A stretch of DNA of 64,000 bases from Sedimenticola selenatireducens DSM 17993 (GCF_000428045.1 NZ_ATZE01000015.1:70028-134027); one strand, 5' to 3'. Counted from the first letter of the stretch, positions 1 through 64,000 are shown. Program-made: numbers and translations. Notes: generated by a model not told the origin, from the sequence alone.

Positions 1-475
1 GGCCCAGGTGGCGCAGTGCCTGGATCACCAACCCACTGATCTTTCCCGCAGTGGCCATATTGCGGGGAGTCGTGTGCTTCAGGATGATCTGGCGCTTGCC
101 AACCTGGACAGTCCGCGAGCGACCATCCGTTAAATAAACGACCTTCATGGGGACTTGCGTGGAGAGCCCAAGCAAATTGGCTGCGTAGGCCCCGGAGGGT
201 TGAAGCCGGGTGGCGTCGCGACCTGCAAGTGCGCTTGCGATATCATCCGTCGATGGTTGCAACGGACCCAACTGGGGATCAGTTTTCGGGTAGTCGTACA
301 GTCCCCGGGCCAGCTGGCGGATAAGGCCGCTGTCCCGATGCCGCATCAGTGCAAGATCGACAGCCCGGCGGGTACCAAGATCCGTAAGACTATCGGGCGT
401 AAAGACCCAGCCCCGCTTGTGGCCCTGTATCCGGCGGAGGATCTTGCTGTCGGTACTGTCTGCGTGCTTGCCCAT
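1..475 (-). CDS. AbiEi-family antitoxin / DUF6088 protein, 3' end cut by the window
   Basis: The reverse strand is open from an ATG at 475 to the window edge (158 codons, C-terminus missing). The reading includes GHKRGWVFTPDSL, RQLARGLYDYPK, SGAYAANLLGLSTQVP, VVYLTDGRSRTV and TPRNMATAGKISGLVIQALR. This is the signature of the DUF6088 proteins, which are the AbiEi-like winged-helix antitoxin component of type IV toxin-antitoxin systems. In that family the antitoxin represses its own operon, and the partner is an AbiEii nucleotidyltransferase toxin encoded just downstream. Here that would lie left of the window, so the pairing is inference. There is no Shine-Dalgarno before the ATG. The gene starts three bases from a perfect inverted repeat that could be its operator. 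Its position beside the 3' end of guaA suggests island cargo. Confidence 0.85.
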   Translation of the reverse strand, partial: MGKHADSTDSKILRRIQGHKRGWVFTPDSLTDLGTRRAVDLALMRHRDSGLIRQLARGLYDYPKTDPQLGPLQPSTDDIASALAGRDATRLQPSGAYAANLLGLSTQVPMKVVYLTDGRSRTVQVGKRQIILKHTTPRNMATAGKISGLVIQALRHLG

Positions 476-478
476 ATA

Positions 479-512
479 TTTGAAAGAAAAGTGTATATAT
501 TTTTCTTTCAAA
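479..512. promoter_or_regulatory. 12-bp perfect inverted repeat at the antitoxin start
   Basis: TTTGAAAGAAAA (479-490) and TTTTCTTTCAAA (501-512) are exact reverse complements around an AT-rich 10-bp spacer, GTGTATATAT. The left arm ends three bases before the antitoxin start codon. AbiEi-type antitoxins are known to repress their operons by binding inverted repeats, so this is a likely operator. The spacer could hold the -10 box. No experimental support can be seen here. Confidence 0.6.
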
Positions 513-805
513 ATAAAAGCGCTATTCAGTGCCTAGGAGTCCGCATGAGTGAGCGCGAGCTAGGGTCTGCCCAGCGCCATAATGGTTTCTGACCGTTTAG
601 GATCGAAGGCGGTTTGAGGCCTCGCTCAAACAGGTAACGCTCAGCACGGTTGATACCATGACAGCAGCAATCTACCTCTCATGGTATCGCTGGTTTTCGC
701 CTCATAGTGGGCGGGAAATACCATGAAATATACCATTTATGATGTAGATTATATTATCAATTTGATTAATTTTATTGTTATATTTCAATATGTTATAAAT
801 TCCAG
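513..805. other. AT-rich non-coding end of a probable island next to guaA
   Basis: This stretch has no convincing gene. It becomes very AT-rich from about 715 to 800, unlike the housekeeping DNA to its right, and ends directly at the guaA stop codon. It holds an inverted repeat at 652-688, a third partial copy of that motif near 718-726, and a 16-base sequence (524-539) that recurs near 17762. The 3' end of guaA is a known integration site for genomic islands, so I read this as the island end. The attachment-site repeat cannot be confirmed without the other end. Confidence 0.45.
652..688. repeat. 10-bp perfect inverted repeat GATACCATGA, plus a third partial copy
   Basis: GATACCATGA at 652-661 and TCATGGTATC at 679-688 are exact reverse complements 17 bp apart. 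ATACCATGA occurs again at 718-726, followed by TACCAT at 731-736. Clustered copies beside an integration hot spot could be integrase or excisionase arm sites or a repressor operator. The function is not known. Confidence 0.55.
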
Positions 806-2389
806 TCACTCCCACTCAATAGTCGCCGGCGGCTTGCTGGAGATGTCGTAGGCGACACGCGAGATACCGGTTACTTCGTTGATGATGCGCCGAGAAACCA
901 GTTCCAAAAACTCGAACGGCAGGTGGGCGAAGCGGGCGGTCATGAAGTCCACCGTCTCCACAGCACGCAGGGAGACCACGTACTCGTAACGACGGGCATC
1001 CCCCACTACTCCCACCGATTTCACCGGCAGGAACACGGCAAAAGCCTGGCTCACCTGGTCGTAGAGATCGTGATTGCGCAGTTCCTGGATGAAGATATGA
1101 TCGGCCTGACGCAGCAGGTCGGCATAGGACTTCTTTACCTCGCCCAGAATACGCACCCCCAGCCCGGGACCCGGGAACGGGTGCCGATAGACCATCTCGG
1201 AGGGCAGGCCCAGCTCGACGCCGATTTTGCGCACCTCGTCCTTGAACAGCTCGCGCAGTGGCTCCACCAGCTGCAGCTTCATGTAGTCGGGCAGGCCGCC
1301 CACGTTGTGGTGGGACTTGATGACGTGGGCCTTGCCGGATTTGGCGCCGGCCGATTCGATTACGTCCGGATAGATGGTGCCCTGGGCCAGGAACTCGACA
1401 CCTTCAATCTTGGCCGCCTCTTCCTCGAAGATGTCGATAAACAGGTTGCCGATAATCTTGCGCTTCTTTTCCGGATCACTCTCACCGGCCAGGGCATCCA
1501 GGAAACGGGCCTCGGCATCCACCCGGATCACTTTCACGCCCATGTGCTGGGCAAAGGTGGCCATCACCTGGTCACCCTCGTGCAGCCGCAACAGGCCGTT
1601 GTCAACGAAAATGCAGGTGAGGCGATCGCCAATCGCCTTATGCAGCATGGCCGCCACCACCGAGGAATCGACCCCGCCGGAGAGACCCAACAGCACCTTG
1701 CCCTCGCTGCCTACCGTCTCCCGGACCTGCTCGATACTGTCCTGAATGATGCTGGCCGGATTCCACAGCGCCTCGCAGCCGCAAATATCAAACAGGAAGC
1801 GTTCCAGAATACGCCCACCCTGACGGGTGTGGGTCACCTCGGGATGAAACTGGATGCCGTAAAAGCCGCGCGCCTCATCGGCCATACCCGCCAGCGGGGC
1901 GTTGTCGGTCTCGGCAATCACCATGAAGCCATCCGGCAGCGTCTCTACCCGGTCGCCATGACTCATCCAGACATCCAGCAGACCGTAGCCTTCCACTGTG
2001 GTGTGGTCCTCGATATCCCGCAACAACCGGGAGTGTCCGCGGGCACGCACCTGGGCATAGCCATATTCATGAGCATCGGAGCCGGCCACCTTGCCACCCA
2101 ACTGCGCCGCCATGGTCTGCATGCCGTAGCAGATACCCAACACCGGCACCCCCAGTTCGAACACCAGGGCCGGCGCCCGCGGGGTGTCCTCGGCCGTTAC
2201 CGACTCAGGACCACCCGAGAGGATGATACCGGCCGGGTTCTGCTCCCGGATGGCGTCCTCGCAGTTGTCATAGGGCCAGATCTCGCAATAGACACCGGCC
2301 TCGCGCACCCGCCGGGCAATCAGCTGAGTGTACTGGGAACCGAAATCGAGAATGAGGATGCGATGAGCGTGGATGTCCTGATTAGTCAT
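806..2389 (-). CDS. guaA: GMP synthase (glutamine-hydrolysing)
   Basis: GuaA converts XMP to GMP using ATP and glutamine, the last step of guanine nucleotide synthesis in the cytosol. The 527-aa protein has the class I glutaminase domain first ([15 protein letters not shown], nucleophile Cys in VLGICYGMQ), then the ATP-pyrophosphatase P-loop [10 protein letters not shown] and the dimerisation domain ending in KPPATIEWE. This is full family length. The ATG at 2389 gives the usual [12 protein letters not shown] start; a TTG at 2404 would add five residues and is less likely. It follows guaB by about 96 bp on the same strand. Its 3' end abuts island-like DNA but the coding sequence is intact, as expected if integration restored the gene end. 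Confidence 0.97.
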
Positions 2390-2423
2390 AGGTCTGCATT
2401 CCAATCATGCTGAAACAAAAGAA

Positions 2424-2461
2424 CCGCAGAAAGGTGGTGAAGCCTCACCACCGGCCTGCGG
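2424..2461. promoter_or_regulatory. two-tier hairpin between guaB and guaA
   Basis: An outer stem CCGCAG/CTGCGG (2424-2429 with 2456-2461) encloses a perfect 8-bp inner stem GGTGGTGA/TCACCACC (2433-2440 with 2445-2452) with the 4-nt loop AGCC. On the minus strand it is followed by TTCTTTTGTTT, so it may act as a weak terminator or attenuator that lowers guaA relative to guaB, or as an mRNA-stability hairpin. Confidence 0.55.
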
Positions 2462-2485
2462 CTTCCAGATAGCGCTGCGAGGCGA

Positions 2486-3976
<1,491 letters not shown>

Positions 3977-3990
3977 TCAGTAAACCGGGT

Positions 3991-4019
3991 ATTATAAAAT
4001 CTTGGCTAATCAAGGTAAA
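3991..4019 (-). promoter_or_regulatory. sigma-70 promoter for guaBA
   Basis: On the minus strand a perfect TATAAT (3991-3996) lies 17 bp from TTTACC (4014-4019, four of six matches to TTGACA). The -10 box is about 40 bp upstream of the guaB ATG. Confidence 0.65.
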
Positions 4020-4072
4020 CTCGAATTAGCATTTATTTATAGACGATATCGACTCAAAGCGGCCGTTTTTTT

Positions 4073-5437
4073 ATGTCTTCCAGTGATTCAGAAGTAAACT
4101 TCCAGCGGGACATCTACAGCGTGTCGCGCCTCAACAGCGAAGTCCGGAGCGTGCTGGAAGGCAGCTTTCCGCTGCTCTGGGTAGCAGGAGAGATCTCCAA
4201 CCTGGCCCGCCCCGCATCGGGTCATATCTATTTCACCCTCAAGGACCCCCAGGCCCAGGTACGCTGCGCCATGTTTCGTATGAAACGGCAGCTGTTGCGC
4301 TTTCAGCCGGAAAACGGTCTCAAGGTGCTGATCCGAGCCCGCGTCGGTTTGTACGAGGGGCGCGGCGAATTCCAACTGGTGGCGGAACATATGGAGCCGG
4401 CCGGCGAAGGCAATCTGCAGCAGGCCTTCGATGCGCTGAAGCTCAAGCTGCAGCAGGAAGGCCTGTTTGACAGCACACACAAAAAACCCCTGCCCCTGCT
4501 GCCAAAACGAATCGGCATCATCACCTCTCCCAGTGGCGCTGCCGTGCGCGACGTGCTAAGCGTGTTGCAAAGACGTCTGCCCGCCGTGCCGGTGCTGATC
4601 TACCCGGTGGTGGTACAGGGGGAGGAGGCCCCCCGCTCGATACTCAACGCCCTGCGACTGGCAGAGCAACGACAGGACTGCGATCTGCTGATACTGACCC
4701 GGGGCGGCGGGTCCCTGGAGGACCTGATGGCCTTTAACGACGAAGCGGTCGCACGCGCCATTCACGCCCTCACCATCCCCCTGATCTCGGCAGTGGGCCA
4801 TGAGGTGGATTTTACCATTACCGATTTCGTCGCCGACCGGCGCGCGCCCACGCCCTCGGTAGCGGCGGAGCTGGCGACACCGGACAAACAGGAGATTCTG
4901 GACCGGCTCAACTCCCTGCAGCGCCGGATCAGCCTGGGGACGCTACGCCACCTCGCCAGCAACAGACAGACCCTGCAGGCCCTTGGCAAACGGCTTGAGC
5001 GGATGCACCCTGACATGCGGCTGCAGCAGCGGCAGCAATATCTGGACGAACTCGCAATGCGTCTGCTCCGCAGCATCCGAAGCCAAATGGAACAGGGAAA
5101 GGGAAGAACCGGCCTGCTGACAAGCCGGCTGCATGCAGTCATTCCGATCCATCGAATCAACCAGCAGCGGGAGCTATTCAATGGCCTGAAGCGCCGCCTC
5201 CTGCTCGCAGTGGATTCCAGGCTGCGTATAAAGCGCCAGGGACTGGGGCTGGCCATCGGAAAACTCGACACCCTGAGCCCCCTCGCCACCCTGCATCGCG
5301 GCTACTCCATTACCCGACTGCTGCCGGAACGAAACGTGCTGCGGGATACCAGTCAGGCCAAGACTGGTGACAAACTGGAAACCCGGGTGAGTAACGGATC
5401 GGTCATCTCGACCGTGGAAACCACCGTGCCGTTGTAG
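4073..5437 (+). CDS. xseA: exodeoxyribonuclease VII large subunit
   Basis: XseA is the catalytic large subunit of exonuclease VII, which degrades single-stranded DNA to oligonucleotides together with several copies of XseB. The 454-aa protein shows the N-terminal OB-fold (VSRLNSEVRSVLEGSFP, WVAGEISNL, FTLKDPQAQVRCAMFR) in the first 110 residues. The catalytic core follows (ITSPSGAAVRDVL, TRGGGSLEDLMAFND, SAVGHEVDFTITDFVAD), then the long helical region that binds XseB. It is transcribed away from guaBA. xseB is not in the window. The start is the ATG at 4073; no strong ribosome site is visible before it. Confidence 0.97.
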   Translation: MSSSDSEVNFQRDIYSVSRLNSEVRSVLEGSFPLLWVAGEISNLARPASGHIYFTLKDPQAQVRCAMFRMKRQLLRFQPENGLKVLIRARVGLYEGRGEFQLVAEHMEPAGEGNLQQAFDALKLKLQQEGLFDSTHKKPLPLLPKRIGIITSPSGAAVRDVLSVLQRRLPAVPVLIYPVVVQGEEAPRSILNALRLAEQRQDCDLLILTRGGGSLEDLMAFNDEAVARAIHALTIPLISAVGHEVDFTITDFVADRRAPTPSVAAELATPDKQEILDRLNSLQRRISLGTLRHLASNRQTLQALGKRLERMHPDMRLQQRQQYLDELAMRLLRSIRSQMEQGKGRTGLLTSRLHAVIPIHRINQQRELFNGLKRRLLLAVDSRLRIKRQGLGLAIGKLDTLSPLATLHRGYSITRLLPERNVLRDTSQAKTGDKLETRVSNGSVISTVETTVPL

Positions 5438-5686
5438 GAGTGGCTTTACGGATTTTAGCCTTTGCCGCGAATTAGCTGAACAGCAATAGGTGGATGCGCC
5501 TGCCGGCTTATCCGCCCTCCCTCGACGCCTTGACGACACCCCGGGTTTAACCATGACCAGGTTTGTCGTAAAAACCGGAAAACCGAAAACTTTTTTCGTC
5601 CCAAGCCATATCCCACAACAGAAAAAAGTTTATTTGTTTCAAGTGAAACTATTGCACTGCAAAGTAAAACAGGGTAAGAATGTCGC

Positions 5687-6922
5687 ATGATCTCACCCAA
5701 GTCTCTCCTTGCCACCGGCATCATTGCATCCCTTGTGGCAATCGGCCCGCTCTCCACCGACATGTATCTACCGGCCTTTCCGGCACTGATGCAGAGCTTC
5801 GATGCCGACATCAACCAGGTCCAGCATACCCTGAGCATTTTTCTGATCGGCTTCGCCCTGGCCCAGCTGATCTACGGCCCCCTGTCCGACCGCTTCGGCA
5901 GAAAACCAGTCCTGATGGCGGGCTTGCTGTTGTTTCTGTTGAGCAGCCTGGCAATTGTCTTTGCCGAATCCATCGCCACCCTCTCCTCCCTGCGGCTGCT
6001 GCAGGCGATCGGCGGCAGCGCCGGACCTGTATTGGGACGCGCCATGGTGCGGGATATTCATGGCCCGAGGGATTCCGCCCGACTGCTCTCCTATATCGGC
6101 ACCGCGATGGCAGTGGCCCCTGCCGCCGCCCCTATTATTGGCGGCTACCTGACCGTCTGGTTTGGCTGGCAGTCAATCTTCCTGTTTCTCACCGCCTACG
6201 GCGTGGTTGGCGTGATGCTGCTGGGAATGCGCATTCCCGAGACCGCCCCGCCGGGCAGTCACCACATCATGACCATCGGCAATCTGTTGAAAAATTACGG
6301 CATTCTGCTGAAGCATCCAACTTGGCGCTGGTACACCCTGACCTGTAGCTTTGTATTCGCCGGGCTGTTCTCATTTTTATCTGGCTCATCTTTTGTCATT
6401 ATCGATTTTCTTGGCTTCAAAGAGGAGCAGTTCGGCCTTTTCTTCGCCCTGGTGGTGGGCGGGTTCATGATCGGCACTCTGATCGGGGGACGGTTGGCCC
6501 GCAGTGTCGGCATCAAACGACTCCTGGGTTACGGCTCAGTCGTTGCGGCAACCGGCGGCGTCAGCATGTTGGCATTCGCCCTGGCCGAGGTACATCACGT
6601 GGCCGTAATTGTACTGCCGCAGATGATCTATATGATCGGTGTGGGCATCGTCATGCCGCAATCCATGGCGGGGGCACTGGCCCCTTTTCCACACATGGCC
6701 GGTACGGCCTCCGCATTACTCGGCTTTATCCAGATGTCGGTCGCTGCCGGCGTCGGCGTTATGGTCGGGCACTATCATGATGGTTCGCCGCTTTCCATGT
6801 CACTCTCCATCGCCCTGATGGGGATTTTCACCCTGATCAGCTTCCTGCGACTCCGCCGCATTGATCATGAGGAAGAGGATGATAATGAAGATGGCGGGGT
6901 GGAGCCGTCCGGCATCCTGTAA
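5687..6922 (+). CDS. Bcr/CflA-type multidrug MFS transporter
   Basis: This is a 411-aa inner-membrane protein with about 12 hydrophobic segments. It has the Bcr/CflA hallmarks: an N-terminal STDMYLPAFPAL in the first helix, motif A GPLSDRFGRKPVL after helix 2, LRLLQAIGGSAGPVLGRAMVRD in helix 4 and PAAAPIIGGYL in helix 5. The family exports drugs such as bicyclomycin and chloramphenicol by proton antiport; the substrate here cannot be read from sequence. The C-terminal tail is acidic (DHEEEDDNED). GGGTAAG upstream may be the ribosome site. It is convergent with der, with a short hairpin between them. Confidence 0.9.
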   Translation: MISPKSLLATGIIASLVAIGPLSTDMYLPAFPALMQSFDADINQVQHTLSIFLIGFALAQLIYGPLSDRFGRKPVLMAGLLLFLLSSLAIVFAESIATLSSLRLLQAIGGSAGPVLGRAMVRDIHGPRDSARLLSYIGTAMAVAPAAAPIIGGYLTVWFGWQSIFLFLTAYGVVGVMLLGMRIPETAPPGSHHIMTIGNLLKNYGILLKHPTWRWYTLTCSFVFAGLFSFLSGSSFVIIDFLGFKEEQFGLFFALVVGGFMIGTLIGGRLARSVGIKRLLGYGSVVAATGGVSMLAFALAEVHHVAVIVLPQMIYMIGVGIVMPQSMAGALAPFPHMAGTASALLGFIQMSVAAGVGVMVGHYHDGSPLSMSLSIALMGIFTLISFLRLRRIDHEEEDDNEDGGVEPSGIL

Positions 6923-6932
6923 GCATCCGCGT

Positions 6933-6951
6933 GGGCACAAAAGGTGTGCCC
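6933..6951. repeat. REP-like hairpin between convergent genes
   Basis: GGGCACA (6933-6939) and TGTGCCC (6945-6951) form a perfect 7-bp stem around AAAGG. It sits between the ends of the MFS gene and der and has no T tract. It resembles the small intergenic palindromes scattered in many gammaproteobacteria and may serve as a transcript 3'-end structure. Confidence 0.45.
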
Positions 6952-6992
6952 TACGAATCTGCGCGCCTCTCAGCAGGAAACAGTGACGGGAG

Positions 6993-8381
6993 TTATTTGC
7001 GCTTGCTGAAGGACTTGAGCCGTTGACGCTTCTGTACCTGACGCTGGGTCAGCTTGTTCTTGCGATCCTTGAACGGGTTGTCCCCGGATTTGAACTCGAT
7101 GCGAATCGGGGTGCCGGTCAGTTTCAGGACATCGCGGAAGCGATTGATCAGATAACGTTTATAAGTGGTCGGCACCGCATCGGTCTGATTACCGTGAATC
7201 ACGATAATCGGTGGATTCTGACCGCCCTGATGCGCGTAACGCAGCTTGATCCGTCGGCCATGCACCATCGGCGGCTGATGCTCCTGAACGGTCCATTCGA
7301 GGATGCGGGTCAGCTCTGGCGTGGCCAGTTTGCGGGTGGCGTTGGCATAGGCTGAATCCAGCGCCTGATAGAGCTTGCCGACGCCTGAACCATGCAGCGC
7401 GGAGATAAAGCGCTTGGCGGCAAAATCGAGAAACGGCAACTTGCGGTCGATGTCCGCCTTGATCTGTTCCCGCTGGTCAGGTTGCAGACCGTCCCATTTA
7501 TTGATCACCACCACGAGGGCGCGGCCACTCTCCAGAATATGTCCCGCCAGGGTCGCGTCCTGCTCGCCGACGCCTTGATGGGCATCCAGCACCAGCATCA
7601 CCACATTGGCCTGTTCGATCGCCTGCAGCGTCTTGATGACACTGAACTTTTCGATCATCTCATTGACCCGGGCGCGGCGCCGCACGCCCGCCGTATCGAT
7701 CAGGGTATAGGGTTTGTCGTCATGGCTGTAGGTGATGAAAACGCTGTCCCTCGTGGTGCCCGGCTGATCAAAAGCAACCACACGCTCCTCACCCAGCATC
7801 CGGTTCACCAAGGTAGACTTACCCACATTGGGACGGCCAACCACCGCAATCAGCGTGCCCTTTTCCTTCTCCTCGGCAACTCCGTCCGGTTCGGGAAAGG
7901 CGTCCAGCAAGTCATTGATCAGGGAGCGCACACCGCGTCCATGAGCGGCGGAAATAGGCAGCGGATCGCCCAGTCCAAGGGAAAAAAAGTCGGCGCCGGC
8001 CATATCCCCATCCAGACTTTCGCTCTTGTTCACCACCGCGCTAACCGGTTTCCCGGTACGCCTGAGCTGAACCGCGATAGCGGTGTCAGCAGGCGTGCAT
8101 CCGGCACGGGCATCCAACAGGAATAGGATATGATCGGCCTCGGCAATGGCCGCCTGTACCTGCTGTTCCATCAACTGGTCGACGCCACTCGCTTCGCCAC
8201 TTAATCCTCCAGTGTCCACGACGACATAGGGGCGGTCACCCAGTTTGCCGACCCCGTACTGGCGATCACGCGTTAGTCCCGGTTGATCTGCCACCAGGGC
8301 ATCACGACTTCGAGTCAGACGATTAAACAGGGTGGACTTACCCACATTGGGCCGGCCCACCAAGGCAATTACGGGCAGCAT
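6993..8381 (-). CDS. der: ribosome-assembly GTPase Der (EngA)
   Basis: Der is an essential GTPase for 50S ribosomal subunit maturation. The protein (about 462 aa) has two tandem G domains, each with [18 protein letters not shown] and NKxD-type motifs, then a KH-like domain and a basic tail ([17 protein letters not shown]). The ATG at 8381 ([11 protein letters not shown]) matches the family start; a GTG three codons earlier is possible. It is the last gene of the minus-strand block and follows bamB by 24 bp. Confidence 0.97.
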
Positions 8382-8405
8382 GCTTGGCACATTTACACTC
8401 GGAGA

Positions 8406-9572
8406 TCAGAGATCGGAAGTTGTGATAGCAGCCATCTCACCACCATCAGCATAGATATAGACAATGCCATCGATGACCAAAGGCTGCGTGGAGATAGCGG
8501 ATTTGGCAACCCGCAGACGGCCCTCCAGACGGCCATCCACACGCGACAAAAAGTGCAGATAACCTTCAAAATCCCCCACCAGAATACGCTCGCCCAACAC
8601 CACAGGGGCAGTCAGTTTGCGATATTGCAGTTTCTTGTTCTTCCAGAGCGCGGAACCGTTACCGGGATCTACCGACAACACATGATCAGCATCATCAGAG
8701 ACGTAGATCTGGGCATAATCTGCCCCCATGCCAGCATAGGAGGAGAGCTTGCGCCGCCACAGCACGACCCCCGTTTGCAGTGATACAGCCGCCATCTCTC
8801 CCTGGTAGGTGACCGCGTATACCACATCACCGACCACCAGCGGATCACCATCGATATCCACCATACGCTCCAACTCGGAGCGGCCGCTTGGAGCCGATAC
8901 CGTAATCTCCCATAGAAGTTCACCACTCAGCAGATTGAGCATCACCAATTTGCCGCTGGCAAAACCGCCGATCACACTATTGCCCACAATTACCGGTGAA
9001 CTGCTGCCGTGCAGGGTCAACACGGGGATGGAGCGGTCATAGATCCACTTCTGGTTGCCGGTCAGGGCGTCCAGACCAAACAGCTTGCCGTCAATGGTAT
9101 GCACCACCACCACACCCTGACCGGTCTTCGGTACCGACAGCACTTCGCTACTGACCCGGGCGCGCCATTTTTCACCGCCGGCGGTCTGGTCCAATGCGAC
9201 CACCTCACCGTTACTGGTACCGAACAGCACCAACCCCTCTCCCGCACCCGGTCCACCGGATATCTCCAGATCGGTATCCACCGACCAGAGTGCTCGCCCG
9301 GTGGCGGCATCAAGCGCCCGCACCTCGCCGCTTCGACTGGCGGCATAGACCCGGTCGCCATCCACAAACGGCACCAGCTTGACCCGCTGTTCATCCGCGC
9401 CGTCACGAATCGATGTTGACCAGAGGATTCGGGCTGGAACTGACTCGGTCATTTCCACCAGTTCGGCCGGCGGTTCGGAATTGTCCTCGTTGGTAAACCA
9501 GTCCACCGGGTTCATCGACCCGCAGCCGCTTAACAGCAGGGCAAGCAGGGAAATCGACAGATAGCGAGTCAT
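8406..9572 (-). CDS. bamB: outer-membrane assembly lipoprotein BamB
   Basis: BamB is a lipoprotein beta-propeller of the BAM complex that inserts beta-barrel proteins into the outer membrane. The 388-aa protein starts with a lipoprotein signal whose lipobox is LLLSGCG. PQQ-like propeller repeats follow (for example RALDAATGRALWSVDTD, VALDQTAGGEKWRARV, LMLNLLSGELLWEITV-like blades). The ATG at 9572 has GAGG seven bases upstream and is preferred to an in-frame TTG two codons earlier. It lies between yfgM and der, as in many gammaproteobacteria. Confidence 0.96.
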   Translation of the reverse strand: MTRYLSISLLALLLSGCGSMNPVDWFTNEDNSEPPAELVEMTESVPARILWSTSIRDGADEQRVKLVPFVDGDRVYAASRSGEVRALDAATGRALWSVDTDLEISGGPGAGEGLVLFGTSNGEVVALDQTAGGEKWRARVSSEVLSVPKTGQGVVVVHTIDGKLFGLDALTGNQKWIYDRSIPVLTLHGSSSPVIVGNSVIGGFASGKLVMLNLLSGELLWEITVSAPSGRSELERMVDIDGDPLVVGDVVYAVTYQGEMAAVSLQTGVVLWRRKLSSYAGMGADYAQIYVSDDADHVLSVDPGNGSALWKNKKLQYRKLTAPVVLGERILVGDFEGYLHFLSRVDGRLEGRLRVAKSAISTQPLVIDGIVYIYADGGEMAAITTSDL

Positions 9573-9587
9573 CGGCAATCCTCGGTA

Positions 9588-10214
9588 CTATTCGGCCGCA
9601 GCCAGATCATCAAACTTCATCTGTACCAGGGCGCTGTTGCTCACCTGGTACTCCAGCGCTTCCTTATAGGCTTGCCGTGCAGCTAGCCGATCGCCTTTTT
9701 TCAGGGCTATATCGCCTCGCAATTCGGCAATATCCCCTTTGAAATTATCTGACGGGGCCTGCGCGATCAAGCTCGACGCTTGATCCGCATCCCCCTGATC
9801 CAGCAGCAGGCGAGCCAGTCGTAAACGGGCAATCTGCTGCAGTGACTGATCATCGGCTTTGGCCATCACCCATTGCAGTTGCTCCTTTGCCCCTTCAACA
9901 TCGCCCTGCTGAAATTTCACCTTGGCCAGGTTCAGTGCGGCAAACACCGCATAGGGGCTTTGCTCATACTGGGCAATCACAGCTTCAGCCTGGGTAACCG
10001 CCGTCGCCGAACCAGCAGCTACACTCTCCGTCAGCCGCTCAAACTGCTGCGAAGCCTGCTCCGCGACCTGTTGCTGATGTTGAGTCCAGTATTGCCAGCC
10101 GAACACGCCACCCAGGCCGATAACAATACCCGCGACAACAGATTTCCCGTTCTCTTTCCACCAGTTTTTCAGCGCTTCAACCTGTTCATCTTCCGACAGA
10201 TTCACATCAACCAT
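9588..10214 (-). CDS. yfgM: YfgM-type ancillary SecYEG translocon subunit
   Basis: This 208-aa single-span inner-membrane protein has an N-terminal cytoplasmic segment (LSEDEQVEALKNWWKENG), one transmembrane helix at about residues 27-45 (VVAGIVIGLGGVFGWQYW) and a periplasmic tetratricopeptide-like helical domain. YfgM is known as a SecYEG-associated protein that works with periplasmic chaperones. AGGACG lies just before the ATG. It is in its usual place between hisS and bamB. Confidence 0.93.
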   Translation of the reverse strand: MVDVNLSEDEQVEALKNWWKENGKSVVAGIVIGLGGVFGWQYWTQHQQQVAEQASQQFERLTESVAAGSATAVTQAEAVIAQYEQSPYAVFAALNLAKVKFQQGDVEGAKEQLQWVMAKADDQSLQQIARLRLARLLLDQGDADQASSLIAQAPSDNFKGDIAELRGDIALKKGDRLAARQAYKEALEYQVSNSALVQMKFDDLAAAE

Positions 10215-10283
10215 TTCGTCCTTCCTCTTCGCCGATAACGGCTAAACAATTCGTTACCAAAAACCGTCCGGTCCCCGGCACAG

Positions 10284-11552
10284 TCAGATTTGTCCTTGCA
10301 GATAGTTCGCCAGACTGTTCAGCGCCACCCGTTCCTGTTCGCGCTCTTCACGCAGATACTTAACACCGATAACGCCCTGCTCAAGCTCATCCTCGCCCAG
10401 CACCAGCGCAAAACGCGCACCGCTGCGATCGGCTTTTTTGAACTGGCTCTTGAAGCTGCCGCCGCCGCAATGACTCATCAGGCGCAGTCCCGGTACTTCC
10501 CGACGCAACCGGTCAGCCAGCAGCACACCTTGCTTTTGCGGGCTATCCCCAACCAGCACCAGATAGGCATCCAGGGTCTGCAGTTGCAGGGGTGTTTCCC
10601 GCTCTTCCAGCAGCACAATAAGCCGCTCCACCCCCATGGCGAAACCGACCGCCGGCGTCGGTTTGCCACCCAGCTGTTCCACCAGACCATCGTAGCGGCC
10701 GCCGGCACAAACGGTTCCCTGGGCTCCCAGTCGATCGGTCACCCACTCGAATACCGTGCGGGCATAGTAGTCAAGCCCGCGCACCAGACGGGTGTTCACC
10801 ACATAAGAGACACCGGCCCCTTCCAGCCCGGCACAGAGCGTCTCAAAGTGGCTCTTCGATTCATCCCCCAGATAATCCATCAGTGAAGGGGCTCCGGCAA
10901 TCAGTTCACGCATCTCCGGATTCTTGGAGTCCAGAATCCGCAGTGGGTTGCTACCAAGGCGACGCAGGCTGTCTTCATCCAGCTGCGCTTTATGTTCGGA
11001 GAGATAGGCCACCAGTTGCTCACGATAGACGGAACGTTCATCGGGAGTCCCCAGCGTATTGATCTGCAATACCAGACCCTCCAGGCCGAGACACTCCCAG
11101 AACCGCCGGGTCAACAGGATCATCTCGATATCGATATCCGGTCCGTCGAGTCCATAGGCCTCGGCGCCGATCTGATAGAACTGGCGATAGCGACCCTTCT
11201 GAGGACGCTCGTGCCGAAACATCGGCCCGTAATACCAGATTCGCTGCACCTGGTTATGAAACAGTCCATTCTCAATACCCGCCCGTACACAGCTGGCGGT
11301 ACACTCCGGCCGCAGCGTCAGGCTGTCGCCATTGCGGTCCTCGAAAGTATACATCTCCTTCTCGACGATATCGGTCACCTCGCCGATGGAACGCTTGAAC
11401 AGGTCGGTCATCTCCACCACAGGCGTGCGCAGCTCCCGATAACCGTAACTGTCCAGCACCGCTCGCACCTGCTGTTCCAGGAAATGCCAAACGGGTGACT
11501 GGTCCGGCAGGATATCGTGCATGCCACGAATGGCTTGTATATTTTTGGCCAT
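10284..11552 (-). CDS. hisS: histidyl-tRNA synthetase
   Basis: HisRS charges tRNA-His. The 422-aa class II enzyme begins [20 protein letters not shown] and has motif 2 ([21 protein letters not shown], shortened here), the histidine-binding elements [15 protein letters not shown] and [14 protein letters not shown], motif 3 (GFAMGVERL) and a C-terminal anticodon-binding domain. It is followed by yfgM. In most relatives ispG sits directly upstream, but here a repeat-bearing 198-bp spacer and then rodZ are found. Confidence 0.97.
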
Positions 11553-11614
11553 TACTCTCGTTCTGTACTCTTGCTTAACTTTTTCTGATTTTCCATCTAA
11601 CTCAGTATGATCGC

Positions 11615-11690
11615 CGGATTAAGTTGCGCTAATCCGACCTACCGGGCGAAATGCTAGGCTGTAGGTTGCGTTAGCCGAAGGCGTAACCCG
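11615..11690. repeat. pair of REP-like palindromes between rodZ and hisS
   Basis: CGGATTA (11615-11621) and TAATCCG (11630-11636) form a perfect 7-bp stem, followed by CGACCTAC. About 25 bp later, GTAGGTTGCGTTAGCCGAAG (from 11661) and GCGTAACCC form a second stem. The two units are roughly head to head. Their GTAGGT(T/C)G..TTAGC core resembles widespread gammaproteobacterial repetitive extragenic palindromes. They occupy the position where ispG is normally found. Confidence 0.55.
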
Positions 11691-11750
11691 GCAAGCAGAT
11701 TTAGCTGACAAATTTTATCTGTTTTTATGCCACCTGCGCGCACCCTTCTG

Positions 11751-12785
11751 TCATTCAGGCTGAAGGGTAAACTTGGCGACATTGCCGCGGATGTGGGGCG
11801 TCAGATCGAAGGCGGCGCCGTCAACCAGAATAGTCACCGCAGAAGCGTTACCGAATACCATTTTATAAGGCGCTTTACCTGCAAGCACGAGGCTGTCGCC
11901 CCCCGCCTTATTGCCGATCACTCTATAACTGCCCGTGGCATCCTTGATATCAGTCCAGCAGGCATCAGAAAATCTGACCTGTATCGCCCCAGAAGCCTGG
12001 ACCTGGGCGGGTTCCGCCATGATTACCCCGGTTGCCGGCGCTACTTCCGTCGCACTGTTCGGCAATGCGCTATCCATCGACCCGGCGACAGCGCCCTCCA
12101 CCGACCGCGGAGCCTCAGCGCCGCTCACTAACGGGCCAGCGGCGCCTTCCTGTGGCGTCATGTCCACCGGGCTTGGGGACTCATCCACACCAGACCCGGC
12201 CGGCTCGACAACTGGTGCATCCAGTATTTCCGGCTTATCAATCAGCGCCGGCAGGGTCATTTTGCCGTCATCGTCAACCGGTAGGTTATCCGACGCAGCT
12301 GGCGGGGTTTCCGCCTGCTGTTCTGCCGCCGGATTGCCGGCTTCAAGGCCCAGGTTGAGCGGCCATTGCAGATACCCGCGCCACCAGGTCACCACCAGGG
12401 CAATGATAGCGATGACGATCAGCCAGGTGGTCAGTCGAATAATGGTATGACTGCTGCGCACTTCATGCTTGATCTGGGCGGCCTTCAGATTCATGGCCTC
12501 TTCATCTGCCGGCCTGTATTGATGGAAAGCCTCCAGTATGGAGGCCACAGGAATATCCAACAGGCGGGCATAGTTGCGCAGATAGCCCTGCACAAATACG
12601 GCACTGGGCAATTTGCTGAAATCATCCGCTTCCAGCGCCTCCAGCATCGAGACGTTCAGGTGCAACAGACTGGCCACCCGGTTGATATCCATATCCTTTG
12701 CAATGCGGATTTCCCGCAGCTGTTTTCCAGGGCCCTGGATAACCGGTGGTTCAAGCGCCTCTTCGTTATGATCGGCGTCATTCAT
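11751..12785 (-). CDS. rodZ: cytoskeleton protein RodZ
   Basis: RodZ links MreB filaments to the cell-wall elongation machinery. The 344-aa protein has an N-terminal helix-turn-helix (about residues 20-90; REIRIAKDMDINRVASLL, VFVQGYLRNYARLL), a cytoplasmic basic stretch, one transmembrane helix near residues 117-136 (WLIVIAIIALVVTWW), a long Pro/Ala/Ser-rich periplasmic linker and a C-terminal beta domain (IQVRFSDACWTDIKDATG). Its ATG overlaps the pilW stop codon (TAATG), implying translational coupling. Confidence 0.94.
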   Translation of the reverse strand: MNDADHNEEALEPPVIQGPGKQLREIRIAKDMDINRVASLLHLNVSMLEALEADDFSKLPSAVFVQGYLRNYARLLDIPVASILEAFHQYRPADEEAMNLKAAQIKHEVRSSHTIIRLTTWLIVIAIIALVVTWWRGYLQWPLNLGLEAGNPAAEQQAETPPAASDNLPVDDDGKMTLPALIDKPEILDAPVVEPAGSGVDESPSPVDMTPQEGAAGPLVSGAEAPRSVEGAVAGSMDSALPNSATEVAPATGVIMAEPAQVQASGAIQVRFSDACWTDIKDATGSYRVIGNKAGGDSLVLAGKAPYKMVFGNASAVTILVDGAAFDLTPHIRGNVAKFTLQPE

Positions 12786-13585
12786 TAGTGTTCGGAATTC
12801 CTCAAGAGCTGCACCTCCCGGGAGTCAGGGAAGTTATTTTTTAACATCAGCGAATAACTGGACACGGCATTCTGATCGCCCAGGAGCCGCTCATTCTGGA
12901 TACCCAGCCACAGTGATGCCGGTGTTGGCCTGGCCTTTTCCAGATAACGCTGCAGATAGGCACGGGAGGAGAGATTTTCTCCGGCCTGAAAACTGATTTG
13001 GGCCATCTGGATCAATGCCAGTGAAAATTCGGGGTTAAAAGTCAGGGCCCGGCGAAGGTAGTTCTCCGCTTTTTGCAGATCATTGTCGCGTGCCGAACAG
13101 ATACCAGCATTGGTCAGCGCCACCTCGGGCGTCCTGTAGAGCGGATTTTCCAGCGCCTTCAAAAAATATTTATCGGCTTCTGCATAACGCTGTTGCTGAC
13201 AGAGAAATGAAGCGTAGGCATTCAACACATAGGAGTTTTTGGACTCTATTTTCAGACTGCGAAGAAAATGCTTTTCGGCCAGGTCACGCTCACCCAACCG
13301 GTCATACAGCAGGGCAATAACGTTGTGGCCTTCCGCATTCGCGGGCTCAACGGACAGCGCCTGCTTGGCCTTCTTCAGGGCCACATCAAGATGGCCTTCC
13401 CGCATATAGGCAATAGCCAGCTTTACATAGACATCGCCCGCACCGGTTTGGCTGTCCTGCCCGAACTGGCCAGTATTATCCACCATATCAGGCGAAGTGC
13501 CGCCCGGTCGCACAGCCCCCTGCTGACAACCCACAAGGAAAAGCAGTGTGAACAATCCCAGAACAGAGACCTGGCTCACTTTCAA
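12785..13585 (-). CDS. pilW: type IV pilus assembly lipoprotein PilW/PilF
   Basis: The PilW/PilF pilotin helps the PilQ secretin reach and assemble in the outer membrane. The 266-aa protein has a lipoprotein signal (LFLVGCQQG lipobox) and tetratricopeptide repeats ([51 protein letters not shown]). Its start overlaps the rlmN stop by four bases and its stop overlaps the rodZ start. The presence of fimX at 52486 fits a working type IV pilus system in this organism. Confidence 0.93.
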
Positions 13586-14664
13586 CGTACAACTCCTCCT
13601 GAATGTTTCAATTCACGCCGACTGCGATCCTTCACCCGCCCAACCAGCTGCCCGCAGGCCGCATCAATATCCTCGCCCCGGGTCTTGCGGGTCGTGGTGA
13701 CTATACCAGCCCGGACCAGCCGCTGACGAAACGCGTCGATCCGTTCTGGTGGGGAGCAGTGGTAACCGGTTCCCGGAAACGGATTGAATGGAATAAGATT
13801 GATTTTTGACGGTGTCCCTTCAAGCAACCGAATCAGCTGTTTGGCCTGTTTGTCACTATCGTTGATACCATCCAACATGACATATTCCCAAGTTACCTTG
13901 CGCCGCTTGTCGCCCCGGAGATAGTCCCGGCACGCGGGGATCAGCTGTTCCAGGGGATACTTGCGATTGATCGGCACCAACTGATCGCGCAGCTCGTTGG
14001 TCGGAGCATGGAGTGAAACCGCCAGACTCACCTCGGACAACTCCGTGAGCTGTTTAAGTGCAGGTACAATCCCCGAAGTACTGATAGTAACCCGGTATTT
14101 CGACAGCATATAAGCCAGGTCGTCCTGCATGATATTGGTCGCCGTTACCACCGGATCAAAGTTGGCCAGCGGCTCGCCCATCCCCATTAACACCACGTTA
14201 GTGAGAGATTTACCCAACTCCCGCTCGGCCACCCACACCTGACCGATAATCTCCGCCGCCGTGAGGTTACGGTTGAATCCCTGCTGCGCCGTGGAACAGA
14301 AACTGCAGTCCAGCGCACAACCGACCTGGGATGAGATACAGAGCGTGCTGCGATTGGGTTCCGGAATAAAAACCGATTCGATCCGGTTGTCGCAGTCCAG
14401 TTCGATGACCCACTTGTGGGTGCCATCCAGTGCCGGCTGATCAAATATGATCTCCGGGACCCTGACCTCCGCCACCTGCTTGAGCTGTTCACGCAGTTTT
14501 TTCGACAGGTCCGTCATGGCATCGAAATCGGTGACGCCGTGCTTATGAATCCATTTGAGCACATTGCGGCCGTTAAAGGCCTTGGCACCCAGACCTTCAA
14601 AAAAGGACTCCATGCCCTTGCGGTCAAAATCCAGCAGATTGACTTTCTGTTCAGCGCTCTGCAT
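13582..14664 (-). CDS. rlmN: 23S rRNA/tRNA adenine-C2 methyltransferase RlmN
   Basis: RlmN is a radical-SAM enzyme that methylates C2 of A2503 in 23S rRNA and A37 of some tRNAs. The protein has the [17 protein letters not shown] cluster motif (CxxxCxxC), the [10 protein letters not shown] motif and the C-terminal catalytic Cys in [10 protein letters not shown]. The ATG at 14664 gives 360 aa and the usual [13 protein letters not shown] start. A longer frame reaching back to 14733 has no family counterpart. AGGG precedes the ATG closely. Confidence 0.96.
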
Positions 14665-14777
14665 TACCCTGCCACTCCACACAGTATTTGAAAGGTGTTT
14701 TCGCTGCCCTGCGAACAGAGACGCACGCGGCAATCAACGCCATGGCGAAGGTAATGCAGATTGATCAAGGTTCGACC

Positions 14778-15206
14778 TCAACGCAGCCTTTCGCAGACAC
14801 CTTCGGGAAAGAAGAAGGCGATCTCCACAGCGGCAGTTTCCGGTGCGTCCGAGCCGTGAACGGCATTCTCATCCACCGTCTCGGCAAAGTCGGCCCGGAT
14901 GGTGCCCGGCGCTGCGTCTTTCGGGTTGGTGGCACCCATTACTTCTCGGTTCTTGGCAATGGCATTTTCACCCTCCAGTACCTGTACCATCACCGGGCCG
15001 GAGGTCATGAAATCGATCAGGTCATTGTAGAAGGGACGCTCTTTATGCACGGCATAAAACTCGCCGGCCTGTTCACGGGTCAGCTGCAACATCTTCGAGG
15101 CAACAATCTTGAGGCCTGCTTCTTCAAAGCGGCTATAGATTTTTCCAATAATGTTCTTCGCCACCGCATCCGGCTTCACAATTGAGAATGTACGCTCGAT
15201 CGCCAT
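14778..15206 (-). CDS. ndk: nucleoside diphosphate kinase
   Basis: Ndk balances nucleoside triphosphate pools by phosphate transfer through a histidine. The 142-aa protein starts [18 protein letters not shown] and has [15 protein letters not shown] and the catalytic His in [12 protein letters not shown]. It heads the rlmN-pilW-rodZ run with a 113-bp gap to rlmN. The 282 bases between it and relA show no gene; they contain small imperfect palindromes and a T-rich run just before the ndk start. Confidence 0.97.
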
Positions 15207-15488
15207 CAAAAACTCCAATAATTTCAAACAATAAAAAAACAATGCCCAGCCGACAGGCTACGCAGGAAACGTCAATTCAGTCCTCTGAAATAACCGCATG
15301 CCAATCTGCGGATGGCACTTGCCCGGAGGAATCGCACCTTTTCGCCAAATGCGCCTTAGAGGATCTGTTTTCTATTTACAAAACCAACGCTTAGTTTACC
15401 TTGCGGTGGGGGAAACAGGCAATTTATCATTCCGCCAAATCTGTTTACTGATAGGCCAGCTCGTCCCTCCTCCACCCATCCGCAACTC

Positions 15489-17711
15489 CTACACGTCTCG
15501 TCTGACCGTCAGCACATCGGGCAACTGGGCGATCTTCTCCAGCAGGCGGCTCAGTTGACGCATATTGGTAATCTCGACGGTAAAGCGCATATTGGCCCGA
15601 TCCATCTTGCGGTCCGACTGGGTATTGACCCCGAGCACATCCACCTCTTCATTGGTGAGGATGGCCGATATATCCCGCAACAGCCCCTTCCGGTCGGTTG
15701 CAGTGATCTTGATATCGACCTGATATGAGCCGGTGGCGCCCTCACCCGCCCAGGCCACATCGATCAGTCGCTCGCGCTCCTCATCATCCAGATGGGTAAC
15801 CATGCCACAGTCACTTCGATGCACCGTGACACCGCGTCCCCGGGTGATAAAACCGACAATCTCATCATTGGGCACCGGCTTGCAGCAGCGCGCAATATGG
15901 GTCATGAGATCCTCCACACCCTCGACAACCACCTCACCCCGCCCGGCTTTCTCAGACCGTCCCGGTTTTGGATGGGGTAACTGCTCGACATGGGAGGGCT
16001 TCTGCGCCGGCATTTCATGAGCCACTCCCATTCCCGCCACCTGGATCGGCGAAACATCACCCCGGCCGATGGCTGCCAACAGGTCATCACTCTTCTTGAA
16101 ATTAAACCGCCTGACCGCAACAGCCAGATCCGGTTTCGCGACGCCCAGCCGATTAATTTCACGCTCCAGACTGATCTTCCCGGCATGCAGATGCTGTTCG
16201 TAATCCTGCTGCTTGAACCATTGCCGAACCCGATTGCGCGCCCGACTGGTCTTCAGATATCCGAGATGAGGACTGAGCCAATCCCGGCTGGGACCACCCT
16301 CTTTAACGGTTAAAATCTCCACCAGCTGGCCACTTTCAAGCGGTCGGGTGAGCGGCCGGATCTTGCCATCGATCTTGGCGCCACGACAGCGATGCCCCAC
16401 GTCAGAGTGTATGGCGTAAGCGAAATCCACAGCAGTGGCGCCCTTGGGCAGCTCCACCACCTTGCCCTGCGGCGTAAGCACGTAGACTTGCCGGGATTCA
16501 AACTCGCTCTTCAGATTATCGACAAAATCCTCTGAACCGGCCGGATCATCCTTGACCTCAATCCAGTTACGCATCAGGGAGATACGTCGCTCAAACTCGG
16601 CATCACCCTTGCTGCCACCCTCTTTGTAACGCCAATGGGCGGCCACGCCGAGTTCTGCATGTTCATGCATATCGTGGGTGCGGATCTGGATTTCCAGGGT
16701 CTTGTCTTCCGGCCCGATCACCGCCGTATGGATCGAACGGTACATATTGGCCTTGGGGGTGGCGATATAGTCATCGAACTCACCCGGAATGTGCCGCCAC
16801 AACCCGTGCACCACGCCAATAGCGGCATAACAGTCAGCCACGCTATCCACCAGCACCCGGACCGCCCGCAGATCAAAAATCTGCTCGAAGGGAACCGACT
16901 TCCGCTTCATCTTTTTCCAGATGCTATAGATATGCTTGGGGCGTCCGGTTATCTCGGCGTCGATTTGCAGCTCGGCGAATTTTGCCTGCAGGATATCGAC
17001 CACATCCTCAATATAATCTTCCCTGTCAGCACGCCGTCCATCCAGTTTTTTGGCAATGTCCATGTAGGTATCCGGCTCCAGGTAGCGGAGACAGAGGTCC
17101 TCCAGCTCCCATTTGATCTGCCAGATACCGAGTCGGTTGGCGAGGGGGGCGTAAATCTGCTGGGTTTCGCGCGCTTCCTTGACCCGCATTGCCTCGGGCA
17201 GGGATTTCAGGATGCGCATGATATGCAGCCGTTCTGCCAGCACGATCAGGACCACCCGGATGTCATCGGCGATGCTGAGCAGCATACGGCGCAGATTTTC
17301 GGTATGCACCACCTCCTTGTCGTGCTGACTGGCCGCGCGGTCCCGGGAGACGAAGCCGATCCGCGCCATGTCATTCACCATGCGCGCAACACTCTTGCCG
17401 AACTGCTTTTCCAGCCGGGACAGGTTAACCTGATCGCCCGGCAACACATCGTGTAAAATGGCAGCCGCCAAGGTCTCCCAGTCCAGATCCATCTCGGCCA
17501 AAATCTCTGCGACGGCAAGGGCATGACGCAGGGTCGTTTCCCCCGTAACCTCGACACCCTCGCGATGAATTTCAAACGCGAGATCACACGCCTCGTGCAA
17601 CTTCTCCATCTCTGCCGCACTGCGCTTGACGGCCAGACCTGCCAGCCAGACACGAATATCCCGCTCATCCAGACCATCATTCTCAGGAAGGTTGGTTGTG
17701 ATGCTAACCAT
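15489..17711 (-). CDS. relA: RelA-type (p)ppGpp synthetase
   Basis: This is a 740-aa RelA/SpoT homologue with the order pseudo-hydrolase HD domain (about 55-190), synthetase (about 240-350), TGS (about 405-465), RIS/zinc-finger-like (HIARCCKPVPNDE) and ACT (about 665-740). The EFDDY motif at residues 311-315 is the acidic ExDD form of monofunctional RelA. The HD site keeps His63, His87 and Asp88, but the ED pair is replaced by PGD and the later Asp by Glu (LAERLHIM). Hydrolysis is therefore unlikely. One oddity is ANMYRSIHT, with Met323 where NGY is typical. AAGGAC lies eight bases before the ATG. It stands alone between ndk and the DUF1015 gene. Confidence 0.94.
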   Translation of the reverse strand: MVSITTNLPENDGLDERDIRVWLAGLAVKRSAAEMEKLHEACDLAFEIHREGVEVTGETTLRHALAVAEILAEMDLDWETLAAAILHDVLPGDQVNLSRLEKQFGKSVARMVNDMARIGFVSRDRAASQHDKEVVHTENLRRMLLSIADDIRVVLIVLAERLHIMRILKSLPEAMRVKEARETQQIYAPLANRLGIWQIKWELEDLCLRYLEPDTYMDIAKKLDGRRADREDYIEDVVDILQAKFAELQIDAEITGRPKHIYSIWKKMKRKSVPFEQIFDLRAVRVLVDSVADCYAAIGVVHGLWRHIPGEFDDYIATPKANMYRSIHTAVIGPEDKTLEIQIRTHDMHEHAELGVAAHWRYKEGGSKGDAEFERRISLMRNWIEVKDDPAGSEDFVDNLKSEFESRQVYVLTPQGKVVELPKGATAVDFAYAIHSDVGHRCRGAKIDGKIRPLTRPLESGQLVEILTVKEGGPSRDWLSPHLGYLKTSRARNRVRQWFKQQDYEQHLHAGKISLEREINRLGVAKPDLAVAVRRFNFKKSDDLLAAIGRGDVSPIQVAGMGVAHEMPAQKPSHVEQLPHPKPGRSEKAGRGEVVVEGVEDLMTHIARCCKPVPNDEIVGFITRGRGVTVHRSDCGMVTHLDDEERERLIDVAWAGEGATGSYQVDIKITATDRKGLLRDISAILTNEEVDVLGVNTQSDRKMDRANMRFTVEITNMRQLSRLLEKIAQLPDVLTVRRDV

Positions 17712-18166
17712 CTGAAGTCCTTATGGAAATTTCAATCCAAGCATTACCGAACCAAAACAGGATTCAGTGCCCTAGGAGCCTGCCGGAGTTAACACTGATC
17801 TACTGCGGAAAAGCCGGATTTGGCCATATTCTCCGATCCTCCTCGTTGAATAGGTCCACTATTCCATCCTTAGGTCCGTAAACGGTGCACCCTGCACCAC
17901 TCCTCGCCTCGAAAGATCAAAAATCTGCCTCAAATCGGCTTTCCCTCGCCACGATCGGTCAAGCCCAACAAACTCCTAGCAACTTTTATAGTTGTTTTCG
18001 TATTTAATAATGGACGCCAATCCAGGATATTCCCAGCCCACAGGGGAATAATACCATTCAGATCAGCGGCACCATTTTCCTGATAAATCAGCCGCGCATT
18101 ATTCAGGAAAACGCACGCAATGCCAAACCATGCCCCTGAGTCTAGCCAAGACAGGAGGGTTACCAT
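17712..18166. other. intergenic region upstream of relA
   Basis: I see no supported gene in these 455 bases. A 17-base sequence at 17762-17778 matches 524-539 except for one extra C. It begins a longer imperfect palindrome (CAGTG...CACTG, 17766-17796). A 78-codon minus-strand frame in the right half has no ribosome site and looks random. The relA promoter should lie here, but no strong sigma-70 match stands out. Confidence 0.4.
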
Positions 18167-18439
18167 ATGAACGAGATCAATAAAAATGGTTCACCGGAAC
18201 CGAGGATAAACCTTATCCTGATCTCCACCCCAGGCACTGCCAACTTTCGGATCAAATATGAGGATAGAAGGCATTTTCCGATGAAGCATCCCCCCCGCCG
18301 TTACTACCCTGCACTTGAGGTAATGGCAACGGCAGAAGAATATGAAGGGCATGGAGAAGATTCGCTTCCGTATATGACCACCCCTGAGCAGCGGAATCAC
18401 TCTTTCGGGAATCCAGGAGTCGTTAAAGCAGATGACTGA
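18167..18439 (+). CDS. hypothetical 90-aa protein
   Basis: This small frame is supported mainly by a strong AGGAGGG located about eight bases before its ATG. The product is basic, polar and low in hydrophobic residues (KHPPRRYYPALEVMATAEEYEGHGED), with no membrane segment or motif I recognise. It overlaps the 3' end of the convergent DUF1015 gene by 17 bp. It could be a real small protein or a chance frame with a good ribosome site. Confidence 0.4.
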   Translation: MNEINKNGSPEPRINLILISTPGTANFRIKYEDRRHFPMKHPPRRYYPALEVMATAEEYEGHGEDSLPYMTTPEQRNHSFGNPGVVKADD

Positions 18440-19661
18440 CCAGCCCATCGGCCAGTTTTGGCTCAAACCAGGTGGATTTGGGCGGCATGATCTGGCCTGC
18501 GTCTGCCACCGCCATCAGGGCATTCATGGTCGTCGGATAGAGTGCGAAGGCTACCGCCCATTCACCACTGTCCACTCGCTGCTCCAGGGCCTTCAGCCCC
18601 CTGATACCACCCACAAAGTCTATCCTGCTGTCGGTGCGCTGATCAGTGATCCCGAGCACTGGATCCAGCAATTCATTAGCCAATAGACTCACATCCAGAC
18701 TCGCCACCGGATCCAATGATGGAATGCGCGCATCCGCAAGCACCAGTTGATACCAGGCGCCATCCAGATACATGCCGAAATGACCGGTCTGCTCCGGTTT
18801 AACCGGCTGGTCTGCCACTTCAACCTGAAAGCGATCACGCACGGCCTGCAGAAATTGCGGCGCGCTCATGCCGTTCAGATCCCTGACAATACGGTTGTAA
18901 TCCAGGATGCGGGTCTGTTTATGGGGAAAGATGACTGACAGAAAATAGTTATACGGCTCTTCACCTGTATGTTGGGGATTTGCCGATTTGCACTCAGCCG
19001 CTACACGGGACGCTGCGGCTGAGCGGTGATGCCCATCGGCCACATAGAGGGCAGGTAACTCATCAAACAGCAGGGTCAGAGCGGTAATCCGGGTCTTATC
19101 CGACAGCACCCATATCTGATGGCGCACCGAATCAGCCGCCGTTATATCCACCGCCGGATCACCCTCGGCGGCACTGCTGAGCAGTTCATCAATGCGGTCG
19201 TCACTCGGATAGACCAGAAACACCGGGCCAGTCTGTGTATTCAGCGCCGATATCTGCTTGACGCGATCCTGCTCCTTGGCGGGACGGGTCAGCTCGTGCC
19301 GCTTGATCCTTCCGTTGTCATAGGCATCGACAGAGGCAGCCGCCACTACGCCCAGCTGGGTATGGGCACCCATGGTGAGCCGATAAACGTAATAACAGTC
19401 ACTGCTGTCCTGGATCAGCACGCCCTCGCTGCGCATGGCAGCGAGATTTTCCGCCGCCTTGGAATAGACTTCAGGTGAGTAAGGGTCAACAGAGACGGGA
19501 AGGTCAACTTCCGGACGGGAGATATGCAGAAAACTCCAGGGTCTGCCTTCGACCATCTCCCTGGCCTCCAGGTCGCTCATCACATCATAGGGCGGAGCGG
19601 CAACTTCCTCCGCACGGCCGGTAGCAGGCCTCAGCCCGGGAAACGCTCTGATCAGCGACAT
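18423..19661 (-). CDS. DUF1015 family protein
   Basis: This 412-aa cytosolic protein matches the DUF1015 family: an N-terminal FPGLRPATGRAEEVAAPPYDV, then LIQDSSDCYYVYR, KRHELTRPAKEQDRV, the conserved YVADGHHRSAAASR and the C-terminal VPKSTWFEPKLADGL-like end. The His-rich ADGHHR motif resembles a ParB/Srx-like active-site motif. The biochemical role is uncharacterised for most members. The gene stands alone between relA and the isc operon. Confidence 0.85.
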   Translation of the reverse strand: MSLIRAFPGLRPATGRAEEVAAPPYDVMSDLEAREMVEGRPWSFLHISRPEVDLPVSVDPYSPEVYSKAAENLAAMRSEGVLIQDSSDCYYVYRLTMGAHTQLGVVAAASVDAYDNGRIKRHELTRPAKEQDRVKQISALNTQTGPVFLVYPSDDRIDELLSSAAEGDPAVDITAADSVRHQIWVLSDKTRITALTLLFDELPALYVADGHHRSAAASRVAAECKSANPQHTGEEPYNYFLSVIFPHKQTRILDYNRIVRDLNGMSAPQFLQAVRDRFQVEVADQPVKPEQTGHFGMYLDGAWYQLVLADARIPSLDPVASLDVSLLANELLDPVLGITDQRTDSRIDFVGGIRGLKALEQRVDSGEWAVAFALYPTTMNALMAVADAGQIMPPKSTWFEPKLADGLVSHLL

Positions 19662-19956
19662 AACTGTCCTCGAAGGATATGCTTGGGAACGGCAGACTTA
19701 TTCAGCCCGCATTGTTCCAAAGCGTTCACCCGCTGTCCAGACAGAGATGCTTATCGCGATATTAACCGTTGTTTCGGTGTGGGAAATCCCGCCGCGAGAG
19801 TAAATCGGTTTGCCTGATCTGCTGCCATAACCAAACCAGTGCAGATATGTGATGGAGTTGTAGCGGGCACAGCCCGCGCTGGAAGGTCGCCTGGTCGGGA
19901 TGGATGCGCAGCACCCGATCAGTGTGGTCGCCGTCCCGAAAGCAGGATCAAGGGCG

Positions 19957-20157
19957 TTATTCCCGCTCTTCAATCCAGGCCATCTGAATGGCCTCCAGAA
20001 TCCGCTCGCCGGTATGTTTCGGGTCATCATCAAAATCCGGCAGCGCCGTGACCCACTTATTCAGGTCGACGAAGTTGACATGATTGGGATCGACATCCGG
20101 ATACGTCTCATCCAGTTCAATCGCGATGTTGAGAGAATCCGTCCATTTCAAACCCAT
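19957..20157 (-). CDS. iscX: IscX, accessory protein of Fe-S assembly
   Basis: This 66-aa acidic protein reads KWTDSLNIAIELDETYPDVD, DLNKWVTALPDFDDDP and ILEAIQMAWIEE, matching full-length IscX (YfhJ). IscX binds IscS and iron and modulates cluster assembly. It is the last gene of the isc operon, 11 bp after fdx. The 295 bases downstream, up to the DUF1015 gene, hold only imperfect GC-rich palindromes. Confidence 0.95.
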   Translation of the reverse strand: MGLKWTDSLNIAIELDETYPDVDPNHVNFVDLNKWVTALPDFDDDPKHTGERILEAIQMAWIEERE

Positions 20158-20168
20158 AGTCTGCCCCC

Positions 20169-20507
20169 TCAGTGAGTTTCTGAAACCATATTAATAGTGT
20201 ATTTGGGTATTTCGATCACCAGGTCCTCATCGCCGACCAGCGCCTGACAGCTGAGTCGGGATTCCGGCTCCAAACCCCACGCCTTGTCCAGCATATCCTC
20301 TTCCACCTCATCGGCCTCTCCCAGGGAATCAAGCCCCTCCCGGATGATCACGTGGCAAGTCGTGCAGGCACAGGATTTTTCGCAGGCGTGCTCAATCTCT
20401 ATGCCATTTTGATTGGCGGCATCGCAAATGGAGATACCGGGTTCCACCTCGATCACCGCCCCCTCCGGGCAGATCTCTTCGTGTGGAAGAAAAATTAGTT
20501 GAGTCAT
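20169..20507 (-). CDS. fdx: ISC-system [2Fe-2S] ferredoxin
   Basis: This 112-aa adrenodoxin-type ferredoxin supplies electrons for Fe-S cluster assembly. The ligand cysteines are in EHACEKSCACTTCHV and later in RLSCQALVG. The ATG at 20507 (MTQLIFLPHEE) matches the family; a TTG two codons earlier is less likely. It lies 21 bp downstream of hscA. Confidence 0.95.
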   Translation of the reverse strand: MTQLIFLPHEEICPEGAVIEVEPGISICDAANQNGIEIEHACEKSCACTTCHVIIREGLDSLGEADEVEEDMLDKAWGLEPESRLSCQALVGDEDLVIEIPKYTINMVSETH

Positions 20508-20528
20508 GATCAATCCTACTGGCTTCTG

Positions 20529-22400
20529 CTATTCAAAATCATCAACGCTGTGGCCGGACATGGCCTTGCGCACACTAGCGTTCATGCGCCGTTCGACATA
20601 AAACTCGCAGGATTTTTCCAGCGCGTCCACTGCCGATTTGATGGCCGCATGATCTCCATTGCGGGTAATTTCAGCAAGAGTCCGCAGCGCTGATTCCACA
20701 CTGCTTCGTTCATCCGCATTCAGCAACGCATCGCCATCGTCCTCGAGTGCGGCGGTCAATGCCTCAATAACACGTTCGGCTTCTACCTGCTGCTCGCGCA
20801 GCTTGCGCGCCTCCATATCCTCTTGAGCATGGTCAATGGATTCACGCAGCATGGACTCGATCTCGCCATCGGTCAATCCATAGGAGGGCTTCACCTCGAC
20901 ACTCGCCCTGACCCCGCTGCTCTGCTCTTGTGCTTCCACACTCAGCAGGCCGTCGGCATCTACCGAGAAAGTTACCCGGATACGCGCCGCGCCGGCCACC
21001 ATCGGCGGTATCCCGCGCAATTCGAAGCGCGCCAGCGAACGATTGTCGACAACCAGTTCTCGCTCTCCCTGCAGCACATGCACGGCCATGGCCGTCTGTC
21101 CGTCTTTGAAGGTAGTGAACTCCTGGGCCCGGGCCACCGGAATGGTGGTGTTCCTCGGGATGAGCTTCTCGACCAGCCCGCCCATGGTCTCGATCCCGAG
21201 CGAGAGCGGATTGACATCCAGCAGCAACATCTCGTTATCCGATTTATTGCCTACCAAAATATCCGCCTGGATAGCGGCACCAATCGCCACCACGCGATCC
21301 GGATCGATATCCACCAGCGGCTCGGTACGGAAAAACTCACCCACCAGTTCCCGCACCCTGGGGACCCGGGTGGAGCCCCCGACCATCACCACGTCCTCGA
21401 TATCCTCCGGTGTCAGGCCGGCATCACGCAGCGCGCGGCGACAGGGCGCCAGGGTCTTGCGAATCAGGGGATCGACCAATATATTGAAATGTTCGCGGCT
21501 CAGCTCACCCTGCCAGGAGGCGCCGTCCGCCAGGACCACTGATATCGCCGTACTGTCCGATTCGGTGAGCGCCTCTTTTGCCTGGCAAGCCACCTGCATC
21601 AATTGCCGCAACGTGGAGCGGTCCGCATCCCGATCAATATCAGCCTGGGACATAATCCACTCGGCAATCGCATGATCCAGATCATCACCACCGAGCGCGG
21701 AGTCACCACCCGTCGACAGGACTTCGAACACACCCTTGTTGAGGCGCAGGATTGAGATATCAAAAGTACCACCACCCAGATCATAAATGGCGTGCACGCC
21801 GTCCGATCCAGTATCCAGGCCATAGGCGACTGCCGCCGCCGTGGGTTCATTCAGGAGCCGCAATACCTTTAGGCCGGCAATCGTCGCCGCATCCTTGGTG
21901 GCCTGTCGTTGGGCATCATCAAAATAGGCCGGGACGGTGATCACAATCCCCTCCAGCTCTCCACCCAACGAGCTTTCCGCGCGCCTTACCAGGGACTTGA
22001 GAATTTCCGAGGAGACTTCGACCGAACTGACATCCCCCCGTGCGGTGTGGATGCGGGGAACGGCAGCATCACCGTCCTGGAACTGGTAAGGCAGCTGGTT
22101 ACCGAGGGATTTGATATCCGCAAGACCACGACCGATCAACCGTTTGACGGAGATGATGGTGTTCAACGGGTCCTTGGCCGCCATCTCCTTGGCCTGCCGG
22201 CCCACCTCGATACCGTTTTCCGTATAACGCACGACAGAGGGCAGCAGGTGCTCTCCGTCATCGTTCGGCAGGGTAACCGCCTTGCCACTGCGTACGGCAG
22301 CAACCAGGGAGTTGGTGGTTCCGAGATCTATCCCCACCGCCAGCCGGTGCTGATGCGGCGCGGCGGACTGCCCGGGTTCAGAAAGTTGTAATAAGGCCAT
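20529..22400 (-). CDS. hscA: Fe-S assembly Hsp70 chaperone HscA
   Basis: HscA is the specialised Hsp70 that, with HscB, drives cluster transfer from IscU. The 623-aa protein has the actin-like ATPase ([44 protein letters not shown]) and a substrate-binding domain from about residue 390. Unlike DnaK it lacks the disordered acidic tail and ends in a helical lid ([18 protein letters not shown]). IscU at 23418 carries the LPPVK peptide it recognises. It is 15 bp after hscB. Confidence 0.97.
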
Positions 22401-22415
22401 AATCGGGGCGGCTCA

Positions 22416-22961
22416 TCATAGGGCGTCATCCAGCTCGGCTTCGAGGGATTCGGCATCAAAACGAAGTTTCTTCAGAAATTGCATCTTGCGCAGATTTTCT
22501 CTGGCCGCTTCAAGCTGCTCCGGCGTCGCCGCTTCAAACTGGATAGCCATCTGAGCGATCAGGGCATTGATCCGTTGATTGACGTCAGCCATAAAGGCAG
22601 CAATCACCTGATACGGGTCCGGTTGGTCTCGCGCCTCCTCCAGCGCCTCCCGAAGTTCCATCTGCTCCATCAGAAAGGCGGCATCCCGGGTGGTCTCCTG
22701 GCCATGCTCCATATCGATACCATGCAGGCTGAGGAGATAGCGGGCACGCAGGATGGGATCTTTTAGTGTCTCGTAGGCCTCATTGATGCGAACAGACCCC
22801 TGCATCGAAAGTCGGCGTTCCTGTTCAGTTGAATTGGCAAACCGGTCTGGATGTACTGCCTTCTGTAACTCACGGTAATGAGTCGAAAGATGATCAGTGT
22901 CTACAATATAATCCACCGGCAAGCCAAACAACTCAAAGTAGTTCTTTGAGAAATCCAGCAT
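22416..22961 (-). CDS. hscB: J-domain co-chaperone HscB
   Basis: HscB recruits IscU to HscA and stimulates its ATPase. The 181-aa protein has an N-terminal J domain with the HPD motif (AVHPDRFANS), then a C-terminal three-helix domain that binds IscU. It sits between iscA and hscA in the standard isc order. Confidence 0.96.
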   Translation of the reverse strand: MLDFSKNYFELFGLPVDYIVDTDHLSTHYRELQKAVHPDRFANSTEQERRLSMQGSVRINEAYETLKDPILRARYLLSLHGIDMEHGQETTRDAAFLMEQMELREALEEARDQPDPYQVIAAFMADVNQRINALIAQMAIQFEAATPEQLEAARENLRKMQFLKKLRFDAESLEAELDDAL

Positions 22962-23020
22962 CGCTTTTTATTAACAGTTATAGGGTGATTGGAACTCAGC
23001 GTTGACTCTGGAAAACCCGA

Positions 23021-23344
23021 TCAGACATTGAAGCTTTCGCCACAACCACAAGCATCCTTGACGTTAGGGTTATTGAACTTAAACCCCTCGTTGAGCCCCT
23101 CTTTGGTATAGTCCAGTTCCGTGCCGTCCAGATAGAGCAGGCTCTTCGGGTCAACCAGCACCTTGACCCCATGCTGCTCAAAAATCTGGTCGTCCGCCTC
23201 GCTATCGTCGGCGAACTCCAGCACATAGGCCATGCCGGAACAGCCGGAGGTGCGGACACCGAGCCTGATACCCAGACCGGACCCCCGGTTATCCAGAAAA
23301 TTACGAACATGCCTGGCGGCCGCTTCAGTTATGGTAATGGTCAT
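23021..23344 (-). CDS. iscA: A-type Fe-S carrier IscA
   Basis: IscA carries iron or nascent clusters to apoproteins. The 107-aa protein has three conserved Cys, one in [13 protein letters not shown] and two in DACGCGESF, the classic A-type pattern. The ATG at 23344 gives the usual [13 protein letters not shown] start; a longer frame upstream is not conserved. It lies between iscU and hscB. Confidence 0.96.
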
Positions 23345-23417
23345 ATCGTCTCGCTCCGGGTTCCCTTTCGGCATCCCGATCTACAACAACTATAGAGGCA
23401 ATATAATGCCTTAATGG

Positions 23418-23804
23418 CTATCCTTTTGCATTCTTGGTTGCATAATCCTGCACCGCGGCCTTAATGGCATCCTCCGCCAACACCGAGCAGTGGACCTTGA
23501 CCGGCGGCAATGCCAGCTCTTCGGCAATCTGGGTGTTTTTGATCTGCTGGGCCTCTTCCAGGGTTTTACCCTTCACCCATTCGGTCAATAGACTGCTGGA
23601 TGCGATGGCCGAACCACAACCATAGGTCTTGAATTTGGCATCTTCAATCACGCCCTGATCATTGACCTGAATCTGTAACCGCATCACGTCACCACACGCG
23701 GGCGCTCCGACCATCCCGGTACCGACATTCTTGGCATCCTTATCCATCACGCCTACATTGCGGGGATTCTCATAATGGTCCAAGACCTTCTCACTGTATG
23801 ACAT
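23418..23804 (-). CDS. iscU: Fe-S cluster scaffold IscU
   Basis: IscU is the scaffold on which [2Fe-2S] clusters are built from IscS sulfur. The 128-aa protein contains the ligand Cys residues in APACGDVM, TYGCGSAIAS and KVHCSVLAEDA, and the LPPVK recognition peptide for HscA just before the last one. The start at 23804 (MSYSEKVLDHYENPRN) is the family start; a frame extending to 23852 is not. Confidence 0.97.
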   Translation of the reverse strand: MSYSEKVLDHYENPRNVGVMDKDAKNVGTGMVGAPACGDVMRLQIQVNDQGVIEDAKFKTYGCGSAIASSSLLTEWVKGKTLEEAQQIKNTQIAEELALPPVKVHCSVLAEDAIKAAVQDYATKNAKG

Positions 23805-23905
23805 ACTCGATTCTCCAAATTCAGTGACCGGCCTGCTATATGCCGGTGACACGCGTAAACTGCAAATAGATTGACCCTGTTACTTCATCAGACAGTGGCG
23901 CAGGC

Positions 23906-25120
23906 TTAATGTGCCGCCCACTGTACCGAATTAAGATCAATCCCTTCCTTGAACATATCCCACAAAGGTGAAAGCTCACGCAGGCGGTTGACCTGCTGAC
24001 TAATCAGTTCGATGACATGATCGACCTCTTCCTCGGTGGTAAAACGACCGATGGTGAAGCGGATGGAACTGTGCGCCAGTTCGTCCTGTCGACCTATCGC
24101 GCGCAACACGTAACTGGGCTCAAGACTCGCCGAGGTACATGCCGAGCCGGATGAAACAGCGAAGTCCTTCAATGCCATGATCAGGGATTCACCCTCGACG
24201 TAGGCAAAACTGATATTCAGATTACCCGCCACCCGATGCTCCAGGTCACCATTGAGATAGATCTCATCCATCGCCCTCATGCCGTTCCAGAGGCGGTCAC
24301 GCAACTGCATGATGCGTTCATTATCCTGCGCCATCTCCGCCTTGGCGATACGAAAGGCCTCGCCCATACCGACAATCTGGTGCGTCGCCAGGGTACCGGA
24401 ACGCATACCGCGCTCATGGCCGCCGCCGTGCATCTGGGCTTCCAGGCGAACCCGCGGTTTACGCCGTACATAAAGTGCGCCGATCCCTTTGGGACCATAG
24501 ATCTTGTGCGCGGAGAGTGACAGCAAGTCTACCTTCATACGCTCCATATCCAGCGGGATCTTGCCGGCGCTCTGCGCGGCGTCCACATGGAAAAGAATCT
24601 TGCGCGCGCGGGTCAGTTCGCCGATAGCCTCGATATCCTGAATCACGCCGATCTCATTGTTCACATGCATGATCGAAACCAGGATGGTGTCATCGCGCAT
24701 AGCCGCTTCAAGCTTGCCCAGATCAATCAATCCATCCGGCTCCGGATCCAGATAGGTCACTTCGAACCCTTCACGCTCCAGTTGGCGACAGGTATCGAGA
24801 ACCGCCTTGTGCTCGGTCTTGCTGGTGATGATGTGCTTGCCCTGTTTCTGGTAGAAATGCGCAGCGCCCTTGATTGCCAGGTTATCGGACTCGGTGGCAC
24901 CCGATGTCCAGACGATCTCCTTTGGATTGGCATTCAACAGTGCGGCCACATCACTTCTGGCCTGCTCTACCGCATCATCCGCATCCCAACCGAACTTATG
25001 GGATCGGGAGGCCGGATTTCCGAACATGCCATCCGGGGTCAGATACTGGCACATCTTCTCAGCAACCCGGGGATCAACAGGCGTGGTCGCCGAATAGTCC
25101 ATGTAAATGGGTAATTTCAT
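23906..25120 (-). CDS. iscS: cysteine desulfurase IscS
   Basis: IscS is the PLP enzyme that takes sulfur from cysteine for Fe-S clusters and thiolated tRNA. The 404-aa protein equals the family length. It has the PLP lysine in [12 protein letters not shown] and the mobile active-site Cys in [19 protein letters not shown]. The ATG at 25120 ([13 protein letters not shown]) has GGAG five bases upstream. It lies directly after iscR. Confidence 0.98.
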
Positions 25121-25149
25121 CATCACTCCAAAAAGTTATTCGGTAAATA

Positions 25150-25668
25150 TCAGGCTCGGACGCCTGTACCCACCGCAGTAGCTGCAAATTTCACATCCGC
25201 CGACACGGCGGCTTTTTCAGCGGTCCGCCTCAACTCTTCGTCCTGGCGCTGGGCAACCTTCTTAACCCCGCGCCGCTCCATCAGGTCGTTCAGGCTGATC
25301 CGGTTAAGATAGTCGTATATCTGGTCACTGAGGTCATGCCAGAGATCATGGGTCAGACAGCGTTCATTGTCCTGGCAGTTGTGACTACCGCCACAGCGTG
25401 TAGTGTCGACCTTCTCGTCCACTGCCGTGATGACCGAGGCAATGAAGATCTCATTCGCCTCTTTGCCCAGCACGTAACCACCACCGGGACCCCTGACACT
25501 GGCCACCAGCAGTTTTTTACGCAAACGGGAGAACAGCTGCTCCAGATATGAAAGGGAAATACCCTGTCGCTCGGCGATATCCGCCAGGGTAATCGGTCCC
25601 TGCCCCTGGTGGAAAGCCAGATCCAGCATGGCGGTTACGGCATAACGTCCTTTTGTGGTTAACCTCAC
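25150..25668 (-). CDS. iscR: Fe-S-responsive regulator IscR (GTG start)
   Basis: IscR is an Rrf2-type winged-helix repressor of the isc operon, active in repression when it carries a [2Fe-2S] cluster. The 172-aa protein starts at a GTG ([18 protein letters not shown]) with AGGAG eight bases upstream. A longer open frame to 25728 runs through the promoter and is rejected. The cluster ligands are the three Cys in [17 protein letters not shown] plus the nearby His. The C-terminus is low-complexity and Ala-rich. It heads iscRSUA-hscBA-fdx-iscX. Confidence 0.96.
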
Positions 25669-25699
25669 AGCAGATACTCCTGAAATATTTGATGCTGCT

Positions 25700-25728
25700 A
25701 ATATATAATACCTGACTGAATCGGTCAA
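25700..25728 (-). promoter_or_regulatory. sigma-70 promoter of the isc operon
   Basis: On the minus strand TTGACC (25723-25728) and TATATT (25700-25705) are separated by exactly 17 bp. The -10 box is about 30 bp upstream of the iscR GTG. The -35 box is embedded in the IscR operator. Confidence 0.75.
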
Positions 25729-25732
25729 CTAT
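25708..25732. promoter_or_regulatory. IscR type-1 operator over the iscR promoter
   Basis: The 25-bp site reads ATAGTTGACC, GATTC, AGTCAGGTAT on the minus strand. It fits the Escherichia coli type-1 IscR consensus (ATASYYGACTRwwwYAGTCRRSTAT) at all but one position. It covers the spacer and -35 box, as needed for [2Fe-2S]-IscR autorepression. It also overlaps the last codon of cysE, so operator and coding sequence are superimposed. Confidence 0.8.
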
Positions 25733-26556
25733 TCAGGAGCGCTATTTTCCTTAACCTGACTTGAAGAAATCGAGTCTGCAGCTCGTTGTATTTTAAGAAG
25801 TTCTTCGGCCGTAGAGGCAATCTCACATGAATCTATTTCAGGTATATCGAGGTCAGGCTGCTCCTCACTGACTCGCCTGATAATCCGACACATGGTCTGC
25901 ATGCGTTGATCCATGACATGGATGTGATCAAGCATGCAATTAATGGCATGGGCGACCGGGTCCGGGGCATCACTGGTGGCGCCATAGGCATCAAAACCCA
26001 TCTTCTCAGCCGTCGCCGAGCGCCTGGACGCCGTCGCTGCAGATGAAGCCTCAATCAGTCGTCCGGGCACACCGACCACCGTGGTTCCCGGCGGCACAGC
26101 CTTGAGGACTACCGCGTTCGATCCAATCCTGGCGCCGTCGCCGATTTCGATCGGACCCAGCACCTTGGCACCGGCACCCACAACAACATTCTTACCCAGG
26201 GTCGGATGGCGCTTGCCCTTCTGCCAACTGGTGCCGCCGAGGGTTACACCGTGATACAGGGTACAGTCGTCGCCGATCACCGCCGTCTCACCGATCACCA
26301 CCCCCATGCCGTGATCGATAAAGAAGCGCCGACCGATAGTCGCCCCCGGATGAATCTCGATTCCGGTGACCCAACGGGCAAAGGTGGAGATCAGACGGGC
26401 AATCCAGCAGAGGCCGATATTCCACAACCAATGGGTGAGCCGGTGGATCAGCAGGGCGTGCAGACCGGGATAGGTGGTCAGCACCTCAAAGGCATTGCGG
26501 GCCGCCGGATCGCGTTCAAATACACTGGCGATATCTTCTTTGAGACGATTGAACAT
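25729..26556 (-). CDS. cysE: serine O-acetyltransferase
   Basis: CysE acetylates serine with acetyl-CoA, the first step of cysteine synthesis, and so feeds IscS. The 275-aa protein has the helical N-terminal domain, then a left-handed beta-helix ([60 protein letters not shown]) with the active-site HGMGVVIGE region. About 80 C-terminal residues after VVGVPGRLI are family-variable. It is immediately upstream of iscR, and its stop codon lies inside the IscR operator. Confidence 0.95.
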
Positions 26557-26678
26557 TCAGGGGATTCCATTAACTCCAGCACAACATTGGAAAACAGCTA
26601 TTCCTGACTATTCTACTCGATTATTTTGCCAACTGACCAGCGCCCGAGGCATGGGCGCCACAGTCGAAGCCGTGCTTG

Positions 26679-27404
26679 CTAACGGCGCATCGATTTGCGA
26701 CCTTGTGCCGCACTCAGGATGCCCCGCAGGATATTAACCTCTTCCGGATCGGGGCGCGCCCGCAAAAACAGACGGCGAAGTCGCCGCTGCAGCTTCTCCG
26801 ATTGCCGGGGATTACTGAAGCCGATATCCTGCATCGCTTGATGCAGATGCTGAAAAAAGCCCTCCATCGCATCCACCGTCGCCACCGCGGAAAGATCTGC
26901 CTCATCACTCTGCCTATCCGCCAGGGACTGAATATAAACCTCATAGGCAATAACCTGCAGCGCCTGAGCGATATTCAGTGAGCTGTATTCCGGATTGGCC
27001 GGGATGTGCACCAGGTAGTGACAGCGATCCAGCTCACTGTTGCGCAGCCCCGAACTCTCCCGTCCGAACAGGATCGCCACCTCGCCCTGGGACGCCTCGG
27101 CCCACACCTGCTCGGCACAGGCCCGCGGCAATAACTGTGGCCACTCCACCGTCCGGAGGCGGGCACTCGCACCGACCACCAGCCGACACCCTTCAAGGGC
27201 CTGGTCCAGGGTTTCATATACCCGGCACTGTTCCAGAATACTGTCTGCCCCGGCCGCCCGGGCGGTCGCTTCTGCACTCGGATAGGCGCGTGGAGCAACC
27301 AGGCAGAGTTGCGTCAGGCACATGTTCTTCATCGCCCTGGCAGCGGCCCCGATATTGCCCGGATGGGTCGTCTCGATCAGTACAATTTTGATGTTCTTCA
27401 GCAT
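26679..27404 (-). CDS. trmJ: tRNA Cm32/Um32 methyltransferase TrmJ
   Basis: TrmJ is a SPOUT-fold enzyme that 2'-O-methylates position 32 of several tRNAs. The protein has ETTHPGNIGAAARAMKNM, the AdoMet-knot segment EVAILFGRESSGLRNSEL and IPANPEYSSLNIAQALQVIAYE. The ATG at 27404 gives 241 aa and the common MLKNIKIVLIETTHPGN start. It is divergent from suhB and upstream of cysE, a conserved neighbourhood. Confidence 0.95.
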   Translation of the reverse strand: MLKNIKIVLIETTHPGNIGAAARAMKNMCLTQLCLVAPRAYPSAEATARAAGADSILEQCRVYETLDQALEGCRLVVGASARLRTVEWPQLLPRACAEQVWAEASQGEVAILFGRESSGLRNSELDRCHYLVHIPANPEYSSLNIAQALQVIAYEVYIQSLADRQSDEADLSAVATVDAMEGFFQHLHQAMQDIGFSNPRQSEKLQRRLRRLFLRARPDPEEVNILRGILSAAQGRKSMRR

Positions 27405-27531
27405 AGCCGCAAAGCGTACATGATTCGGCACCATTTCTCAGCTGGATTAGAAACGCCGGCACCAAAGTTTCTTTTCGGGAAAGTTGATTTTTCCTTTATT
27501 AGATGCGCCGCTTGATGTATCTTCCACGCCC

Positions 27532-28329
27532 ATGCACCCGATGATGAATATTGCTGTCCGCGCCGCCCGTAGCGCCGGTAACATACTCCTCCGTTATTAC
27601 GAGCGAACCGATACCCTGACGGTTACCCAGAAGGGTTTGAACGATTTTGTATCCGAGGTGGACCGCGCCTCCGAGCAGGCCATTATCGATACCCTGCGGG
27701 GCTCATACCCCAACCATGCCATTCTGGCGGAAGAGAGCGGCAGCAAGAGCGGCAATGAGTTCCAGTGGATCATCGATCCACTCGACGGCACCACCAACTA
27801 TCTGCACGGATTCCCCCAGTTCTCCATCTCGATCGCCCTGAAACATAAGGGGGTCCTGGAACATGGACTGGTCTACGATCCGTTACGTGACGAGATGTTT
27901 ACCGCCAGCCGTGGGGACGGTGCGCTGTTGAATGACCGGCGCATCCGCGTCACCAACAGAAAAAGCCTGGACGGGGCGCTGCTCGGCACCGGCTTCCCCT
28001 ACCGTGATCAGTCCAATCTGGACGCCTACCTGGGCATGTTCCGGGCGTTGATCAAGGATACCGCCGGCATCCGCCGCCCGGGATCAGCGGCACTGGACCT
28101 GGCTTACGTAGCCACCGGTCGCCTGGATGGGTTCTGGGAACTGGGGCTGTCCGAGTGGGATTTCGCCGCCGGCGCCCTGTTGGTCAAAGAGGCCGGTGGT
28201 ACTGTATCGGATATCAATGGCGGCGGCCGTTTTTTTGAAACCGGAAATATTATCGCTGGTGGTTTGCGGCTCCATTCAGCCATGTCGAGCGCGATACGCC
28301 CCCACCTCACCGATCGATTGCGCGGCTGA
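27532..28329 (+). CDS. suhB: inositol monophosphatase / SuhB
   Basis: SuhB has inositol-1-monophosphatase activity and in Escherichia coli also joins rRNA antitermination complexes. The 265-aa protein has the metal-binding motifs ILAEESG, DPLDGTTNYLHGFP and the C-terminal SEWDFAAGALLVKEAGG. The ATG at 27532 (MHPMMNIAVRAARSAGN) is the family start; an in-frame upstream extension is not conserved. Confidence 0.96.
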   Translation: MHPMMNIAVRAARSAGNILLRYYERTDTLTVTQKGLNDFVSEVDRASEQAIIDTLRGSYPNHAILAEESGSKSGNEFQWIIDPLDGTTNYLHGFPQFSISIALKHKGVLEHGLVYDPLRDEMFTASRGDGALLNDRRIRVTNRKSLDGALLGTGFPYRDQSNLDAYLGMFRALIKDTAGIRRPGSAALDLAYVATGRLDGFWELGLSEWDFAAGALLVKEAGGTVSDINGGGRFFETGNIIAGGLRLHSAMSSAIRPHLTDRLRG

Positions 28330-28439
28330 TTCAGCTATCGCGACCGTTTACGCCCGACGAGCGATCGGGCATCAGCACCGGCACATTTCCCGATAGCGCG
28401 CTCAAGTTTCCCAGAACCGTACCGATAACCGGGTTACGT

Positions 28440-28462
28440 CAGTGAAGATGTCGTCTTCACTG
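28440..28462. other. 9-bp perfect hairpin after suhB
   Basis: CAGTGAAGA and TCTTCACTG pair perfectly around TGTCG. It lies 110 bp after suhB and about 23 bp before the next start codon. It has no T tract. It could stabilise the suhB transcript end or act in the leader of the small gene that follows. Confidence 0.45.
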
Positions 28463-28484
28463 GGAACCCTGGAGATCGGACCAT

Positions 28485-28727
28485 ATGAAGGACAATCCAG
28501 CCACAACCGCGACAATCAGCGACCGCGCACTTGAGTTGATCATGCGCGACGTACTGGATGGTCTGTTTGAACTCTCCCTGGAATCCTCGCTCTGCGCCGA
28601 TATCGCTGATTTCGAAATCCTGGAGATCCGTCCAGCAATCAGCAGAAACCAGCATAGGCGCGTGGATAGCAGCAAAGCCGACGCGGAGATTATCGACTTT
28701 CCAAATCTCAAGCGCGCCTGCGGATAG
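28485..28727 (+). CDS. hypothetical 80-aa protein
   Basis: The frame starts with ATG, has GGAG about ten bases upstream and ends just before an intrinsic terminator, so it is bounded like a real gene. The product is acidic to neutral and mostly helical in character (SDRALELIMRDVLDGLFELS, CADIADFEILEIRP). I recognise no domain. It is between suhB and convergent secF. Confidence 0.45.
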   Translation: MKDNPATTATISDRALELIMRDVLDGLFELSLESSLCADIADFEILEIRPAISRNQHRRVDSSKADAEIIDFPNLKRACG

Positions 28728-28742
28728 CCTTTAGACCTTCAC

Positions 28743-28784
28743 AAAAAAAAGCCCGACGGGTAAGCAGTCCGCCGGGCTTTTCTG
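28743..28784. terminator. bidirectional intrinsic terminator before secF end
   Basis: AAAGCCCGACGG (28748-28759) pairs with CCGCCGGGCTTT (28769-28780) with one mismatch. It is flanked by an A run on the left and TTTTCTGTT on the right. It can end transcription of the 80-aa gene (plus strand) and of secF (minus strand). Confidence 0.85.
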
Positions 28785-28810
28785 TTCTCTGCCTATCTTT
28801 ACTGCATGGA

Positions 28811-29758
28811 TCAGGGTTCCGCATCCACCTCTGCGCCCTCTTTCACCACCGGCATCAGATCCGCCTTGCTGATACCCAGCATGAGGGCCGCGGTACTGGC
28901 AACATAGATAGAGGAGTAAGTGCCGACTACAATGCCGATGATCAGCGCAAAGGCGAAGCTGTGAATGATCTCTCCACCAAACACAAACAGGGCGGCCAAT
29001 ACCAGCAGCGTGGTCAGAGAGGTCATCAGTGTGCGCGACAAGGTCTGGTTCAGTGAGCTGTTAACAATCTCCACCGCACTGCCCTTGCGCATCTTGCGAA
29101 AATTCTCCCGGATACGATCAAACACCACAATCGTGTCGTTCAGCGAGTAACCAATCACCGCCAGCACCGCCGCCAGTACGGTCAGGTCAAACTCAATCTG
29201 AAAAATGGAAAAGACACCCAGGGTGATTAGCACATCGTGAATCAGGGCAATCACCGAGCCCAAAGCAAAACGGTATTCAAAACGCAGCGCCACGTAGACC
29301 AGAATACCCATAAGCGCATAGAGCATCGCCAGACCACCATCCTCGGTCAGCTCATCCCCTACCTGCGGCCCGACAAACTCGACCCGGCGCAGCGTCGTTT
29401 CACCTGCCCCCGCCTGCTTCAGCGCAGCGAAGGCGCGATCACTCAACTCGGCGCTTCCCAGTTCAGCCTGTGGAGGCAGACGCACCAGCACATCCCTGGA
29501 GGTACCGAAGTGCTGCACCACCGCATCACCAAAGCCGCCTTCACCAAGGACTTCGCGCACCTTGCCCAGCTCTACCGCCTCCTGATAACCAACCTCCACC
29601 AGGGTACCCCCGGTAAAGTCAATGCCGAGACTCAGTCCTCGCACCAACACGGAACCGATGGCGGTCAGCACCAGTAGAATTGAAAATATTGCAGCAAGCT
29701 TGCGCTTGCCCATGAAATCGATTTCGCTCTTTCTTTTGAAAATCTGCATCAGAGTCAT
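28811..29758 (-). CDS. secF: protein translocase subunit SecF
   Basis: SecF works with SecD to use the proton gradient for late steps of Sec export. The 315-aa inner-membrane protein has six transmembrane helices and a periplasmic loop after the first (GLSLGIDFTGGTLVEVGY). The conserved VIGYSLNDTIVVFDRIREN segment is in helix 4-5. It follows secD by five bases. Confidence 0.96.
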   Translation of the reverse strand: MTLMQIFKRKSEIDFMGKRKLAAIFSILLVLTAIGSVLVRGLSLGIDFTGGTLVEVGYQEAVELGKVREVLGEGGFGDAVVQHFGTSRDVLVRLPPQAELGSAELSDRAFAALKQAGAGETTLRRVEFVGPQVGDELTEDGGLAMLYALMGILVYVALRFEYRFALGSVIALIHDVLITLGVFSIFQIEFDLTVLAAVLAVIGYSLNDTIVVFDRIRENFRKMRKGSAVEIVNSSLNQTLSRTLMTSLTTLLVLAALFVFGGEIIHSFAFALIIGIVVGTYSSIYVASTAALMLGISKADLMPVVKEGAEVDAEP

Positions 29759-29763
29759 CCAAA

Positions 29764-31617
29764 TCAGATACTGAGCCTGGCGACACGCTTGCCACCATAG
29801 ATCAGGTTGACCACGGCACGGGTGCCTACAATGGCGGTGAACATGGAGGTCAGGATGCCGATAAACAGGGTCACGGCAAAGCCCTTGATCGGCCCGGTTC
29901 CGAAGCTGAACAGCACCACCGCCGCAATCAATGTGGTGATATTGGCATCCACAATGGTGGAGAGTGCCTTTTCATAGCCGGCGAAGATACTCGCCTGGGG
30001 GGTGCTGCCATTACGTATCTCCTCACGAATGCGCTCAAAGATCAGCACGTTGGCATCCACCGCCATACCCACGGTGAGCACGATACCGGCAATACCCGGC
30101 AGTGTCAGCGTCGCCTGCAGCATGGAGAGCACCGCCACAATGAAGACCAGATTGAGCAGCAGGGCCAGATTGGCCACCAGACCAAACACCTTATAATAAA
30201 TAGCCATGAAGACCATCACCACGGCGAGGCCGATCACCACCGAGGTGAACCCTTGATCAATATTATCCTGCCCCAGGCTCGGGCCGATTGTCCGCTCCTC
30301 GACGATATCGATGGGCGCGGCCAGTGCTCCGGCACGCAATAACAGCGCCAGGTCGTGGGCCTCTTCGGGGCTATCCAGACCGGTGGTCTGGAAGCGGCGA
30401 CCAAACGGCTCGATGATATTGGCGACACTGATCACCTCTTCCACCTGCACCTTGCGGATTACCGGCTCGCCATCCACCATACGGGTATCTTTGCGGGTTT
30501 CGATAAAAACCACTGCCATCGGCTTATTGACATTTTCCGTGGTCACGTTGCGCATGCGACGCGCGCCTTGGCTGTCCAGACTGACCGATACCATGGGACT
30601 ACCGGTGCGCTGGTCGAATCCGGATGATGCATCGGTGATCTGGTTACCGGTAACGATCACCCGTTTCTTCAGCAGGATCGGCCGCCCATCACGGGTCCGG
30701 TAAAGTTTCGACCCGGGCGGCACCTTGCCGGCCAGGGCATCTTCCACGCTGTGTTCCGTATCCTCCAGCCGATACTCCAGGGTAGCCGTGGCACCCAGCA
30801 GCTCTTTCAGTTTCGAGGGATCCTGGGCGCCAGGAAGCTGGACGACGATGCGCCGCTCGCCCTGCTGCTGTATCACCGGCTCCGAGACACCCAGTGCATT
30901 GACGCGATTACGTAGCGTGGTGATATTCTGATCCAGCGCGAACTTCTTCACCGAGCGCTGCTCACTCGCGCTCATTTTTGCCTGGACCAGGTATTCGCCC
31001 CCCTCATCCAGGGACTCAAGCAGCAGATCACGGAACTCGTTGCCAATCACATCCAGCGCCTGATCACGCAACCCGGCCTCTTTGAACGTAACCAGAATTG
31101 CATCGTCCCGGTTGGAGACCCGGCTATAACGCACTTTCTCAGTCCGCAACAGGGTGCGGATATCACCGTTATACCGCTCCATCGCCTGACTGACCGCCGC
31201 ATCCATGTCGACATCAATCAGGACATGGATACCCCCCCGCAAATCAAGACCCAGATACATAGGCAGGGCACCCATACTCTGCAGCCAGCCCGGCACGTCA
31301 GTGGAGAGGGTCAGGGCCTGGGTGTAATCCGCCCCCAGAGTTGCCTCCAGAATTTCCTTGGCCCGCAGCTGACTCTCCGAGTCAGTAAATCTGACCAGCA
31401 GTTTATCTTCACCGGTCGCGGTCGATTTTATCTTGATTTTTGCACTGTCCAGGGCCGTGCGGACGGTCAACTCGGTCGCGGAATCGACCGATGCCCGGCG
31501 ACTGCCACTGATCTCCAGTGAAGGGTCCTGATCGAATATGTTCGGCAAGGCGTAGACCAGACCAAACAGTACCAGTACCGCTACGAGGATGTTCTTCCAG
31601 AGGGGATATCGGTTCAT
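29764..31617 (-). CDS. secD: protein translocase subunit SecD
   Basis: SecD is a 617-aa RND-like membrane protein with one N-terminal helix (ILVAVLVLFGLVYALPN), a large periplasmic P1 domain that includes LGLDLRGGIHVLIDVD, and five C-terminal helices with GMAVDANVLIFERIREE. It forms SecDF with the adjacent secF product and associates with YajC. A GC-rich hairpin lies between it and yajC. Confidence 0.97.
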   Translation of the reverse strand: MNRYPLWKNILVAVLVLFGLVYALPNIFDQDPSLEISGSRRASVDSATELTVRTALDSAKIKIKSTATGEDKLLVRFTDSESQLRAKEILEATLGADYTQALTLSTDVPGWLQSMGALPMYLGLDLRGGIHVLIDVDMDAAVSQAMERYNGDIRTLLRTEKVRYSRVSNRDDAILVTFKEAGLRDQALDVIGNEFRDLLLESLDEGGEYLVQAKMSASEQRSVKKFALDQNITTLRNRVNALGVSEPVIQQQGERRIVVQLPGAQDPSKLKELLGATATLEYRLEDTEHSVEDALAGKVPPGSKLYRTRDGRPILLKKRVIVTGNQITDASSGFDQRTGSPMVSVSLDSQGARRMRNVTTENVNKPMAVVFIETRKDTRMVDGEPVIRKVQVEEVISVANIIEPFGRRFQTTGLDSPEEAHDLALLLRAGALAAPIDIVEERTIGPSLGQDNIDQGFTSVVIGLAVVMVFMAIYYKVFGLVANLALLLNLVFIVAVLSMLQATLTLPGIAGIVLTVGMAVDANVLIFERIREEIRNGSTPQASIFAGYEKALSTIVDANITTLIAAVVLFSFGTGPIKGFAVTLFIGILTSMFTAIVGTRAVVNLIYGGKRVARLSI

Positions 31618-31682
31618 CGTTGTCTGTTATTGTGGAAGCGCTACAGGGGCACGCCTGGATCACCGGCCTCCCCAATGAAACA

Positions 31683-31702
31683 GCCGGCCCTTGCGGGCCG
31701 GC
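31683..31702. other. GC-rich hairpin between yajC and secD
   Basis: GCCGGCCC and GGGCCGGC pair perfectly around TTGC. The stem is inside the yajC-secD operon. It lacks a T tract, so it is more likely to set relative mRNA stability or cause partial termination than to end the operon. Confidence 0.55.
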
Positions 31703-31708
31703 CAGTGA

Positions 31709-32041
31709 TTACAGCTCTTTCAATGTGCCCTTCGGCATGATGGCTGCGACCGCCTGACGACGGATCTTGACCTCGACGCCTTCAGCGATTTCAACTTTCA
31801 CGAAATTTTCGCCCAGATCGGAAATCCGCCCCATCAATCCGCCTTCGGTCTGTACTTCATCGCCCTTGGCCAGGGTCTCGACCAGTTTCTTATGTTCCTT
31901 CTGTCGCTTCATTTGGGGACGGATCATCAGGAAATAGAGCATGATGATCAGGCCTATCGGCAGAATCAGTCCTTCCAAACCCGCTCCACCGGCACCGCCG
32001 CCAGTAGCCTGGGCCATGGCATCTGAAATAAAGAAACTCAT
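31709..32041 (-). CDS. yajC: preprotein translocase accessory subunit YajC
   Basis: This 110-aa single-span protein has an Ala/Gly-rich N-terminus, a transmembrane helix at about residues 24-43 (GLILPIGLIIMLYFLMIRPQ) and a cytoplasmic domain (KGDEVQTEGGLMGRISDLG). YajC binds SecDF and the translocon. It lies between tgt and secD as usual. Confidence 0.96.
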   Translation of the reverse strand: MSFFISDAMAQATGGGAGGAGLEGLILPIGLIIMLYFLMIRPQMKRQKEHKKLVETLAKGDEVQTEGGLMGRISDLGENFVKVEIAEGVEVKIRRQAVAAIMPKGTLKEL

Positions 32042-32230
32042 GGTGTTCTTACCTTAAGTCAAGTGGTCAAAATATATTGATTCAGCACAGAGTACACCGT
32101 AGCGAAATCACAAGCGGAGCATTATGCCACAGTTGTTGTGATTAAAAAATTTATGGCGCTACGCCTGCGCATCCGAACCAATGCAAGTACCGGAAATAAG
32201 GCCCGGGCTGTGGATTTTCAAGTAGGCACC

Positions 32231-33328
<1,098 letters not shown>

Positions 33329-33357
33329 TTATATCAACATAAATGGATTTTAACGAC

Positions 33358-33480
33358 TTGACACACTGCAGCATATATTAGAAACTACGCATGTACTGAA
33401 AAACAACTCGGTACGCACTCCTCCATCCTCCTTTGGTGGATTTATTAACGCGGCAATCCACTTGCCGCGTTTTTTTTGCC
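33358..33480 (+). ncRNA. candidate small RNA with intrinsic terminator between tgt and queA
   Basis: On the plus strand, where no protein gene exists, a perfect TTGACA (33358-33363) is followed at about 85 bp by a textbook terminator. The stem ACGCGGCAA (33448-33456) pairs with TTGCCGCGT (33462-33470), then seven T. The -10 box is weak (TAGAAA at 15 bp). The body has a CT-rich stretch, CTCCTCCATCCTCC, complementary to ribosome-binding sites. GGTGGAT after it can pair either with ATCCTCC upstream or with ATCCAC in the terminator. It might instead be a leader remnant or a terminator for upstream plus-strand noise. Confidence 0.4.
33447..33477 (+). terminator. intrinsic terminator (plus strand)
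   Basis: A 9-bp perfect GC-rich stem (33448-33456 with 33462-33470) with loop TCCAC is followed by TTTTTTT. In the minus direction the stem is followed by TTAATAAAT, a poorer signal, so the plus strand is favoured. Confidence 0.8.
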
Positions 33481-33510
33481 CGGAAAATATGAGCGCCACA
33501 CCCTCCGGGT

Positions 33511-34542
33511 TCATGCCCAATCTGCGCGCTCCAGAAACATCGCATCACCATAGCTGAAAAAACGATAACGCTGAACCACGGCATGTTGGTATGCCGCCAT
33601 AATTCGCTCATATCCGGAGAATGCCGCCACCAGCATCAGCAGGGTGGATTCAGGCAAATGGAAGTTGGTCAGCAGGGCATCAACACTACGGAACCGGTAG
33701 CCCGGAGTGATGAACAACCGGGTATCCCCGTAAAAGGGTTGTATTTCCCCTTCCCGGGACGCGGACTCAAGACTGCGCACACTGGTTGTACCCACCGCCA
33801 CAACCCGCGCCCCCCGGGCGCGTGCCGCACGGACCTGATCACACACCTCCGGACTCACTTCCGCATACTCGCTATGCATGACATGCTCCTCCAAACGGTC
33901 GACCCGGACCGGCCTGAAGGTGCCTGCCCCCACATGCAGGGTGACGAAGGCACGTTCGACCCCCATGGCATCCAGCCGCGCCAGCATGGCCTGGTCAAAA
34001 TGGAGACCCGCAGTAGGTGCAGCGACCGCGCCCTCGCGCTGGGAGTAGACGGTCTGGTAGCGCTCTTCATCCAGCGCCTGATCCTCGCGACTGATGTAGG
34101 GAGGGAGCGGCATATGCCCGGTCTGGCACATCAGTTCATGGAGGTCCACGTCACAAGCGGCAATGACGAACAGATCCTCCTGCCGCCCCTGCACCTCCAG
34201 CACATTCCCGTCTTCAAGCAGTATACGGCTGCCTGCCCTGGGTGACTTGCTGGCCCGGATATGGGCCAGCCCCCGACGAGGCTCCAACACCCGCTCGATC
34301 AGCAGTTCAACTTTCCCCCCAGTCGCCTTGGTACCAAACAACCTGGCGCGCATTACCCGGGTATCATTGAACACCAGCAGGTCACCGGGATTCAGTAGCG
34401 AGGGCAGGTCGGCAAACAGACGATCAACCGGCCCTTCTCCGCCGCAGGGCAGATGGAGTAGCCGGCTGTCCTGCCGGTTTCCGGTGGGAAACTGGGCGAT
34501 CAGCTCATCAGGGAGATCATAGTGGAAGTCGCTTCTCTGCAT
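33511..34542 (-). CDS. queA: S-adenosylmethionine:tRNA ribosyltransferase-isomerase
   Basis: QueA transfers the ribosyl part of AdoMet to preQ1-tRNA to make epoxyqueuosine. The 343-aa protein begins [19 protein letters not shown] and has [37 protein letters not shown] and [17 protein letters not shown], all family landmarks. It is upstream of tgt in the queuosine-Sec cluster. Confidence 0.97.
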
Positions 34543-34648
34543 GGGGCGCGCATCTTACCATAGACTGCCGTAGCGCCAAGGCTTCTGTGGTTACCACCGA
34601 GGGATTGCACTGCCCCATGAAAAGATTATACTACGCCTCTTCAATCTG

Positions 34649-34734
34649 CCGGGGTGGTGAAATTGGTAGACACAGGGGATTCAAAATCCCCCGGGGGCAA
34701 CCCCTTGTCGGTTCGAGTCCGACCCTCGGTACCA
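34649..34734 (+). tRNA. tRNA-Leu (anticodon CAA)
   Basis: The 86-nt sequence folds as a class II tRNA. The acceptor GCCGGGG pairs with CCTCGGT, a long variable arm contains the CCCCCGGGGG region, the T loop is GGTTCGAGTCC, and CCA is encoded. The anticodon loop ATTCAAAAT places CAA at the anticodon, reading UUG. A terminator-like hairpin follows at 34745. Confidence 0.93.
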
Positions 34735-34744
34735 CTTAAATATC

Positions 34745-34781
34745 AAAGGCTTATTGCCGTTATTCGGCGTAGGCCTTTTTT
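34745..34781 (+). terminator. terminator after tRNA-Leu
   Basis: AAAGGC...GCCG pairs with CGGC...GCCTTT in an interrupted stem, followed by TTTTTTATTG. It begins 11 bases after the tRNA 3' end. Confidence 0.7.
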
Positions 34782-35079
34782 ATTGTGTGCGACACCAGGT
34801 AGCAAACAGGCAGCAAAATGCCCACAGGCCAGCTCACGCCAGATGAATGCAGGAAAGCGTTACTACTGACTGATTTTTGGCATCCAGCTTGGCCAGCGGG
34901 CTTGGCGGCTGAGGCGGCCGAAATCCTTGCTACAGCGCAAATCCTCTCCGGAAAACAGAAATTATTACCATCCACCGCAATATTTGTCCGTTGTTTGTCG
35001 GTCTATTAACAAGATGGGCTCAAACATTCAGTAGTGCATTGGCCCCAGAGAAAACGCCGCTTTCATCAAAGGCAAGCAT
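34782..35079. other. non-coding stretch after tRNA-Leu
   Basis: These bases hold no gene I can support. A short plus-strand frame from about 34818 has no ribosome site or recognisable domain. Regions just after tRNA genes are common island sites, but I see no integrase and no copy of the tRNA 3' end here. Confidence 0.4.
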
Positions 35080-35718
35080 ATGGAAAACCATCGGATCGTA
35101 GTCACCCTGTTTCGCTGGGCGGGTGCCTGGGGACCGTTCAAGGTCAACATCCCCTGTGGCGAATGTTCGTTATCCAAAGATGTCATTCTTGACACACTAT
35201 CCACAGAACTGGCTGGAATACCGGTCGATCTGGATATTCGGGAGTGGTTAAGCGAGTGGTGGAAACCGCTATTGAAAGGAGGATGGCATGCACCCATCGT
35301 TATGGTCGAGGGCAAGGTAATCGCCCAGGGCCATGCCCTCAATCGTGGCATTCTCACCCAAGCCGTCATCGAGGCCTATTCGCATACAGCCATGGTCACC
35401 GGCAATCATCTGTTTGGCAAGGAAAGTTGTCCGCACTGCAAACGCGCCAAGGGATACCTGGAAAAGGCCGGCATCAGCTACACGTATCATGACGTAGTCA
35501 AAAACCCCCATGATCTTTATGAGATGCTGGCAAGGGTCAAACCCATCATCGGGCCCAAGACACCGATCACCGTTCCCCAGATCTGGATTGAAGGTAGCTA
35601 CATCGGTGGCGCCGATCAGCTAAGTAAAATCGTTCACCAACAAGTGACTCCCAATTTTGATCGCGGTAAGTGCTCTCTATCCCCTCAAAATCGGAAACTA
35701 GCCGAAGACCCAGCTTAA
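35080..35718 (+). CDS. tandem thioredoxin-fold protein with C-terminal glutaredoxin domain
   Basis: This is a 212-aa cytosolic protein with two probable thioredoxin folds. The C-terminal half is a clear glutaredoxin: CPHC at residues 117-120, TVPQIWI with the cis-Pro, and GSYIGGADQL for glutathione binding. The N-terminal half (about 1-100) is thioredoxin-like, with CGEC at residues 26-29 and then WHAPIVMVEGKVIAQGHALNRG. The C-terminal 25 residues are a polar tail. AAGG precedes the ATG by seven bases. Two different CxxC motifs in one chain suggest an intramolecular relay reducing a specific partner. The partner is unknown and the gene stands alone. Confidence 0.75.
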   Translation: MENHRIVVTLFRWAGAWGPFKVNIPCGECSLSKDVILDTLSTELAGIPVDLDIREWLSEWWKPLLKGGWHAPIVMVEGKVIAQGHALNRGILTQAVIEAYSHTAMVTGNHLFGKESCPHCKRAKGYLEKAGISYTYHDVVKNPHDLYEMLARVKPIIGPKTPITVPQIWIEGSYIGGADQLSKIVHQQVTPNFDRGKCSLSPQNRKLAEDPA

Positions 35719-36002
35719 ACCGCCATCTTCTGGGTACCGCATCCGTCAGTATTCCTGGCAAAACCTTGCCGCTGCACATCCCTTTCTGCAAGGATGTGGG
35801 GAGTCCGAACGGATTCTAATACATCACTCTTTTGTCGAATGTTTATCGAATCTGTGCGGTTGTATTCCCGTCGCCTGCCGCCAAGCACGCATCAACACTA
35901 CCTTACGCAGGGTTGTATCAATCCGCTTATCCTCATTTGGTCTAGAATAATAAATAGCCAATCGCCGCAGCGAATCGGCTAGAACCGAAGAAGGAGAATG
36001 CG

Positions 36003-36602
36003 ATGATGCAGACTTCCAGGCACCTGTTTTCAGCTCTCCCCACATTTTTGCCAACAAATAGAACGGCCGGCGCAAAGAAGCCTCTTCCAAGCCAACGATT
36101 CAGGCCAGGCGTTGAAGCAACGAAGCACAAATATCGCACCATCATTTTTGCTGGTGTCGTCGCCCTACTCTCCAACGGCTGTGCCAGCAACGGATCGGAC
36201 AAACAGACGATAGGCGCTATAACCGGCGCTGTTATCGGCGGTGTAATTGGCAACCAGATCGGCAGTGGCAGCGGCCGGACGCTCGCAACTGGTGCAGGGG
36301 TTCTTCTCGGCGCACTCGCAGGTAGCCGAATCGGCAGTTACCTGGAGGAGCAGGACCGCATGAAACAAGCAAAGGCTACCGCCGAGGCGCTCGACAACAC
36401 GGAACGGAATGAGGTGGCCTGGCAAAATCCCGACAGCGGTGTAAAGGGAACGGTCGAGGCCGAACCCGTCGTAGTCGATAGGCAGGCCAATCTGCAGTGC
36501 CGCGTGGTAAAGCAGAAAGTCCGACTGTCGGACGGCCAGACAATGGATGAAGACCTGAAGTTCTGCCGGGGACCCGGAGACGACTGGGAGCTCTCCACAT
36601 GA
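36003..36602 (+). CDS. glycine-zipper (17 kDa antigen-like) lipoprotein
   Basis: This 199-aa envelope protein has a lipobox-like LLSNGCAS at about residues 55-62. A double glycine zipper follows (AITGAVIGGVIGNQIGSG and TGAGVLLGALAGSRIGSYL), as in Rickettsia 17 kDa-type outer-membrane lipoproteins. The C-terminal domain has two Cys (LQCRVVKQKV, LKFCRGPG). About 40 polar residues precede the hydrophobic signal, unusually many. There is no other start codon nearer the signal in this frame, and GAAGGAG lies seven bases before the ATG. It is upstream of the FecR-like gene by 99 bp. Confidence 0.75.
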   Translation: MMQTSRHLFSALPTFLPTNRTAGAKKPLPSQRFRPGVEATKHKYRTIIFAGVVALLSNGCASNGSDKQTIGAITGAVIGGVIGNQIGSGSGRTLATGAGVLLGALAGSRIGSYLEEQDRMKQAKATAEALDNTERNEVAWQNPDSGVKGTVEAEPVVVDRQANLQCRVVKQKVRLSDGQTMDEDLKFCRGPGDDWELST

Positions 36603-36701
36603 TTATCGGCAAACCGGTTTCACCCCCCTTTAACCAGGCACCATTGTCACGGCAGTCATATCCATTCCCAATCACCGACACGATAAGTTGAGGCTGACCC
36701 C

Positions 36702-38165
36702 TTGATACGCAACGGCACAAGCCAGCACTGTAATATTTTGGTGATCGCTTGGGCCTTGCTAACGCTCGCCCTTGCGCCCAATGCGCAATCTGCAGACCAA
36801 AATGCTGGTGACGCAGGCATCAAGATTGTCCTGCGCAATGCAGTATCCGGGGATCGACCCGCCGACCCGGCTGAGTTCGCGGATATTCTCATCGTCAGGG
36901 ATCGTCGATCAATCCCGGTCGTGCCCAACATGCGCCTGCGTCCGGGCGACCTTGTTTCCACCGGCAATCTTGAAGCGGTAATTACCTTCAACGGTGACGA
37001 AAAAGAGCTTATCGTTGGCAGTAACAGCCAGATTGACATCCTGAACCCTTCGATCAGAGCGGTTATCGGTGAGGTGGTCGTGAAAATTAAAACCGGGGTG
37101 ACCAAAGCAGCCACCGCAACACGTGACCTGTTCCGTGTTGAAGGCGAATTCGTCCGCGCAGCGGCCGAGGGCACGATTTTCTATTTCCGCACCTCAGCGG
37201 AGGCAACGGAGGTCCGTGTGTTCGAGGGGCGGGTACGCATGGAACCCAATCTTAACGAGGCGGAATCACTCTTGCTGGAAGCGGGGGAAATCGCGACCTA
37301 CCAGCCGAATAAAACACCGGTAAAACACCGGATGAGCAGCGACCAGATCAATGAGATCCTGGTTAAGGTACGTCGGGTCGAGCATGCAGTCCCGCCCTAT
37401 TCCGGGCGCCAGATCATGCCGCCGCCAGAACCGCAACCGGTGGTACCAAAGCCACCCGACACCCCGGTGATTACTGCGTCAACAGACAGACCTGAACTCG
37501 TGCAGGAGGTAAAACGCCTGCTGCTTGCATTGGGTTACGACCCGGGTCCACTGAACACAAACGAGAACGAATCCACCACGGCCGCCGTACGCGCATTCAA
37601 ACAAAGTCGTAATTTGCCCGGACCGGCACAAATTGATGAGCCACTCGCCCGAGTACTGAGAACTGAGAAAAATACGCTCGACAGACGCCAGCCGCTGCCA
37701 CCGCTGGACCGCGGATCGATTAAAGGCATAGATGCAGCCGCGGGCAAAAAAGTATACACAAAGAACGTCATGACGGCCGATGAGCTGATCGAGTGTATTC
37801 GCCAGGACCAGCGGGCCGAAGCAGGGAAATCAGCACTGGACGCGACCATGGCAGAGCTGGATGCCAGAAAAAAGCTACTGGAGAATTTGGCAGAGGCACT
37901 GGATCAGCTGTACAAAAATCTGGATCGATCCGATCAGACTGCCGTGGACAGCTACAATGCAAGAATTACCGACTACCAGTTACTGGCAGAAAAATTCAAT
38001 ACAGAAGAGATTGGAAGACACAGAGAGCTGTTGAAGTCGTACAACGACGCACTGAATGCATGCGAAAAGATGTGCGCCAACCGGCAATACTATATTGATG
38101 ATTACCTGGTGGCGCGGGATACACTTCGATTGAAAGAGCCGCACGACTCACGCTGCGGGATATGA
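36702..38165 (+). CDS. periplasmic FecR-domain / peptidoglycan-binding protein (TTG start)
   Basis: This 487-aa exported protein has a signal peptide at residues 1-31 (WALLTLALAPNAQSA) and a FecR-type domain at about 75-205 (LRPGDLVSTGNLEAVITF, FRVEGEFVRAAAEGTIF, RVFEGRVRM, LLEAGEIATYQ). Next come a Pro-rich linker (231-255), a peptidoglycan-binding-1-like domain (264-320; EVKRLLLALGYDPGPLNT, AVRAFKQSR) and a charged coiled coil (about 355-450) with several Cys near the end. The start is a TTG with GAGG eight bases upstream. It converges on the TIR-CHASE2 gene. FecR proteins are often encoded beside CHASE2 sensors, so it may be the wall-anchored ligand or co-sensor. Confidence 0.75.
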   Translation: MIRNGTSQHCNILVIAWALLTLALAPNAQSADQNAGDAGIKIVLRNAVSGDRPADPAEFADILIVRDRRSIPVVPNMRLRPGDLVSTGNLEAVITFNGDEKELIVGSNSQIDILNPSIRAVIGEVVVKIKTGVTKAATATRDLFRVEGEFVRAAAEGTIFYFRTSAEATEVRVFEGRVRMEPNLNEAESLLLEAGEIATYQPNKTPVKHRMSSDQINEILVKVRRVEHAVPPYSGRQIMPPPEPQPVVPKPPDTPVITASTDRPELVQEVKRLLLALGYDPGPLNTNENESTTAAVRAFKQSRNLPGPAQIDEPLARVLRTEKNTLDRRQPLPPLDRGSIKGIDAAAGKKVYTKNVMTADELIECIRQDQRAEAGKSALDATMAELDARKKLLENLAEALDQLYKNLDRSDQTAVDSYNARITDYQLLAEKFNTEEIGRHRELLKSYNDALNACEKMCANRQYYIDDYLVARDTLRLKEPHDSRCGI

Positions 38166-38188
38166 CCTGACGGCTGTTGAAAAGAGGA

Positions 38189-38208
38189 ATGGCCACAACA
38201 GTGGCCAT
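38189..38208. terminator. hairpin between convergent FecR and TIR-CHASE2 genes
   Basis: ATGGCCAC and GTGGCCAT form a perfect 8-bp stem with loop AACA in the 51-bp gap between the two stop codons. It has no T run but is placed to mark both transcript ends. Confidence 0.5.
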
Positions 38209-38216
38209 GTCACCTT

Positions 38217-39932
38217 TCATACCAGCCACTTGGTGGAAAAACGCCGGAACAACAGGTACGCGACAGTCAGGGTAAACAGGTCGTAGGCAGTATGTAGCAG
38301 AAGATTCTCCTCGGCGACCAGATAAACCGATAACAGCAGATATAAAAACATCAGCACAGCGAATACCAGACGACGAAAATAAGCGGGCCTGCCAAACAGC
38401 TTTATTCCCAGCCAGGCCCCCAGGCTGGATATTGCCAGCATCAGAAAAACCTGAGGGTAGACGCCCAATGGCCGGACTATCCGGTTTGTTACAAGCGTGT
38501 TGATCGCATCGGCGTATAGTTCGTAACCGTAACGCTGTTCCGGCCCGAGGCCGTAGGCAACAGTAAACTCCTCTTCGGGGGCCTCAAGGCCAACAATTAC
38601 CGTTCGCCCCCGGATTATGTTTCCGTCAAATTGACCGGCCAGGACGGCGTTCATATCTATGCGCCTGTCATATGCACGTAACGCCGCCAAAGGACTGAGA
38701 CGCAACAGGATCAGCGCCGACTGCGTATCTGGATTCATTGCCTTACACCCTTTGGGCGTTGCGTGAATCCGCTCCAGCAGGGAGATCGGGTATTGGAGTT
38801 TCCTTCCATCGCCTGCGGCAAGCGTCAGCGAGTTCGATTCCGGGTTGAGGGAGTCGACGGAAACCCGTCCGGCGGCTCCCAGCAATGCGATACCCGGAAG
38901 ACTGCTAATCCGATCCGGTTCATTCCTGGATTCCGCCTCCCGGTAATTCATCGCTATCGGCATCATCATCGTGTAACCGAGGCGTCTGCCCACGCAGACC
39001 AGGCCGAGCCCACCGACTGATTCCGCCAGTATTTTTACCGCCCGCGGCTTTCTCTCTTCCAGCTCAGCGAACCCGAAGAACACGCTTGTTCCCGCATCTG
39101 CCGCCGCCTCGAATGCGGCCGATAACGTTTCATCCTGATCACGTGATTCATGAAAAACAAGATCCAGGAGGATGGCGCCGGCACCGGCTTCAGTAAGTCT
39201 GGATATCAGTTCGGCGTAGGTGGCGCGGGCAGAGGGTGCATGCGTATTAAAGGTCCCGGGTATGGCAACCAGCGATACATTTGCTTCGAGCTGCGCGGGG
39301 AAGAGCATATCGGCCAGTGCGAGCGACCATGTGGTGGTGCGCGTCTCCAGGGTGAAGAGATCCAGAAGACCGACCCACAGAATAACCAGCATCAGCAGCG
39401 TAATTGCCGGAACCGACCAGCGCTTGGACCGTTCCAGCACGCGGCGTCCCTGTTCCCAACGCAGCTTCTCGCGCAGGCCGCGCCCGGTTATCCGGGCGAT
39501 CAGATTCTCCAGGTCGGCATTAAAGGTCTCATGCCGAATACTGAGTGTCTGCATCCCGGCAAGCGGGGAGAGTAGCGCGGGCAGCTCTTCGTTAGCCAGT
39601 GGCGGGACATCCTCGAGCAGCACGGGTATCAGTTTTTTTTTCTTCTCCAGCGCTGACGCTATCTCCCACCTGGTCACGTCATCGGGATTGTCAAGACGTC
39701 GAACCCCGTTGGGTTCGGTCATCGTCAGCCATTCGCGTCCGATGAGGACTATCATGATATCCGATGAATCTATTCGCGCACCGAGCACATTGCGCCAGTT
39801 TTCACCGGCAGGAATACCCTCGACATCCATGAAAATATCCCAATCCGACTGCGCGGCCCGCAGACGGTCGTATACCAGCCGGGAGTAGCCGGAACTCTCT
39901 TTTCGCCTGTAACTGATAAAGACTTTTTTCAT
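38217..39932 (-). CDS. TIR-CHASE2 membrane protein
   Basis: This 571-aa protein has an N-terminal cytosolic TIR-type domain at about residues 1-130 (MKKVFISYRRKESSGYSRLV, IFMDVEGIPAGENW, SSDIMIVLIGREWL, VTRWEIASALEKKKKLIPVL). Glu90 is in the place of the catalytic glutamate of NAD-cleaving TIRs. A transmembrane helix (173-192) leads to a periplasmic CHASE2 domain (about 195-490; AGAGAILLDLVFHESRDQD, RGRTVIVGLEAPEEEFTVAYG, ELYADAINTLVTNR), followed by three more helices (491-511, 522-541, 548-562). CHASE2 usually feeds kinases or nucleotide cyclases; a TIR output at the N-terminus is unusual. The ATG at 39932 has AAGGCGGG upstream. The neighbour is a FecR/peptidoglycan-binding protein. Confidence 0.8.
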   Translation of the reverse strand: MKKVFISYRRKESSGYSRLVYDRLRAAQSDWDIFMDVEGIPAGENWRNVLGARIDSSDIMIVLIGREWLTMTEPNGVRRLDNPDDVTRWEIASALEKKKKLIPVLLEDVPPLANEELPALLSPLAGMQTLSIRHETFNADLENLIARITGRGLREKLRWEQGRRVLERSKRWSVPAITLLMLVILWVGLLDLFTLETRTTTWSLALADMLFPAQLEANVSLVAIPGTFNTHAPSARATYAELISRLTEAGAGAILLDLVFHESRDQDETLSAAFEAAADAGTSVFFGFAELEERKPRAVKILAESVGGLGLVCVGRRLGYTMMMPIAMNYREAESRNEPDRISSLPGIALLGAAGRVSVDSLNPESNSLTLAAGDGRKLQYPISLLERIHATPKGCKAMNPDTQSALILLRLSPLAALRAYDRRIDMNAVLAGQFDGNIIRGRTVIVGLEAPEEEFTVAYGLGPEQRYGYELYADAINTLVTNRIVRPLGVYPQVFLMLAISSLGAWLGIKLFGRPAYFRRLVFAVLMFLYLLLSVYLVAEENLLLHTAYDLFTLTVAYLLFRRFSTKWLV

Positions 39933-40081
39933 CAACCCGCCTTGCACGGAACAGGACCGACGGCGCCAAAATGGGTCGAGTCCCAACCAGGATTGGTTGG
40001 ATCCATTTCAACCTGCTGACCCGGATAACCCCGAATCTCGTCTGCAGCCAGCGGCACGCGCTATTGGACGGATTTGTCCAA

Positions 40082-40903
40082 TCAATCTAAAAACAGGTCC
40101 TGGTACAATTTCCCCTTGGGATTGACAGCATACTGAGCGAAATCCGTGATTCCCGTTTCGGTCAAGACTTCGTCGTCGATAAAGAAATTACCCGTACATT
40201 CGCGGCTTTTACGTATCAGGATAGCGTAGGCGGCGTCGGCCACAATAGCGGGCTTGCGACAATTCTCAGGCTTTACCATATCACCGAGCATGGCGACTGC
40301 CGCCGTGTAGATTACAGTGCGCGGCCATAGCGCATTGACCGCCACACCCTGCTTTCGAAACTCCTCCGACATGCCCAGAACGCACATACTCATGCCGTAC
40401 TTGGCAATGGTGTAAGCAGTATGATTTTTAAACCAGTGAGGCTTCATTAACAGCGGCGGGGACAGCGTAAGGATATGCGGATTCTCTGCCTTGAGAAGAT
40501 GCGGCAGACAGGCCTGAGAGCTCGCAAAGGTTCCGCGGGCATTGACTTGGTTCATCAGGTCGTAGCGTTTCATCGGCGTCTCCAGCGTGCCGGTGAGGCT
40601 GATGGCACTGGCGTTGTTGACGAGAATGTCGATGCCGCCAAACAGATCCACCGCCTGACGCACCGCCTCAGCAATCTGCGCCTCATCACGAATATCGGTC
40701 TGCACCGGCAGCGCCTTGCCGCCCGCCGCCTCAATCTCCGCTGCCGCAGTGAAGATAGTCCCTGGCAGCTTGGGATGAGGTTGGATGGTCTTGGCGGCGA
40801 TAACGATATTGGCCCCATCCTGTGCGGCGCGCAATGCAATTGCCAATCCAATGCCCCGCGTAGCGCCGGTAATGAAAATGGTCTTACCCTGCAAAGAGCC
40901 CAT
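40082..40903 (-). CDS. short-chain dehydrogenase/reductase (HSDL2-like)
   Basis: This 273-aa cytosolic SDR has the cofactor loop TGATRGIG, DILVNNASAIS, the catalytic Ser in LTLSPPL and YTIAK as the YxxxK pair. ALWPRTVIYTAAVAMLGD and the C-terminal CTGNFFIDDEVL fit the subgroup related to HSDL2 and bacterial acyl/steroid dehydrogenase-like enzymes. The substrate is unknown. It is monocistronic on the minus strand. Confidence 0.88.
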   Translation of the reverse strand: MGSLQGKTIFITGATRGIGLAIALRAAQDGANIVIAAKTIQPHPKLPGTIFTAAAEIEAAGGKALPVQTDIRDEAQIAEAVRQAVDLFGGIDILVNNASAISLTGTLETPMKRYDLMNQVNARGTFASSQACLPHLLKAENPHILTLSPPLLMKPHWFKNHTAYTIAKYGMSMCVLGMSEEFRKQGVAVNALWPRTVIYTAAVAMLGDMVKPENCRKPAIVADAAYAILIRKSRECTGNFFIDDEVLTETGITDFAQYAVNPKGKLYQDLFLD

Positions 40904-41041
40904 GTTATCTCTCCTTACGCCTGTGCCACCGAAACAAAACGCTACAGTGCAGAGTTTTCGTTTTGGCGATCGATTTTGAAGCGACTAGCCTTTCCGATCA
41001 GGTATTCAAGCACTAATAAAGAAAGATAGCCCCTGATCTTG

Positions 41042-41081
41042 ATGGTGTCGATGCTCAGAGTGTGCTGAGCATCGACACCAT
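41042..41081. repeat. 17-bp perfect inverted repeat with 6-nt loop
   Basis: ATGGTGTCGATGCTCAG (41042-41058) and CTGAGCATCGACACCAT (41065-41081) are exact reverse complements around AGTGTG. It lies about 90 bp after the end of the secreted-protein gene and 140 bp before the SDR start, on the same transcript side. There is no T tract in either direction. It is the strongest hairpin in the window. Confidence 0.75.
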
Positions 41082-41168
41082 ATGCTGATCGGCTGTTTGT
41101 AGTGGCACATAGATAGTGCCCATGGTGAACAGGACATCACGCGGCTAAAAAACCGCTATGAGCCTCGA

Positions 41169-42107
41169 TCATCTATCAGGGCTCATGGCGGCAAAACTCT
41201 TATCCTTCCATTCTCCGCCAGCAGCCAGGACCAGGGATTTATTTATCGCATCCGGCGTCGCCATAATCTGGGTAAACCCATGCTCGCCGACCATTCTCAG
41301 ATCAGGAAAATTAACGGCAATTCGAAAGCGTGGCGCCAGTGCAACCACCTCTCTACCGACAACCAGAAGTTCGTAGGGCAGATGGGCCGTCTGCTTGAGC
41401 GCCTTGTAATCGATCACTTCCATCACCCGCCTGTCGTCCGCCATCCCTTCAGAGAGGGCGACACCAAACACAGATATATCCGAATGAGGAATATCGAGCC
41501 GGTAGACCAGACTGGTCCCACCACGGCCATTGGCGAGGGAGGCCTCCACAGCATTGAGCGCCTCCCGGTGGCTGTCGTATCGCGCCAGGTCCAGCGGGTC
41601 ATCGAAATATTCCATGCCAAACGTGTAGTGGTATTTGCGCAGTTTTCTTGCTGTCAGTCCCTTGGACCCAAAATATTCAACCGCCCCCAACGCGGCCGCC
41701 AGTTTTTTAGTCACTGGTCCAACGTCACCCGACACCCGGTAGGCATGGGCAAAATAGTCTGGATTGGTGTAGGCGATCTGAAGGCCTTTTTTCGTCTGGG
41801 TAATGGCCACGCGCTGCGCTGACATATAGGCGGCGTTGGATTCTCCTGCGGCCAGAGCAATTAGATCGTCATTGGTCACAATGACGATATGTGCCTGCTC
41901 ATAGGGGATGTATTCCCCTACCACTGTAAACTGCTGAGCCTCCAGCGCCTCTTTTACCCGCTCAACGGTGGACGCAAAGTCACTATCCGAACCGTTTGCC
42001 AGGACAAAGGGTTTGAGTTTTTCTGCAGCAAAGCTACTGGAAAAAACACTCAACAAAACCAGAAACGTGTATACAAGCAACCCGAAACGGGACATAGCTG
42101 ATCTCAT
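41169..42107 (-). CDS. secreted protein with DUF302-like domain(s)
   Basis: This 312-aa exported protein has a signal peptide (FGLLVYTFLVLLSVFSSSFAA). The first mature domain resembles the DUF302 fold pattern (STVERVKEALEAQQFTVVGE, then IAYTNPDYFAHAYRV at its end). The second half (YRLDIPHSDISVFGVAL, PYELLVVGREVVALAPRFRI) may be a diverged repeat of it; this is weak. The ATG at 42107 has GGAGG seven bases upstream and is chosen over one nine codons earlier. A true DUF302 protein is found at 63213. The function is unknown; periplasmic location is inferred. Confidence 0.6.
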   Translation of the reverse strand: MRSAMSRFGLLVYTFLVLLSVFSSSFAAEKLKPFVLANGSDSDFASTVERVKEALEAQQFTVVGEYIPYEQAHIVIVTNDDLIALAAGESNAAYMSAQRVAITQTKKGLQIAYTNPDYFAHAYRVSGDVGPVTKKLAAALGAVEYFGSKGLTARKLRKYHYTFGMEYFDDPLDLARYDSHREALNAVEASLANGRGGTSLVYRLDIPHSDISVFGVALSEGMADDRRVMEVIDYKALKQTAHLPYELLVVGREVVALAPRFRIAVNFPDLRMVGEHGFTQIMATPDAINKSLVLAAGGEWKDKSFAAMSPDR

Positions 42108-42833
42108 CTCCACTCCTCCCTTGGTTTTTTGCATTTTTCCCGGTGATAGCCCGGGGGATCGGCTAACTTTGAACGACCCTGTTTACTTAGTTATTATCTA
42201 TGTGGGCATTGTCGCCTTGCCCAACGGCAAAAACTTTTTTTGTCAGGTGCGCTGTAACGATTACCTGCCTGGCGGCTGCTCCGGCACCGTCCGCTCCCGG
42301 CTCATTATCGCAATAACGGATCCTTACATCTGGGGGAGAGCAGTGATGAACAACCGCTGCTTGATTCAAACCGCCTGCCTCCGTCCTCAAAAACAGGGAT
42401 AGGATTTTGCTTTCAGCAAATACCCAAGGTGCCGCCCAACCCCCGCTACAGCACTTTGTAACATAGCTGTGTTTATAGCCAGTGACCAGAACTACGTCCA
42501 TTTTATGAGAACTTGCTTCCGTTTCATCAAGAATCCTCCATCTCTGTCAGGATTTCAAGTACTGCACCCGTTTTGGCCTATTCAGGCAGAATTGGCCGAA
42601 CAGGTTTAGATTCCGGATAAACCACGCGGATTAGCTGTGTTCACCTGCCACCCCGAAGCAAGCGCTACAATTAAAGTAGAGATTGTAAGGATGTAAATCC
42701 AATTTGACTCTGCTCTAATGAAGCGCATCTCTATGCTTACGTTATCGGTTATGCCATCCATACCCTGTAGTACTGATACGAAGACCCTTTTTTATCGGTT
42801 TGCTGACAAACCACCACGACTGGTCAACGCGCA
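42108..42833. other. 726-bp region without a supported gene
   Basis: I find no convincing coding sequence here. A 104-codon minus-strand frame (42187-42501) has an unlikely composition and no domain. The region has mixed composition, becoming AT-richer towards 42833. It must hold the promoters of the divergent secreted-protein gene and the boxA-like gene, but no clear sigma-70 match is seen. Confidence 0.4.
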
Positions 42834-44051
42834 ATGAAACTTTTACGTCAACACCTGATTGATCCGGAAATCTGTATTCGCTGTAATACCTGTGAAGAAA
42901 CCTGTCCGGTAGATGCCATCACGCACGATGACAATAACTATGTGGTGGATGCAGCCAAATGTGATTATTGCATGGATTGTATTTCACCATGTCCGACTGG
43001 CTCGATTGATAACTGGCGGATGGTAACAACAGGTTATTCTATTGAAGAGCAATTCTCCTGGACTGAGTTGCCTGCAGCAATTGACCATGGAGAAGCCGCT
43101 TCAGCTGAGTCACAACAACAGGAAGCGAATGAGGAGGATGCCAGCGAAATTCTGAAAATTGCACACTCTGGCGAGAGTGGAAAAGTACTGCCTCCAGCGT
43201 CTGCAGAACGTCCCTATATCAATATATACAATCGTGAAAAACCGATGGTGGCGCGCGTTGCGGGTAATTTTCGTCTGACCGATGCAGACAGCGAGTCGGA
43301 TATCCGCCATATTATTCTGGACTTCGGTGATCGCACCTTTCCCGTGCTGGAGGGACAGAGTATCGGCATCATTCCTCCCGGAACGGATGAAAAAGGCCGC
43401 CCCAACCTGGTGCGACTATATTCCGTCGCCAGTCCACGTGATGGTGAGCGTCCTGGGGCCAACAACCTCTCACTGACCGTTAAGCGCGTGGTTTTTGAGC
43501 AAGATGGCAAAACGGTTCGGGGCCTGGGCTCAAACTATGTGTGTGATTTAAAGAAGAATGACGAAGTGCTTGTCACCGGTCCATTTGGCGCTACTTTCCT
43601 GATGCCTAATTCACCCAGCACTAATCTTATTATGATCTGTACTGGCACCGGCTCTGCGCCATTTCGCGCCATGACCGAGTACCGTCGCCGGCATCTACCC
43701 GACGCTGAGGGCAAACTGCTCCTCTATTTTGGTGCCAGAACACCCGGTGAACTACCCTATTTTGGACCGCTCAATAAACTGAGTGACCGGTTTATTGACA
43801 AGCAGTTGGTTTTTTCCAGGCTTCCTGATGCACCTAAAGAGTACGTGCAGGACCGCATGGTTAGCCAGTCAAAAAAACTTGCACCCCTGATGGCTTCAGA
43901 GGACACCTACATCTATATCTGCGGCTTGAAAGAGATGGAAGCAGGGGTTGAAGAAGCGTTTGAAAAGATCTGCATTGATAACGGCTCAAGCTGGAGCGAT
44001 ATAAAACTGGCAATGAGACAAAGCGGCCGTTATCACGTTGAAACCTACTGA
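42834..44051 (+). CDS. boxA: benzoyl-CoA 2,3-epoxidase reductase subunit BoxA-like
   Basis: BoxA is the FAD/Fe-S reductase that passes NADPH electrons to BoxB, which epoxidises benzoyl-CoA in aerobic aromatic degradation. The 405-aa protein has two [4Fe-4S] motifs (Cys14/17/20/24 and Cys43/46/49/53). An acidic linker (about 80-125) leads to a ferredoxin-NADP reductase module with RLYSVASPRDGE (FAD), CTGTGSAPFRAM (NADPH) and a C-terminal RYHVETY. No boxB or boxC is nearby, and no Shine-Dalgarno is seen. Codon use looks more AT-rich than in its neighbours. It could have been recruited to reduce another oxygenase. Confidence 0.85.
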   Translation: MKLLRQHLIDPEICIRCNTCEETCPVDAITHDDNNYVVDAAKCDYCMDCISPCPTGSIDNWRMVTTGYSIEEQFSWTELPAAIDHGEAASAESQQQEANEEDASEILKIAHSGESGKVLPPASAERPYINIYNREKPMVARVAGNFRLTDADSESDIRHIILDFGDRTFPVLEGQSIGIIPPGTDEKGRPNLVRLYSVASPRDGERPGANNLSLTVKRVVFEQDGKTVRGLGSNYVCDLKKNDEVLVTGPFGATFLMPNSPSTNLIMICTGTGSAPFRAMTEYRRRHLPDAEGKLLLYFGARTPGELPYFGPLNKLSDRFIDKQLVFSRLPDAPKEYVQDRMVSQSKKLAPLMASEDTYIYICGLKEMEAGVEEAFEKICIDNGSSWSDIKLAMRQSGRYHVETY

Positions 44052-44129
44052 TTGTTTTGCTGCTCCAAAAAATAGCGCGTGTATAAGTGGTTAGTACGGT
44101 TGGCCTCGCCACCCGGCAGCAGACGCAAA

Positions 44130-44158
44130 AAGCCGCTGGAGCCCGCAGCGGTTTTTTT
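44130..44158 (+). terminator. intrinsic terminator after boxA-like gene
   Basis: CCGCTG and CAGCGG pair around GAGCCCG, with an A run before and TTTTTTT after. It is about 80 bp downstream of the boxA-like stop codon. Confidence 0.75.
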
Positions 44159-44521
44159 GCCCGTCAGCGGCATAACCCACTCTGATCATACGCGGCCCAC
44201 CAGGTCCATCAGAGGCAGATTCCGCGAGACGCCTCACGAAATCCACCGCCCCCGGCAATAAGTCTCAATTTATCCGCCCCCCGGCCGATGTACTGTTTAT
44301 GCCGGGTCGGTAGTCACAACTGATGCCCGCAAGCAGCAAATGCAATATATTACAATGCCGTAAGGCCTCGTTCTCTCTTTTGTTCAGTGAGTTAGTAAGC
44401 AGTCTCGTTGTTCCTGACAAGAGTTCAACAGGCTGCCGTATGTCCGGTTCCCCCCGAACTGCATTGAGCGAATACCTAATAACGAGATGGGCCAGAGCCC
44501 AAGTGTGAGGATGAGATAGAG
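44159..44521. other. upstream region of the orphan binding-protein gene
   Basis: There is no gene in these 363 bases. The sequence before the ATG is purine-rich (GAGGATGAGATAGAG) and supplies the ribosome site. No regulator site is recognised. Confidence 0.4.
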
Positions 44522-45889
44522 ATGACAGATCACAGTTCTGACAAGTTCAGCACCCTTTCCCGGCGCGGATTCATGAAGCTGGGCGCCGCATCGATCGCCG
44601 CCGCGGCCAACACCCCGATGTTCTTTGTCAAGGATGCCTGGGCCGAGCAGTCCATAGGCAACTATCCGGTTAGAGGCAAAACGGTAAAATTCGGCTTCAA
44701 CTACCCCCAGAGCGGCGCCTACGCCGATGAGGGGGCCGACGAGGGACGCGCCTACAAACTGGCTGTTCAGCACATCAATAACGGGGGCGGGATGCTCAAC
44801 ACCCTGCAACCACTTGCCCTGAAAGGCAACGGGATTCTGGGTAAAAAAGTCGAATACGTGATTGGCGATACCCAGTCCAGCCCCGGGCCGGCACGCACCA
44901 GCGCCCGACGCATGATTGAACAGGACGGTATTATCATGTTCTCCGGCGGCTCATCCAGTTCTGTGGCTATCGCTCAGCAGTATCTGGCGCAGGAGAAAGG
45001 GGTGATTTTCATGTGCGGCCTGACCCACTCCAATGACACGACGGGTAAAGACCGGCGCCGCTATGGTTTCCGCCACTTTTTCAATGCCTACATGAGCGGC
45101 AAGGCGCTCGCGCCGGTACTGGCGCGAAATTACGGTAAGGACCGGCGCGCCTTCCATCTGACCGCGGACTACTCATGGGGACATACCCAGTATGCATCGA
45201 TGAAGGAGTTCACCGAAAAAGAGGGATGGACCACGGTGAATAACATCATGACGCCGCTCGGTTCCAACGATTTCTCCATGTTTATCACCGCCATCCTTAA
45301 CTCCGACGCGGATGTGCTGATCCTCAACCACTACGGGAAGGACATGGTGAACTCTCTGACCCAGGCCGTGGAGTTCGGATTGCGTGATCTGCAGAAAAAC
45401 GGCAAGACCATCGAGGTGGTAGTGCCACTGTTTAGTCGCGTCATGGCCAAAGGCGCCGGTGCCGCCAATATCGACGGGGTTTTCGGCACCACCGGGTGGA
45501 ACTGGACCCTGCAGGATCCGGGCTCCCAGGCTTTTGTCAATAGCTTCACCAAGGAGTATGGCTTTCCCCCGTCACAGGCAGCCCACACCTGTTATGTACA
45601 GACCCTGCTCTACGCCAACGCCTGCGAGAAGGCCGGTACCTTCTACCCCCCCGAAGTGATCAAGACCCTGGAAAATTCCCGCTATGCCGGCATCGGACCG
45701 GGAGAGACCTTTTACCGGGGAGAAGATCACCAGTGCTTCAAGGACATGCTGGTGATGAAAGGTAATGGACCCGACAAAATGACCGGACAGTATGATCTGC
45801 TGAAGATAGTGGAGCAGGTGAAGGGAGAAGACACAGTCTACGACCACAACACCTTCAGCGGCGAACTGGGCCCTTATATTCCCGCCTGA
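44522..45889 (+). CDS. Tat-exported ABC-transporter substrate-binding protein (orphan paralogue)
   Basis: This is a 455-aa periplasmic binding protein of the branched-chain amino acid/amide (HAAT) type. A twin-arginine signal (SRRGFMKLGAASIAAAA) implies folded export. The mature part has GFNYPQSGAYADEGADEGRA, FSGGSSSSVAIAQ and LTHSNDTTGKDRRRYGFRHF. It is a close paralogue of the protein at 60572-61927, sharing long identical stretches such as NHYGKDMVNSLTQAV with one change. No permease or ATPase genes adjoin it, so it probably delivers ligand to the transporter at 56816-60491. The ligand is unknown; amides, urea-like compounds or amino acids are possible. Confidence 0.88.
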   Translation: MTDHSSDKFSTLSRRGFMKLGAASIAAAANTPMFFVKDAWAEQSIGNYPVRGKTVKFGFNYPQSGAYADEGADEGRAYKLAVQHINNGGGMLNTLQPLALKGNGILGKKVEYVIGDTQSSPGPARTSARRMIEQDGIIMFSGGSSSSVAIAQQYLAQEKGVIFMCGLTHSNDTTGKDRRRYGFRHFFNAYMSGKALAPVLARNYGKDRRAFHLTADYSWGHTQYASMKEFTEKEGWTTVNNIMTPLGSNDFSMFITAILNSDADVLILNHYGKDMVNSLTQAVEFGLRDLQKNGKTIEVVVPLFSRVMAKGAGAANIDGVFGTTGWNWTLQDPGSQAFVNSFTKEYGFPPSQAAHTCYVQTLLYANACEKAGTFYPPEVIKTLENSRYAGIGPGETFYRGEDHQCFKDMLVMKGNGPDKMTGQYDLLKIVEQVKGEDTVYDHNTFSGELGPYIPA

Positions 45890-45901
45890 AATATCCGCCT
45901 C

Positions 45902-45935
45902 GTTACCGCCCGGCAAGGAGAAACCGGGCGGTAAC
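45902..45935. terminator. 12-bp hairpin after the orphan binding-protein gene
   Basis: GTTACCGCCCGG and CCGGGCGGTAAC pair perfectly with a 10-nt loop, 12 bp after the stop codon. There is no T tract, so it may protect the mRNA 3' end or terminate inefficiently. Confidence 0.6.
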
Positions 45936-46025
45936 CTCACTCACCCCGGCCAGATCCATACTTGAAAGCAGGCAATCCTGCCACCATTATCCTATTTTGA
46001 GAGCCGACCCGCCGGACTACCGACC

Positions 46026-46841
46026 ATGAACAGACCCGATCTGCCGCTGATCCTGGAACCTGAAACCCTCGAACCATTACTGGGTAACGACAATCTGTTG
46101 CTGGTCGACCTGACCAAGCCAGCCACCTACACCGAGTTTCACATCCCCGGTGCGGTCTACCTCGATTACGGGCAAATTGTCGCCATGCGCAAACCGACCA
46201 TGGGCCTGTTACCGGAAACAACCGTGCTGGAAAACTGTTTCTCATCCATCGGGATCGATGACTCGGTCCATGTGGTCGCCTATGACGATGAAGGCGGCGG
46301 CAAGGCCGGCCGACTGCTCTGGACCCTGGAAACGATGGGACACAACCACTTCTCTCTGCTGAACGGCGGCCTTCATGCCTGGGCCAATGAAGGCCATGCA
46401 ATGGAACGGACAGCAACAATCCCCAACCCCAAAGTGTTCCACGCCCGGCCCAGCAACACCCCGGTGGCCAATGCGGAATATATCCAGCAGCACCTTGGTG
46501 AAACCGGCTTTGCCTTGCTGGATGCCCGTAGTCCGGATGAATACAACGGCCTGAAACGCTATGCGGAAAAAGCCGGACATATCCCCGGTGCCGTCAACAT
46601 GGATTGGCTGCTCGCCCTGGACCAGCAGCGCAATCTGCGCCTGAAACCCGAGGCCGATCTTCAGGCAATATTGACCGAACTGGGGATTGACCAGAGCCAG
46701 CAGATCGTAACCTATTGCCACACCCATCACCGCTCATCCCTCACCTACATCATGCTCAAATCGCTTGGCTACCAGCGGGTAAAGGGATATCCGGGCTCCT
46801 GGTCGGACTGGGGTAACCGGCCGGACACGCCGATTGCCTGA
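46026..46841 (+). CDS. two-domain rhodanese-type sulfurtransferase
   Basis: This 271-aa protein has two rhodanese domains. The N-terminal one has Asp-rich AYDDEGGGKAG in place of a catalytic Cys loop. The C-terminal one has the active Cys231 in VTYCHTHHRSS. Such enzymes move sulfane sulfur from thiosulfate or 3-mercaptopyruvate to thiophilic acceptors. The HTHHRSS loop differs from the classical CRxGx[RT] loop. It precedes psd, an arrangement I recall from Pseudomonas (rhdA-psd). Confidence 0.88.
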   Translation: MNRPDLPLILEPETLEPLLGNDNLLLVDLTKPATYTEFHIPGAVYLDYGQIVAMRKPTMGLLPETTVLENCFSSIGIDDSVHVVAYDDEGGGKAGRLLWTLETMGHNHFSLLNGGLHAWANEGHAMERTATIPNPKVFHARPSNTPVANAEYIQQHLGETGFALLDARSPDEYNGLKRYAEKAGHIPGAVNMDWLLALDQQRNLRLKPEADLQAILTELGIDQSQQIVTYCHTHHRSSLTYIMLKSLGYQRVKGYPGSWSDWGNRPDTPIA

Positions 46842-46913
46842 TATCTGCGTTTACCTGATGGAACGATGCCGGTAGTATCCCCCTCTATCCGACAACCCAC
46901 GGAATCGTTGTAG

Positions 46914-47825
46914 ATGAATCACCATCCTGAGAACACGGCCAAAGAAGCCGGCCTGGTCGACAAGCTGTTTGCCTTGCTGCTCTACCTGCTACCCCACCAC
47001 CTCCTGTCGCAAGCCATGCACTGGCTGACCCGGATAGAGTGGCCACCTCTCAAGGACCGGCTGATCAAGGGGGCGATCCGGCTCTACCGGGTAGACATGG
47101 GCCTGGCCGTGCAACAGGACCCGACAGCCTATCCCAGCTTCAACGCCTTCTTTACCCGGGCACTGCAGCCCGCGGCGCGTCCGCTTGCCGGGGAACCATC
47201 CGCCGTCCTCTCGCCGGTCGATGGCGCCGTCAGTCAGCTCGGCAGGATAGAAGACGGCCGAATCTTCCAGGCCAAGGGACAGAGTTACACACTGCGGGAA
47301 TTGTTGGGCGACGACAGCGAATGGTGCGAGCGGTTTGCCGAAGGCCATTTCGCCACCCTCTACCTCTCACCGAGGGATTACCACCGCATTCACATGCCGC
47401 TGGCCGGCGAGCTGAAAAAGATGCTGCATATCCCCGGCCGGCTGTTCAGTGTCAGCCCCTCCACAACCCGGGTGGTACCACGCCTGTTCAGTCGCAACGA
47501 GCGAGTTGTCAATCTGTTTGAAACCGAGCATGGCCCGATGGCCGTGATCATGGTGGGAGCGATTTTCGTGGCCAGCATGGATACGGTCTGGGCAGGCACG
47601 GTCGCACCGCTCTCACGACGCATCAGCCAGTGGCGCTACGGCCAGCAGAAGCCGGTTGCGCCTGTCACCCTGGACAAAGGCGACGAGATGGGTCGTTTCA
47701 ACATGGGGTCAACCGTGGTGCTGCTGTTCCCGAAAGATGCCATCGAGTGGAGCGATCAGTTGTCCGCCGACACCAAGGTTCAGATGGGCCAGCAGATCGC
47801 CACCCTGACAAGGTCGACCGGCTAG
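46914..47825 (+). CDS. psd: phosphatidylserine decarboxylase proenzyme
   Basis: Psd makes phosphatidylethanolamine from phosphatidylserine at the inner membrane. The 303-aa proenzyme has SPVDGAVSQLG, YLSPRDYHRIHMPLAG (catalytic Asp/His) and FNMGSTVVLLF, where cleavage between about Gly265 and Ser266 would create the pyruvoyl group. It starts with ATG at 46914. Its stop shares the palindrome CTAG with the stop of convergent epmA. Confidence 0.96.
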   Translation: MNHHPENTAKEAGLVDKLFALLLYLLPHHLLSQAMHWLTRIEWPPLKDRLIKGAIRLYRVDMGLAVQQDPTAYPSFNAFFTRALQPAARPLAGEPSAVLSPVDGAVSQLGRIEDGRIFQAKGQSYTLRELLGDDSEWCERFAEGHFATLYLSPRDYHRIHMPLAGELKKMLHIPGRLFSVSPSTTRVVPRLFSRNERVVNLFETEHGPMAVIMVGAIFVASMDTVWAGTVAPLSRRISQWRYGQQKPVAPVTLDKGDEMGRFNMGSTVVLLFPKDAIEWSDQLSADTKVQMGQQIATLTRSTG

Positions 47826-48856
47826 GCGCGCTCCAGCGGAAAGGCCAATACCTGGCTGATCTGCTCCGCACCGGCCAGCTGCATGATCAGGCGATCAATA
47901 CCCAACGCCACACCTGCGCAATCCGGCAAACCCAGTGAGAGTGCCTCGATCAACTGCCCGTCCATCGGCACATCCGCTTGACCGGCGGCCGATCGGGTCT
48001 GTAGATCCTGTTCAAAGCGGCGCTGCTGTTCGGCCGCATCGGTCAGTTCGTGAAAGCCGTTGGCCACCTCTATCCCGTTGATATAGAGCTCAAACCGCTC
48101 CGCCACCGGCGGGTTGCCCGGCCGAACCCGGGACAGGGCCGCCTGGCTGGCCGGGTAATCATAGACAAAGCAGAGACCCGGCCCCATGGCCGGCTCCACG
48201 CAATGGGTCATCAGCAGATCCAGCCAGGCATCCCGGTGCGGCAGATCCAGTCGATCCACCCCCGACACCCCCTGGTTCAGGGCGCAGTCGCGCAGTTGCC
48301 CGGCCGAAGCCTGATGGGGGTCCAGCCGCAGCTGCTGCTGAAACAGCGCCTGATAGCTGATGCGCCGCACAGCCGGCGGTTCCGACATCAGCGCCTGCAC
48401 CAGTTGCTCCACCTCATCCATCAATCGGTGATGATCAAAACCGGGGCGATACCACTCCAGCAGGGTGAACTCGGGATTGTGCAGGCGACCCGATTCTCCG
48501 TTCCGGAACACCTTGCATATCTGATAGATCGCGCCGGAACCGGCGGCCAGCAGCCGCTTCATGGGAAATTCTGGCGAGGTATGCAGATACAGCGGCAATC
48601 CGGCCGGCGCTCCCGGCCCGGTGTAGCGGGTGACCAGGGATTCTATGGCGGGATCGGTCGTCGCTGATCGGGAGCAGACCGGCGTTTCCACTTCCATGAC
48701 TCCCTGCCGGTGAAAAAACGTCCGGATCGCCGCTAACACCCGGGCTCGCATCCTGAGCATCTCTAAGGAAGCCGCAGGATACGCCCCGGAATCCGGTTTA
48801 CCGTTGTTCAAGCGGTTGACCAACTCACTCTTCTTTGGCCCGGGAGACATATTCAC
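47822..48856 (-). CDS. epmA: EF-P beta-lysine ligase EpmA
   Basis: EpmA (PoxA/GenX) attaches (R)-beta-lysine to a lysine of EF-P. The 344-aa protein is a class II LysRS core without the anticodon-binding domain: [63 protein letters not shown] and [13 protein letters not shown]. Its 5' end overlaps efp by 32 bp if the first ATG is used; a second ATG two codons later is also possible. The overlap suggests coupled translation of substrate and modifier. Confidence 0.94.
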
Positions 48857-49397
48857 CGGAACGGGTATCCACCTTGATCAGTTCACCGGTCTGCACAAAC
48901 AGCGGCACCCGCACCACGGCACCGGTCTCCAGGGTCGCCGGCTTGCCGCCACCACCTGAAGTGTCGCCCTTAAGGCCCGGATCGGTTTCCGTGATGGCGA
49001 GATTGACGAAATTGGGCACCTCGACAATGATCGGCGCACCGTTCCACAGGGTGACGGTGCACATATCCTGATCCTTGAGCCATTTCACCGAGTCACCGAC
49101 CGCGGCCGCATCGGCGCTCACCTGTTCAAAGGTATCCGGATGCATGAAATGCCAGAATTCGCCATCCGAATAGAGATACTGCAGATCCATCTCCATCACG
49201 TCGGCGGCCTCGACGGACTCACCCGACTTGAAAGTCCGTTCGATAACGCGACCGGTTTTCAGATTGCGTATCTTCACCCGGTTAAATGCCTGGCCTTTGC
49301 CGGGCTTCACGAATTCGTTTTCAATAATGGAGCAGGGGTCGCCATCCAGCATGATTTTTAGCCCGCCCTTGAACTCACTGGTACTATAAGTTGCCAT
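48825..49397 (-). CDS. efp: elongation factor P
   Basis: EF-P relieves ribosome stalling at polyproline. The 190-aa protein starts [17 protein letters not shown] at 49397 with GAGG upstream. Lys34 in VKPGKGQAF is the site modified by EpmA. Three beta-barrel domains are complete, ending in [14 protein letters not shown]. It is divergent from epmB with only 35 bp between the two start codons, so the two promoters must lie within or across the genes. Confidence 0.97.
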
Positions 49398-49432
49398 CTT
49401 GTCCTCACCAAACAACCGACTGGAAAACGCGC

Positions 49433-50440
49433 ATGATACATCGAATAGAGCCTGTATGTCAGACTCCCCTGTGGCAGCAATCGCTGGCGAACGCCTTCAG
49501 CGATGTTGATGCGTTTATCGAATTCCTTCGTCTGGACGAGGCGATATTACCCGCAGCGCGGGCCGCGGCGGGACTCTTCGGTCTGAGAGTCCCCAGGGAG
49601 TTTGCCGAGCTGATCCACAAGGGAGATCCCGGCGATCCCCTGCTGCGGCAAGTCCTGCCCATCGGTGCGGAAAATCTGCCCGCACCCGGTTTTGTCCGTG
49701 ATCCCGTGGGCGATCTTGATCAGTCGATCATTCCGGGGGTACTGTCCAAATATCAGGGGCGACTGTTGCTGATCGCCAATGGCAGTTGCGCCGTCAACTG
49801 CCGCTACTGTTTCCGCCGTCACTATCCGTATCAGGAAGCCACCGCTTATCGACAGCGTTGGCAGGAGGCCCTTGATCACATCCACCAGGCGGAGAAAATC
49901 GATGAGATTATCCTGAGTGGCGGTGACCCGCTGACCCTGGGCGATGGCAAACTCATCGAACTGGTCAGCCGGCTGGAGACCATCCCGCACCTCAAGCGGT
50001 TACGCATTCATACCCGGCTGCCGGTGGTAATTCCCTCACGCCTGACGCCCGAACTGACGCGTTTGCTCACCGGCGGGCGTCTGCAGCCGGTACTGGTGCT
50101 GCACATAAACCACGCCCGGGAAATTTCCCCCGAACTCTCCAGCGGTTTGGTCCCATTGAAGCAGGCTGGCGTCACCCTGCTCAATCAATCCGTGCTATTG
50201 AAGGGTGTCAATGACAATACGGCTACCCTCAGCGCGCTCAGTCTTGCGCTGTTCGATGCCGGTATTCTCCCCTATTATCTCCATCTGCTTGACCGTGTGG
50301 CCGGTGCTGCACACTTCGAGGTGGGCATAGGACATGCCCGACAGCTGCAGGAGGAACTGCGCGCCTATCTGCCCGGTTACCTGATGCCCCGAATGGTCAG
50401 GGAGGAGGCAGGAGCCCCGGCCAAACAGCCGGTATTCTGA
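49433..50440 (+). CDS. epmB: lysine 2,3-aminomutase EpmB
   Basis: EpmB converts (S)-alpha-lysine to (R)-beta-lysine for EF-P modification. The 335-aa radical-SAM protein has the cluster motif [21 protein letters not shown], the PLP-binding region in [11 protein letters not shown] and [12 protein letters not shown]. The ATG at 49433 ([15 protein letters not shown]) is chosen; an earlier start would lie inside efp. With efp and epmA it completes the beta-lysylation pathway. Confidence 0.94.
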
Positions 50441-50598
50441 CCGGCAAATACCTCTCGGAGGCAAGGCAACAGCGTAGTCCGTACTCATTTACAATAAAAT
50501 TTTTATTGTAGTAGGATCTGAACCTGCCGATAAAACACTGTACACTACACACGGCCAAATGGCCGTTGAATTCCATTTACCAGAACAGTAACGATTTC

Positions 50599-52425
50599 AT
50601 GGAGATACAGAACACTCTCGGTTTTACCACGCCTGAGCGCTCAAGCGCGCCCGCAGGCTCGATGCTACTGAGCCCTAAGGAGGCCGCCATCTGGATAGGC
50701 AGTCTGCCGATGGCCAATGTCGGAGAGACCTCGCGACAGGTATTCAAGGCGCTTGTTGAATTCAATAGAATCAACATTCCCAATCTGGATCGAATTAAAA
50801 TAGCCGAGCTGTTCCGGCGGCCGGTCGGTTACATATCCGACAATCTGCGCAAATACTACTACGACTCGCCCTTCCCCCTTTCGGCAAAAAGCCGCAAGAT
50901 CGCCGTACTCAACCGCGAGCTCTATACTGAACTGGCCCTCGCCTACAAAATCTTCATCGAAACAATGATTTCCGGTGGATCAGGGAAATTTGACCGCAAG
51001 CTACTGATTATCGCCATCCATCGGGCAATGCGCTTTCTCACAACGGTCATCTATCAGTCGATGATAGTTTATGATCCGATTCCAGTGACTGTATGGAAAG
51101 AGCTCCACCGTCTATACGCCTACGCCGAACAGAACCAAATACATGAACTGGCGGTTAAGGATGGCAGAAACGATGACAAGGTCAGCAACATCGCCGCCCT
51201 GTATAAACAGGCGTTGCTTCTCTCCGTCTGCTCACCCTACCGGATGCGGCAGCGTGAAATTGAAACTGTAATGCAATCTATGGAGCATTGGGGCAGCCTC
51301 ACAACGCTGAACAAGCCGGCCAAGGAACCACTGGATCACTTTGACTTTGTCGTAAGACTCTCCACAGACTCTCCCCCCCTGCACAATGCGCTGGAAACGG
51401 ATGAGGCAGCCAATCTCTGCCGAATACTGAACACTCAACCCCTGGTACAAATGTTGCGGGAAACCTTTGATCAAGTGCCGCAGGAGAGTGGCAGCAACGG
51501 TGCGAATCGAACAGAACCGAAACTATCAAGACACCTGCTGCGGCAGTTGATTCGGATTCTAAGCTCAGAACCAAAAAGGGAGTTTGTTCGTACCAAACTG
51601 AATTTTGAGTTGAAAGTGGCGGTTGGAATAACCGCAATCTACAGTCTACTCACAACAGAAAAAGTATCGCACGAACCAGCAACGGCACAACGAACCGGCA
51701 GCGACCTGGACTGGATAGATCAACCAACGAGTAATCTGCCCAACCCGTCGCTATATACAGTAACGGAACACAAACTGGCCCTGGAAGGGTTTGATGAATC
51801 CATTCAGGAGACCATCATTGCGAGCGGCTTTGGTGAGTCAGGCTGCCGACAGGACGGCACCCCCATTTGGGCAGCCCGACCGACAGAACAGCAGCATGAA
51901 ACCTTCGCCTGCAAAACCAGCAATGAAAGCGCCGGTGGCTACTGCATCAACTGGCAGGGCAGCAACGCACCCAAGATAAAGATCGGCGAGGTGATTGGCG
52001 TACAGTCGGCAACTGTCAAGAACCAGTTCGCGATCGGTATCAGCCGCTGGATGAAAAACCAGCCTGGCCAGGGACTGCAACTCGGCATGCAGATGATTGC
52101 ACCGAATGTCACTGCTGTACTGATTCACCACCTGGAAGGCGGCAACCCGGCCGGCCATCCCCAAAAAAGCCTGCTGCTGCCGGAACTGAGAGCTTCTGAA
52201 CTCCCGGCCAGCCTGATATTACCCACACTGCCCTTCAAGACTGGTGATCTGATCATGATCGACCAGGCTGGCATTGAACGAAAGGCCAGGCTCACGCATC
52301 TTGTAGAGACAACCGGGGCATTTGCCCAGTTTTATTTCACCTACCTCAACCCACAGCCAAGCTTTGGAGACGACCCGTTTAACGACGATGAGGCGGATTT
52401 TGACAATATCTGGCCTGTGCTGTAG
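50599..52425 (+). CDS. uncharacterised fimX-adjacent protein with PilZ-like C-terminal signature
   Basis: This 608-aa protein has no signal peptide or membrane helix. The N-terminal 350 residues are mostly helical and soluble (ASLGLSPKEA-type start, ALVEFNRINIPNLDRIKIAE, AMRFLTTVIYQSMIVYD). The C-terminal third looks beta-rich. NESAGG at about residues 442-447 fits the (D/N)xSxxG part of the PilZ c-di-GMP motif and is followed by IGEVIGVQ and FAIGISRWMKN, but I cannot find the RxxxR part. The tail is acidic (DDPFNDDEADFDN). An in-frame TTG 11 codons earlier exists. It is 60 bp upstream of fimX, as I recall an uncharacterised gene between psd and fimX in Pseudomonas. Confidence 0.65.
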   Translation: MEIQNTLGFTTPERSSAPAGSMLLSPKEAAIWIGSLPMANVGETSRQVFKALVEFNRINIPNLDRIKIAELFRRPVGYISDNLRKYYYDSPFPLSAKSRKIAVLNRELYTELALAYKIFIETMISGGSGKFDRKLLIIAIHRAMRFLTTVIYQSMIVYDPIPVTVWKELHRLYAYAEQNQIHELAVKDGRNDDKVSNIAALYKQALLLSVCSPYRMRQREIETVMQSMEHWGSLTTLNKPAKEPLDHFDFVVRLSTDSPPLHNALETDEAANLCRILNTQPLVQMLRETFDQVPQESGSNGANRTEPKLSRHLLRQLIRILSSEPKREFVRTKLNFELKVAVGITAIYSLLTTEKVSHEPATAQRTGSDLDWIDQPTSNLPNPSLYTVTEHKLALEGFDESIQETIIASGFGESGCRQDGTPIWAARPTEQQHETFACKTSNESAGGYCINWQGSNAPKIKIGEVIGVQSATVKNQFAIGISRWMKNQPGQGLQLGMQMIAPNVTAVLIHHLEGGNPAGHPQKSLLLPELRASELPASLILPTLPFKTGDLIMIDQAGIERKARLTHLVETTGAFAQFYFTYLNPQPSFGDDPFNDDEADFDNIWPVL

Positions 52426-52485
52426 TCATGCCTAACTAATATAATCACATGTAGGCATCTTAATAACATTGGACACTTGCCACTT

Positions 52486-54573
52486 ATGAATGGATATCCC
52501 GAGACCGACATACCGATCAGACTTCTGATAATTGAGTCCTCCCTCAATGAGGCAGAAGCCCATATCAGTACGCTGCGAAATGCCGGCCTGGTTGTCCATC
52601 CTACCGTTGCCGTGGATGACGATGCACTGCTCGATATTGCCGACAACGAAAAGCCCGAACTGATCCTGCTTTCCCTGACCGACACTACTGATAAGCTGAC
52701 CGCCACTCTCAAGCTGTGTCGGGCGGCTTTCCATGACGCGCCCTACGTTATTCTTTACAAGAATCCTGAAACTGACCCCGACACCTTGCTCCAGATCATG
52801 CGTGACGGGGCAAGGGATGTGGTTTGCACCAGCGACCCGGATCATCTGCAATTGGTGGTCATGCGGGAATCGGAAAATCTTTCCATACGCAAGGAGTTGG
52901 CATTAACCCAGCAAAAACTGAAAGAAGCGGAAGCTCGCTGTAACACCCTCATCGCCAGCTCACAGGACGCCATCGCCTACATCCATGAAGGGATGCACAT
53001 GCAGGCGAACCCGGCCTATCTGCAGATGTTCGGCTATGTCGATATGGGTGAACTGGAGGGGCTGCCCATCCTCGACATGATCCCGGCGAAGGACCACAAA
53101 AGCATTAAGGCCTTTCTCAGAACCCTGGGCAACGAGCATGCGGAGCTCAATATTGCCTGCCAGAACAGCGCCGGAGAAACTTTTGATGCAAAACTGGAGT
53201 TCTCTCCAGCCACCTATGATGGCGAACCCTGTACCCAGCTCGTCATCCGTAATGAAGCACAGAACAAGGAACTTGAACAGACCATAGAGCTGCTGAGCAA
53301 CCAGGATGCCCAGACAGGCCTGGCAAATCGCCAATATTTCATGGCCAAAATGGAGCAGCAGATCGCCACATTGCGCGAAACGGGAGGAGGCTGTTCACTG
53401 TTCTATATCGTTATTGATGACTTCAGGGAGATCAGAGCTGAAATCGGCATTACCGCAAGCGACAATCTACTGAAGGAACTGGCCGGAATCCTCAGCCGTA
53501 ACATAGATAAAAGTGATCTGCTGTCACGCTTCGGCGACCACTCATTTACCATTTTGAGCACCAAGCAAAACCCGATTGACGCAGAGACCATGGCGGAGCG
53601 GCTACGCCTGCTGATCGAGGAGTTTGTTTATCAACAGACCAATGTCACCTGCTGCATCGGTATCAGCCTGCTTGACCAGGAGATCACGGGAAGCCAGGAT
53701 TTTATTAACCGCGCCTATCACGCCTACGAGGCGGCCCGCAACAGCGGCGGCAACCGCTACTCACTCTATGACGCCAGCGAGATGCAGGCCAGTTACGGGG
53801 AAGACAACACCGGCGATGAGGCTCGGATCAATGAACTGATACAGCACGCCCTGGAAAACGACCGGTTTCGCCTGGTCTACCAGCCTATCGTCAGCCTTCA
53901 GGGGGACAGCCGGGAACACTACGCGGTTCTGACCCGGTTACTGGATAACAATAACGAGGAGATTCTTCCCGACTACTTTATCCGGCATGCCAAGCAGGGT
54001 GAGCAGATGGCGAAAGTGGATCGCTGGGTCATCAACAAGGCCATTGAAGAGCTCGCGGAACAGCGCACGGAAGGTAAAAAAGTCAATTTCTTCATCAGCA
54101 TCTCAAGCGCCGGCCTGGAAGATGAAGGCATGTTGCTATGGATCTGCGACTGCCTGCGCAAGCACAGGGCCAAAGGCCCCTGGATCACCTTCCAGATACA
54201 GGATAAGGAGCTGCGTAACCATATCCAGACTGCGAAGAAGCTGATTGAAGGCCTGAAAAAGATCAAATGCCAGTTGGCCATTGATCAGTTCGGCGCCAGC
54301 CCAAAGGCGGAGACCCTGTTAAAACATCTGCCGGTGGATTTCGTAAAATTCGATTTTGAACTGATGCAGGACCTGGCCTCCAAGCAGGAGCAACAGGATC
54401 ATCTGAATGAATTGAATGCCCTGGCCAAGCAGCACAATATCAAAACCATCGCCATGGGGGTGGAGGACGCCAACAGCCTGGCCATTCTCTGGACCGTCGG
54501 CGTCAATTACATTCAGGGTTATTTTCTCCAGGAACCATCGGAAAACATCTCGTACGAGTTCAGTTCCGCGTAG
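52486..54573 (+). CDS. fimX: FimX-type degenerate GGDEF/EAL c-di-GMP effector
   Basis: FimX controls type IV pilus assembly and twitching by binding c-di-GMP. The 695-aa protein has a REC-like domain (about 10-130) without a good phospho-acceptor context, a PAS domain (150-255; ASSQDAIAYIHEGMHMQANPA), a GGDEF domain (270-435) with RFGDHSF in place of the GGDEF loop, and an EAL domain (445-690) where AVLTRL replaces ExLxR. Both enzyme sites are therefore degenerate, as in FimX, while the EAL fold (VYQPIVSL, YIQGYFLQEP) is kept for ligand binding. The ATG at 52486 is preferred to a TTG nine bases earlier. Confidence 0.85.
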   Translation: MNGYPETDIPIRLLIIESSLNEAEAHISTLRNAGLVVHPTVAVDDDALLDIADNEKPELILLSLTDTTDKLTATLKLCRAAFHDAPYVILYKNPETDPDTLLQIMRDGARDVVCTSDPDHLQLVVMRESENLSIRKELALTQQKLKEAEARCNTLIASSQDAIAYIHEGMHMQANPAYLQMFGYVDMGELEGLPILDMIPAKDHKSIKAFLRTLGNEHAELNIACQNSAGETFDAKLEFSPATYDGEPCTQLVIRNEAQNKELEQTIELLSNQDAQTGLANRQYFMAKMEQQIATLRETGGGCSLFYIVIDDFREIRAEIGITASDNLLKELAGILSRNIDKSDLLSRFGDHSFTILSTKQNPIDAETMAERLRLLIEEFVYQQTNVTCCIGISLLDQEITGSQDFINRAYHAYEAARNSGGNRYSLYDASEMQASYGEDNTGDEARINELIQHALENDRFRLVYQPIVSLQGDSREHYAVLTRLLDNNNEEILPDYFIRHAKQGEQMAKVDRWVINKAIEELAEQRTEGKKVNFFISISSAGLEDEGMLLWICDCLRKHRAKGPWITFQIQDKELRNHIQTAKKLIEGLKKIKCQLAIDQFGASPKAETLLKHLPVDFVKFDFELMQDLASKQEQQDHLNELNALAKQHNIKTIAMGVEDANSLAILWTVGVNYIQGYFLQEPSENISYEFSSA

Positions 54574-54641
54574 TCCTCGCTCGATTTGGAACACTGCCCC
54601 CGGGCCGGGGAAGCCCCAGTCGCCCGCGGTTCGCCAGTTTC

Positions 54642-55259
54642 TCAGTCGATTGCGAAACAGTAGAACAACCCATTACCACCTGTAGCCTTCAGCGCTTCCA
54701 GTCCGCAACCACGGGAGCTGTGGGAAGCGTTCCAGGACCGGGAAGGTGCATCGTCCCGCAAACCGATGCGGTCATGATGTCCGACAAAAGCACTTCCCTC
54801 GTCACTGCTGGTCCAGTCACTACAGGTCTGCCCCTCATTCAGGGTTCCGTCCGGGTTTGAACCGGTAAGTATGTCATGCATATTTGGCGAATCGCCCCGG
54901 CCATTCACCATCTCGCCCTGTTCGGTCAGCCCCGTTTCTTTATTTATGCCATTGGCTTCCGAGTGCAGTCCTGCCAGATCACTGGCAATCATGACACCCT
55001 TTATATTGTGCCAGGGCCCCATGCCGATCCGGTCCCGGGCATTCTCCCGTGAACTGCTCAGGTAGGCTCGCCAGGTCTTTCCACCCACACCTGCCGAGGC
55101 TGCCAGTTGCTGGCAGTGTGCATCCGCGCCCTCCAGGCCACCCAGATCGGCCCCCTGCCCCGGCCCATTACTGGTGATGAAAAAACTCGCTGCGTTCTCG
55201 GCCGATTGCAACGGCGTTGAAACTGACATAACCAACAGGCACATAACGAATGCCCTCAT
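54642..55259 (-). CDS. secreted lectin-like (endostatin/C-type-lectin-fold) protein
   Basis: This 205-aa exported protein has a signal peptide (FVMCLLVMSVSTPLQSA). The mature domain has FFITSNGPGQGADLGGLEGA, DRIGMGPWHNIKGVMIASD, GRGDSPNMHDILTGSNPDG and SRGCGLEALKATGGNGLFYC, with four Cys in positions for two disulfides. This pattern matches bacterial secreted proteins annotated as lectin- or endostatin-like. The ATG at 55259 has AGGAG seven bases upstream; an earlier start would break the signal peptide. The ligand is unknown. Confidence 0.75.
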   Translation of the reverse strand: MRAFVMCLLVMSVSTPLQSAENAASFFITSNGPGQGADLGGLEGADAHCQQLAASAGVGGKTWRAYLSSSRENARDRIGMGPWHNIKGVMIASDLAGLHSEANGINKETGLTEQGEMVNGRGDSPNMHDILTGSNPDGTLNEGQTCSDWTSSDEGSAFVGHHDRIGLRDDAPSRSWNASHSSRGCGLEALKATGGNGLFYCFAID

Positions 55260-55605
55260 GAGATTCCACTCCTGTTCAGCATATCCGGGAATAACCAACC
55301 CTGGCTTATGCCAGGCTCTAATCTTCGTACAACCAGCACACAAGACTCATCAGCAATAGTAGACCAGCAGAAAGGATCTGCAGACCTTAAATCCAAAATC
55401 GTATTCTCCCGCTCCAGGCACGCCAATAACAATATTCCACGGCCCAGACGGGCAGCTGATCATGCGCAACGATAGCCGCTACCCATAAGAACCGGGTGTA
55501 GGGGGCAGTCAGCAAACCTTTTCAACTCAAAGGAGACGGAGTGAAACCATTTTATGTATTATGGGAGAAATCTTTAGAATCGATCACCGGAGTAGCTGCT
55601 GACCC
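55260..55605. other. intergenic region with a possible leader ORF
   Basis: The region separates divergent genes. The only notable element is AAAGGAGACGGA (about 55529-55540) immediately before a GTG at 55541. That GTG opens a 73-codon frame overlapping the SUMF1 gene in another frame. It may be a leader peptide, or the strong ribosome site may belong to the downstream gene. Confidence 0.35.
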
Positions 55606-56685
<1,080 letters not shown>

Positions 56686-56753
56686 TGCTCTATCGGCCGG
56701 CACAAGGGGAGATCAGCCGTTAAGCGTTTTCATGGAATTGACGCGATGTGACA

Positions 56754-56791
56754 CAAAAAGTCCGCGATACTCCATTCGAATACCGCGGACT
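56754..56791 (-). terminator. intrinsic terminator of the ABC operon
   Basis: On the minus strand AGTCCGCG pairs with CGCGGACT (56784-56791 with 56759-56766), extended by two pairs after one mismatch. It is followed by TTTTTGTGT. It lies 25 bp after the livF-like stop. Confidence 0.8.
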
Positions 56792-56815
56792 CTGCAGACA
56801 TAAGCCAGCGCCAGA

Positions 56816-57577
56816 TCAGATCGCCAGATACTGCTGGCGCAGATCCTCGTTATCCAGCACTTCCTGGGCAAGACCATCAAACACAACCTGGCCCATATCG
56901 AGGATAATCGCCCGGTCCGCCAGACGCAGGGCGGCTACCGCATTTTGCTCGACAATAATGGTGGTGATGCCGAGCTTTTTGATTCCATCGACAATCCGCT
57001 CGATCTCATGCACGATCACCGGCGCCAATCCCTCGTAGGGCTCATCCAGCAACAACAGCTTGATGTCTCTGGCCAGGGCACGGGCCACTGCCAGCATCTG
57101 CTGTTCACCACCGGACAGCGTGGTGGCTTCCTGGGCACGACGCTCGGCCAAACGCGGGAAGTGGTCATAGATGCGTTCAATACTCCAACCGATGGGCGGG
57201 GCGATCTGTGACAGGATCAGATTCTCCTCGACCGTCATGCCGGCAATGATGCGGCGATCTTCCGGAACCAGGGCGACCCCGTTCTGCGCAGCCTCATGGG
57301 ATTTCATGCTGTGCAGCGGTTTGTGGTCGAGCCAGATCTCCCCGTGGGTCACCTGTGGGCTATCCACCCGGGCAATAGAACGTAACGTGGATGTCTTTCC
57401 GGCACCGTTGCGGCCCAGCAGGGCCAGAACCTCGCCCTCGCGGACGTCGAAGCTGACTCCCTGCACGATATAGCTCTCGCCATAGTAGGAGTGGATATCC
57501 CAGCAGGAGAAGAACGCCGGATCAGAACCGGCCCGGGTAACCGGAGTGACCCGGTGCGTTGTGCTGTATTTACTCAT
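56816..57577 (-). CDS. livF: HAAT-family ABC transporter ATP-binding protein (LivF-like)
   Basis: This 253-aa ATPase has Walker A GRNGAGKTS, signature TLSGGEQQMLAVARAL, Walker B LLLLDEPYEGLAP and the switch His replaced by Gln in IIVEQNA, which is typical of LivF. A 20-residue polar N-terminal extension precedes FFSCWDIHSYYGES. It overlaps the livG-like gene by four bases and is the last gene of the operon. Confidence 0.9.
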   Translation of the reverse strand: MSKYSTTHRVTPVTRAGSDPAFFSCWDIHSYYGESYIVQGVSFDVREGEVLALLGRNGAGKTSTLRSIARVDSPQVTHGEIWLDHKPLHSMKSHEAAQNGVALVPEDRRIIAGMTVEENLILSQIAPPIGWSIERIYDHFPRLAERRAQEATTLSGGEQQMLAVARALARDIKLLLLDEPYEGLAPVIVHEIERIVDGIKKLGITTIIVEQNAVAALRLADRAIILDMGQVVFDGLAQEVLDNEDLRQQYLAI

Positions 57578-58332
57578 AGCTCAGCCCCTCCCAGATAGGC
57601 TTCCTGAACCTTCGGATTACCACGGATCTCGTCCGGTGTGCCACTGGCGATAATCCGACCCTGGGCCAAAACACTGATCGTGTCAGCAAGGCTGAACACC
57701 ACGTGCATATCATGCTCGATAATAATCTTGGTCATGCCGCGCTCTTTGATCCGTTTCAGCAGATCAATGGTTCGGTTGGTATCGTGGCGCGCCATGCCGG
57801 CGGTCGGCTCATCCAGCAGTAGCAGCCGGGGATGCTGCACCAGTCCCATGGCCAATTCCAGGCGACGCTTGTCACCCCGGGACATGCTGCCCGCGTGCTT
57901 ATGGATATGCTCTCCCAGCCCCATGTCCTCCAGTATGTGTACCGCGTCCGCCTCTATCGCCTTCTCCGAAGCCAGACTGACGAAGGCATTAAACTTGAAC
58001 GTGCCGTCACGCCTGGCCAACGCAGGGATCATCACATTTTGCAATACCGTCAGATCGGGAAAGATTTCCGGAGTCTGAAACACCCGCACCATACCGGCAT
58101 GATTGATCTCATGCGGCTGCATGCCGATCATGTTTTTGCCTTCAAACTCCACGGTCCCGCTATCAGGTATCAGACGACCGATACAACAGTTGAGCAAGGT
58201 GGACTTGCCGGCCCCATTGGGGCCGATAATGGCGTGGGTCTTACCCTCTTCAATATCCAGATTGATATCACCCAGGGCATGCAGCCCGCCAAAAGTTTTA
58301 TCGACATTTTTGATGCTTAATACAATACTCAT
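57574..58332 (-). CDS. livG: HAAT-family ABC transporter ATP-binding protein (LivG-like)
   Basis: This 252-aa ATPase has Walker A GPNGAGKSTLL, Walker B LLLLDEPTAGMAR and switch IIIEHDMHVVF. The signature reads SMSRGDKRRLELAM, a variant of LSGGQ. The ATG at 58332 (MSIVLSIKNVDKTFGG) is four bases after the permease stop; an upstream in-frame extension would overlap livM. It pairs with the LivF-like ATPase. Confidence 0.9.
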   Translation of the reverse strand: MSIVLSIKNVDKTFGGLHALGDINLDIEEGKTHAIIGPNGAGKSTLLNCCIGRLIPDSGTVEFEGKNMIGMQPHEINHAGMVRVFQTPEIFPDLTVLQNVMIPALARRDGTFKFNAFVSLASEKAIEADAVHILEDMGLGEHIHKHAGSMSRGDKRRLELAMGLVQHPRLLLLDEPTAGMARHDTNRTIDLLKRIKERGMTKIIIEHDMHVVFSLADTISVLAQGRIIASGTPDEIRGNPKVQEAYLGGAEL

Positions 58333-58336
58333 CACA

Positions 58337-59473
58337 TCACTCCTTCTCTGCCGACAGGGCAACATCTTTGTCCCCGGACGATTGGAAAATACCTTTCACA
58401 TAAGCGGACGCACGACGAATGCCCTCGACCACTCCGCCCGGCAGGAAGATCACCACTATCATGAACAGCAGTCCAAGGGTCAGATGCCAGCCCTCTCCAA
58501 CAAACTCACCGGTGATGGCTACCACAATGTTTTCCAACCAGTCTGGAAGGAAAGCAAAAATCTCGTGTAGCCGACCATCATTCATGGCGGAGAAGATATT
58601 TTCAAAGTACTTGATAATACCGGCACCAAACAGAGGACCGAACAGGGTACCGGCACCACCCAGTATGGTCATCAACACAACCTCACCTGATGCGGTCCAC
58701 TGCATGCGCTCCGCTCCAGCCAGTGGATCGGTGACAGCCATCAACGAGCCCGCAAGACCGGCATACATACCGGAGATGACAAAAGCAGTGAGCAGATAGG
58801 GTCGGGTATTGAAGCCGGTGTATTTCATCCGGGTCTGATTAGACTTGATCGCCAGCAATTTCAATCCAAACGGGGAGCGGAAGATCCTCAACGATATGAA
58901 AAAACCAAGAATCAACATCACCGCACAGAAATAGAATCCGTTGTACCCACTCATCTCGATACCGAACAGCTGGGTCGACGGCAATCCCTGACCGACGGGA
59001 CCGTCCAGCACTCGTGGATCATCCATAGTCAGCTGTAGACCGGTTTCACCATTGGTCAGCGGCGTCAGCACTGAGTACGCCAGGTTATAGGACATCTGGG
59101 CGAAGGCCAGCGTCAGGATGGAAAAATAGATACCTGAGCGTCTCAGACTCAAATATCCGATGACAACCGCAAATACACCAGCCAGCAGGATGGAAAAAAT
59201 CACTGCCGGCAACACATTCATGGTTAACAGCTTGAATGACCAGACCGCCGTATAGGAACCGACCCCGAGGAACACAGCATGTCCAAACGACAGGTAGCCG
59301 GTCAGTCCGAACAACAGATTAAAGCCAATGGCAAAAATTCCAAATATTGCGAATTTCTGCATCAGGTCGGGATAGCCGGCACCGACGGGAGTAAGCCACA
59401 GGGGCGCGGTCAGGACAGCCACGGTGAATATGGCCATAATAACCCAGTCATTCTTTAGCAATGGCATATTCAT
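58337..59473 (-). CDS. livM: HAAT-family ABC transporter permease (LivM-like)
   Basis: This 378-aa inner-membrane protein has about 9-10 hydrophobic helices and the LivM hallmark [39 protein letters not shown] is the EAA-like loop that contacts the ATPase. GGAGG is six bases before the ATG. It follows livH by one base. Confidence 0.9.
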
Positions 59474-59474
59474 A

Positions 59475-60491
59475 TCAATCCTCCATCACGCCTTTGCGTC
59501 CCATCAGACCGCGTGGTCTGACCAGGATGATAACTACCGCGACCAGATAGATAATGATCTGGTCAATACCCGGAATGATGGCTTTAACTTCATTCATGGA
59601 GGCAAACGATTGCAGAATGCCGAGCAGAAACCCGGCCGCTACAGCACCACCCAGCGACCCCATGCCGCCGACAACCACCACCACAAAGGAGAGCACCAGA
59701 AAGTCCATTCCCATGTGATAGTCAGGTGGCAGGATCGGAGCGTACATAACGCCCGCCAGACCAGCCACGACCGCCGCTATACCGAATACAATGGTAAATC
59801 TGTGTTCAACATTTATACCGAGCAGTCCTACCGTCTCGCGATCATGCATACCCGCGCGCACCACCATGCCGAAAGTGGTGAACTGCAGAAAAGCGAACAC
59901 GGCAAAAATGATAATGCCGGAGAACAACAGGTAGATCAGCCGCCACCAGGGGTAAACCACTGACTCTCCCAGTCCCAGCAGGACGCCAATCGGGGCACTG
60001 CCGGAGAATATTTCAGGTGCTGGAGAGGGAATCGGATTGGCACCAAAGAAGGACTTCACGATCTCCTGGAGTACAATTGCCAGACCGAAGGTCACCAGAA
60101 TCTGTTCAGCATGGGGCCGCTTGTAAAAATGCTTGATAAGCCCACGCTCCATCACCAGCCCGATGAGCAGCATGACCGGAATGGCCAAAAGGATCGATAT
60201 GGGTACCGACCAGTCAATTATCGTTGTACCGAAATCACCAAACCAGATCTCCAGGTAAGGCTGCTCCTTGTAGGCATCAAAGAAGGTAATGCTTTCATCC
60301 TTTACCTTCATGGAAATCGTCAATATTTTTTCTAAGGTAATCGCGCAAAACGCACCCAGCATGAACAGGGCACCGTGGGCAAAGTTCACCACGCCAAGCG
60401 TTCCGAACACGAGCGTAAGGCCGAGGGCAATCAGCGCGTAGGCACCGCCCTTGTCAAGGCCATTTAAGATCTGAAGAAAGATCGCATCCAT
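59475..60491 (-). CDS. livH: HAAT-family ABC transporter permease (LivH-like)
   Basis: This 338-aa permease has about eight helices and the LivH signatures [34 protein letters not shown] and [17 protein letters not shown] (given here in parts). [20 protein letters not shown] is the coupling loop. An insertion around residues 40-75 ([20 protein letters not shown]) lengthens the first periplasmic loop. It is separated from the binding-protein gene by a strong hairpin. Confidence 0.9.
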
Positions 60492-60529
60492 TACTGTCTA
60501 CACACCAGTGAAAATGAAAGAATAACAAG

Positions 60530-60555
60530 AGCCGGCTGCCCAGAGGCAGCCGGCT
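60530..60555 (-). terminator. 11-bp hairpin between binding-protein gene and permease
   Basis: AGCCGGCTGCC and GGCAGCCGGCT pair perfectly around a 4-nt loop, followed on the minus strand by TCTTGTTATTC. A partial terminator or stability hairpin at this place would let the binding protein be made in excess over the membrane subunits. Confidence 0.75.
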
Positions 60556-60571
60556 TACAGGCTAGAGTGGA

Positions 60572-61927
60572 TCAGACCTCGTAAGGACCGAGTTCGCCGC
60601 CGAAGATTTTCGCGTCGTACTCCACCTCTGAGCGTGGCACGATCTTCTGAACCTGCAGCAGGTCAAACTGGGAAGTTGGATTCTGATTACCGCGAACGAC
60701 CAGTACATCCTTAAAGCACTGGTGGTCTTCTGCACGGTATTCAGTCGGGCCGTTACCCATGCCATCAAACTTGAAACCTTCCAGTGTCTTGATGACTTCG
60801 GGTGGGTAGAAGGTACCTGCCTGTTCAACTGCGTTGGCATACAACAGGGCCTGTACATAACAGGTGTGCGCAGCCATTGAGGGTGGGAAGCCGTACTCCT
60901 GGCCAAAGGACTTCACAAAGGCTTTGGAACCTTCATCCTGCAGCGACCAGTTCCAGTTGGTGGTACCCAGGATTCCCTTGATGTTCTCACCGGCACCCTG
61001 TGCCATCAGACGTGAGAACAGCGGCACCACGATTTCGAAGTTCTTACCATTGACCTGCTTGTCACGCAGACCAAATTGAACCGCCTGGGTCAGGGAGTTG
61101 ATCATATCCTTACCGTAATGGTTAAGGATCAGCACATCCGCACCGGAGTTCAGCACCGGCGTGATGTACTGGGAGAAGTCGCCGGCACCCACCGGGGTCT
61201 TAACCGCGGCGGTAGTCTGCCAACCCAGTGCTTCCGTGGTGTTCTTGATTGACTCTTCCTGGGTCCAGCCCCAGGTGTAGTCCGCGGTCAGGTGATAGGC
61301 CTTACGATCGGTACCCATCTCTTCCTTCAATACAGGACCCAGTGCCTTACCGGACATATAAGCGTTGAAGAAATGACGGAAGCCATACCGACGCTTGTCC
61401 TTACCCGTGGTATCGTTGGAGTGAGTCAGGCCAGCCATGAAGATGACTCCCATCTCCTGACACAGCCCCTGCACCGCAACAGCCACGCCGGAGGATGAAC
61501 CGCCGGTAATCATTACCACACCATCTTTCTCGATCATGCGTTTGGCGGAAGCGCGGGCCGCATCAGATTTGGTCTGGGTATCGCCCGTTACATACTCAAG
61601 TTTTTTACCCAGGATGCCATTGCCTTTCAGAGTAAGCGGTTTCATGGTGTTCAGCATACCGCCGTCACCTTCACCATTGATGTGCTTGACAGCCAGTTTA
61701 TAGGCACGTAACTCGTCAGCACCCTCATCCGCATACGCGCCGGTCTGAGGGACGTTGAAGCCGAATTTCACGGAACCGGCATTACCCGGGTTATTGCGAA
61801 AATCTTTTGCCGCCCAGGCATCCTTGACAAAGAACATGGGCATGTTGGCCGCGGTCAGTGCTGCGGCACCCACCTTGATAAAACCACGACGGGAAAGTTC
61901 GCTGGTCTTAGACTTATCATCACTCAT
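60572..61927 (-). CDS. Tat-exported ABC-transporter substrate-binding protein
   Basis: This 451-aa periplasmic binding protein begins the ABC operon. It has a twin-arginine signal (LSRRGFIKVGAAALTAANM) and the HAAT-type mature domain (FGFNVPQTGAYADEGADE, ITGGSSSGVAVAV, HSNDTTGKDKRRYGFRHF, LNHYGKDMINSLTQAVQFGL). The ATG at 61927 is used with GAGG upstream. It closely resembles the orphan paralogue at 44522. Ligands of this group include amides, urea and amino acids; the actual ligand is not evident. Confidence 0.9.
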   Translation of the reverse strand: MSDDKSKTSELSRRGFIKVGAAALTAANMPMFFVKDAWAAKDFRNNPGNAGSVKFGFNVPQTGAYADEGADELRAYKLAVKHINGEGDGGMLNTMKPLTLKGNGILGKKLEYVTGDTQTKSDAARASAKRMIEKDGVVMITGGSSSGVAVAVQGLCQEMGVIFMAGLTHSNDTTGKDKRRYGFRHFFNAYMSGKALGPVLKEEMGTDRKAYHLTADYTWGWTQEESIKNTTEALGWQTTAAVKTPVGAGDFSQYITPVLNSGADVLILNHYGKDMINSLTQAVQFGLRDKQVNGKNFEIVVPLFSRLMAQGAGENIKGILGTTNWNWSLQDEGSKAFVKSFGQEYGFPPSMAAHTCYVQALLYANAVEQAGTFYPPEVIKTLEGFKFDGMGNGPTEYRAEDHQCFKDVLVVRGNQNPTSQFDLLQVQKIVPRSEVEYDAKIFGGELGPYEV

Positions 61928-62557
61928 TACTATTTTTCCTCTCTCCATTTCGGGCTGGATGCCCGATTATTGTGCACGTACATAAGGTGCTGAATGGCCC
62001 CAGTGCGTTTTCGCGATATTGGCTGAGTGCCGGGGTAACGCCGCCGAATTCGATTAAGTACAACCCATCATCTTCAACTGGCGAAACAGTGCAATGAACA
62101 GCCAAATGATTAATGAACAAGATGGCTCTCCAGTTCTTTTCTTATGTTTGCTTAAGCAGTTAAAGCGCGCTGCCTTCTGCCGAAACAATATCGGCGCAGG
62201 CAATCGCCCGCCGACTAGAGGAGCATTGAGCAAGTTTCATGCCGACATAAACAGACTGGAGAATCAAGGACCTAAGATGAGCCACTGAGGAGCTGTGTTA
62301 CCAAAGCACACAGGCATCGGTAACATCTTGTGTGTAGATTCGTAACGACTAAACACAAAAAGCTGAGCAAGATCACACGAACAGGCCGACTTATGTCACA
62401 GAGTTGGAGCAAGAAGCAGCCGCGCATCGCATGTGAAACAGCAATCCGGGGCAAACGATCAAACTTTATAGTTGACCTGGCGAACGGCCAATACTGCTGG
62501 TGCCCGGTCCGTCCGAGACAGGTGCATAAACCCCGCCACCCATACGGTCAGCATCTG
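61928..62557. other. 630-bp region upstream of the ABC operon
   Basis: No gene is supported here; the small frames on both strands lack ribosome sites and recognisable domains. Near the operon there is a short stem GGGC...GCCC (about 61952-61966). The operon promoter should be here, but I see no clear match. Confidence 0.4.
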
Positions 62558-63046
62558 TCACCAGGGCATAAAACTGTTCATGAAGGTCATCGGGCGGGAG
62601 ACACTGTGATTTAACCGGGACATATCCTGCCGCATGATATAAGTGGAGAGGGTCATCGACTGTATGGAGCGATCCATTGATCCGATAGTTTCCAGCATCG
62701 GCTCAAGCGTGCTGACCTTATCGTTTATTTCGGACATATATCCAGACATGGTTCGAATATTGGCTGTCATATTGCCCATGTTATCCGACACTGACTGCAT
62801 ATTGCTGGCTAACACCGTCATATTGGAATCAACACTAACAGCCAGGTAGTGAACATCCTTGGCCAGACTATAGACCAGAAAAAAACCGTAGGCAGCGAGA
62901 ATGATAAAAGCGAACAGGGACGGGTAGACAATCAACTCCCAGCGTCGGGCGCTGGTTTCAAACGCTTCCGAAAGGCGGTCCATCGAGTACGCCTGTCCCT
63001 GTTCCGGAACCTGCCCCTGATCCACATGTTCTTTTTCCTGGACCAT
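62558..63046 (-). CDS. single-span membrane protein with periplasmic coiled coil
   Basis: This 162-aa protein has a polar N-terminus rich in Glu/Gln, one transmembrane helix at about residues 38-62 (LIVYPSLFAFIILAAYGFFLV) and a C-terminal coiled coil with recurring Asn-Met pairs (DSNMTVLASNMQSVSDNMGN, MTANIRTMSGYMSEI). There is no enzymatic motif. It is 166 bp downstream of a DUF302 gene on the same strand, with which it probably forms an operon. The function is unknown. Confidence 0.65.
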   Translation of the reverse strand: MVQEKEHVDQGQVPEQGQAYSMDRLSEAFETSARRWELIVYPSLFAFIILAAYGFFLVYSLAKDVHYLAVSVDSNMTVLASNMQSVSDNMGNMTANIRTMSGYMSEINDKVSTLEPMLETIGSMDRSIQSMTLSTYIMRQDMSRLNHSVSRPMTFMNSFMPW

Positions 63047-63212
63047 CTATTCCACCCTCAAGGCCGCGTCCATATATATGTAATTAATTTATTTCTAATA
63101 TTTGCAATCTCTAATATATGTTATCACAGAACGCTTTTAGGGATAGCCGTTTTTTACTTATAAAGATTATACGGCGATTTATACTAATTGAATTCTTAAC
63201 GGGAAAACTCGA

Positions 63213-63791
63213 TCAGAAATCCCCAATCGAACCGCGCCGCATGATCTCGAGAATAACCTTTTTCACATGCACCGCCTCCTCTTTAAGCGCGGGAGGCAAC
63301 GGCTCACCGCCATGGATCATAAGATCCATATTCAGGGCATACAGCCAAAGCTGCCCCTGCTTGTCCTCAACCATGGTAATTCGGCATGGCAGATAGGCGG
63401 AAAATGCGTCGCTGTAGTCAAGCATCCGTGCGGCGGTAAGGGAGTTACAGAACATATAGATTTTAACAAAACGATACGACTCACCACTTTTCGCTTCGAC
63501 ATCCTTATACAATGGAAGCTCTCCAACATTGGAGATATTGAGTTCATTGGCGACCGTCTTCATTGATTGCTCAACATCCTCCGGTGTCAGCCCTTCCTCT
63601 ACCGGCACTTTCCAGACCGTGGCCTCGGCGGCATTTCGCGTCTTAACTATATTCTCGATCAGTTCCTGGTATACCTGCACGGCACCAGGATCAAACCCAT
63701 CCAATACAACCCGGGTTTGCACCACGGCCACGCCGGCGGCAATCACCGCGAGAAGACCGATCAAAGCGAACACATTCCTGATTACACGCAT
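63213..63791 (-). CDS. membrane-anchored DUF302 protein
   Basis: This 192-aa protein has an N-terminal membrane anchor (VFALIGLLAVIAAGVAVVQT) and a DUF302-type domain, visible in its last half as YMFCNSLTAARMLDYSDA and AYLPCRITMVEDKQGQLWLY. Two Cys are near the predicted binding face. DUF302 proteins are common in sulfur-oxidising bacteria, but their role is not established. Its neighbours are the coiled-coil membrane protein and a ParA-like gene on the same strand. Confidence 0.75.
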   Translation of the reverse strand: MRVIRNVFALIGLLAVIAAGVAVVQTRVVLDGFDPGAVQVYQELIENIVKTRNAAEATVWKVPVEEGLTPEDVEQSMKTVANELNISNVGELPLYKDVEAKSGESYRFVKIYMFCNSLTAARMLDYSDAFSAYLPCRITMVEDKQGQLWLYALNMDLMIHGGEPLPPALKEEAVHVKKVILEIMRRGSIGDF

Positions 63792-63869
63792 AAGTTACCC
63801 CTCGCCCCTACCAATGCCAACCCTGTTCTTAACCGCTGACTTCCTGGCGGCATGCTCAGCCCACACTAG

Positions 63870-64000
63870 CTATTTCACCACCCCTGGATAAAGTTTGGCA
63901 CAGAGAGCATTCAACTCTTTGCTACCTTTACCCCGCGGATTTAACTCAAATACCGCAAGCCCTTCACTGAATGAGCGGCGGAAAATGGTCCTTTGCGACA
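63870..64000 (-). CDS. C-terminal end of a ParA/MinD-like ATPase (partial)
   Basis: The minus strand is open from the window edge to a TAG at 63870-63872, giving about 43 codons. They include RTIFRRSFSEGLAVFEL, NPRGKGSKELNALC and AKLYPGVVK. This resembles the C-terminus of ParA-family ATPases, where RxxFRxSFxxGxAV-type ends are common, but the ATPase motifs would lie outside the window. The DUF302 gene follows it by about 80 bp. Confidence 0.5.
   Translation of the reverse strand, partial: SQRTIFRRSFSEGLAVFELNPRGKGSKELNALCAKLYPGVVK

What the first reader, a model, noticed from the sequence alone, without database searches (positions are those of the whole stretch)
36702..39932. Convergent FecR/peptidoglycan-binding protein and TIR-CHASE2 membrane protein
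A TIR domain with a glutamate at the NADase position (Glu90) is fused to a transmembrane CHASE2 sensor. Beside it is an exported protein with a FecR domain, a peptidoglycan-binding domain and a coiled coil. FecR-CHASE2 neighbourhoods are known with cyclase or kinase outputs. Replacing these with an N-terminal TIR would make a wall- or envelope-damage sensor with an NAD-depleting or cyclic-ADP-ribose-type output. That could be a defence or stress system. The functional link is inference.
Basis: partly seen in the sequence, partly recalled or inferred. Interest (0 to 1): 0.75.

Follow-up and report, generated by a model that had tools for sequence, protein, structure and literature searches.

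The report
TIR-CHASE2 receptor with FecR wall-binding partner
Some environmental proteobacteria carry a membrane receptor that puts a Toll-type (TIR) enzyme domain inside the cell and a sensor domain outside it, almost always next to a gene for an exported, often cell-wall-binding partner protein, which suggests an outside-to-inside alarm that acts on the coenzyme NAD when the envelope is disturbed.

Summary
The + strand gene (36702-38165) encodes an exported FecR + PG_binding_1 + coiled-coil protein. The - strand gene (38217-39932) encodes a TIR-TM-CHASE2-3TM protein. I found ten further TIR-CHASE2 genes (about 30-72% identical), and 10 of the 11 have a FecR gene beside them; the eleventh genome has a FecR-PASTA gene elsewhere. 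Gene order varies (convergent, divergent, codirectional) and so does the partner's wall module (PG_binding_1, 5-7 PASTA repeats, or none), yet the pairing persists. In controls, 22 of 29 other CHASE2 genes have a FecR neighbour, against 0 of 26 other TIR genes, so FecR goes with the sensor and TIR is the exchanged output. The predicted TIR fold is closest to the SARM1 NADase TIR (Z 19.4, 2.1 A over 137 residues); Glu90 aligns with SARM1 Glu642 and is invariant. The family also has an invariant periplasmic Cys pair not seen in other CHASE2 domains. Best reading: an envelope-sensing receptor whose output is a TIR NADase, a new output variant of the known FecR/CHASE2 pair, not found described in the paper library. 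NADase activity, ligand and any defence role are untested.

The parts
36003..36602 (+). Glycine-zipper (Rick_17kDa_Anti/17 kDa antigen-type) exported protein gene, just upstream of the FecR gene; an optional third member, conserved beside the pair in L046
   Evidence: Pfam PF05433 34.2 bits, cut-off 24.2; same gene next to FecR and TIR-CHASE2 in L046
36702..38165 (+). Exported FecR + PG_binding_1 + coiled-coil protein, the putative periplasmic, wall-binding partner
   Evidence: 409-bit homologue next to TIR-CHASE2 in L046
36702..36794 (+). Signal peptide (MIRNGTSQHCN-ILVIAWALLTLALAP-NAQSA), residues 1-31
   Evidence: by inspection; no signal-peptide program was available
36954..37238 (+). FecR domain, residues 85-179
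   Evidence: PF04773 26.4 bits, cut-off 24
37494..37619 (+). PG_binding_1 domain, residues 265-306
   Evidence: PF01471 28.4 bits, cut-off 23
37797..38090 (+). Coiled-coil-like region, about residues 366-463
   Evidence: sub-threshold matches to coiled-coil models such as OmpH and Exonuc_VII_L; inspection
38217..39932 (-). TIR-TM-CHASE2-3TM receptor-like protein, 571 aa
39501..39923 (-). Cytoplasmic TIR domain (residues 4-144), SARM1-like fold
   Evidence: PF13676 50.9 bits; Z 19.4 to SARM1 TIR
39663..39665 (-). Glu90, aligned with SARM1 catalytic Glu642; invariant in 11 of 11
39348..39404 (-). TM1 (residues 177-195)
   Evidence: hydropathy and positive-inside pattern; helix 153-192 in the model
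38424..39386 (-). CHASE2 domain (residues 183-503 by Pfam), periplasmic between TM1 and TM2
   Evidence: PF05226 61.8 bits; model of residues 193-492 pLDDT 91.6, pTM 0.91
38994..38996 (-). Cys313, invariant in TIR-CHASE2, absent from 24 other CHASE2 proteins
38745..38747 (-). Cys396, invariant in TIR-CHASE2, absent from 24 other CHASE2 proteins
38247..38450 (-). TM2-TM4 (residues about 495-513, 522-540, 544-562), C-terminus cytoplasmic

Best explanation
This is a two-gene envelope-to-cytoplasm signalling module. The FecR protein is exported and, in this genome, carries a peptidoglycan-binding domain; it reports on the wall or outer envelope to the periplasmic CHASE2 domain of the second protein. 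A change in that contact (loss or gain of FecR binding, possibly gated by the TIR-CHASE2-specific C313-C396 cysteine pair) is passed through TM1 to the N-terminal TIR domains. These assemble in the membrane plane into the composite active site known from SARM1-type TIRs and cleave NAD+ with Glu90. The outcome would be NAD loss, growth arrest or a signalling nucleotide upon envelope damage or attack. Shown here: domain architecture, topology, SARM1-like fold with Glu90 at the catalytic position, FecR pairing that is retained despite rearrangement, and the family-specific cysteines. Inferred: FecR-CHASE2 contact, the ligand, oligomerisation, NADase activity and physiological role.
For: TIR-CHASE2 recurs in 10 further loci with FecR adjacent in 9 of these plus the window; arrangement varies but the pair persists (convergent: window, L047, L048, L049; divergent: L046; codirectional downstream: L050, L052, L053, L054, and L051 with one gene between). 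FecR genes number only 2-5 per genome. Controls: FecR beside 22 of 29 other CHASE2 genes, 0 of 26 other TIR genes. Partners carry PG_binding_1 (window, L046) or 5-7 PASTA repeats (L034, L035, L048, orphan L071). TIR fold nearest SARM1, Z 19.4, rmsd 2.1 A over 137 residues; E90 aligns with E642 and G43 with G601; SYRR motif, G43 and E90 invariant. Topology N-in/CHASE2-out/C-in by helices and charge. FecR/CHASE2 with kinase output in Burkholderia (PMC5192318) and with adenylate cyclase in Campylobacterota (PMC9239204).
Against: No biochemical evidence of NAD cleavage; a conserved Glu is not proof, since many TIRs are scaffolds. FecR-CHASE2 contact is inferred from adjacency only. Five of ten adjacent FecR partners have no recognisable wall-binding domain. 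In G137 the nearest orthologue (72%) has no FecR neighbour, although a FecR-PASTA gene exists on another contig. Most genomes are metagenome assemblies. FecR matches in L035, L046 and L054 are below Pfam's cut-off (21.2, 21.4 and 19.3 bits against 24), although a local FecR profile finds them strongly, and that profile was trained on them.
Confidence: 0.55

Rival explanations
1. Same module, but the TIR is a catalytically silent or weak scaffold that recruits another cytoplasmic protein, as many animal TIRs do; the FecR/CHASE2 pair signals through protein recruitment.
For: Same fold serves as adaptor in animals; plain alignment cannot show catalysis; Trp89 next to Glu90 is not conserved in L052-L054.
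Against: Best structural match is the NADase SARM1 TIR, not adaptor TIRs; Glu90, SYRR and the BB-loop Gly43 are invariant across homologues only about 30% identical.
Confidence: 0.2
2. An anti-phage abortive system that specifically senses phage adsorption or lysis proteins at the wall, with the TIR acting like Thoeris ThsB to make a cADPR-type signal read by a separate effector.
For: TIR part matches PADLOC ThsB (37 bits) and NCBIfam ThcB4 (46.8 bits); sporadic distribution, 7 of 210 genomes of the order.
Against: Those matches cover residues 2-63 only and are far below the NCBIfam cut-off of 220 bits; no ThsA-like gene was noticed beside the pair; neighbours are housekeeping genes; none found in viral contigs.
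Confidence: 0.2
3. An ordinary environmental or redox sensor of the CHASE2 kind, in which TIR tunes NAD metabolism or a nucleotide signal for adaptation (for example biofilm, as in the FecR/CHASE2 kinase operon of Burkholderia), not cell death.
For: FecR/CHASE2 kinase and cyclase modules are tied to biofilm and cAMP signalling (PMC5192318, PMC9239204); a TIR-CHASE2-specific cysteine pair in the periplasm could be a redox switch.
Against: No measured phenotype either way; known active TIR NADases are mostly linked to death or immunity (established knowledge).
Confidence: 0.25
4. The two genes are neighbours by accident.
For: They are on opposite strands here, and the 72% orthologue in G137 lacks the FecR neighbour.
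Against: 10 of 11 loci paired where about 0.3-0.7% is expected per locus; pairing survives change of gene order; 0 of 26 TIR controls.
Confidence: 0.02

Closest known systems
FecR (LysM) / CHASE2 histidine kinase operon, BiofilmReg of Burkholderia (PMC5192318)
   Same: Exported FecR protein with a wall-binding domain encoded next to a CHASE2 membrane protein with one TM before and three after the sensor domain
   Different: Output there is a C-terminal PAS/histidine kinase with a response regulator; here an N-terminal TIR and no regulator gene; wall module here is PG_binding_1 or PASTA instead of LysM; the kinase operon is codirectional
FecR / CHASE2 adenylate cyclase clusters (Campylobacterota, PMC9239204)
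   Same: CHASE2 membrane sensor clustered with a FecR-domain outer membrane protein
   Different: Output is cAMP; clusters with phosphodiesterase and TPR genes
Metacaspase-CHASE2 of Trichodesmium (PMC3501461)
   Same: N-terminal effector domain, one TM, CHASE2, three TMs: the same topology with a death-type effector in the cytoplasm
   Different: Caspase-like protease instead of TIR; single cyanobacterial sequence in that paper; no FecR pairing seen in the passages read
SARM1 TIR NADase
   Same: Nearest solved fold (Z 19.4); catalytic Glu642 and Gly601 positions shared
   Different: SARM1 has ARM-SAM control and no transmembrane sensor; about 22-24% identity; activity of the bacterial protein untested
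Thoeris ThsB / ThcB4 TIR proteins
   Same: Related TIR family by partial profile matches
   Different: No ThsA-type partner seen beside the pair, fused to a membrane sensor, matches cover about 60 residues only

Membership tests
FecR/CHASE2 signalling pair | CHASE2 domain in a membrane protein with 1 TM before and 3 TM after | tested here: met
   PF05226 over cut-off; helices and charges
FecR/CHASE2 signalling pair | Adjacent gene for an exported FecR-domain protein | tested here: met
   window and 9 of 10 other loci
FecR/CHASE2 signalling pair | Cytoplasmic output is a kinase, cyclase or GGDEF domain | tested here: not met
   Only TIR_2 and CHASE2 over the curated cut-offs in the 571 aa protein; hence filed as a variant, not a member of the kinase or cyclase classes
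TIR NADase | TIR fold | tested here: met
   PF13676; Z 19.4 to SARM1 TIR
TIR NADase | Catalytic Glu at SARM1 E642 position | tested here: met
   alignment, invariant in 11
TIR NADase | NAD+ hydrolase or cyclase activity | not testable with these tools
   needs enzyme assay
Thoeris | ThsB TIR protein over the curated family cut-off | tested here: not met
   46.8 bits against cut-off 220, residues 2-63 only
Thoeris | ThsA (SIR2/SLOG/macro) effector gene nearby | tested here: inconclusive
   none noticed among the neighbouring ORFs listed, but not every neighbour was scanned against families and the rest of the genome was not searched
Metacaspase-CHASE2 (death effector on CHASE2) | Caspase-type peptidase domain | tested here: not met
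   no peptidase family; the shared point is topology only

The most novel reading that the evidence does not exclude
A bacterial functional counterpart of the Toll pathway: a soluble or lipid-anchored peptidoglycan-binding protein outside, a single-chain transmembrane receptor, and a cytoplasmic TIR whose enzymatic output (NAD cleavage) is switched by the state of the cell wall, so that wall breach by phages, predators or antibiotics triggers NAD-based arrest or death. As far as I could find, this would be the first outside-in transmembrane TIR NADase receptor described in bacteria.
Probability: 0.3. Interest if true: 0.85.

Novelty: new variant of a known kind. Interest (0 to 1): 0.62.

Why it matters
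Among the bacterial TIR enzymes I know of (Thoeris, SPARTA, SpbK), the trigger is cytoplasmic. A recurrent, transmembrane, envelope-facing TIR with a wall-binding partner would give NAD-based immunity or stress signalling a route for sensing events outside the cytoplasm. It would also make the unknown ligand of CHASE2 testable: the FecR partner with PASTA, PG_binding_1 or LysM modules points to peptidoglycan, and a TIR output gives an easy read-out (NAD level, toxicity).

Tried and rejected
(1) Accidental adjacency: rejected by the survey and controls. (2) Whole-class and phylum searches for the family (about 370-400 genomes each) found no other genome with a match. This is weak evidence of absence, because only 3-4 candidates per genome were scored in those large runs; a positive control with all candidates scored rang in all six known genomes tested besides the window's own. 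(3) Plasmids, viral contigs and PHROGs: TIR-only or no matches. (4) CHASE2 fold: a confident model (pLDDT 91.6) gave no clear solved relative (best Foldseek E 4e-3, best VIA Z 5.4) and no convincing sequence match in the PDB, so no ligand class could be borrowed. (5) Insertion-site test: congeners G084 and G127 have the upstream glutaredoxin gene (73-75% identical) in an unrelated neighbourhood, and the downstream SDR gene did not ring; inconclusive. (6) TIR tree: TIR-CHASE2 TIRs cluster (one origin not ruled out, but branch support only 40/78); two firm subgroups of 8 and 3. (7) Terminator and promoter scan: counts at chance level. (8) PADLOC hit PD-T4-6 for the FecR-PASTA partners is due to PASTA repeats only, with no kinase domain. 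(9) Distance between C313 and C396 in the model could not be measured, because coordinates are not released.

Full report
What is there. The window (gammaproteobacterial by its relatives, G000, 4.59 Mb in 37 contigs) holds two convergent genes with stop codons 51 bp apart. 36702-38165 (+) encodes a 487-aa exported protein with FecR (PF04773, 85-179) and PG_binding_1 (PF01471, 265-306) domains and a coiled-coil-like C-terminus. 38217-39932 (-) encodes a 571-aa protein with TIR_2 (PF13676, 4-144) and CHASE2 (PF05226, 183-503); these four domains are above Pfam's curated cut-offs. Upstream of the FecR gene, in the same direction, is a glycine-zipper (17 kDa antigen-like) gene, 36003-36602.

Topology and fold. 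Four hydrophobic segments (177-195, 495-513, 522-540, 544-562) and a consistent positive-inside pattern across 11 homologues place TIR and the C-tail in the cytoplasm and CHASE2 in the periplasm. The AlphaFold2 model agrees (pLDDT 85.9; TIR 1-150, long helix 153-192, CHASE2, three terminal helices). The TIR part matches SARM1 TIR structures best (Z 19.4, rmsd 2.1 A, 137 residues, 23% identity), ahead of SPARTA, plant and adaptor TIRs. In the sequence alignment to SARM1, Glu90 falls on the Glu of WVHKEI, which is residue 642 when the numbering is anchored on the structural register (model residue 3 = SARM1 563), and Gly43 falls on Gly601. FISYRR, Gly43 and Glu90 are invariant among 11 homologues. 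CHASE2 alone gave a very confident model (pLDDT 91.6, pTM 0.91) but no clear solved relative.

Relatives. A search of 195 genomes of the same order, later all 210 held, found 7 genomes with 8 full-length TIR-CHASE2 genes, window included, in 4 of 61 genera. Seven other members of the window's own genus in the first sample lack it, so the distribution is sporadic. A scan of one genome for each of 84,980 species with a CHASE2 pattern returned the seven non-window genes plus three new ones: ES_M_Gamma_066 (L046), Thauera sp. UBA6194 (L048) and Burkholderiales REEB376 (L054). That makes 11 in all, at about 30-72% identity to the window protein. The scan depends on one short conserved peptide pattern, so it will miss members.

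The pairing. In 10 of 11 loci a FecR gene lies beside TIR-CHASE2. It is convergent in the window, L047, L048 and L049; divergent in L046, where the glycine-zipper/FecR pair is kept but lies on the other side; codirectional and overlapping or nearly so in L050, L052, L053 and L054; and codirectional with one solute-binding-protein gene between in L051. The wall module also varies: PG_binding_1 (window, L046), 5-7 PASTA repeats (L034/L047, L035/L049, L048), or FecR alone (the other five). Most partners have a lipobox-like N-terminus by inspection. The exception, G137, has the 72% orthologue next to ribosomal protein genes and an unpaired FecR-PASTA gene on another contig. These genomes have 2-5 FecR genes each, so chance adjacency within two genes is about 0.3-0.7% per locus. 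The loci are related by descent and not independent, but the change of orientation and partner type argues for selection to stay together.

Which half does FecR belong to? With one FecR profile, 22 of 29 other CHASE2 genes of the order had a FecR neighbour within 1.5 kb, against 0 of 26 other TIR genes. FecR therefore follows CHASE2, and TIR is an exchanged output. This agrees with published FecR/CHASE2 kinase operons (PMC5192318) and adenylate cyclase clusters (PMC9239204). The window's own genome also has a LysM-FecR protein and a CHASE2 histidine kinase elsewhere.

A family signature. Cys313 and Cys396 are invariant in the 11 TIR-CHASE2 proteins and absent at those positions from 24 other CHASE2 proteins, which nevertheless share the core CHASE2 residues (R236, D257, D267, G310, G448, G469, and E471 in all but one). 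In the periplasm such a pair could form a disulfide or a redox switch; this is inference.

Mechanism. Proposed: FecR protein at the wall or outer membrane -> CHASE2 -> TM1 -> TIR-TIR assembly -> Glu90-dependent NAD+ cleavage. The first arrow rests on adjacency and on the FecR/CHASE2 precedent. The last rests on fold, residue conservation and established SARM1 enzymology. The middle is inference. Defence is possible but not favoured: PADLOC and NCBIfam see only a partial ThsB/ThcB4 match, neighbours are housekeeping genes, and no ThsA-like gene was noticed nearby, although not every neighbour was scanned.

What is known. The only paper in the library naming both CHASE2 and a TIR domain does not describe a fusion in the passage that names CHASE2 (PMC8195603). 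FecR and TIR domain co-occur in one unrelated paper. The nearest architectural precedent is a metacaspase-CHASE2 protein with the same topology in Trichodesmium (PMC3501461). The finding is thus a new output variant of the FecR/CHASE2 pair. The library omits most subscription papers, so novelty is provisional.

Noticed in passing
36003-36602 (+): Glycine-zipper 17 kDa-antigen-like gene precedes the FecR gene; the same pair is kept in L046, so it may be a third component in the PG_binding_1 subtype.
   Followed up: partly
L047 and L050 (both JANTHJ, Chromatiales bin2008): One genome carries two different TIR-CHASE2/FecR pairs, one with a FecR-PASTA partner and one with a short FecR lipoprotein.
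   Followed up: partly
L041:4640-6736, L042:5656-6534, L043:5746-6759: Three further TIR_2 proteins in the window's genome without CHASE2 or FecR neighbours, one with a zinc ribbon; the order is rich in this TIR family.
   Followed up: partly
L051 (same locus as L037:7753-8640): A PstS-like solute-binding protein gene lies between TIR-CHASE2 and its FecR lipoprotein gene.
   Followed up: no
41169-42134 (-): Exported 321-aa protein with no Pfam match close to the TIR-CHASE2 gene.
   Followed up: no
L071:8149-10368 (-): Unpaired FecR protein with seven PASTA repeats in G137, in a genome whose TIR-CHASE2 gene is elsewhere beside the rpsF region.
   Followed up: partly
L034, L035, L048, L071 FecR partners: FecR fused to PASTA repeats on a lipoprotein in Gram-negative bacteria, outside the usual kinase/PBP setting of PASTA.
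   Followed up: partly
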